Assembly: GCA_945905295.1 (NCBI GenBank)
Contig: CAMDPX010000059.1
Coordinates: forward strand, 1-33,550
Origin: Planctomyces sp. SH-PL62
GTDB taxonomy: Bacteria; Planctomycetota; Planctomycetia; Planctomycetales; Planctomycetaceae
Reading direction: 5' to 3'
DNA length: 33,550 bases
The position numbers and the translations under genes are program-made. Below are positions 1-33,550 of the stretch, piece by piece; within the stretch, counting starts at the first letter, position 1; each line of letters starts with the position of its first letter. Under the pieces are notes generated by a model. It was not told the origin of the DNA. It ran no database searches and was given only the letters and a program-made list of their open reading frames with translations.

Positions 1-236
1 CCGCCGCGCGGCTAATTCCTGCGATCCGTATCACAGACGGAGTTGTGCTTGTTAGTGAGTCGTCGCCCCGCCGGTAAAACTGTGGTGGCGACATTGGAAA
101 CGCCCCGGCAAATCAGGGAGCAGTCGAGCCGATGTCTGCCAAATACTCGGATCATGCCGTCTCCGCTTTGGAATGCACCGTCGCTGCCGGCGATGGAACG
201 TTTGATTTCAAACTGAGTTCGCGGAAGCCGAATCGG

Positions 237-308
237 GCCACTCACGCGATTCCAACCGGAGACTTCCGCGACCTTCGAGGCTGCGGAAGTCTTCTTGGTG
301 AGTGGCCA
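237..308. repeat. Imperfect intergenic palindrome
   Basis: Outer arms GGCCACTCAC and GTGAGTGGCC pair, and inside them GACTTCCGC pairs with GCGGAAGTC. It sits just downstream of the small membrane gene at 315-638 (minus), with no T-run typical of an intrinsic terminator. It lacks the GTAG head seen in other elements of the window. Positions 1-236 contain nothing I can support as a gene. Confidence 0.6.
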
Positions 309-314
309 ACGGCT

Positions 315-638
315 TTAGCAGATGCCGGTTGCCTTCATCCATTTCCACATCCAAAAGCCGATGACCAAAACCGTCGTCAGCCAGGTGATGACGGTCGACA
401 TGCGGTTGCCTCGATTGAGAACGTAGAGCACATAGTGCGCGCGTCCCAAGAGCACCACCGTCAGCCCGATGAGAACTGGCGACAACCAACTGGCAACTGC
501 GGCGGCTGTGCTCCCTGCTAACCCGAGCAAGGATAGAATCGCGGCGGCGGTTCAGTTGGGAACGATCGCCGCCGTGCCGAACAGCGCACTCAATGCGCTG
601 ACGGCTCGATTCCTTGCCGTGCGTTTCGGTTCGTTCAT
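315..638 (-). pseudogene. Small membrane protein interrupted by in-frame TGA
   Basis: The frame starts at ATG 638 behind a good Shine-Dalgarno sequence (GGAGG, 9 nt before the ATG) with MNEPKRTARNRAVSALSALF, then meets TGA at 552-554 after about 28 codons. The same frame continues with strongly hydrophobic sequence (AAAILSLLGLAGSTAAAVAS, then SPVLIGLTVVLLGRAHYVLYV and ITWLTTVLVIGFWMWKW), giving two or three membrane segments before a stop at 315. The membrane part is clearly protein-like and continuous with the upstream start, so I read one small integral membrane gene broken by a nonsense codon. Alternatively a short product begins at TTG 530. I do not recognise the family. The next two genes upstream on the same strand are also interrupted. 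Confidence 0.5.
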
Positions 639-652
639 TGGTTTGTTCCTCC

Positions 653-716
653 GTAGCCAATCTCGCCAGAGCTTGGGTGATCGATGCTTGCCCCAAGCTC
701 TGGTGAGCTTGGCTAC
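653..716. repeat. REPIN-like element, GTAG head, GCCA loop
   Basis: Two inverted hairpins. The left one is GTAG + CCAATCTC-GCCA-GAGCTTGG. The right one, read on the other strand, is GTAG + CCAAGCTC-ACCA-GAGCTTGG. Each is self-complementary and the two also pair with each other. It lies between the stop of the gene at 736 and the start of the one at 638 (both minus). Confidence 0.75.
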
Positions 717-735
717 GGTCTGCGGCAAAGCTTTG

Positions 736-1339
736 CTAATCCTTGGCCACTTCAAAACGGGTCACCAGAATCCGCCGTGGCTGCGGTGGGAGCTTCTTCA
801 ACATTTCGGGCCACCGACCGGACCAACCATCGAGCCGCCCGCTGACGCTGGTGGCTTTGTCGCCACGAGCCAAGGCAGCTTTCAATTCGTCGAAAGCGTT
901 CTTGACGTTGGTCTCAGGATTCTGTGCCAGCACGAATTCAGGCTCCGCGGCGGCGACTCTGAGAGACGTCTCCTTGTCACCGACAACGATGACTCCCGCC
1001 ACGGTCACTTCGAGGCTCACCGGCCCACTGCTGGTTCCCTTCGAAAGCCGAGTGGCCCAAACGCTCTCATGGAGTTCGTTGAGGTCGATCCGCTTTCCAG
1101 TTTTTGCTCGAAACGTCACGGTTCCCGTATCGTACTTGCCGGTCTTGGTCAAACTCTTGAATGAAATCGTCTCAGCGTCCACGTCATACAGGACGTGCTG
1201 TGGCATCTCGCGCCACACCGGCTCATCAGTGCATTTCGGCACCGGTCACGGTCATCACTCCGCTGAGCACCTGGGCGCTGGCGGTGGACGACAGCAGCAG
1301 CGAACACGCCAAGGCGGAGAGCCAACGATCAATGGACAT
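736..1339 (-). pseudogene. Exported protein of unknown function, apparent frameshift
   Basis: An ATG at 1339 with an excellent Shine-Dalgarno (AAAGGAG, 8 nt upstream) opens a Sec signal peptide: MSIDRWLSALACSLLLSSTA then SAQ, a likely cleavage site. After VLSGVMTVTGAEMH this frame stops at TGA (about 1233). The neighbouring frame is open from just after a TGA at 1246-1248 down to 736 and encodes about 165 residues of soluble sequence (for example MPQHVLYDVDAETISFKS and RWPEMLKKLPPQPRRILVTR). Joining the two by a one-base shift around 1233-1247 gives one secreted protein of about 200 residues with a normal start and signal peptide. If the second frame is used alone it would have to start at GTG 1242 or an internal ATG, without a signal peptide. 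Family not recognised. The break may be real decay or a sequence error. Confidence 0.5.
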
Positions 1340-1407
1340 GGTTTGGTCTCCTTTGATTTCAAATGTTGAGGGAGTTGAGTCAAGTTGTTGAAACGGTCAT
1401 CGTTGCC

Positions 1408-1489
1408 ATCATCGCTCCGCGTGATGAGCCGAATTGCCAAACCGCGTCGGTGAAGCGTTCGGCTCGTCACGCGGAGCGATGACGGCTAC
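1408..1489. repeat. REPIN-like palindrome, TCC loop
   Basis: Arms 1408-1433 and 1458-1483 pair over 26 bases with two mismatches. On the minus strand the element begins GTAGCC at 1489. Each arm contains a smaller hairpin with a TCC loop (ATCGC-TCC-GCG). It fills the gap between the DUF169 gene stop (1497) and the signal-peptide gene start (1339). Confidence 0.65.
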
Positions 1490-1496
1490 GTTGAAA

Positions 1497-2183
1497 TTAC
1501 GCCACGCGGCTGCGGTGGAACTTTTCCAACTCGCGGTTCGCATGGACCATCGTGACAAGTTTATGGACAACCGCCTCAAGCTGCGCGCCGGCGATCGCGA
1601 AGTACAGTTCGTCGTCCGGCAACTCGGTGTAAACGCGGTTGCCGATACAACCCAGGTTGGTGGCGGTACGCCCGGATTGCATCACCGCCGGGATCGCCGC
1701 GCAGGTGGGGCGGCCGACCATCGACGAGTCGCTGGCGAGACCCGCCGCCTGCGCCGCTTCGGCCAGCAACATCATCTGTCTCGCGTTGCCAGACACCAGG
1801 ACGACATCAGGAGCGAACGCCGCGTCCGTCAACGGAGCATAAATGGCGACACCAAACGATTCCCCGCGCCGAGGGATTCCGGGGACTTCCGCCATGTCGA
1901 TGTATTCGAGTTGGACCATCGTTCCGACCAAGCCCTCCAGTTCCTTCGCCGTGGCTTCCGGCAAGTCGATGCCGTGTGTGTACGAGCCGATCGGACAGCC
2001 GTAATGGTCGGACGCGGTGGTCTAAAAGGTGCGTCCGTCGGCGGCCAATTTCCAATAGGTGCAACCCGATAGCGCGACCGCTTCGATTCGCGGCACGCCC
2101 TCCGGAGCCGCGCTCTGAAACTTGATCGCCACCGGTTGCGACCGCAATGTCAGTAATTCAATCAACTGTGCTGCTGGGGGCAT
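1497..2183 (-). pseudogene. DUF169 family protein with in-frame TAG
   Basis: Starts at ATG 2183 (GGAG 9 nt upstream). The first 53 codons read MPPAAQLIELLTLRSQPVAI and go on to LSGCTYWKLAADGRTF. TAG at 2022-2024 follows. The same frame then continues, without any other stop, through TTASDHYGCPIGSYTHGIDL to GRPTCAAIPAVMQSG, LGCIGNRVYTELPDDELYFA and a stop at 1497. Full length would be 228 residues. The conserved cysteines and the P-(V/I)-A-(I/V)-K-F opening fit the DUF169 family, whose biochemical role is not established. The TAG falls where a tyrosine (TAT or TAC) would suit the motif, so a single substitution explains it. If it is not a sequence error, this is a nonsense-mutated gene. A restart downstream would lose the N-terminal third. 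Confidence 0.65.
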
Positions 2184-2195
2184 GTGGAACTCTCC

Positions 2196-2259
2196 GTAGC
2201 ACAGGCGGCCCGCCTGTGACTTTTCGCGAAAATCGACGCAGGCGAGCCGCCTGCTCTAC
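2196..2259. repeat. REPIN-like element, CAGGCG stem
   Basis: The left hairpin is GTAG + CACAGGCG-GCC-CGCCTGTG. The right one is GCAGGCG-AGC-CGCCTGC followed by CTAC. It occupies the gap between the radical SAM gene's TAA (2265) and the DUF169 start (2183). Same subfamily as the elements at 23545 and 29875. Confidence 0.8.
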
Positions 2260-2264
2260 GTTTC

Positions 2265-3713
2265 TTAAAACATATTCGTCGTGCTGTTGCTGAGAGGGTC
2301 CAACTGACCCTCGGTGGGCTCCGCTCAGCAGAACCACGACTCTGTCAGTCTGGGAGCCTTCCGCCGATCCAGCGGCAGTGACCGAACGATGACCGGAGGT
2401 TGTCGCTCGTGAGCCAAATCCAAAACGCGGTAAAACGTTGTCGCAGTGTCCTCGCCTGCCTGAGTCGCTTGCTCCACCAGTCGAGCGACTTCCTTTTGCA
2501 ACAAGTCCATGCGCGGATCGGGATGCGTCCAGCGGTAGCTGAAGGCGGCCTCGTCCAGCGGCCCACGATGTGGCAGAGTCTCCGGATGTTCGGCCAGCCA
2601 GGAGCCGGGCGGGATCAGCAGCCGGATTGCATACTGCACTGGATCAACGTGATCGATCAATCCATTGGCTTCGATGAAATCCAGCACTTCGCAGTAATCT
2701 TCCCGCGTCGTCCAGGGCGTGAACACGACCCATGTCGGTTGCAGTGCGATGCCCGCGTCGCGCACGATCGTCAGCGCGGCGGTCACGTCGTCCCGCGTAT
2801 GTTGCTTGTCGAAAATCCGCAGCACTTTTTCGCTGAGCGATTCCACGGCCGAGATGATGAACAAGCAGCCGGCCGCGGCAAATTCCGGTAAGTCCTCGCC
2901 TCGATTCAAGAGGTGTTCGACCTTGGCCGTGAAGTCGAACGTGAGCATCGGAAACTCTGCGTGCATCGCGCGGACCACACGCAGCGAATGCTTAGGTCCG
3001 TTCAAAAAGTCCGGATCGCCGAACGTGATGTGAGTGGCTCCTGCACGCACTTGGCGGCGGATGTCCTCCAGCACGACGTCGGGTGGCACGGTAAAGAACC
3101 GGCCTTCGTACACCGGCGGGATTGGGCAGTGCGTACACAAATGCAAGCAACCGCGACTGGCTTCGACGTAACCCGCCGTGCGACGCTGGCCGTTGTGTTC
3201 CAACTGGGCGTACTTATCCAGAGTCGGCAGCGCATCTCGTTCGGGAATCGCAAACGACAACCGCACGAGATTCGGACCCGCCGGTTGCTGACGCCGAATC
3301 ACGCCCGCGACTTGAGCACCGGTCTCTGATTCCATTGACTCGACCAGCGCAACCAGCGGCCCTTCGTATTCCCCGCCGATGCACGAGTCCGCGCCGTGGG
3401 TCAGCAGGTACTCGGAGTTCAACGCGGCATAGAGCCCGTAGCAACAGATGTGGCAGTGCGGATTGATTTCTCGCAGCCGTTCGATGACCCGCACGCCCAA
3501 CCGCATCGCCGTGTGCATGGGGACAGAGATCCCGACAAACCGCGCCCGCGATGCAATTTCCGCGTCAAACTTCTCGACCGCGATGTCGATCGCCACCGGC
3601 AAGTAACCCGCGCGACGCAAGAATCCCACCGGCATAGCAACACCGAGCGGTTGGTGCCCCAACTCGTAACACGAGACTAACAGAATGGAACCTTCGCCGC
3701 GCAAGTCCACCAT
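2265..3713 (-). CDS. CUAEP-tail B12-binding/radical SAM selenoprotein (TGA at 2325-2327 read as Sec)
   Basis: I place the start at ATG 3713 (GGAGG 5 nt upstream) rather than GTG 3773. Residues about 10-130 form a cobalamin-binding-type Rossmann region (FVGISVPMHTAMRLG, GADSCIGGEYEGPL). The radical SAM cluster motif CxxxCxxC is C189-C193-C196 in SRGCLHLCTHCPIPP, followed by an SPASM-free core (ITFGDPDFLNGP, AVESLSEKVLRIFDK). The frame reaches ESWFC then TGA, but continues A-E-P-T-E-G-Q-L-D-P-L to TAA 2265-2267, giving 482 residues with selenocysteine at 463. W-F-C-U-A-E-P is exactly the tail that names the known CUAEP/CCAEP-tail radical SAM (seleno)protein family, so I read the TGA as Sec and not a stop. 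A hairpin fitting a bacterial SECIS follows it. The substrate is unknown. If the genome lacks selenocysteine machinery, the product would end at C462. Confidence 0.88.
2289..2329 (-). promoter_or_regulatory. Candidate bacterial SECIS element
   Basis: On the minus strand, 12 nt after the TGA, GAGGGTC (2312-2306) and GACCCTC (2300-2294) form a perfect 7-bp stem closing the loop AGTTG. The loop starts 19 nt after the TGA and has a G in its second position, both as expected for bacterial SECIS elements. A second stem pairs GCTGA (2329-2325, including the TGA itself) with TCAGC (2293-2289). It would recruit SelB at the Sec codon. Confidence 0.7.
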
Positions 3714-4251
3714 TAGTCCTCCGGAGTCCGCCGCTCGCCGAGCGCGGGCACGTTCGACGACACTGGCAGGCACTGAAAGGAGCCGACTGCCATGTCACAA
3801 GTTGGATTGTAGAACTCATCCAGTTTCAAACACAGGCAGGGTTTGACAGTGTTGGTCTATCGACAGCGTTGAGACCTGCAGCGACTCGATCGCGCGGACC
3901 GCCGTGGGTGGCAGTGGTGTCGATCGTGACGACAAAAACTTTGACCGGCTCACTGAAGTCCTCGAATCGCTCCGATTCACAGTCGATCGACTGAACTTGG
4001 CGGAAGTTTAAGGGCTCCCCCTTGACACTTTGGGGGTCGAGACGTTCCCCTATTGCCCAACTCATGGGTGCCAGCCGATATGACCGGTAGCTGCCTGTGG
4101 GTTCCCGCCAGAGTGCCCGGCCTCTACACAACCTGCCTTCAATCTCTGATAACCTCAGACCTGCCGGTGCTCATCGGGCACGTTTCCTTTTTGAAGACCT
4201 ACCGTTCCGGTTCGGCAAATCGCTGAGCCAATAGACCAAGGAGTTTCGTCC
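3714..4251. other. Divergent intergenic region, no supported gene
   Basis: This 538-bp gap separates the minus-strand radical SAM gene from the plus-strand DUF1501 gene, so promoters for both should lie here. A 101-codon minus-strand open frame (3826-4131) has no ribosome binding site or recognisable domain. TTGACA at 4022-4027 has no convincing -10 partner. I assign nothing specific. Confidence 0.4.
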
Positions 4252-5547
4252 ATGGGAATGCGTCCTTCACGTCGTGACTTTCTGCATGTGGGCTTCTGCG
4301 GAGGCATTGGCCTGACGCTCGCCGACTACTTCGCCTTGAAGGCCAAGGCAGACATTAAGAAATACGAGAGCAAAGAGGGGACAGCCAAGTCCGTCATTTT
4401 CATCTATTTGCCCGGTGGCGCTGCTCACCAGGAGACCTGGGATCCAAAACCGTATGCTCCGATTGAGTACCGCGGCCCGATGAACTCGATCCAGACGAAC
4501 GTCTCCGGCACGTTCATCAACGAGATGATGCCGAAGACCGCTCAAATCGCCAGCAAGCTGACGATTTGCCGCTCGATGACGCACGGCGAAGCGGCTCACG
4601 AGCGTGGCACGCACAATATGTTTACCGGCTATCGTCCCAGCCCGGCCTTGCAGTTTCCGAGCATGGGCAGCGTGGTCTCGCACGAGTTCGGCCCACGCAA
4701 GAATCTGCCGCCGTACGTTTGCATTCCGGGCCAGCCGAACGAGTTCGCCGGAACCGGCTATCTCAGTTCGTCGTTCGCTCCGTTCAGCCTCGGTTCCGAT
4801 CCGGCCGCGGCCGGCTTCACTGTCCGCGACCTGAAGCTGCCTGGCGGTGTCGATGACACCCGCTTCACTCGGCGACGCACGATCCTCGACACGGTCAACG
4901 ATCACTTCAAGACGAAAGAAAAGTCCGACTCGCTCGACGCGGTCGACACGTTCTATCAACGAGCCTACGGACTCGTATCGTCAGTCGATGCTCGCGAGGC
5001 GTTCAACATTGACGCTGAGCCGTCACCGATTCGCGACGCCTACGGTCGCAACACCGCCGGTCAGCGCATGCTGATGGCTCGCCGATTGGTTGAGTCGGGC
5101 GTTCGATTCGTCACGCTGACCTACGGCGGATGGGACATGCACGACAACATCAATGGCAGCATCCGCAGCCAGTTGCCGGCGTTCGATCAAGCGTATGCTC
5201 AGCTCATCTCTGACCTTGATGGTCGTGGTCTGCTAAAGGACACGCTGGTCTGCATCGCCTCGGAATTTGGCCGCACGCCAAAGATCAACGCGACCGCTGG
5301 CCGCGATCACTGGCCGAAAGTCTTCAGCGTCGTCTTTGCCGGCGGCGGAATGAAGCCGGGAATCGTTTATGGTTCGTCGAACTCGACCGCCAGCGAACCG
5401 GAAGATGACGCCCTCGGCGTCGAAGATTGGGCGACCACGATTTACCACTGCCTGGGCATCGTTGCCGACAAGGAACTGATGGCTCCCGGCGATCGTCCGA
5501 TCGAAATCGTCGATGGCGGCAAGGTCCGAAAGGAATTGCTCGCATAG
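4252..5547 (+). CDS. DUF1501 family exported protein (1)
   Basis: 431 residues. The start is supported by AAGGAG 8 nt upstream of ATG 4252. The N-terminus PSRRDFLHVGFCGGIGLTLA is a Tat-type signal (RR-D-F-L) with a hydrophobic stretch, so the protein is probably exported folded. The body shows the DUF1501 hallmarks: VIFIYLPGGAAHQETWDPKP near residue 50, a GGWDMHDN motif, SEFGRTPKIN and GRDHWPKVFSVVFAGGG near the C-terminus. DUF1501 is related to the alkaline phosphatase/sulfatase fold; the D/H-rich motifs suggest metal binding, but no activity is established. It heads the envelope cluster, and in planctomycetes DUF1501 genes commonly neighbour DUF1549/DUF1553 genes as here. A second paralogue lies at 14855. 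Confidence 0.92.
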   Translation: MGMRPSRRDFLHVGFCGGIGLTLADYFALKAKADIKKYESKEGTAKSVIFIYLPGGAAHQETWDPKPYAPIEYRGPMNSIQTNVSGTFINEMMPKTAQIASKLTICRSMTHGEAAHERGTHNMFTGYRPSPALQFPSMGSVVSHEFGPRKNLPPYVCIPGQPNEFAGTGYLSSSFAPFSLGSDPAAAGFTVRDLKLPGGVDDTRFTRRRTILDTVNDHFKTKEKSDSLDAVDTFYQRAYGLVSSVDAREAFNIDAEPSPIRDAYGRNTAGQRMLMARRLVESGVRFVTLTYGGWDMHDNINGSIRSQLPAFDQAYAQLISDLDGRGLLKDTLVCIASEFGRTPKINATAGRDHWPKVFSVVFAGGGMKPGIVYGSSNSTASEPEDDALGVEDWATTIYHCLGIVADKELMAPGDRPIEIVDGGKVRKELLA

Positions 5548-5571
5548 TTGTTAATAACCTTGGATTGAGAT

Positions 5572-5646
5572 AACGGCTTTCGGCCGTCGGCTCTCGGCGA
5601 TCGGCCTCACCGGCGGTCAGTTGAGAGTAGATAGCCGAAAGCCGTT
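5572..5646. repeat. Perfect 13-bp inverted repeat
   Basis: AACGGCTTTCGGC (5572-5584) and GCCGAAAGCCGTT (5634-5646) are exact complements around a 49-nt spacer that itself contains CGGCTCTCGGC-like repeats. It lies between the first DUF1501 gene and the PPC-domain gene, with no terminator-like T-run. Confidence 0.7.
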
Positions 5647-5695
5647 GTCACATCCCTTGCCTGCTGCCTCTTCACCGCTTCACGGAGCTCGACTC

Positions 5696-8122
5696 ATGTT
5701 CCGAAGAATTCTGGTATCACTCCTGATCGTGGTTTGTGCGACGTCCGCGTTTGCCGCGTCACCACGGCTGAGCATCATCAATCCGCGAGGCGTGCAGCGC
5801 GGCACCGAAGCGGTGCTGACTTTCAGCGGCTCACAGCTTGGCGATGGGGAGCAGATCCTCTTCTACTCGCCCGGAATTGAAGTCGTGAAGGTCGAAACCG
5901 TCGACGTCAACAACTGCAAGGCGACGGTCAAGATCGCACCCGACTGCCGACTCGGCGAGCACGTTGCTCAGGTGCGGACGAAAACCGGCATCTCCGACTA
6001 TCGGACGTTCTACATCGGAGCGTTGCCGCAAGTGGATGAGAAAGAGCCGAACAACTTCTTCGACCAACCGCAGCCAATCACGCTGAATCAAACGGTCGTC
6101 GGCACGATCGGCGGTGAAGACGTTGATTACTACATCGTCGAAGCCAAAAAAGGACAACGCATCTGCGCTGAGGTCGAGGCTCTGCGTCTTGGTTCGGCGT
6201 TTTTCGATCCGTATGTGGCAATCCTCGACATGAAGCGATTTGAGCTTTCGGCCGCAGACGACACGCCGCTGGTTGGTCAGGACGCAGTCGCGTCGATCGT
6301 CGCCCCGGAGGACGGCAAGTACGTCATTCAAATCCGTGAGACCGCCTATGGCGGAGGCAGTAATTATCGGCTTCACATCGGCACGTTTCCGCGTCCGCTC
6401 GCCGTTTATCCAGCGGGTGGAAAACTCGGTGACGAAGTCGAGCCTAAATTCCTTGGCGATCCAGCCGGTGAGTTCGTGCAGAAATTCAAGCTGCCGACGG
6501 CAGACTCGAAAGAGTTCACGGGCTTGTTCGCGACCGTCGGCACCGAGACCGCTCCATCGCCGAATCCGTTTCGCTTGTTCGAGCACGGCAACTCGCTGGA
6601 AGTCGAACCGAACAATACGGTCGCTCTGGCGACGCCCGCGACGCTGCCGAACGCCTTCAACGGGATCTTGCAAGAGCCGGGTGATATCGACTTCTTCAAG
6701 TTCACCGCGACCAAAGGACAAGTCTATGAAGTCGAGTGCTACGGCCGCCGCATCCGCTCGGCGATCGACCCCGTGATGACGTTGTACAACGCCCAAGGTG
6801 GCGGCATCGTCGGCAATGATGACTCGCGCGGACCGGACAGCTACTTTCGAGTGACGATCCCTGCCGACGGCGAATACCTGCTAAGCGTGACCGATCACCT
6901 CCAGCGCGGTGGACCGGGCTTCGTGTATCGCGTCGAATTCACGGGCGTCGTGCCGTCACTGCAGTTGAGCATTCCGCAAGTCGAGCGATACGGCCAGTAC
7001 CGTCGCCAAGTTTACATCGCGAAGGGCAATCGCTTCGGCACGATCATCAACGCCAGCCGAGCCAACTTCGGCGGTAAACTGCTGCTCGAACCACAAGGCA
7101 TGCCCGCAGGAATCACGATCGTCGCCGAGCCGATGGCTGAGAACCTTGCCTCAATGCCAGTCGTCTTCGAGGCCGCAGCCGACGCACCAGTCAACGGCGC
7201 GCTGGTCGATTTCATCGGACGCCATGCCGACAACCCAGCCATTCGCGGCGGCTTCTTCAATCGCGCCGAGTTCATCATCGGTGCCCCCGGACAGTCGATG
7301 TACTCGTGGCGTGACGTCGATCGCCTGGCGGTGGCGGTCGTTGACGAACTGCCGTTCAAGATCGACCTCGTCGAACCGAAAGTCCCGCTGGCGCAAAACG
7401 GCTCGATGCAATTGAAGGTCGTAGTGACTCGCAAAGAAGGCTTCAAAGCCCCGATCAATTTGATCTTCCCATTTGCTCCGCCGGGCGTCGGTGCCGCGCC
7501 GAACGTGACGATCCCCGAAGGTCAGAACGAAGCGCTGTACCCGATCAATGCTGCCGCCAACGCTCAGATTGGCAAGTGGCGGGTCTTCGTGCTCGGTTCT
7601 GCCGAAATCGGCGGAGCCGCGTTTTCGTCAACACAACTCGGCAACCTGGAGATCTCGGCTCCGTGGGTCACCTTCGCAATGCAACGCGCGGCGGTCGATC
7701 AAGGCCTGCCGACGGAAGTCGTCTGCAAAGTCGATGTGACGACGCCGTTCGAGGGGAACGCCAATGTCCAACTCCTCGCGTTGCCCAACAAAGTTCTTTC
7801 TCAGCCGTTGCAATTCACGAAGGACACGAAAGAACTGGTCTTCAAGGTCACCACCGAGAAGGACAGTCCCGCCGGCAAGCACGGCATCTTCGGCGTCGTG
7901 ACGATCACGGCCAACGGCGAACCAGTGACGCATAACGTAGGCGGAGCCGAACTCCGCATCGACGTACCGTTGCCGCCCAAGCCCAACACCCCGGCCCCGA
8001 TGCCAGCGCCGGCCGTCGCCGCTGCGGCTCCTGCGCCAATGCCGGTTGCCGCCGCGCCCCCGAAGCGACTCAGCCGTCTGGAACAACTTCGCGAAGACGC
8101 CAAAGCCAAAGTCGGGAAGTAG
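5696..8122 (+). CDS. Exported PPC-domain (pre-peptidase C-terminal) protein
   Basis: I choose ATG 5696 (GGAG 8 nt upstream; followed by MFRRILVSLLIVVCATSAFA, a Sec signal peptide), giving 808 residues. After an IPT/TIG-like N-terminal domain (INPRGVQRGTEAVLTFSGSQ) come two PPC-type beta-sandwich domains. The first begins near residue 117 (EPNN, then DVDYYIVEAKKGQ). The second begins near residue 304 (EPNN, then DIDFFKFTATKGQ and DGEYLLSVTD). Later regions look like further beta-rich domains. The C-terminus is a Pro/Ala-rich linker ending in a short charged helix (LEQLREDAKAKVGK). PPC domains are generally non-catalytic binding or stabilising modules; no protease domain is visible. The position between DUF1501 and DUF1549/DUF1553 genes, same strand, suggests one periplasmic or surface assembly. 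Confidence 0.88.
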   Translation: MFRRILVSLLIVVCATSAFAASPRLSIINPRGVQRGTEAVLTFSGSQLGDGEQILFYSPGIEVVKVETVDVNNCKATVKIAPDCRLGEHVAQVRTKTGISDYRTFYIGALPQVDEKEPNNFFDQPQPITLNQTVVGTIGGEDVDYYIVEAKKGQRICAEVEALRLGSAFFDPYVAILDMKRFELSAADDTPLVGQDAVASIVAPEDGKYVIQIRETAYGGGSNYRLHIGTFPRPLAVYPAGGKLGDEVEPKFLGDPAGEFVQKFKLPTADSKEFTGLFATVGTETAPSPNPFRLFEHGNSLEVEPNNTVALATPATLPNAFNGILQEPGDIDFFKFTATKGQVYEVECYGRRIRSAIDPVMTLYNAQGGGIVGNDDSRGPDSYFRVTIPADGEYLLSVTDHLQRGGPGFVYRVEFTGVVPSLQLSIPQVERYGQYRRQVYIAKGNRFGTIINASRANFGGKLLLEPQGMPAGITIVAEPMAENLASMPVVFEAAADAPVNGALVDFIGRHADNPAIRGGFFNRAEFIIGAPGQSMYSWRDVDRLAVAVVDELPFKIDLVEPKVPLAQNGSMQLKVVVTRKEGFKAPINLIFPFAPPGVGAAPNVTIPEGQNEALYPINAAANAQIGKWRVFVLGSAEIGGAAFSSTQLGNLEISAPWVTFAMQRAAVDQGLPTEVVCKVDVTTPFEGNANVQLLALPNKVLSQPLQFTKDTKELVFKVTTEKDSPAGKHGIFGVVTITANGEPVTHNVGGAELRIDVPLPPKPNTPAPMPAPAVAAAAPAPMPVAAAPPKRLSRLEQLREDAKAKVGK

Positions 8123-8141
8123 AGAACTTGAATCACCGCTG

Positions 8142-8179
8142 ATCCTCGCTCATTGGGATTACGGCTAATCAGTGAGGAT
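8142..8179. repeat. Imperfect intergenic hairpin
   Basis: ATCCTCGCTCATT (8142-8154) pairs with AATCAGTGAGGAT (8167-8179) at 11 of 13 positions around a 12-nt loop. It lies between the PPC-domain and DUF1549/1553 genes. There is no T-run, so it may be a small dispersed palindrome more than a terminator. Confidence 0.45.
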
Positions 8180-8229
8180 GAGCGTTCCCAACAGATTTCA
8201 AAACAACCTCTCAATCGAGGAGTGAACTA

Positions 8230-10671
8230 ATGCGATTTCCCAAGACCTTGCCAGGGTTGGCGACGCTTCTTTTGGCCGGAGGTTTGGCAGCGTCCAGTGC
8301 CGTCGCTCAAGAGCCGGTGCCGGTTTCCATCGCCGTTTATCCGCCGAACGCGCAGATCAACACGATTCGGGATCGGCAGTCGATCGTCGTGCAAGCAACC
8401 TACGCGGATGGGATCACTCGCGACGTTACCAAAGCGGCGACATTCGCGTTTGCCAATCCGGCGTTCGTGAAGTTCGAGAATCACACGATGTTCCCAGTCG
8501 CCGATGGGAAGACCGAGCTGAAAGTAGACTTCGGCGGGAAGTCGGTGGTCGTGCCGGTCGAGGTGGCTCAGGCAACGGCGGATCGGCCGATCTCGTTCAA
8601 ACTCGACGTCATGCCAGTCTTCATGAAGGCCGGCTGTAACACAGGGTCGTGTCACGGAGCAGCTCGCGGGAAAGACGGCTTTCGTCTCTCGCTGTTCGGC
8701 TTCGATCCGGACGGAGACCACTATCGCCTGACGCGCGAAATGAGCGGCCGCCGCATCAATCTGGCATTGCCTGCGGAAAGTTTGCTGGTGGAGAAGAACA
8801 CCGGCGTCGTCCCCCACACCGGCGGCAAGCGGTATGAGCCAAACAGCGAACTGAATCAAACCACGATCCGCTGGCTGGAAGCGGGTGCGCCCAACGATGT
8901 GGGCGAAGTGCCGAAGGTGCTGGCGGTTGAAATTTATCCGCCCAGCGCGGTGCTCGATGGCGAAGGCTCAACGCAGCAGATCACTGTCCGAGCGAAGTAT
9001 TCGGACGGCACCGATCGCGACGTCACCTCGCTGGCGTTCTTCATGACCAACAACGACACCTCGGCGGGTGTCTCGCAGCAAGGACTCGTCACGGCCGGCA
9101 AACGCGGCGAGGCGTTCCTGATGGCTCGCTTCGAGACGCACACCGTCGGTTCGCACTTCATCACGCTGCCGAAAGGCTTCCAATACAACGCTCCGCAATT
9201 GCCGGAGAACAACTATGTCGATCACCTCGTCAACGAGAAGCTCAAGCGACTGCGGATCAACCCCAGCGAACTTTGCACCGACGAGGAGTTCGTCCGCCGA
9301 GCGTACCTCGACATTGTCGGAGTGCTGCCGGCCGTCGAGGAGTACACCAAGTTCATGACGAACGCCGACCCGAAGAAGCGGGACGCGCTCGTGGATGAAC
9401 TGCTTGGTCGCAAAGAGTTCGTTGAGATGTGGGTGATGAAGTGGGCCGAGTTGCTACAGATCCGCACGAACCAGCAGATCACGACGAAACCGATGCTCCG
9501 CTACTATGAATGGCTGCAAGAACGAGTCGCCAAAAATATGCCGATGGACCAGATGGTTCGCGAACTGCTCTCGGCCAAGGGAGGCACGTTCGCGAACGCC
9601 GCGACCAACTACTACCAGATCGAACGGGACACACTGAAGACGTCTGAGAATGTCGCCCAGGTCTTCATGGGGATGCGGACTCAATGTGCTCAGTGCCACA
9701 ACCACCCATTCGACCGCTGGACGATGGACGATTACTACAGCTTCGCCGCGTTCTTCGCGCAGATCGGCCGCAAGCAGGGCGAAGACCCGCGCGAGATCAT
9801 CATCTTTAATGCCGGCGGCGGCGAAGTGGCTCATCCAATCGGCGGCCGGCCAATGAAACCCAAATTCCTCGGTGGCGCTGTGCCCGATGTCGCCGGCAAG
9901 GATCGACGCGAAGTCATGGCCAATTGGCTGGCCTCGAAAGAGAACCCGTACTTCGCCAAGAATCTGGCGAACATTGTCTGGTCGCACTTCTTCGGCCAAG
10001 GCATCATCGATCAAGTCGACGACGTGCGCGTCAGCAACCCGCCGTCGAATGCCGAACTGATCGACGAACTCGGCAAGAAATTCACCGAGTACAACTACGA
10101 CTTCAAAAAACTGGTCCGCGACATTTGCACCAGCCGCATCTATCAACTCTCGACCAAGACCAACGAGACGAACGCGCTCGACGATCGAAACTTTTCTCAC
10201 GCAACGCTGCGGCGCATCCGCTCGGAAGTGCTGCTGGACTGCATCACGCTGGCGACGCAAACCAAAGACAAGTTCGGCGGCCTGCCGCTCGGCTCACGCG
10301 CCGTTCAAATCGCCGACGGCAACACTTCGACGTACTTCCTGACGACCTTCGGTCGAGCGACTCGCGACAGCGTTTGCTCGTGCGAAGTGAAAATGGAACC
10401 GAACCTGTCGCAAGCTCTGCACCTGCTCAACGGCGACACGATCAACAGCAAGCTCCAACAAGGAGGACTGATCGATCTCCGCTTGAAAGAAGGCAAAACT
10501 CCGCCGCAGATCATCGAGGAAATGTACCTCCGCACGTTGACCCGTAAGCCGACGGAAAAGGAACTGGCCGCGCTCAACGGCGTCCTCGTCAACGAGAAGG
10601 ATCCCAAGCCGGTCCTCGAAGACGTGTTCTGGTCGCTGCTGAACTCGCGAGAGTTCGTGTTCAATCATTAG
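8230..10671 (+). CDS. BIG2 - DUF1549 - DUF1553 exported haem-motif protein
   Basis: 813 residues, start supported by GAGGAG 8 nt upstream. A Sec signal peptide (LPGLATLLLAGGLAASSAVA) is followed by a BIG2-like domain (about 31-113), a cysteine motif C136-NTGS-C141-H142, a second BIG2-like domain (about 228-310; YPPSAVLDGEGSTQQITVRA), then DUF1549 (VDHLVNEKLKRLRINPSEL, VRRAYLDIVGVLPAVEEY) and DUF1553 (NPYFAKNLANIVWSHFFGQG, LRRIRSEVLLDCI). A canonical CxxCH haem-binding motif sits in QCAQCHNHPFDRW (C486, C489, H490). The first motif is CX4CH, which is not the standard haem spacing. Members are widespread in planctomycetes and predicted to be periplasmic; their function is unknown. Context is the DUF1501/PPC cluster. 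Confidence 0.92.
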   Translation: MRFPKTLPGLATLLLAGGLAASSAVAQEPVPVSIAVYPPNAQINTIRDRQSIVVQATYADGITRDVTKAATFAFANPAFVKFENHTMFPVADGKTELKVDFGGKSVVVPVEVAQATADRPISFKLDVMPVFMKAGCNTGSCHGAARGKDGFRLSLFGFDPDGDHYRLTREMSGRRINLALPAESLLVEKNTGVVPHTGGKRYEPNSELNQTTIRWLEAGAPNDVGEVPKVLAVEIYPPSAVLDGEGSTQQITVRAKYSDGTDRDVTSLAFFMTNNDTSAGVSQQGLVTAGKRGEAFLMARFETHTVGSHFITLPKGFQYNAPQLPENNYVDHLVNEKLKRLRINPSELCTDEEFVRRAYLDIVGVLPAVEEYTKFMTNADPKKRDALVDELLGRKEFVEMWVMKWAELLQIRTNQQITTKPMLRYYEWLQERVAKNMPMDQMVRELLSAKGGTFANAATNYYQIERDTLKTSENVAQVFMGMRTQCAQCHNHPFDRWTMDDYYSFAAFFAQIGRKQGEDPREIIIFNAGGGEVAHPIGGRPMKPKFLGGAVPDVAGKDRREVMANWLASKENPYFAKNLANIVWSHFFGQGIIDQVDDVRVSNPPSNAELIDELGKKFTEYNYDFKKLVRDICTSRIYQLSTKTNETNALDDRNFSHATLRRIRSEVLLDCITLATQTKDKFGGLPLGSRAVQIADGNTSTYFLTTFGRATRDSVCSCEVKMEPNLSQALHLLNGDTINSKLQQGGLIDLRLKEGKTPPQIIEEMYLRTLTRKPTEKELAALNGVLVNEKDPKPVLEDVFWSLLNSREFVFNH

Positions 10672-10697
10672 GCCAACAAGTTCAGCGGAGGCAAATC

Positions 10698-11015
10698 ATG
10701 TCGGCGATCGCATTAGCACCAGAGTCAGTCGTGGATCGACCGTCATTCATGGCTCTTGGGGTCAAGTTGTTGCCAATACTCCGTCTGCCGTCCGAAGAAG
10801 TCGAGGCGCGAGGCGTGGCGATCTACCAATCGCGATTGAAGCCAGACTTGGAATCGAGTCACGATGGTCGCGTTGTCGCGATCGATGTCGAAAGCGAAGA
10901 CTTCGAAGTGGCTGACACAGCCGTGGATGCCATGTGTCGGCTGGCCGCCCGACATCCGGACGCTCAGGTTTGGATTGAACGAATCGGATGCCGAGCTGCG
11001 ACCGTCATTCGGTAA
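10698..11015 (+). CDS. Small conserved-looking hypothetical protein paired with aspartic protease
   Basis: 105 residues with a good ribosome binding site (GGAGG, 7 nt upstream). No signal peptide or membrane segment. The C-terminal half (GRVVAIDVESEDFEVADTAV, then AARHPDAQVWIERIG) resembles small proteins often encoded immediately before DTGF-type aspartic proteases, as here: the next gene starts 9 nt after this stop. The pair probably forms one transcription unit. The function is unknown; an antitoxin-like or substrate role is only a guess. Confidence 0.75.
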   Translation: MSAIALAPESVVDRPSFMALGVKLLPILRLPSEEVEARGVAIYQSRLKPDLESSHDGRVVAIDVESEDFEVADTAVDAMCRLAARHPDAQVWIERIGCRAATVIR

Positions 11016-11024
11016 CGGTGCAAC

Positions 11025-11420
11025 ATGTTGTTGGGTTACGTTCGCAGAACGCGAGATGGATTGGAGCCTGTTCTTCAATTGAAGGTGATTGGCTCAGACA
11101 AGAAGTGGCAGACATTGGTGTTCGTGATCGACACAGGTTTCACCGGCTACTTGGCAGTCACTCGGGAAATGTTGCGACAACTTGGACTTCCGATTTCCGG
11201 ATCGCAACGAAGTATTTTGGCCGACGGCCTGACAAGCCGCTGTGATGTGGTTGTCGTGACTGTGGATTGGGATGGAGTGGGACGAACATTTGAAGCTCAG
11301 GTTTTCGACGGTGATCCGTTGATCGGCACACGGTTACTCGAAGGTTTCGACGTATCGGTTTCCATGAACGAAGGTGGCATCGCCGAGATCACGAAATCAA
11401 TTCCCCTCGTACCGAGATGA
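11025..11420 (+). CDS. Retropepsin-like clan AA aspartic protease (DTGF type)
   Basis: 131 residues. The catalytic-type motif is FVIDTGFTGYLAV (D-T-G-F) near residue 36, preceded by beta strands LQLKVIGSDKKWQTLVFVID and followed by LADGLTSRCDVVVVTVDWDG and IGTRLLEGFDVSV, the expected second hydrophobic-G element of a single-lobe retropepsin fold. This matches the small clan AA DTGF family found in many bacteria; such proteins would act as dimers. No signal peptide, so probably cytoplasmic. Substrate unknown. It follows the 105-aa gene by 9 nt. Confidence 0.82.
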   Translation: MLLGYVRRTRDGLEPVLQLKVIGSDKKWQTLVFVIDTGFTGYLAVTREMLRQLGLPISGSQRSILADGLTSRCDVVVVTVDWDGVGRTFEAQVFDGDPLIGTRLLEGFDVSVSMNEGGIAEITKSIPLVPR

Positions 11421-11436
11421 TCACGCACAGAAAAAT

Positions 11437-11982
11437 ATGCCAACTCGCGTTCGTAAAACCTGGCGAGAGAAACTCCAGGATGACAAAGACCTGCCGAAGG
11501 TTTCGGTCATCGAAGGGAAGTTGTCGAAACACTGGGGCGCGAGGACATGTGCGATTCCGGCTCCGAGGGAAGTGAACGAGGTGATGAAGTCAGTCCCGAA
11601 AGGAAAGCTGATCACGACGAAGGAAATTCAGGCCACGATCGCGGCCAAGCACCACGCGACGATGGCCTGTCCGATGTGTTGCGGCATCTTTGCGTGGATC
11701 GCGGCTCGTGCAGCCGACGAGGCCGAGTCCGAAGGGGCCAAACGCATCACGCCGTACTGGCGGACGTTGAAGACTGGCGGGGAACTCAACCCGAAGTTTC
11801 CCGGCGGAGTGGAAGCCTTGAAGGTGCGGCTCGAAGCCGAAGGGCATCGAGTCGTTCCCAAGGGAAAGAAGTGGATCGTTGCGGATTATGAGAGTCGTTT
11901 GGTTTCGTCCGGTTCGTCGGATCGAGCCAAAAAGAGCAGTCGGGCAAGCTCACACGGCCAACCTGCAAAATCTGCCGGTTGA
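11437..11982 (+). CDS. MGMT-family alkyltransferase-like DNA-binding protein
   Basis: 181 residues from ATG 11437. The segment VMKSVPKGKLITTKEIQATI (about 49-68) matches the winged-helix DNA-binding part of O6-methylguanine methyltransferases (VPxGKVxTYGEIA). The region ITPYWRTLKTGGELN aligns with the active-site stretch PCHRV-xxxGxL, but reads P-Y-W-R (106-109), so the acceptor cysteine is replaced by tyrosine. KVRLEAEGHRVVPKG matches the family's final helix. It therefore resembles alkyltransferase-like proteins that bind damaged bases without transferring the alkyl group. Cysteines C78, C81 and C82 (CPMCCG) are a different site. The tail is Ser/Lys-rich. It starts 16 nt after the protease stop and may be co-transcribed. 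Confidence 0.72.
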   Translation: MPTRVRKTWREKLQDDKDLPKVSVIEGKLSKHWGARTCAIPAPREVNEVMKSVPKGKLITTKEIQATIAAKHHATMACPMCCGIFAWIAARAADEAESEGAKRITPYWRTLKTGGELNPKFPGGVEALKVRLEAEGHRVVPKGKKWIVADYESRLVSSGSSDRAKKSSRASSHGQPAKSAG

Positions 11983-12029
11983 GACCGATAGACGAAGTGG
12001 CGAAGAGTTTTTGGAATGTGACGAGTTTC

Positions 12030-12105
12030 GTAGGTTGGGTCTCTGATCCGACCCTGTGGTTCGAAAAGGTCAGTTCAGAACGGTCGGCTCGGAGAGCCAA
12101 CCTAC
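12030..12105. repeat. REPIN-like element, TCC/TCT loop
   Basis: The left hairpin is GTAG + GTTGGGTC-TCT-GATCCGAC. The right one, on the other strand, is GTAG + GTTGGCTC-TCC-GAGCCGAC. Both have G-T wobble pairs that preserve the stem. The right end lies 18 nt before the ATG at 12124. Confidence 0.75.
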
Positions 12106-12123
12106 TTGTTGGGAGATTAAGTC

Positions 12124-14814
12124 ATGACAGCAAAGTTCTTTTCATGGTTCGGCGTCGCGGGTTTGGCCTGCGGTCTGTTAGCGATTTCGGCAACCACCGC
12201 GACTGCGGCCGACGCTCCGAAGGTCACCTACATCGATCACGTCCTGCCGATCCTGCGAGCCAAGTGCTTGAGCTGTCACAACACAGACAAGAAGAGCGGC
12301 GGCCTCGATCTCTCGAACTTCACGGCCGTGAAGACCGGCGGTGGTTCAGGCGAAATTTTTGATCCGGGGAACTCCGGCGCGAGCATCTTGTGGAAGGTCA
12401 TCAACCACGAAGAAGAGCCGAAGATGCCGCCTAACAGCGACAAACTGCCGGCCGACATGCTGGCTGTCATCAAGAACTGGATCGACGGTGGTGCGCTCGA
12501 AACGACAGGCAGCAAGGCTCTCGCCAGCAAGAAACCGAAGATGGATCTGAAGCTCTCCGCGGCACCAACGGTGCGACCGGAAGGTCCGCCGCCAATGCCG
12601 GAACGGATGAGCCTCGCGCCGGTCATCAAGACACGTGCGACGACGGCAATCACCAGCCTCGCCGTCAATCCGTGGTCTCCGCTCGCGGCCGTGCCGGGAC
12701 AGAAGCAAGTCCTGCTTTACAACACCGCCACGCTCGAATTGGTGGGAGTGCTGCCGTATCCGGAAGGGATTCCGCAAGTGCTCAAGTTCAGCCGCAGCGG
12801 CAGTCTGTTGATGGCTGCTGGCGGACACGCAGCCGCTCAGGGCAAGGTTGTGGTCTTCAACGTCAGAACTGGTGAGCGAGTCGCTGAAGTCGGCGATGAA
12901 CTCGACACGATTTTGGCTGCAGACATTTCGCCTGACCAATCGCTGATCGCGCTGGGTGGTTCGGCGAAAATGATTCGCGTCTATTCGATCGCCGATGGCT
13001 CGAAGATTTGGGAATCGAAGAAGCACACCGACTGGGTTACGTCATTGGCATTCGCACCCGACAGCGTGTTGCTGGCAACCGGCGACCGCAACGGTGGCGC
13101 GTTCGTGTGGGAGGCCGAGACCGGCCGCGAATTCCACACGCTGAAAGCTCACACGGCGATGATCACCGGCTTCTCGTGGCGGCTGGATTCCAACATCCTC
13201 GCGTCGTCCAGCGAAGACACGACCGTGCGTCTGTGGGAAATGGAAAACGGCGGAAACGTCAAAGGCTGGGGAGCACATGGAGCCGGAGCCTCTTCCGTCG
13301 ATTTCGCTCGCGATGGCCGCATCATCTCCGCGGGCCGCGACCGAGTCGTAAAAATTTGGGACCAGAACGGCACCGCTGTTCGAGCCTTTGAGGCGATGGG
13401 CGACCTCGCTCTGGCTTGTGCGATTTGCAACGAAACGAACCGCGTCATCGGAGCGGACTGGACCGGAGCGATCCGCGTCTGGAACGCTGTCGACGGCGTG
13501 AAGATCGGCGACCTGACGCCGAACCCGCCGACACTCGAAGAACGTCTCGCTGCCGCCAACGTCGCCGTGCAAGCCACGACCGCGGAAGCCAAAGTTGCGA
13601 CTGACGGCTACACCGCCGCTCAAGCCGCCGCCGTCAAAGCCACAACCGACCTCAACACGGCCAACACCAAGATGGTGGAGTTGACGAAAGTCGTCACGGA
13701 CACGACTGCTGCCACCGTGACGAGCAAGGCTGCCATCGCCGCCGCGCAAGCCGCTCACGATGCCGCTGCAAAGGTCGTCGCGACGCTCGATCCGGTCGTC
13801 CCCGCGCTGACTGACTCAGTCACAAAGGGGACCGAAGCCGCCACGAAGAACGCCGAAGACAAAGAAATCGCAGCCGCTGTTACTGCACTCAAGGCATTGC
13901 TCGACAACCGAGCCGCGACTCTGACCAATAACAAGAAAGTCGTCGCCGACAAAGTCGTTGAACTGGCCAAGGGGAAGGAGCTACTTGTTGCTCAAGAAAA
14001 ACTGATCACCGACAGCAACGTCGCGATCGAAGCGGTCAAGAAGACGATCCCCGATCTGACTGTTGCTAATAAAACGATGACCGATAAGGCCGTCGCCGCG
14101 AAAGCAGTCGCCGATGCCGCGAACGCCAAGCTCGCCGCTTCGCAGCAACAGGTCGTCCGCTGGACGGCCGAGATCGACTTCGCCACGAAGCTGCGAATTC
14201 TCACCGAGAAGCAAGCCCTCGCCGCTCCGCTCGTCGCCGCTTCGGAAGAGGCTCTGAGTGCCGTCAATAAAATGAAGGCCGACCTCGCCGCAGCTCAACA
14301 AGTGGTCGTGACGTCTCAAACGAACGTCAACAATGCGAACGCGGCCGTTGCCGCCGCCAAGCAAGTCCTGGCCACCGCGACCACTGAGCACGCGGCAATC
14401 ACCACGACCGTCGCCGGTCTCGAAGCCGCACTGCCGGCGCTCAAAGAGGCTCAAGCCAAGGGAGCCGAAGCCGCCGCCAAGGCTCCGACCGACAAAGAAC
14501 TCGCCGCCGCTGCCGAGATGCTCAAGACAGCTCTCGACAAACAAACGGCCAGCCTGGCCGCGATGAAAGCCTTGGTGGTTGAGAAAGCTGCCGCGATCGA
14601 GAAAGCCAAAGTCGTCGTCGCCGATATGGAAAAGAAAGCTGCCGACGCCGTGGTGGTGCTCACTGCTTCAAACGCCAAAGTCACGGAACTCACCGCCGCG
14701 ATGAAGCCGATCGAAGACAAATTCGCCTCGGCCAAACAAGCTGCCGATCAAGCTTTGCAGCCCGTCACCGCGTTGCAGCAAGAGATTCAGAAACTGAAGG
14801 AAGTGAAGCTCTAA
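12124..14814 (+). CDS. Cytochrome c-type domain - WD40 propeller - Ala-rich coiled coil protein
   Basis: 896 residues, start supported by GGGAG 8 nt upstream. Sec signal peptide to about residue 29. A planctomycete cytochrome c-like domain follows, with the haem motif C48-LS-C51-H52 and the usual KKSGGLDLSNF and EEPKMPPNSDKLP segments (to about 125). Residues about 180-460 are WD40 repeats (DWVTSLAFAPDSVLLATGD; AMITGFSWRLDSNILASSSE; VRLWEMENG; VKIWDQNGTAV). From about 470 to the end the protein is an Ala/Lys/Thr-rich helical coiled coil. Within it, residues 559-619 and 770-830 are similar and look duplicated. Probably a periplasmic or surface scaffold with a redox centre, acting with the adjacent DUF1501 and DUF1549/1553 products; this is inference from context. 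Confidence 0.9.
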   Translation: MTAKFFSWFGVAGLACGLLAISATTATAADAPKVTYIDHVLPILRAKCLSCHNTDKKSGGLDLSNFTAVKTGGGSGEIFDPGNSGASILWKVINHEEEPKMPPNSDKLPADMLAVIKNWIDGGALETTGSKALASKKPKMDLKLSAAPTVRPEGPPPMPERMSLAPVIKTRATTAITSLAVNPWSPLAAVPGQKQVLLYNTATLELVGVLPYPEGIPQVLKFSRSGSLLMAAGGHAAAQGKVVVFNVRTGERVAEVGDELDTILAADISPDQSLIALGGSAKMIRVYSIADGSKIWESKKHTDWVTSLAFAPDSVLLATGDRNGGAFVWEAETGREFHTLKAHTAMITGFSWRLDSNILASSSEDTTVRLWEMENGGNVKGWGAHGAGASSVDFARDGRIISAGRDRVVKIWDQNGTAVRAFEAMGDLALACAICNETNRVIGADWTGAIRVWNAVDGVKIGDLTPNPPTLEERLAAANVAVQATTAEAKVATDGYTAAQAAAVKATTDLNTANTKMVELTKVVTDTTAATVTSKAAIAAAQAAHDAAAKVVATLDPVVPALTDSVTKGTEAATKNAEDKEIAAAVTALKALLDNRAATLTNNKKVVADKVVELAKGKELLVAQEKLITDSNVAIEAVKKTIPDLTVANKTMTDKAVAAKAVADAANAKLAASQQQVVRWTAEIDFATKLRILTEKQALAAPLVAASEEALSAVNKMKADLAAAQQVVVTSQTNVNNANAAVAAAKQVLATATTEHAAITTTVAGLEAALPALKEAQAKGAEAAAKAPTDKELAAAAEMLKTALDKQTASLAAMKALVVEKAAAIEKAKVVVADMEKKAADAVVVLTASNAKVTELTAAMKPIEDKFASAKQAADQALQPVTALQQEIQKLKEVKL

Positions 14815-14854
14815 CCAACCTCACGCCCTTTCCGATTCGGATGAGGAATTCGCC

Positions 14855-16252
14855 ATGTTCCATCGACGCGATGCCATGATGCGATTGGGGCAGATGGGGC
14901 TGGGAGCGTTGACTCTGCCCCAGCTCTTGAGGGCAGAGTCGGATCAGCGAGCGACTCGCGCGATCACGAAGAGGTCGGGCAAAGCGAAGGCGGCCATACT
15001 CGTCTATTTGTGGGGTGGTCCTCCGCAGCATGACACGCTGGATTTGAAGCCGAATGCTCCGGAGGGAATTCGCGGATTGTTTGAGCCGATCGATTCGGTC
15101 GTGCCTGGCATTCAAGTCTGCGAGCACCTGCCACAGATCGCGAAGCACACGGACAAGATGGCGATCATTCGCTCGCTGACGCATCCCAGCAACAACCATG
15201 AGCCGAGCGTTTATCACACGCTGACCGGCCGAGTGAACAACACGCTGGCGGTGCCGAGGAATGCTCGCAATCGCCGCGACTTCCCGACACTGGGTTCGAT
15301 CGTCGGCTACTTCTCGCCGCAAAGCGGCATTCCGGCGAGCGTCACGATTCCGCGACCGATTGGTCACGACGGTGTCGTGTATTCGGGGACGCACGCCGGG
15401 TTCCTTGGACCGAAGTACGATCCGATCGAGACACAGCCGCCGGCCGAAGTGAATGAGAAGGCTCCGCACAGTTTTGATCTGCCACCGGGAGTCGATGAGC
15501 ATCGGTTGCAGTTGCGATATGGCTTGCTCAACACGGTCGAGTCCATCGACCGAGAGATGCAGCGGCAGAAGGCGACTCGCGGACTGGACAGCTATCGCGA
15601 GCAGGCGTTTCGGATGCTGACGTCACCGGAGGCGAAACGGGCATTTCGGTTGGATGGCGAATCGGAAAAGCTTCGCGACCGGTACGGCCGCAATGAATAT
15701 GGCGAGTGCTTCTTGATGGCTCGGCGACTGGTCGAGTCGGGAGTCCGTCTGGTGACGTTCACTTGGTACTACGTCGCGCCGAAGGACGGCAACGTCTTGA
15801 ACGTGTGGGACAACCACGGCGGCACCGGCTCCATTGGCGGCATCACCGGCTATCAGATGCTCAAAGAGAATTATTGCCTGCCGTCGCTCGATCAGGGCTT
15901 CTCGGCGCTGATGGAGGACTTGTCGGAGCGCGGCATGCTCGACGACACGCTGGTCGCGATGTATGGCGAGTTCGGGCGAACTCCGAAGATCAATCCCAAC
16001 AAAGGCCGAGACCATTGGGGCGCGTGTCAGTCGGTCGTGCTGGCTGGTGGAGGCATTCGCGGCGGACAGGTCTATGGCTCCAGCGACGAGCACGGGGCGT
16101 ATCCGAAGACGAAGCCGGTCTCGGTCGAGGATCTACACGCCACGATGTTTCATTCGCTGGGGCTCAGCCCGGAACTCGAAATTCACGACAACGAGAATCG
16201 GCCATATCGCATCAGCGAGGGGCAGCCGATTCTGGATTTGTTCGGCGCGTGA
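14855..16252 (+). CDS. DUF1501 family exported protein (2)
   Basis: 465 residues; AGGAA lies 8 nt upstream of ATG 14855. The N-terminus MFHRRDAMMRLGQMGLGALT has a twin-arginine and a hydrophobic stretch, a Tat-like signal. DUF1501 motifs: AILVYLWGGPPQHDTLDLKP near residue 48, NVWDNHGG, YGEFGRTPKINPNKGRDHWG, and VVLAGGGIRGGQVYGSSDE. It shares the fold with the protein at 4252 but differs through most of its length, including NHEPSVYHTLTGRVNNTL, so it is a paralogue and not a recent copy. It starts 40 nt after the cytochrome-WD40 gene, probably in the same transcription unit, and closes the envelope cluster. Confidence 0.92.
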   Translation: MFHRRDAMMRLGQMGLGALTLPQLLRAESDQRATRAITKRSGKAKAAILVYLWGGPPQHDTLDLKPNAPEGIRGLFEPIDSVVPGIQVCEHLPQIAKHTDKMAIIRSLTHPSNNHEPSVYHTLTGRVNNTLAVPRNARNRRDFPTLGSIVGYFSPQSGIPASVTIPRPIGHDGVVYSGTHAGFLGPKYDPIETQPPAEVNEKAPHSFDLPPGVDEHRLQLRYGLLNTVESIDREMQRQKATRGLDSYREQAFRMLTSPEAKRAFRLDGESEKLRDRYGRNEYGECFLMARRLVESGVRLVTFTWYYVAPKDGNVLNVWDNHGGTGSIGGITGYQMLKENYCLPSLDQGFSALMEDLSERGMLDDTLVAMYGEFGRTPKINPNKGRDHWGACQSVVLAGGGIRGGQVYGSSDEHGAYPKTKPVSVEDLHATMFHSLGLSPELEIHDNENRPYRISEGQPILDLFGA

Positions 16253-16264
16253 TGCAACGTGCTC

Positions 16265-16325
16265 GTAGCCTGACTCTCCGAGTCGGGCATTCGGTCAAAA
16301 CCCGACTCGGAGAGTCAGGCTCCGA
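16265..16325. repeat. REPIN-like perfect 21-bp inverted repeat between convergent genes
   Basis: Arms 16267-16287 and 16301-16321 are exact complements around a 13-nt spacer. Each arm contains GACTC-TCC-GAGTC. The left head is GTAG; the right head reads GGAG on the other strand. It separates the converging DUF1501 gene and ABC permease gene. Without a T-run it is not an obvious intrinsic terminator. Confidence 0.8.
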
Positions 16326-16331
16326 GAACCG

Positions 16332-17387
16332 TCAACCACGGCCGCGTGCGATGCGGCCGTTGATGAACAGGGCGATCAGCAGCACGACGCCCTTCACGAA
16401 GTCGCGCAGAAAGTCGAAGTCCGGGATCCAGTCGATCTTTGCCAGCATCAAGCCGACATTCAGAACAGTGAAGGTGAGCACGCCGATGAGCGTGCGCGGC
16501 ATACTTCCTTCGCCGCCGAACAGGCTGGTCCCGCCGAGCACCACGCAGGCGACCGCCTCCAGCAACAAGTCGGCGTTCTGATCGAGCGTGATGCTCCCCA
16601 TCCGGCCGGCGTTGACCAGACCGCCAAGAGCCGCGGTCCAACCGCTGATCACTAAGCACGCGACTACGATGTGCGGCGTGCGAACGCCTGCCAAGCGAGC
16701 CGCCTCGCGGTTGCCGCCGGTCATGTAGACATAGCGGCCGAAGCGCGTGTATTGCAGGACGACATGCCCCACCAGCATGACGGCCACCGCCAGAATCGCG
16801 CTGTAGGGAATGCTCAAGTCCCCCACGAACAGGCTGTCGTTGCCGAGCGATTTCAGCAACGACGGCAATTGGAACTGTTTGCTCTTCGTCAGGTACTTCG
16901 CCATGCCCTGGCAAACAAACATCATCGCCAGCGTGATGATGAAACTGGGGAGCCGCGACGTGACCGTCAGCACTCCGGACAGCCAGCCAATCAGCAAGGC
17001 GATGAGAAACGGTGCCACTAACACGATCAGCAACGAGATACTTCTCAGCTCAGGGTCATCGCCACCCTTCACGACAAATAGCCATTGAAATAGCACTCCG
17101 CAAACGCAGGCGGCCAACAACGCAATCCGGCCGACAGCCAAGTCGATCTCACCCGTCAGCAGCACAAACGTCAGCCCCACCGAAACGATGGCCAGCACCG
17201 CTCCTTGCTCCAGCACCAGGCTGGCGGTGCCGAGCGTCAAGAAATCGCTGGGACCGACCAGCACCGTGAAGATCGCCAGCAGCACCAGCAGGCTGATCAC
17301 CGGAGCCAAATCGCCCCCGTGCCAGCGGTCGCGCAGCCATGATTTCCAGCCCGAACTTGCATGTGTGTCAGTCATTGTGGGGGGCAT
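16332..17387 (-). CDS. Sugar-type ABC transporter permease (RbsC/XylH-like), orphan
   Basis: 351 residues from ATG 17387; ATG 17375 or GTG 17432 are alternatives, and none has a clear Shine-Dalgarno. About ten hydrophobic segments. Family signatures of monosaccharide permeases include LTGEIDLAVGRIALL (the D-L-S-V-G region), RFGRYVYMTGGNREAARLAGV (the cytoplasmic loop that docks the ATPase), and VVLGGTSLFGGEGSM. It would form the membrane channel of a ribose/xylose-type importer. No ATPase or substrate-binding protein gene lies in the window, so partners must be elsewhere. It converges with the DUF1501 gene across a palindrome. Confidence 0.88.
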   Translation of the reverse strand: MPPTMTDTHASSGWKSWLRDRWHGGDLAPVISLLVLLAIFTVLVGPSDFLTLGTASLVLEQGAVLAIVSVGLTFVLLTGEIDLAVGRIALLAACVCGVLFQWLFVVKGGDDPELRSISLLIVLVAPFLIALLIGWLSGVLTVTSRLPSFIITLAMMFVCQGMAKYLTKSKQFQLPSLLKSLGNDSLFVGDLSIPYSAILAVAVMLVGHVVLQYTRFGRYVYMTGGNREAARLAGVRTPHIVVACLVISGWTAALGGLVNAGRMGSITLDQNADLLLEAVACVVLGGTSLFGGEGSMPRTLIGVLTFTVLNVGLMLAKIDWIPDFDFLRDFVKGVVLLIALFINGRIARGRG

Positions 17388-17551
17388 TGTGACGGTCGAC
17401 GCACGTCGCGAGTAGCGTGGCGGACACCTCACGAACTCAGACTGAGATGAGACGAGTCGGCAAGTTCAGCCGGTCGGTTCAATTGAAGAAGCTCTGCCGA
17501 ATTTGCCGATCAGGTCTGAGGCCGAATGGCTCGGCTACAAGGACATCCGCC

Positions 17552-17785
17552 ATGACAAGCGAACTCAACGTGCTGGCCTTGGTGAAAGACACCGAGCGAT
17601 ACATTTTCCTGTACGACGAAGACAGCTCGGACGTCTTGCTGCAACAGCTTGGCCAGTTCGCGGCCGACAAAGACCTGAGCTTCACCTGGTACGACGCAGC
17701 AGTGCTCAGCCAGAAGGTTCGCCGATTAAAGGAAGAGGCCGAGGCGGAAGCTCGCGAGCAATGGTCGCGCGAGACGACGTGGTAG
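17552..17785 (+). CDS. Small conserved-looking hypothetical protein upstream of xerC
   Basis: 77 residues from ATG 17552 (AAGGA 8 nt upstream). Acidic, with hydrophobic strands (LNVLALVKDTERYIFLYDED) and a charged C-terminal helix (KVRRLKEEAEAEAREQW). No signal peptide. I do not know its function; similar small proteins seem common in planctomycetes. Its TAG stop (17783-17785) is directly followed by a second TAG formed by the GTAG head of the palindromic element that separates it from the recombinase gene. Confidence 0.75.
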   Translation: MTSELNVLALVKDTERYIFLYDEDSSDVLLQQLGQFAADKDLSFTWYDAAVLSQKVRRLKEEAEAEAREQWSRETTW

Positions 17786-17866
17786 TAGGTCAGGCTTTCC
17801 AGCCTGACCCGATTTGGCAGGATCACGTCAACCCTTGATCGTGTCAGCCTGGAAAGGCTGACGTAC
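17785..17866. repeat. REPIN-like element upstream of xerC
   Basis: The left hairpin is GTAG + GTCAGGCT-TTCC-AGCCTGAC, a perfect 8-bp stem. The right hairpin is GTCAGCCT-GGAA-AGGCTGAC, then GTAC in place of CTAC. The two are inverted copies differing at two positions, each still fully self-complementary. It ends 4 nt before the recombinase ATG. Confidence 0.8.
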
Positions 17867-17870
17867 AACC

Positions 17871-18788
17871 ATGCACGCCGCCGTTGACGGATTCCTGCGA
17901 TCGTTGCGTATCGAGCGGAATGCTTCGCCGCTGACTCTGAAGTCGTACTCGGAAGACTTCAACAGCCTCTTCGACTACTTGCAGGATCGCGTCGGTCGCA
18001 TCCCGGAGCCGTCAGAAACCGACATCTCGATGCTGCGTGGCTACGTCGCGTATCTCCACGAGTGCCAGTACGCCAAGACCACAATCGCGCGGCGACTCGC
18101 TTCCCTGCGGAGCTTCTTTCGATACTGCGCTCGCGAGAAGCTGACGACCTCGAATCCTGCGAAAGCACTCCGGACGCCGCGCACCGGGCGCAAGCTGCCG
18201 AGCTTTCTCACAGCTCAACAAACAGTCGCGCTCGTCGAAGCTCCGCCGAGCGACGAACCAGCCGGCCTGCGCGACCGAGCGATGCTGGAGACGATGTACT
18301 CGGCCGGCCTGCGTGTTGCCGAACTGGTCGGACTCAATCTTTCCGACTGGGATCAAGACGCGAACGTGTTGCGCGTTCGTGGAAAGGGACGCAAAGAACG
18401 GATCGCACCGGTCGGCCAACACGCGAGCGCGGCTCTCCATAAATGGCTCGCCGTGCGAGATGTCGCTGCGGACGCTCGGCTAGAAGATCATGAGGCGGTC
18501 TTTCTGAACCGATTCGGCAAGCGGCTGACGACTCGCAGTGTCGGACGCATGTTGGAGAAATACGTAAAGGCGAACGGCCTCGACTCAAAGATCAGCCCGC
18601 ACTCGATGCGGCACACGTTCGCCACGCACATGCTCGATGGCGGAGCCGATCTGCGCAGCGTCCAGGAATTGCTCGGCCACAAGAGCCTGACGACGACGCA
18701 GATCTACACGCACGTCAGCACGCAACGGATGCGTGAAACTTACGATAAGGCCCATCCACATTCGCAACCGGTACGCGGGCGAAAGTAG
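17871..18788 (+). CDS. xerC: Tyrosine recombinase XerC/XerD family
   Basis: 305 residues, the normal length for Xer recombinases. N-terminal SAM-like core-binding domain (about 1-95: [34 protein letters not shown]). Catalytic domain with all expected residues: R148 (AGLRVAEL), K172 (VRGKGRKER), H244 and R247 (SPHSMRHTF), H270 (LLGHKSL) and nucleophile Y279 (QIYTHVS). Xer proteins resolve chromosome dimers at dif near the terminus. The intact motifs and lack of mobile-element context suggest a housekeeping role, but a phage or integron-type role cannot be excluded. XerC and XerD cannot be told apart here with certainty. No Shine-Dalgarno is visible; the ATG lies just after a palindrome. Its TAG stop is inside the GTAG head of the next element. 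Confidence 0.92.
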
Positions 18789-18940
18789 ACCGGTCACTCC
18801 GTGACTGTGAACTTTTTGGTAGCTGAAGTCGCCAGACTTCAGAATTCGCCGAGAAAACTGAACTCTGGCGAGTTCAGCTACCAATTCTTTCACAGCCTCT
18901 CCGTGACCGGAATGTTCGAGTCACGGAGTGACTCGTCTAC
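18785..18940. repeat. Outer REPIN-like pair, TCC loop, nested around a second element
   Basis: The left end is GTAGACCG-GTCAC-TCC-GTGAC. The right end on the other strand is GTAGACGA-GTCAC-TCC-GTGAC. The 63-nt element at 18819-18881 lies between them. The left GTAG supplies the TAG stop of the recombinase gene (18786-18788). The right one supplies the TAG stop of the minus-strand thioredoxin-like gene (18937-18939). Confidence 0.75.
18819..18881. repeat. Inner REPIN-like element, GCCA loop
   Basis: The left hairpin is GTAG + CTGAAGTC-GCCA-GACTTCAG. The right one on the other strand is GTAG + CTGAACTC-GCCA-GAGTTCAG. The stems differ by a compensated base pair, with identical head and loop. 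Nested within the element at 18785-18940. Confidence 0.82.
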
Positions 18941-19584
18941 TCTGCGAATTCGATGTCACAGCCAACTTGCCGGGTCTCGACAACTTCCGGTTGTTTGCCG
19001 GCGAGCAGCGCATCGACGGCATCGCGCAAGAATCGCTCGCCGACCTTGGACTCGTCCAAGTGATCGTCGATCTTGCCCATGTAAGCGACACGCCGCTGTT
19101 GATCGAGCACAAAGACGTGCGGCGTGCAGGTCGCACCATAGGCTCGCGCGATCTTTTGAGTGGGGTCGATCAGATAGGGGAAGTTGAAGCCGCTGTCAGA
19201 GGCTCGCGATTTCATCTGCGGCAACTGATCGGACGGCTGCCGGCTGACGCTGATCGCGACGAACTCGACTCCTTTGTCGCGGTAATCATCCACGAAACGA
19301 ATCAACCGACGCTCGTAAGCCTTTACCACCGGGCAGTGATTGCAGGCGAAGACGACGACCACCAGTTTGGCATCTTTCAAGTCGTCGAGGCTGTGCCGCT
19401 TATCATCAACTCCGAGCAGCTCTTTCCAGACGGGAGCCGGCTTGCCGATATCCAGCACTTTGTTGAACTTCGCGGCCGACAGCGATGCCGCCGAGATCAG
19501 TGCTGCCAGTCCGGCAACCTGAATGGCGACACCACGATTCCATCGGCGAGTGCGCGTCATCACACGATTCCCCACTCGCATCAT
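18937..19584 (-). CDS. Exported thioredoxin-like/AhpC-TSA family protein
   Basis: 215 residues. An N-terminal hydrophobic stretch (VAIQVAGLAALISAASLSAA) acts as signal peptide or anchor. The thioredoxin-fold core has LVVVVFACNHCPVVKAYERR with a C-N-H-C redox motif, then FVAISVSRQPSDQLPQMKSR, NFPYLIDPTQKIARAYGAT and CTPHVFVLDQQRRVAYMGKI (cis-Pro region TPHVFV). This is the redoxin type common in planctomycetes; it probably acts in the periplasm on thiols or peroxides, but the partner is unknown. The ATG at 19584 overlaps the TGA stop of the TPR gene (ATGA), indicating translational coupling; ATG 19560 is an alternative start. Confidence 0.85.
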   Translation of the reverse strand: MMRVGNRVMTRTRRWNRGVAIQVAGLAALISAASLSAAKFNKVLDIGKPAPVWKELLGVDDKRHSLDDLKDAKLVVVVFACNHCPVVKAYERRLIRFVDDYRDKGVEFVAISVSRQPSDQLPQMKSRASDSGFNFPYLIDPTQKIARAYGATCTPHVFVLDQQRRVAYMGKIDDHLDESKVGERFLRDAVDALLAGKQPEVVETRQVGCDIEFAE

Positions 19585-22562
19585 TTTTTGGGTTTCGCCG
19601 CCGCAGGTTTCGCCGCCGCAGGCTTTGTCGCTTCGGACTTCGTGGGAGCGGCCTTCGCGGCGGCCGGTAGTTGCTTGAGCAGCGCCTTGTACTTTTCGAC
19701 GCGGTCCGGACCATCGAGCGATGGGGCAAGCGCCAACGTGGCGCTGAGTAACTGCGACGCCTGTGTGTTCTTCTCCGGCTGCTTTTGAGCCACAAGACAG
19801 AACGCCGTGTTGTAGACGACCTCGTAGTATGCCGGCGGTTTCTTACCGGGCTGATTCTGAAGCTTGTTGCGAATGCCCGACCACCACTTAACCGCTTCGT
19901 CATACTTTTTGGGATCAGCCTCCGCCATCGCCTGCATGATGTTGCCCTTCTCAATCATCGGTTCGAGGGCATTCGGCTGGTCCTTGAGCAAAGCGTCGAT
20001 CTCGGTCAGCGCTTCCGGGTACTTCTTCTCCTCGCGGAGCAAACCGATGAGCTGCGAGCGGACACGCGGCATCGCTTTCGCCGCAAGCTTGGCGAAAGCG
20101 GGATCGTCTTTCGCACGGGTGACGATTGCTTGGAATTGGTCGCGAGCTTTGGTCTGAAAATCCGCGCGAGGCTTGTCCGTCAGAGATTGGCTAATCTCCA
20201 GGCTGCTCTCTGCCAGAAAGACCAAGCCGGCCAGGTCATACTGCTTGCGTTCGTTGAGTTTTTCCAACAGCTTGACGAGGGCTTCTTTGCTGTTGGTTTC
20301 GCTGAGCTTGGCGTTGTTGATGCGGCCTTCTTCTTTGCTCTCTTCGGCGGCAATCAGTTCGGCCGCCCCTTTCTTCCATTCGCCTTTGATCATCTTGGCG
20401 AATTCGATCAGCACGCCGTTGACCGGTGGAATGTCTTCGCCGCCCGTGACCAGAATGTTGCCGACCTCAATCGAGTCGTTGACTTTGCCCAGCGCGGCAT
20501 AAGCTCGGACGGAATTGACCAGAATCCGAAGCGTCGTCCTGTCCACGCCGGCGGGCGGCTTCGCTTTCAAGGCTTCGACCATGGGCTGCAACAGTTGCAG
20601 AGCCTCTTCCATCTGGTCTCCTTCCAATCGAACTTCCGCCAACAGCAACTGCGTATCTTGCAACGACTGAGCGAGCGCCGCGCCGCCTGACTCAGTCTTT
20701 CCGAAGGCGGTCAAGCTTTGCTCCAACAACTCGACCGTCTTTTTGCGATGCGTCTGCGCGACACCGGGTTTGGCAGCGTCTGCCTTCTTTTTTTCGTTGT
20801 TGTAGACGACCCAGTGCGTCTGTCCGGCAAGCAGCAATCCGGTCGGATATCGGTCAGAGACGGGGTTCACGCTGGTAAAAGTTTCGATCGCTCCGTTGAA
20901 GTCGGGTGGGTTTTGCAAGAGCTTCAGCTTGCCCTTCGCAATGCGGGCGTCGTCCGCCTCGGCGTGCTGTGGCCATTGTTTGAGCAGCAATTCTGTGGCG
21001 TCGTTAATCCGCTCCATCGCGGGGCCACGGTCCGCCGCAGGCGTCTGCCCATAGAGATACAATGCGATGTTGACTGCCAACGACGCGGCGGCGGGAGCTT
21101 TCGCGTAGTTCGTGTTTTCCTTGGCCAGAGTCAGCGCCGTCGTGTAGCCCTCGGCGGCCTTACCGACCATGTATTGAGCCGTCGCCAAGGCGAAGCGTGT
21201 GTGCAAGATTCGGTTCTTGTCTTTCACGTCCGCACTGAGTTCGATCGCCTTCGCGTAAGCCTTCTCTGCCTCAACCCAGTTGGCCTTCACGTCGGCAGGA
21301 GTCGCTGCTTCTCCGGCAGCCTTCGCGGAGGAGTCCGCCACCGCGATCGCCTCATCAAAGCTGGCCAGCGGAACTTCTTGACCACCCGCCGATAGCCGTT
21401 GCAACAGAATCGCTTCTTTTTGGTACTCGCTGGGAATCTTGATGATCGCGGTGATCCATTTCTTGGCTTCCGCCGCGGACTTAGCGGCCTCCGCCCCCTT
21501 GCGCGTTTTGGCGAGTTCGAGATGTGCTTTCGCTAATTCCAAAGCGATGCCTTGATAGCCATTCGTTCGATGGGCCGCATCGTGGACCTTCAGCCATTCG
21601 GTCGCATCCTCCACAAGGTCGTTGTATTTCTTGGTCTTTCCCAACAGCATCAGACGGAAACGATTCACTTCTTGAAACATCGCCGCATAATCCGCCTGCC
21701 GCTTGTCTTTATCGGAAGGAGCAGCCGACATCACCTCGTCGTAGATATCCAGGGCCTTTTCAACTTCGCCCATCTCTTCGGCGGCTTTGCCTCCCCACAA
21801 TTTGGCGTAGATGCCGACACGCTCGTCGCGGTTTTCTTGATAGATGCTGTCGAAGCCTTTGGCGGCCTCCAGAAGAGCGACTTTGCGTGGTGGAGCGGCT
21901 GGCTCGGTGTAGGTCAGGCCGATGTTGTAATCGACCGTCGCGACCTTGAAGCGCGCGTTGTACCAGGCTTCGACCAAGGCCGTGTATTGCTTCTGTGCTT
22001 TCGTACTCAGAGTCTTGACCTTGGCTCCCATTCCCGCGCGAGCCTTATCGACACGCTCCTTGTACATCGTCACCGCTTTCTCGAACTTCGGCCGTGCCTC
22101 GCCGAGCAGCTTGCGAGCCTCCGGGATGAGCGTGTCTTTCTTCGTCTTGTCACGCAACCCCACAAGCAAGGCGTTCTGTGCGCGAAACAAAGAGATGTCG
22201 CCGGAGGTCATTTGAGCCGACGCGGCCTCTTCGTGATTCGCTTGTTCTTTGAGGAACTTGTCCAACGACGCTTGAGCCTCAACGATGTACTTCTGCTGGA
22301 GATCGGTATTCGGAGTTTCTTTGGCCGCGATCCGCAGGCTACGAGCCATCTCCAAATCCCACGTCGTTTTCACGTCGTCGGGAAGATCTGGACGCTCCTT
22401 GATTTGATTGAGGTAATGCACCGCCAATTCACCGTGACCAAGGCTATGCAAGCCACGCAGGAACTCGATGAAGTCTTCTTCCGCCCGCGCGCTGTTGGCG
22501 AAGACTCCCGCCATCAGAACAACCGCCACGCCGATGAACCCAATCAATCGTTGCCGCATCAT
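19581..22562 (-). CDS. Exported TPR-type repeat protein
   Basis: 993 residues from ATG 22562 (AAGGA 7 nt upstream; a second ATG follows at once). Sec signal peptide (IGFIGVAVVLMAGVFANSARA, cleavage after ARA). Almost the whole mature protein is alpha-helical with degenerate tetratricopeptide-like repeats (for example KALDIYDEVMSAAPSDKDK; EALTEIDALLKDQPNALEPM; EAEKAYAKAIELSADVKDK). The C-terminus is a Lys/Ala/Pro tail with repeated AAAKP units. Likely a periplasmic protein-interaction scaffold; no enzyme domain is seen. It overlaps the thioredoxin-like gene by four bases, so both are made from one message and may act together. Confidence 0.88.
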   Translation of the reverse strand: MMRQRLIGFIGVAVVLMAGVFANSARAEEDFIEFLRGLHSLGHGELAVHYLNQIKERPDLPDDVKTTWDLEMARSLRIAAKETPNTDLQQKYIVEAQASLDKFLKEQANHEEAASAQMTSGDISLFRAQNALLVGLRDKTKKDTLIPEARKLLGEARPKFEKAVTMYKERVDKARAGMGAKVKTLSTKAQKQYTALVEAWYNARFKVATVDYNIGLTYTEPAAPPRKVALLEAAKGFDSIYQENRDERVGIYAKLWGGKAAEEMGEVEKALDIYDEVMSAAPSDKDKRQADYAAMFQEVNRFRLMLLGKTKKYNDLVEDATEWLKVHDAAHRTNGYQGIALELAKAHLELAKTRKGAEAAKSAAEAKKWITAIIKIPSEYQKEAILLQRLSAGGQEVPLASFDEAIAVADSSAKAAGEAATPADVKANWVEAEKAYAKAIELSADVKDKNRILHTRFALATAQYMVGKAAEGYTTALTLAKENTNYAKAPAAASLAVNIALYLYGQTPAADRGPAMERINDATELLLKQWPQHAEADDARIAKGKLKLLQNPPDFNGAIETFTSVNPVSDRYPTGLLLAGQTHWVVYNNEKKKADAAKPGVAQTHRKKTVELLEQSLTAFGKTESGGAALAQSLQDTQLLLAEVRLEGDQMEEALQLLQPMVEALKAKPPAGVDRTTLRILVNSVRAYAALGKVNDSIEVGNILVTGGEDIPPVNGVLIEFAKMIKGEWKKGAAELIAAEESKEEGRINNAKLSETNSKEALVKLLEKLNERKQYDLAGLVFLAESSLEISQSLTDKPRADFQTKARDQFQAIVTRAKDDPAFAKLAAKAMPRVRSQLIGLLREEKKYPEALTEIDALLKDQPNALEPMIEKGNIMQAMAEADPKKYDEAVKWWSGIRNKLQNQPGKKPPAYYEVVYNTAFCLVAQKQPEKNTQASQLLSATLALAPSLDGPDRVEKYKALLKQLPAAAKAAPTKSEATKPAAAKPAAAKPKK

Positions 22563-23225
22563 TGCTATCCTTCTCAGAAAATCACGTCGACGGACTCCGC
22601 CGAAAAGCTCCGACAGTTCGCGGTGGAAAGTTCACCAACCAGCCAGACAATTCGCAAGCACATCGACGCTGGTCGGCAGGAATTTGCCGGCGCGGTCTCT
22701 GAATGGCAGCAGCGGCAACTTGAAACCTATCCGAGAACAACGATCGCGTTGTGAAGGACTCAGGCGACTCAACTCTTCAGTTTCAAACTCGCCTTCATCC
22801 GTGGCCGTGTCTGAATCCGCGGGAAGTGCAAATTGGTTGCCCCCGCGGATTCAGACACGGCCACGGATGACGAAAGACGCTCGCCGGAGACATCGACTTG
22901 CGTCAGGACACCGTCATTAACGACCGACCGAACTGCCGCGAGGTTCCCGCAAGTCAGCGGCGGAATGCCTGGCAAACGTGAGGCGACAGGCCGAGTCCGC
23001 CGCAAATGCCGTAATGGCAGCAGAGCCTGAATCGGCTTGGCTTCGTTGCCGAGGATGGCAGGCATGGTAGAAACCATCGAGAACGCAACTCGCAGCGAAT
23101 TTGGCTCTTAGGAACTCGCCGGCAGTTGGCCCGCGATTCGCTCTTCGCTGCCATGCCTGAAACTATTGCTTGGTTTTTGAGGCATTTACTCTCTGAACGA
23201 CGTGCTTGATCTTGAGGAGACACCG
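22563..23225. other. Intergenic region between divergent TPR and groESL operons
   Basis: This 663-bp stretch should hold the promoters of both transcription units. I find no CIRCE operator (TTAGCACTC-N9-GAGTGCTAA) near groES and no convincing sigma-32 boxes. It contains a long perfect palindrome (22795-22870). Open frames here (such as 22769-23077 minus) run through the palindrome and have no gene-like features. Confidence 0.4.
22795..22870. repeat. Perfect 29-bp inverted repeat
   Basis: Arms 22795-22823 and 22842-22870 are exact complements around an 18-nt spacer; the arm begins TCATCCGTGGCCGTGTCTGA. It is the longest perfect palindrome in the window and has no GTAG head. It lies in the divergent TPR/groES intergenic region. 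Confidence 0.85.
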
Positions 23226-23537
23226 ATGGCCAAAGCCGCTGGCAAGAAATCCGAAAAGCTGGTTCCGCTGGGGGACCGCGTGGTTGTGAAACGTGCTGAA
23301 GCTGAGACGACAACGCTCGGCGGAATCGTGCTGCCGGATTCGGCCAAGGACAAACCGCAACGCGGTGAAGTTCTGTCGGTCGGCGAAGGCTATGTCCGTC
23401 GCGACGGGAAGAAGGTCGCCCTGACCGTGAAGTCCGGCGACCGCATCCTGTTTAGTTCGTATGCCGGCGACGAGATCAAGGTCGGCGACGAAACCTACCT
23501 GCTGATGCGTGAGAGTGACATTCTCGCGACGTTCTAG
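23226..23537 (+). CDS. groES: Co-chaperonin GroES (Hsp10)
   Basis: 103 residues from ATG 23226 (GAGGAG 6 nt upstream); an upstream TTG frame is not used. LVPLGDRVVVKRAEAETTTL then GGIVLPDSAKDKPQRGEVLS contains the mobile loop that binds GroEL (GGIVLP). GDRILFSSYAGDEIKVGDET and LLMRESDILA complete the family signature. It caps the GroEL ring during ATP-dependent folding in the cytoplasm. Followed by groEL after 96 nt containing a palindromic element. Confidence 0.97.
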   Translation: MAKAAGKKSEKLVPLGDRVVVKRAEAETTTLGGIVLPDSAKDKPQRGEVLSVGEGYVRRDGKKVALTVKSGDRILFSSYAGDEIKVGDETYLLMRESDILATF

Positions 23538-23544
23538 TCTGCTT

Positions 23545-23613
23545 GTGGCGCGGGTGGCTAGCCTGCGACTACTTCCAATAACTCACCGATCGCAGGCGAG
23601 CCGCCTGCACTAC
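23545..23613. repeat. REPIN-like element between groES and groEL
   Basis: The right hairpin on the minus strand is GTAGTGCAGGCG-GCT-CGCCTGCGA. The left arm is a decayed copy (head GTGG, GGGTGGCTAGCCTGCGA). It belongs to the CAGGCG subfamily with 2196 and 29875. It lies within the groESL transcript and ends 21 nt before the groEL ATG. Confidence 0.75.
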
Positions 23614-23633
23614 GTTCTCAGGAGATTTCCGAC

Positions 23634-25247
<1,614 letters not shown>

Positions 25248-25280
25248 GCCGTCTTCAACTGAGATCGACCACTGTGATTA

Positions 25281-25325
25281 AAACAGCCCTCGACGAGTCC
25301 GCTCGCCGAGGGCTGTTTGTTTTTG
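25281..25325 (+). terminator. Rho-independent terminator after groEL, probably bidirectional
   Basis: A perfect 12-bp stem, AAACAGCCCTCG (25281-25292) with CGAGGGCTGTTT (25307-25318), is followed by TTTGTTTTTG on the plus strand. On the minus strand the stem is followed by a short T-run (TTTTAATC). It can therefore also serve the converging gene whose stop is at 25326. It lies 34 nt past the groEL stop. Confidence 0.93.
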
Positions 25326-26045
25326 TCATCGACGAAATGTTTGGTAGAGGGAGAAGAGTGTCGGCAAGAGAAATCCAATGCCGATTAGGATGAGTGCTAA
25401 CGGACGCCATTCCGCCGGTTTCAATTCGCGCGACTTCCAGACAACAATCGCCAAAATCGCTGCTCCGCACAACAATCGCAATGCGATGTTTTCAAGTTGT
25501 ACTGCTCCAACAATCAGCAACATGATCGGACCGATCTGCAGCCTCATTTTGAGGTTTGCGGCGTAATTCTCTGAAATCGTCATTCGCCAACGATCTGAAT
25601 AACCACCGATCGCCACATGCCAGATCATGCCAACAATCAAGTATCCAATCGCTATCGGCGCTTCGCGAACGACCCCCAGATGTTCTCCAGACTCGAACTT
25701 TTCGGGAAGAAAGGAGTAAACCCCGAATCCAAGGCCAATCGCGATGACAAAGAACGCCCAAGGAGTGTCATACACCATGCTCCAGATTGGCTGCGATGAC
25801 GAGCGGTTCGTTCTCTTCGCTCCCTTTTTCTTTGGCGCAGGAGCAAGTTCGGAGGCCAATTCCTCGTCATCTTCTTCAGCGGCTTGTTGAACCGCTTTCG
25901 ACTTCTTCGGCTTGGGCGAATCTGAACCGACCTTGCCTACTCGAATCGGCTCACCGCAAGACTTACATCGAGTTGTTTTGCCCGCAAGCTCATCGCGAAC
26001 TCGAAGTGTTTCAAAGCAAGCCCCACATTGAACCTGAATTGCCAT
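25326..26045 (-). CDS. Zinc-ribbon multi-pass membrane protein of unknown function
   Basis: 239 residues from ATG 26045 (CGGAG 8 nt upstream). The N-terminus carries a zinc-ribbon-like module, C7-x2-C10 and C27-x2-C30 (QCGACFETLRVRDELAG, then RCKSCGEPIRVG). A low-complexity charged linker follows (KPKKSKAVQQAAEEDDEEL), then four or five membrane segments (WAFFVIAIGLGFGVYSFL; GYLIVGMIWHVAIGG; PLALILIGIGFLLPTLF). This zinc-ribbon plus membrane layout is frequent in planctomycetes, but no function is known. It converges with groEL and shares the terminator. Confidence 0.82.
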   Translation of the reverse strand: MAIQVQCGACFETLRVRDELAGKTTRCKSCGEPIRVGKVGSDSPKPKKSKAVQQAAEEDDEELASELAPAPKKKGAKRTNRSSSQPIWSMVYDTPWAFFVIAIGLGFGVYSFLPEKFESGEHLGVVREAPIAIGYLIVGMIWHVAIGGYSDRWRMTISENYAANLKMRLQIGPIMLLIVGAVQLENIALRLLCGAAILAIVVWKSRELKPAEWRPLALILIGIGFLLPTLFSLYQTFRR

Positions 26046-26233
26046 TCGATTGCTCCGATAAGTCAATTGCCACTTACGAAGTGATCGCAACCCACGACAT
26101 TGTTGCTGCCCTGATGATCGTATTCGTCTCAATGAACTGCGACAAATGACCTAGATTGTCGGAGAGCTTCTGCCACCGACGTCACTCGGTCGTTGCTTCG
26201 GGACTCGATGAATCCCATTCCCCGATCGAGCGG

Positions 26234-26899
26234 CTACTTCACATCAAGCGTGAAGTCAGGATGTCCCAAGTCGTCGAGTTGGCGAGTGAGGCGGAAGGAT
26301 TTGCCGAACACGGAGGACTTCCGCCAGCCGCCGGAGGGGCGAGTCGCCACATAACCGCGAGCGGTGTGACGCAGAATTTGGAACTCGATCCGCTCGCCGC
26401 GAGCGTCCACCAGCCAGTACTCGCGGATGCCGGCTTTCCAGTAGAGGCCCATCAGCACGTCGTTGTCCTTCTCGACCGAACTGTCGCTGACCACTTCCAA
26501 CACCATATCGGGCGAGCCCTCAATTTCGACGTAGCCCTCGCCCGCGCCCTCAATCAGCCGCACGCGACCGTCCCGAACACTGCCAGTAGTGACGAGAGTT
26601 CCGTCAGGATTCCCGGAGAGGTCGGCTTCGACATTTGTCAGCAGTAGTCCGTCCGGGAAGAAATCCCCCAGACGTTGACGTCGAGCCAGAGGACCGAGCA
26701 CCTCAAAAAAGCGTTGCTTCAACCGCAAGTGCGAAAGGAGTTGCTGCTTGCTTATGTCAATCCAGACCTCGCCCGCGAGAAAGAAGACGGGAGTTTGCTC
26801 CGGAGATTCTTCGGAATGCATCCACCGGCGAAACGACTCCAGGTCGCTCACCCAAATTGGAACTTGAACGGAATCGGAATAGACATGAACCGAGATCAT
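26234..26899 (-). CDS. Uma2 family (DUF820) endonuclease-like protein
   Basis: 221 residues if started at ATG 26899; ATG 26938 or 26986 would add residues, and no start has a strong ribosome binding site. The PD-(D/E)xK-like core is visible: SPDMVLEVVSDSSVEKDNDV followed by LYWKAGIREYWLVDARGERI, the standard Uma2 signature. The N-terminal part (FRRWMHSEESPEQTPVFFLA) fits the family. Uma2 proteins are abundant in cyanobacteria and planctomycetes; their fold suggests nuclease activity but their role is unproven. It stands alone, divergent from the PQQ-propeller gene. Confidence 0.85.
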   Translation of the reverse strand: MISVHVYSDSVQVPIWVSDLESFRRWMHSEESPEQTPVFFLAGEVWIDISKQQLLSHLRLKQRFFEVLGPLARRQRLGDFFPDGLLLTNVEADLSGNPDGTLVTTGSVRDGRVRLIEGAGEGYVEIEGSPDMVLEVVSDSSVEKDNDVLMGLYWKAGIREYWLVDARGERIEFQILRHTARGYVATRPSGGWRKSSVFGKSFRLTRQLDDLGHPDFTLDVK

Positions 26900-27062
26900 G
26901 GCGTGCTCACGCGGTGTTCGATGGATCGTCAGTACCATAAGCCGACCGTCCGGACGTTGGCAACAAGGACTGTCCACGGGCTTCATTGACGACCTGCAAG
27001 CCGCTCCTGAAACTGTCGAGCGTCGTCAGGTTCTTCGCAATTCTCGGCAAGGAGCAAGCAGC

Positions 27063-28385
27063 ATGAAGTCGGTGACGTTGTTTAACTCTCGGTTGGCTCG
27101 ATGGTCCAGAGTCGCCGTTGTCGCAGTCGTGGGATTGTCGGTCTCGATCAACACGCTTCGCGCTGAGAACTGGCCGCAGTGGCGAGGGCCGAAGAACAAT
27201 GGCATCTCGAATGAGTCGAACACGCCGACGAAATGGTCGAAGACCGAGAACATTGCATGGCGGTTGCCGATGCCAGGGCCAGGGGGAGCGACTCCGGTGG
27301 TTTGGGGGGAGCGGATTTTTCTGACGTCGGTCGATAAGAGTTCTGGCGATCTCCTGCTGCTGTGCGTCGGGACGGATGGTAAAGAAAAATGGCGGCAGGT
27401 CATGTCGTCTGGCAATAAGGACGTTCGCGGAGACGAGGGCAATTCCGCATCGAACTCACCGAGCACTGACGGTCAACACGTATGGGCGATGATGACCAAC
27501 GGCGTCCTCGGTTGCTGGACCGCTGACGGCAAGGAAGTTTGGAAGTTCAATTTGCAGGACCGCTACGGCAAGTTCACCATTCAATTTGGGATGACTTCGA
27601 CGCCCGTGTTGGACGGGGATCGGCTTTACGTTCAGCTCATTCACGGTGAAGGAAACGCGAAGACGCGCGAAGCGGTTGTCGTTTGCTTGGAGAAAGCGAC
27701 TGGCAAGGAAGTCTGGAAGCAAGATCGGCCGAGCGATGCGATCGCCGAGAACGAACATTCCTATGCCTCGCCGATGATGTACGACGATGGAAAGGCGAAA
27801 TTCCTGCTCAGCCACGGGGCGGATTTCATCGTCGCTCACGATTTGAAGGACGGCCACGAACTGTGGCGATGCGGCAATTTGAACGTGAAGACGAAGTACG
27901 ATCCGACGCTGCGATTCGTGGCTTCACCCGTGGTTGCCGATGGCATCATCGTAGTGCCGACAGCCAAAGGTGCTCCGGTGGTTGCATTGAAGCCAACCGG
28001 AAAGGGTGACATCACGAACGACTCGTCGTTGCAGTTGTGGAGACACCCCAAGACTCCGGATGTCCCTTCGCCACTGATTCACAACGGCTTGGTTTATCTC
28101 TGCATGGCCGATGGGCAGGTTCACCTCTTAGACGAAAAAACCGGCGAGCAGATTTACGGCAAGCGAGCCCATAACGATCGCTATCGTGCGTCACCGGTTT
28201 ACGCGGACGGCAAGGTGTACGTGACGGCTCGCGGCGGGATCGTCACGGTCATCAAAGCAGGCCGCGAATTTGAAGTGCTCGCCGAGAATGATCTGGGCGA
28301 AGCGACCTCTGCATCGCCGGCCTTCGCCAACGGGACTCTGTACCTGCGGACGTTCGACGCGTTGTGGGCGATCAAGAGCAAGTGA
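27063..28385 (+). CDS. Exported PQQ-binding-like beta-propeller protein
   Basis: 440 residues from ATG 27063 (AAGGAG 8 nt upstream). Sec signal peptide (VAVVAVVGLSVSINTLRA). The mature protein begins with NWPQWRGPKNNGISNES, the W-R-G-P motif typical of planctomycete PQQ-like propellers, followed by repeated blades (GEKIF-type segments such as LLLLCVGTDGKEKWRQVMSS; VVVCLEKATGKEVWKQDRPS; VYVTARGGIVTVIKAG). The fold resembles BamB and quinoprotein dehydrogenases. I see no dehydrogenase catalytic signature, so an enzymatic role is uncertain; probably a periplasmic binding or scaffold protein. Confidence 0.88.
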   Translation: MKSVTLFNSRLARWSRVAVVAVVGLSVSINTLRAENWPQWRGPKNNGISNESNTPTKWSKTENIAWRLPMPGPGGATPVVWGERIFLTSVDKSSGDLLLLCVGTDGKEKWRQVMSSGNKDVRGDEGNSASNSPSTDGQHVWAMMTNGVLGCWTADGKEVWKFNLQDRYGKFTIQFGMTSTPVLDGDRLYVQLIHGEGNAKTREAVVVCLEKATGKEVWKQDRPSDAIAENEHSYASPMMYDDGKAKFLLSHGADFIVAHDLKDGHELWRCGNLNVKTKYDPTLRFVASPVVADGIIVVPTAKGAPVVALKPTGKGDITNDSSLQLWRHPKTPDVPSPLIHNGLVYLCMADGQVHLLDEKTGEQIYGKRAHNDRYRASPVYADGKVYVTARGGIVTVIKAGREFEVLAENDLGEATSASPAFANGTLYLRTFDALWAIKSK

Positions 28386-28454
28386 GCGGCCTTTCGGGGG
28401 AACGGTCCTCGTCGATCCGTTCGTCGAGCGACGTTTCATTTGTTCGGAGAAGTC

Positions 28455-29084
28455 ATGAATGAATTCCTGCAACTGATTCGGAAGCACTTGTATGACGAGC
28501 TTGCGGGCCTGCTGATCGTGGCGGTCTTTACGTTTCTCGGTTGGTATTGGGGAAAGCGAAAAGCCGATGCGAAGTGGCAGCGTCGTGAATTCTTCGATCG
28601 GCTCAACGTCTCGCTCAACATGATTCGAGAAGGAACGCTGCTGATACGAACGATCTTGGAGAAGGGGTGCGTTGAAGTCTTCCTGAACTCCTCGGCCACT
28701 GAGACGATCATCGCGCTGTCGCGTCAGACCACGCCTCAGGACTCCATCATCCCGCTGCCCAAAGAGGAATACTGGGATTACCTCAATGCGGTGCTCAACG
28801 AAGTCGCTGAGAAATTCTCGGTCGGCCAGATCAAGCGGGATCTGGGGTTGGAGGTGACTGGCGAACGATACGTGATTTGCCTCACCAATGAGACGTCGGG
28901 TGAGATGAAGACTCGCAAGCTGCGGGCGATGCTGATCCAAAAGAAGCTGCTGACGCACCTGCCGGCCGAACAACCCAAGTTCGAGAGCCCGCACCACATC
29001 ACGCGTTGGCAGACGTTGAATCAACTCGCAGCGGAGTACCAACGGAATCCGCATCGATTCTTGGAAATGGAAATCGTTGTTTGA
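28455..29084 (+). CDS. Single-span membrane-anchored protein of unknown function
   Basis: 209 residues from ATG 28455 (CGGAG 6 nt upstream). One transmembrane helix at about 16-33 (LAGLLIVAVFTFLGWYWG) followed by KRK, so the long C-terminal part is probably cytoplasmic. That part is a mixed charged domain (REFFDRLNVSLNMIREGTLL; ERYVICLTNETSGEMKTRKL; HHITRWQTLNQLAAEYQRNP) that I do not recognise. It follows the PQQ-propeller gene by about 70 nt on the same strand, so co-transcription is possible. Confidence 0.75.
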   Translation: MNEFLQLIRKHLYDELAGLLIVAVFTFLGWYWGKRKADAKWQRREFFDRLNVSLNMIREGTLLIRTILEKGCVEVFLNSSATETIIALSRQTTPQDSIIPLPKEEYWDYLNAVLNEVAEKFSVGQIKRDLGLEVTGERYVICLTNETSGEMKTRKLRAMLIQKKLLTHLPAEQPKFESPHHITRWQTLNQLAAEYQRNPHRFLEMEIVV

Positions 29085-29102
29085 TCCGCCTTGGAGGCGA
29101 AC

Positions 29103-29167
29103 GTGAGCGGCACGGCGCTAGCCGCCGGTTGATCAGAAGCACCGGCGGCTAGCGCCGTGCCGCTCAC
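29103..29167. repeat. Perfect 27-bp inverted repeat
   Basis: Arms 29103-29129 and 29141-29167 are exact complements around an 11-nt loop; each arm begins GTGAGCGGCACGGCGCTAGC on its own strand. It lies between two converging genes, and the GTGA of the right arm supplies the TGA stop (29164-29166) of the epimerase gene. Confidence 0.88.
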
Positions 29168-29859
29168 AACTTCAGCACTTCATCGCGCAGCTTCTTCGGA
29201 ATGCCGATACCGATAACGTGAACGTCACCCGTGAAGGCTTGGGAAGATCGAGTGTCAAAGCCGCGTTTTCGGGCGACGAACGTCACGGTGTGAGTGGCTC
29301 GAACGCAGACGGCTGAGCCGTCGGCGAACGATTCAATCGGCAGACCGGTGTCGCAATCGAGGCCGGAGGGGAGATCCACGGCGAAGACTTTGCGAGCGGA
29401 GCGATTGATCGCCGCGATGGCGGTGCGATACGGCTCGCGGACTTCACCGACGGTGCCGGTCCCCAGCAGCGCGTCGACGATCCAATCGGCATGGCTCAGG
29501 GCGTGGTCGATGTCGGATAACGGGGGTTGACGACCGAGGACCACTCGTGGCGTTTCGGCGGCTTCCAGAATTCTCCAGTTCGCGGCGGCGTCACCAGACA
29601 AGTCGGATGGGTTCGCAAGGAGCAACACTCGCACGTCGCAGCCGAGCAGTTCGAGATGTCTCGCGATCACGAATCCATCGCCGCCGTTGTTCCCTTTGCC
29701 GGCGCAGACGACGACCGTTCCGTCGATGCCAAGTTGAATCAGTCGCTCGGCCGCGCCTCGGCCGGCGTTCTCCATGAGCACGAGGCCGATCATGCCGAAC
29801 TCGTCGATCGCTCGGCGATCGACGGCGCGGACTTCCTCGCGAGTGAGACTATTGGGCAT
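29164..29859 (-). CDS. nnrE: NAD(P)H-hydrate epimerase (YjeF N-terminal domain)
   Basis: 231 residues from ATG 29859 (AGAGGA 9 nt upstream); the frame upstream runs through a palindrome and is not coding. YjeF_N motifs: LTREEVRAVDRRAIDEFGM, LMENAGRGAAERLI, VVVCAGKGNNGGDGFVIARH (the GNNGGDG nucleotide-binding loop), ADWIVDALLGTGTVGEVREP, and VFAVDLPSGLDCDTG. The enzyme interconverts R and S forms of hydrated NAD(P)H so that the dehydratase can repair them. The C-terminal dehydratase (NnrD) domain found in E. coli YjeF is absent, so repair needs a separate NnrD. Confidence 0.92.
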   Translation of the reverse strand: MPNSLTREEVRAVDRRAIDEFGMIGLVLMENAGRGAAERLIQLGIDGTVVVCAGKGNNGGDGFVIARHLELLGCDVRVLLLANPSDLSGDAAANWRILEAAETPRVVLGRQPPLSDIDHALSHADWIVDALLGTGTVGEVREPYRTAIAAINRSARKVFAVDLPSGLDCDTGLPIESFADGSAVCVRATHTVTFVARKRGFDTRSSQAFTGDVHVIGIGIPKKLRDEVLKL

Positions 29860-29874
29860 GACGGAGTTCCTCTC

Positions 29875-29934
29875 GTAGGACAGGCGGCTCGCCTGTCTTT
29901 TCGCTGTACGGCACAGGCGAGCCGCCTGCGCTAC
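29875..29934. repeat. REPIN-like element, CAGGCG stem
   Basis: The left hairpin is GTAG + GACAGGCG-GCT-CGCCTGTC. The right one on the other strand is GTAGCG + CAGGCG-GCT-CGCCTG. It lies immediately upstream of the nnrE ribosome binding site. Same subfamily as 2196 and 23545. Confidence 0.82.
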
Positions 29935-30083
29935 GGCGACGGCGCAGCATAGCGAAACTGTGCGGGGGGCAAGGTTCACTGGAAGCGGCGCGGCGGCTTT
30001 TCTTTCGAGGTTGGTGTGTTACGATCCGCCCCGCAAATCCGCTGGGACAACGAGTTTGACAGCTTAGATGAGGAACAACCAAC

Positions 30084-30908
30084 GTGCTCGACGCGTACGC
30101 CGATCGCTGGGCACTGATCACCGGAGCTTCCTCCGGTATCGGAGCCGAGTTTGCTCGCCGGCTCGCGGCTCACGGCATGCACTTGGTGCTTACCGCCCGG
30201 CGGAAAGAACTGCTCGAAAAGCTGGCCGAGGAGTTGCACACACGGCATGGCACGAAGACCGAGATCATCCCTGCCGACCTGACTGACTCGGCCGAACCGC
30301 AGCGTCTGAGCGACGCGATTGCGGCGAAGGGAATTCAAATCGAGTTGTTGGTCAACAGCGCCGGTTTCGGCTGGGTTGGAACGATCGACGAGACTCAGCC
30401 CTCCCGGATGCGGGAGCTGGTGCAGCTCAACATCGCGTCGCTGACCGAGCTGACGTATCGCTGGCTTCCCGACATGCTGGAACGAGGTCACGGCGGCATC
30501 ATCAACGTCTCCTCAATCGCCGGGTTTCAGCCGGTGGCTTACATGCCGGTGTACGCCGCGAGCAAAGCGTTCTCGCTGCACCTCAGCGAGGCATTGTGGG
30601 CCGAGTGCCGCGACCGTGGAGTGACGGTCACCGCTCTCTGTCCGGGGACGACGCAAACCGATTTCTTCGACGTTGCCAACGTTCCCGGATGGCTGAAGAA
30701 ACACGAGTTCTCAACGCCCGAGCAAGTCGTCAAGGCGGCGCTCAGAGCATTAGAGCGTCGCAAGCAATTTGTGATTCCTGGCTGGAAGAATTGGCTGATC
30801 ACGTTCGGCGTGCGACTGGCTCGGAGAAAAATGGTGGTGTTGCAGTCCATGCGGTTCTTCCGGCCTCGCAAGAAGGACGATTCGGCGAGCGGGATCGAGA
30901 AGTCCTGA
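30084..30908 (+). CDS. Short-chain dehydrogenase/reductase (SDR)
   Basis: 274 residues starting at GTG 30084 with GAGGAA about 9 nt upstream. Classical SDR motifs: WALITGASSGIGAEF (TGxxxGxG cofactor loop near residue 14), LVNSAGFG (the NAG motif variant N-S-A-G), INVSSIAG (catalytic Ser) and YAASKAF (YxxxK). The C-terminus is basic and hydrophobic (WLITFGVRLARRKMVVLQSM), as in membrane-associated members. It probably oxidises or reduces a hydroxyl/keto group using NAD(P); the substrate is not evident from context. Confidence 0.92.
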   Translation: MLDAYADRWALITGASSGIGAEFARRLAAHGMHLVLTARRKELLEKLAEELHTRHGTKTEIIPADLTDSAEPQRLSDAIAAKGIQIELLVNSAGFGWVGTIDETQPSRMRELVQLNIASLTELTYRWLPDMLERGHGGIINVSSIAGFQPVAYMPVYAASKAFSLHLSEALWAECRDRGVTVTALCPGTTQTDFFDVANVPGWLKKHEFSTPEQVVKAALRALERRKQFVIPGWKNWLITFGVRLARRKMVVLQSMRFFRPRKKDDSASGIEKS

Positions 30909-30927
30909 GTCACGCTATTTCCCACCC

Positions 30928-30980
30928 GTAGCCGCGTTCGCCAGAACGCGGGAGCCCCGCACTCTGGCGAGTGCGGCTAC
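30928..30980. repeat. REPIN-like element, GCCA loop
   Basis: The left hairpin is GTAG + CCGCGTTC-GCCA-GAACGCGG. The right one on the other strand is GTAG + CCGCACTC-GCCA-GAGTGCGG. The two differ by compensated pairs. It sits between the SDR gene and argC. Confidence 0.85.
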
Positions 30981-31012
30981 CTCATAGTTCCTCCACGAAA
31001 GGTTCACCGGTC

Positions 31013-32029
31013 ATGGTTCGCGTCGCGATTGTCGGAGCTTCCGGATACACGGCTCTGGAGTTGATCAAAATCCTGCTGCGGCATCCGCAGGTGACAATCA
31101 CGGCGGTCACCAGCCGCCAGGATGGCTCGCCACCGATCGCGACGGTGCATCCGAGTTTGACCGGCCGGCTCGACCTGCGCTGCGAAGACCTCTCGCCACA
31201 ACAGATCGCCGACCGAGCCGACGTCGCCTTCGCATGTCTGCCTCACGGAGCCAGCACGGCGATCATCCCGAAGATTCTCGCCGCTGGCTGCAAGGTGATC
31301 GACCTCTCCGCCGACTATCGCCTTTCTGACCCGGCCGTCTACGAGCAGTGGTACGGCGAAGTTCACACCGATCCCACGCGGCTCGGCAGCACGGTCTACG
31401 GATTGCCGGAGTTGTTCGCGTCGAAGATCCCCGGCAGCGAGTTGATCGCGAATCCTGGCTGCTACACGAGCACGTCGATCCTCGCGCTCGCACCGTTGCT
31501 GTGCGCGAAATTGATCGAACCGACCGGCATCATTATCGACGCCAAGAGTGGTGTGAGCGGTGCCGGCCGCGTGCCGAAACTCAACACGCTGTTCTCGGAA
31601 TGCAACGAAGGGATGTCGGCGTACTCGGTGGGAAAACACCGCCACACGCCGGAGATCGAACAAGTTCTCTCCGACGCCAGCGGCCAAACGGTCCAAGTCA
31701 TCTTCACGCCGCACCTGATCCCGATGGACCGCGGCATCCTGGCCACGATCTATCCGCGACTGACTCGCAAGGCGACGCAGGCAGAACTGCTGCAAGTCAT
31801 GCGTGACTTCTACAAAGGCAAGCCGTTCATCCGCGTTGTCGATCATTTGCCCTCGACGAAGGATTCGGCCTTCACCAACTACTGCGACATCACCATCCGC
31901 TTCTGCCGCGAGCAACTGATCGTGATCGCCTGCCTCGACAACCTCATCAAAGGAGCCTCCGGCGTCGCCGTGCAAAACTTCAATTTGCTGTGCGGGTTTG
32001 ATGAGACGACCGCGCTTTTGCCGGCGTGA
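31013..32029 (+). CDS. argC: N-acetyl-gamma-glutamyl-phosphate reductase
   Basis: 338 residues from ATG 31013 (AAAGG about 10 nt upstream). N-terminal NADP-binding fold [36 protein letters not shown]. The catalytic cysteine is in [40 protein letters not shown] and [14 protein letters not shown] are further ArgC signatures, ending [12 protein letters not shown]. It catalyses the NADPH-dependent reduction of N-acetylglutamyl phosphate in arginine synthesis. No other arg gene is in the window. Confidence 0.96.
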
Positions 32030-32081
32030 AAAAGGCATAGGTGATCGATGACTGCTGGGCTAACATCGCACGGACAAAACA

Positions 32082-32181
32082 GGGGTCGGGTGTTTGGTTT
32101 TTCGGTATTGGCGGGAAGGGAGTTTGGATTGCAAATGACGCTCACATCCCGCCAATTTCGAAAAACCGAATACCCGACCCC
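32082..32181. repeat. 100-bp inverted repeat overlapping the start of the XRE-type gene
   Basis: Arms 32082-32116 and 32147-32181 (35 nt each; the outer ends are GGGGTCGGGT and ACCCGACCCC) match at 31 of 35 positions around a 30-nt loop. A different family from the GTAG elements. The only early in-frame ATG of the following gene (32135) lies in its loop, so the right arm would encode the first residues. Confidence 0.85.
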
Positions 32182-32575
32182 GGCCACACGAAAGCCGCGA
32201 GAACGATTGGCGCAGCGTATTCTTCAAGGGCTGGAAGAAGGGCTGGCGTTTTGCCGTGGCGAGATATCGTTGAAGGCGACGGTGTTTCTCGATGGGCCAC
32301 CACCGATGACGGCCGCCGGAATCACCCGACTTCGCGAGCGATTACAGGTCTCGCAATTGGTCTTCGCTCAGATGCTCAACGTCGCGCCGCGTACCGTGCA
32401 GGATTGGGAACGCGGCCTGCGAACGCCGGCTCAGTCATCCTTGAGGCTCTTGCAGGTGATCGACCAGCGGCCAGAAGTCGTCGCGGAAGTCATCGGATTG
32501 CCGGAGGGGCGTGCGGTGCAGCAATCTGCCAAGAAGATGCGGCAGCCGTCCAAACATCGAGCAGTTCTCACGTAG
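32135..32575 (+). CDS. XRE-type helix-turn-helix regulator, antitoxin-like
   Basis: 146 residues if started at ATG 32135; the true start is uncertain because this ATG is in the loop of a palindrome and has no clear ribosome binding site. The core resembles HigA/NadS-type antitoxins: ERLAQRILQGLEEGLAFCRG followed by an HTH, ITRLRERLQVSQLVFAQMLN then VAPRTVQDWERGLRTP, and LRLLQVIDQRPEVVAEVIGL. Such proteins bind their own promoter together with a RelE/HigB-like toxin. No toxin gene adjoins it (argC upstream, galU downstream), so it may be an orphan regulator. Confidence 0.78.
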   Translation: MTLTSRQFRKTEYPTPATRKPRERLAQRILQGLEEGLAFCRGEISLKATVFLDGPPPMTAAGITRLRERLQVSQLVFAQMLNVAPRTVQDWERGLRTPAQSSLRLLQVIDQRPEVVAEVIGLPEGRAVQQSAKKMRQPSKHRAVLT

Positions 32576-32599
32576 CTCAACTCGTAGAAAAGGGAGTCG

Positions 32600-33478
32600 A
32601 TGATCGATCTTGCCTTAGTACCCGTAGCCGGTTGGGGCACGCGGATGTTGCCGGCGACCAAGTCGCAGCCGAAGGAGATGCTGCCGGTCGGTCGCAAGCC
32701 GGTCGTGCAGTATGTCATTGAGGAGTTGGTCAACTCCGGCATCCGGCAGGTGCTGTTCATCACCGGGCAGGGGAAGACCTCGATCGAGAATCACTTCGAC
32801 ATCGACGCGCCGTTGATCACGTACCTTCGCGAGACAGGCCGCGAAGAGCAGCTTCAGGAATTGCAGTTCGAGCGAGAAGACGTCGAATACTTCTACACGC
32901 GGCAGCGACGGCAACTGGGGCTCGGCCACGCGGTGCTCTGCGGCAAAGCGATGATCGGCCAGCAGCCGTTCGTCGTCGCGCTGGGTGACTCGATCATTGG
33001 CCGGCACGCGCAGTCGGACATCGTGTCGCGCATGACGACGGTCTTCGAGCGGGAGAAAGCGGACATCGTCGTCTGCTTCGAGGAAGTCCCCGCCGAAGAG
33101 GTCGTGCAGTACGGCATCGCCAAGCCGAAAGGGGCGGTCGGTGAGATTTTCGAGTTGGCGGACCTCGTCGAAAAACCGAGCGTCGCAGAAGCTCCCAGTC
33201 GCCTGGCGGTCGCGGCTCGATACGTCTTTAGCCCGGAGATTTTCGACGCGCTGGCCGAAACCAAGCCGGGCAAAGGAGGCGAGATTCAACTGACCGACGC
33301 GATCCGCATTTTGCTGAAACGTGGCCGCAAAGGGATTGGCGTGAAGCTCGCCGCCAACGAACAGCGTTTCGACATCGGCAACTTTGAAAGTTACTTCCAA
33401 GCCTTCATCGAGTTCGCACTGCACGACCCGCAATACGGTCCCGCGCTGCGCGAGCACGTCAAACGCTTGATCGGTTGA
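32600..33478 (+). CDS. galU: UTP-glucose-1-phosphate uridylyltransferase
   Basis: 292 residues, a normal length for GalU. Nucleotidyltransferase motif ALVPVAGWGTRMLPATKSQP then KEMLPVGRKPVVQYVIEE (usually GxGTRxLPxTK). Further signatures: VLFITGQGKTSIENHFD, RQLGLGHAVLCG, FVVALGDSII, VQYGIAKPKG, VEKPSVAEAPSRLAVAARYV and GEIQLTDAI. It makes UDP-glucose from UTP and glucose-1-phosphate for cell-envelope sugars. The start at ATG 32600 is behind GGGAG with unusually short spacing (about 3-4 nt). It follows the XRE-type gene by 24 nt. Confidence 0.95.
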   Translation: MIDLALVPVAGWGTRMLPATKSQPKEMLPVGRKPVVQYVIEELVNSGIRQVLFITGQGKTSIENHFDIDAPLITYLRETGREEQLQELQFEREDVEYFYTRQRRQLGLGHAVLCGKAMIGQQPFVVALGDSIIGRHAQSDIVSRMTTVFEREKADIVVCFEEVPAEEVVQYGIAKPKGAVGEIFELADLVEKPSVAEAPSRLAVAARYVFSPEIFDALAETKPGKGGEIQLTDAIRILLKRGRKGIGVKLAANEQRFDIGNFESYFQAFIEFALHDPQYGPALREHVKRLIG

Positions 33479-33501
33479 ACGTAGCCGTCGTGACTTTCAG
33501 G

Positions 33502-33550
33502 CGAGCGGGGCGGCGTCAGCCCCCCGGTCCTGCGGCGAATGCACCGGGGG
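33502..33550. repeat. Palindromic element cut by the window end
   Basis: CCCCCGGT (33521-33528) pairs with ACCGGGGG (33543-33550), and the preceding GCGGGGCGGCGTCAGC would be expected to pair with sequence beyond the window. It looks like the first half of another intergenic inverted repeat downstream of galU. GTAG occurs just upstream at 33481. Confidence 0.5.

Follow-up and report, generated by a model that had tools for sequence, protein, structure and literature searches.

Gene and domain organisation

The window (the whole stretch of 33,550 nucleotides that was analysed) carries on its minus strand a gene for a radical SAM protein with a TGA codon in frame close to its end. The features at this locus are as follows.

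1497..2183, minus strand: DUF169 (COG2043) gene directly downstream; Pfam PF02596 on 1497-1964, frame read from 2183, in-frame TAG at 2024-2022
2265..3713, minus strand: predicted CUAEP-tail radical SAM selenoprotein gene, from translation with TGA as selenocysteine and the NF040546 score; ATG at 3713, TAA at 2267-2265, 482 aa, selenocysteine at 463
2288..2330, minus strand: SECIS-like hairpin; upper stem 2312-2306 with 2300-2294, loop 2305-2301 (AGUUG), lower stem 2330-2325 with 2293-2288
2325..2327, minus strand: in-frame TGA, predicted selenocysteine 463, from translation and from the alternation of TGA, TGC and TGT in the best 80 of 509 relatives
2733..3164, minus strand: Radical_SAM domain, residues 184-327 (Pfam PF04055, 52.9 bits)
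3126..3149, minus strand: radical SAM motif C189xxxC193xxC196, from translation; all three cysteines invariant in 43 aligned rows
3345..3680, minus strand: B12-binding-type domain, residues 12-123 (Pfam PF02310, 35.8 bits, cut-off 32.1)

Translated from the minus strand with TGA as selenocysteine (Sec), the gene reads ATG...WFC-U-AEPTEGQLDPLSNSTTNMF-TAA, where U463 is followed by 19 residues before the TAA. The full-length product has WFCUAEP as residues 460-466, continues with TEGQLDP and closes with LSNSTTNMF. The sequence-only reading of this DNA had described WFC-TGA followed by AEPTEGQLDP and a TAA, and the minus-strand translation confirms it; no strand was stated there, and the plus-strand frame across 2265-3713 contains five stops. 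Under translation table 11 the protein stops at C462. Automatic annotation had been expected to truncate the protein in this way, and an example is visible in plasmid NC_011961 of Thermomicrobium roseum DSM 5159 (L166:6956-8392), where the CDS that bears the name CUAEP/CCAEP-tail radical SAM protein stops at WFC-TGA and the same frame continues with AEPLEDP.

The family assignment made from the sequence is borne out by model NF040546, 'CUAEP/CCAEP-tail radical SAM (seleno)protein', which gives 700.4 bits with the tail and 679.7 bits without the residues behind the TGA, against a cut-off of 500. The protein aligns to model positions 1-467 of 468, and has in common with the family the radical SAM motif, the CUAEP tail and the UGA inside that tail; no feature was found that distinguishes the gene from other Sec-form members. 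It is a further member of a family already named in NCBIfam, and adds a well documented Sec form to this family, of which at least one public record is truncated. Its nearest rows in a tree are Planctomyces and Kuenenia records, both from Planctomycetota.

Cobalamin binding by the protein is predicted from the B12-binding fold; the corresponding Pfam match is absent in the Thermomicrobium roseum member. AlphaFold2, run with 43 rows, generated a confident model overall (mean pLDDT 91.8, pTM 0.91). The average pLDDT of residues 461-470 is 65, and residues 476-482 fall under 50, so that the position of the arm carrying the Cys-Sec pair is not confident. Foldseek placed AprD4 best, followed by OxsB, MgmA and TsrM. 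These solved structures, compared without tails, have the overall fold in common with the model (TM-score 0.55-0.66 on the query) at 13-18% identity. AprD4 is not known to use cobalamin.

The codon at position 463 in relatives

Relatives were taken from a scan of named genomes, of which the best 80 of 509 were analysed; one of the two patterns used, WFCCAEP, matches Cys codons only. The codon equivalent to 463 is TGA in 49 of these best 80, TGC in 21 and TGT in 10, and the resulting 49:31 ratio of Sec to Cys is, on account of this selection and the Cys-only pattern, not a population frequency. Close kin are still present among the 80 rows. An alignment of homologues had been suggested as a check, with C or U followed by AEP expected at 463 and homologues ending at C462 without a conserved AEP as the contrary outcome. 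WFC[U/C]AEP was found in every one of the 80 best-scoring relatives of the 509, none ending at C462 without AEP, and the C[U/C]AEP tail is invariant in the 43 aligned rows.

A copy scoring over the NF040546 cut-off was found in eight of 40 genomes, the genome of the window included: seven in the genus (again counting its own) and one in the family. Each of the eight copies has exactly one in-frame TGA. That the read-through is not a chance continuation of the frame follows from this single TGA, from the rise in NF040546 score given by the residues behind it, and from the tail motif present throughout the best 80 of 509 relatives.

On a tree for which the tail was left out, a minimum of four changes between Sec and Cys is needed, of which the well-supported branches force only one. 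Nitrospirota account for 26 of the 31 Cys rows among the best 80 of 509. Five further relatives were obtained through the model for ArsL (discussed below). Two of them, L161 and L163, come from the same phylum and read WFC-stop-AEP in frame; a simple pattern search did not find this arrangement in the other three, of which L165 ends WYC before its stop. Members of TIGR04167, another family with known selenoproteins, were found in 0/12 genomes of the genus and in 4/21 overall, none with an internal stop. Two genomes have partial copies lying within contigs, covering model positions 1-122 (L033, in G001) and 1-315 (L032, in G017), which are perhaps decayed.

A SECIS-like hairpin behind the UGA

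The RNA of the window behind the UGA is predicted to fold at -31.5 kcal/mol (z -3.2), with 1/200 shuffles as good. In this minimum-energy fold the UGA lies inside the lower stem, there is a small side hairpin, and the upper stem forms 6 of its 7 possible pairs. A bacterial SECIS model, as quoted in PMC13188914, has a loop of 3-9 nt with G as its first or second base and a stem of 4-16 bp, and lies 16-37 nt from the UGA with an energy of at most -7.5. The upper stem falls within these limits: its loop is 5 nt with G second, it has 7 possible pairs, it lies 19 nt from the UGA, and the energy is -20.3 for 51 nt.

The weight of the evidence for the hairpin rests on the comparison across rows. Pairing holds in 88.4% of the upper-stem cells across the 47 distinct Sec rows, and covariation reaches 0.397 compared with 0.233 after shuffling, a value that 0/500 shuffles attain; when the partner strand is slid by 1-3 columns, covariation in the Sec rows is at most 0.203. 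The 31 Cys rows are 40.1% paired, and no measure rises above shuffles. Shuffling of synonymous codons gives a similar picture. The Sec rows have 6.19 of the 7 pairs against 4.53 in the shuffles (0/2000 reach the observed value), and the Cys rows 2.81 against 2.61 (278/2000). A stem that arises merely as a by-product of the protein sequence was rejected on the basis of these shuffles, with the Cys rows as control. The upper stem covaries in the Sec rows and not in the Cys rows, a contrast that may be new.

Individual sequences carry less of this signal. For the window alone, 131/5000 synonymous shuffles also yield 7 pairs, and when each sequence is folded singly to minimum energy, only 24/51 Sec rows form four or more of the seven upper-stem pairs. 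The lower stem is well kept only in near relatives, with a mean of 3.7 of 6 pairs in Sec rows and 2.4 in Cys rows.

Selenocysteine machinery

The same genome had been proposed as the place to look for selA, selB, selC (tRNA-Sec) and selD. Three of the four are there: in this draft (97.2% complete, 476 contigs), selA (518 bits), selB (342) and selD (291) each score over cut-off without an internal stop. The fourth, tRNA-Sec, was not found in the draft with the Rfam model, with BLAST using the gene of a sister genome, or with an anticodon-arm motif allowing 3 mismatches, and is present in sister genomes. All 13 Rfam tRNA-Sec matches in the genome are under cut-off, and the eight inspected by ARAGORN are other tRNAs. 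Searches of the window, and of the surroundings of selA, selB and selD, for tRNA and Rfam matches gave nothing useful.

Within the genus, tRNA-Sec scores above 65 bits in 8/12 genomes (the draft being counted among the 12), and ARAGORN reads tRNA-SeC(tca) at five loci, four from the genus and a fifth from another genus. In the seven genomes of the genus that have the enzyme, tRNA-Sec is whole in three (G004, G006 and G009), split in one and partial in one; it was not found in the draft or, over cut-off, in G002. The split case, G010, carries the gene in two pieces that overlap, each at the end of a different contig, and the partial case, G005, has bases 1-46 only (L065, around 1501-1546). These two cases indicate that the locus may assemble badly. 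The G005 remnant lies near small genes that resemble, by eye, toxin-antitoxin pairs, and tRNA-Sec may be an integration site in the genus. Four other genomes of the genus (G003, G007, G008 and G011) have tRNA-Sec and no CUAEP gene over cut-off, which suggests that Sec is used elsewhere in the genus too.

The test for SelB covered 50 genomes out of the 80, chosen as 25 with the Sec form and 25 with the Cys form. It was found in 22/25 Sec genomes and in 3/25 Cys genomes (Fisher 8.5e-8, with phylogeny ignored). The exceptions are L097, L109 and L143, which have Sec without SelB, and L107, L123 and L139, which have Cys with SelB.

Decoding of the UGA

Taken together, codon alternation, the upper stem in the Sec rows, the distribution of SelB and the presence of selA, selB and selD support the insertion of selenocysteine that the sequence-only reading had inferred. 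On this evidence from sequence comparison, the gene almost certainly encodes a selenoprotein, with the UGA read as Sec. SelB and Sec-tRNA would read the codon owing to the RNA hairpin directly behind it.

The simplest alternative is that the UGA is a true stop, the protein ending at C462 and the AEP behind it being a relic or chance. Table 11 would end the protein there, as does the annotation of Thermomicrobium roseum in its public record. However, AEP lies behind the position in every one of the best 80 of 509 relatives, on which ground a true stop is rejected; a Cys codon replaces UGA in 31 of them, the upper stem is conserved in the Sec rows only, and the Sec form is coupled to SelB. A true stop is therefore hardly credible. 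It might also be argued that the gene is Sec-coded by descent, and that the species, having since lost its tRNA-Sec, has ceased to make the full-length product. The failure to find tRNA-Sec in a draft as complete as this one, or over cut-off in its sister G002, would fit such a loss, as would the adjoining DUF169 frame, which is interrupted in the window and uninterrupted in stretches from 11 relatives. Against it stand selA, selB and selD, over cut-off and without internal stops in the same draft, the intact hairpin of the window, and the cut and partial genes of G010 and G005, which point to a locus that may be poorly assembled. We regard loss as very unlikely. Overall, a selenoprotein of the CUAEP/CCAEP-tail radical SAM family is, with high probability, the best explanation of the gene.

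The comparison amounts to a natural series of Sec/Cys swaps; the presence of the RNA stem tracks that of the UGA and, for the most part, that of SelB.

Neighbouring genes

Codon 54 of the DUF169 frame downstream of the gene is TAG; in nine relatives it encodes Tyr or Phe (TAC, TAT, TTT or TTC), and in the more distant L031 it is GCC. The TAG may reflect faulty assembly, a polymorphism or a nonsense mutation of recent date. Neither Nfu nor ATP-grasp was found in the 4.4 kb piece of the window designated L026, nor was an ATP-grasp gene found in the window as a whole.

Three families recur beside the enzyme. Counted with one tblastn query per family, in the best 80 of 509 loci, DUF169 is found in 32, ATP-grasp in 32 and an Nfu/NifU-type protein in 26. 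Of the 90 matches, 89 lie on the strand of the enzyme, and many of them begin 1.4-2.6 kb behind its start (DUF169 26, ATP-grasp 27, Nfu 20). None of the three was found in 21/80 loci, of which three have less than 1.5 kb of downstream sequence; ten of the 80 loci are as short as this, and a simple ORF caller missed the core frame in eight. Pfam bore out the assignment for two DUF169 proteins, two ATP-grasp proteins and one Nfu protein, and identified an L-amino-acid ligase C-terminal domain in both of the ATP-grasp proteins checked.

In L147, from Nitrospirota, a single open frame of 761 aa (7947-10232) encodes both a CCAEP radical SAM protein and DUF169. In L128, from Ignavibacteriales, SUFBD-core, class-V aminotransferase and Fe-S_biosyn genes lie ahead of the enzyme gene, and Nfu, a dehydrogenase and ATP-grasp come after it. 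The gene sizes in L146 and L151 are nearly those of L128. The literature naming DUF169, as far as it was covered and in the parts of the sources available, consists of a table entry and a passing mention, and offers no lead.

A wider tally was made of 123 proteins, drawn from 165 same-strand neighbours outside DUF169, ATP-grasp and Nfu. It excludes ten loci, frames of more than 900 aa and nine further apparent near-duplicates. No arsenic family is among the 25 commonest families of the 123 proteins, a tally in which rare arsenic genes could be missed.

Relationship to ArsL

The second-best model for the protein is ArsL (NF040542, rSAM_RCCLKC), an enzyme in the biosynthesis of the arsenic antibiotic arsinothricin, with the same CxxxCxxC spacing. 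It matches residues 30-431 at 333 bits, under its cut-off of 450, and the third model reaches 50 bits. For ArsL, transfer of the 3-amino-3-carboxypropyl group from SAM to arsenite has been proposed (PMC8552651).

A plasmid search returned 17 records, one of the CUAEP/CCAEP kind and 16 of the RCCLKC/ArsL kind, and three were examined. The two ArsL-type proteins, from Priestia and Alicyclobacillus plasmids, have vicinal cysteines and end RCCLKC, whereas the tail in the window is CUAEP; the Alicyclobacillus protein has a B12-binding match slightly under the Pfam cut-off. Both ArsL clusters have an ATP-grasp gene alongside their arsenic genes, and ATP-grasp also lies near CUAEP genes. The ArsL-cluster ATP-grasp, in which the ligase C-terminal domain is slightly under cut-off, is a distant homologue of the one beside a CUAEP gene (23% identity, E 3e-26; 22%, E 5e-15).

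Arsenic and arsinothricin gene queries were taken from the two RCCLKC clusters, comprising ArsM, ArsN1, ArsR, ArsI, an aquaporin, a phosphate transporter, a GTP-binding protein and others. They found nothing adjacent to the gene in the 80 loci, which are the best-scoring of 509 and span about 1.05 Mb, in one more plasmid locus or in the window. Besides ATP-grasp, their sole matches in the 80 loci were a weak MFS match 1.6 kb away (L111) and a weak ArsM match 7 kb away (L114). Membership of ArsL itself was rejected, the protein being below the cut-off, with another tail and no arsenic genes found. The kind of enzyme and the ligase are thus common to both systems, and the arsenic context, in the loci searched, is not.

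Possible function

On the basis of these observations we tentatively propose a scheme which seems to us possible, if on balance improbable as a whole, consisting of ArsL-like chemistry with a Cys-Sec arm, ATP-grasp ligation, and DUF169 or Nfu as partners. A [4Fe-4S] cluster on C189, C193 and C196 would cleave SAM beside the B12-type domain, as in ArsL. The poorly placed C-terminal arm would carry the Cys-Sec pair, which would bind a thiophilic co-substrate, either a thiol or a soft element, or pass it on, in the way that the RCCLKC cysteines at the end of ArsL might. Where the ATP-grasp ligase adjoins, the product would be coupled to an amino acid, and DUF169 or Nfu would be cluster- or thiol-handling partners. 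The sequence-only reading had suggested a C-U redox pair at the tail, which is plausible; binding of a thiophilic co-substrate is just as likely. If the tail does hold a co-substrate, selenocysteine would be used here for something beyond ordinary redox catalysis.

Two other functions deserve consideration. The protein could be a methylase that depends on cobalamin, or some other enzyme working through a 5'-deoxyadenosyl radical, with a metabolite or an Fe-S protein as its substrate and the Cys-Sec tail as a redox or cluster-handling device. The B12-type domain that scores over cut-off and the structural neighbours OxsB, TsrM, MgmA and AprD4 argue for such a role, as does Nfu, near the gene in 26 of the 80 loci and among SUF genes in the Ignavibacteriales locus. 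By sequence, however, ArsL is far closer, at 333 bits compared with at most 50 for any methylase model, and we consider this function a serious possibility that falls somewhat short of probable. Alternatively, the substrate could be arsenite, as proposed for ArsL, the gene then belonging to a second organoarsenical pathway. This would account for ArsL being the nearest family, for the vicinal thiol/selenol tail, and for the ATP-grasp gene near both. However, the ArsM, ArsN1, ArsR, ArsI and phosphate transporter queries and the tally of the commonest neighbours, described above, both failed to place arsenic genes beside the enzyme, and arsenite is an unlikely substrate.

The ArsL-like scheme can be extended to a more specific and rather doubtful suggestion, that the CUAEP/CCAEP enzyme heads a small-molecule pathway found across several phyla (Planctomycetota, Nitrospirota, Rokuibacteriota, Poribacteria, Acidobacteriota, Gemmatimonadota and others). 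It would make a SAM-derived amino acid with a soft element or thiol by ArsL-like chemistry, the Cys-Sec pair holding the element and ATP-grasp making a dipeptide. DUF169, encoded in a single frame with the enzyme in one Nitrospirota genome, would be a dedicated partner. No such pathway was met in the literature searched. The question of the substrate is in any case made testable, in that the nearest relative of ArsL has a Cys-Sec tail and frequently has an amino-acid ligase and DUF169 close by, with no arsenic genes found beside it.

No paper on the CUAEP/CCAEP family was found in the literature searched, the coverage of which is incomplete, so that the neighbours have possibly been described already. 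The contrast in hairpin and SelB between the Sec and Cys forms, and the recurrence of DUF169, Nfu and ATP-grasp as neighbours, may be new.
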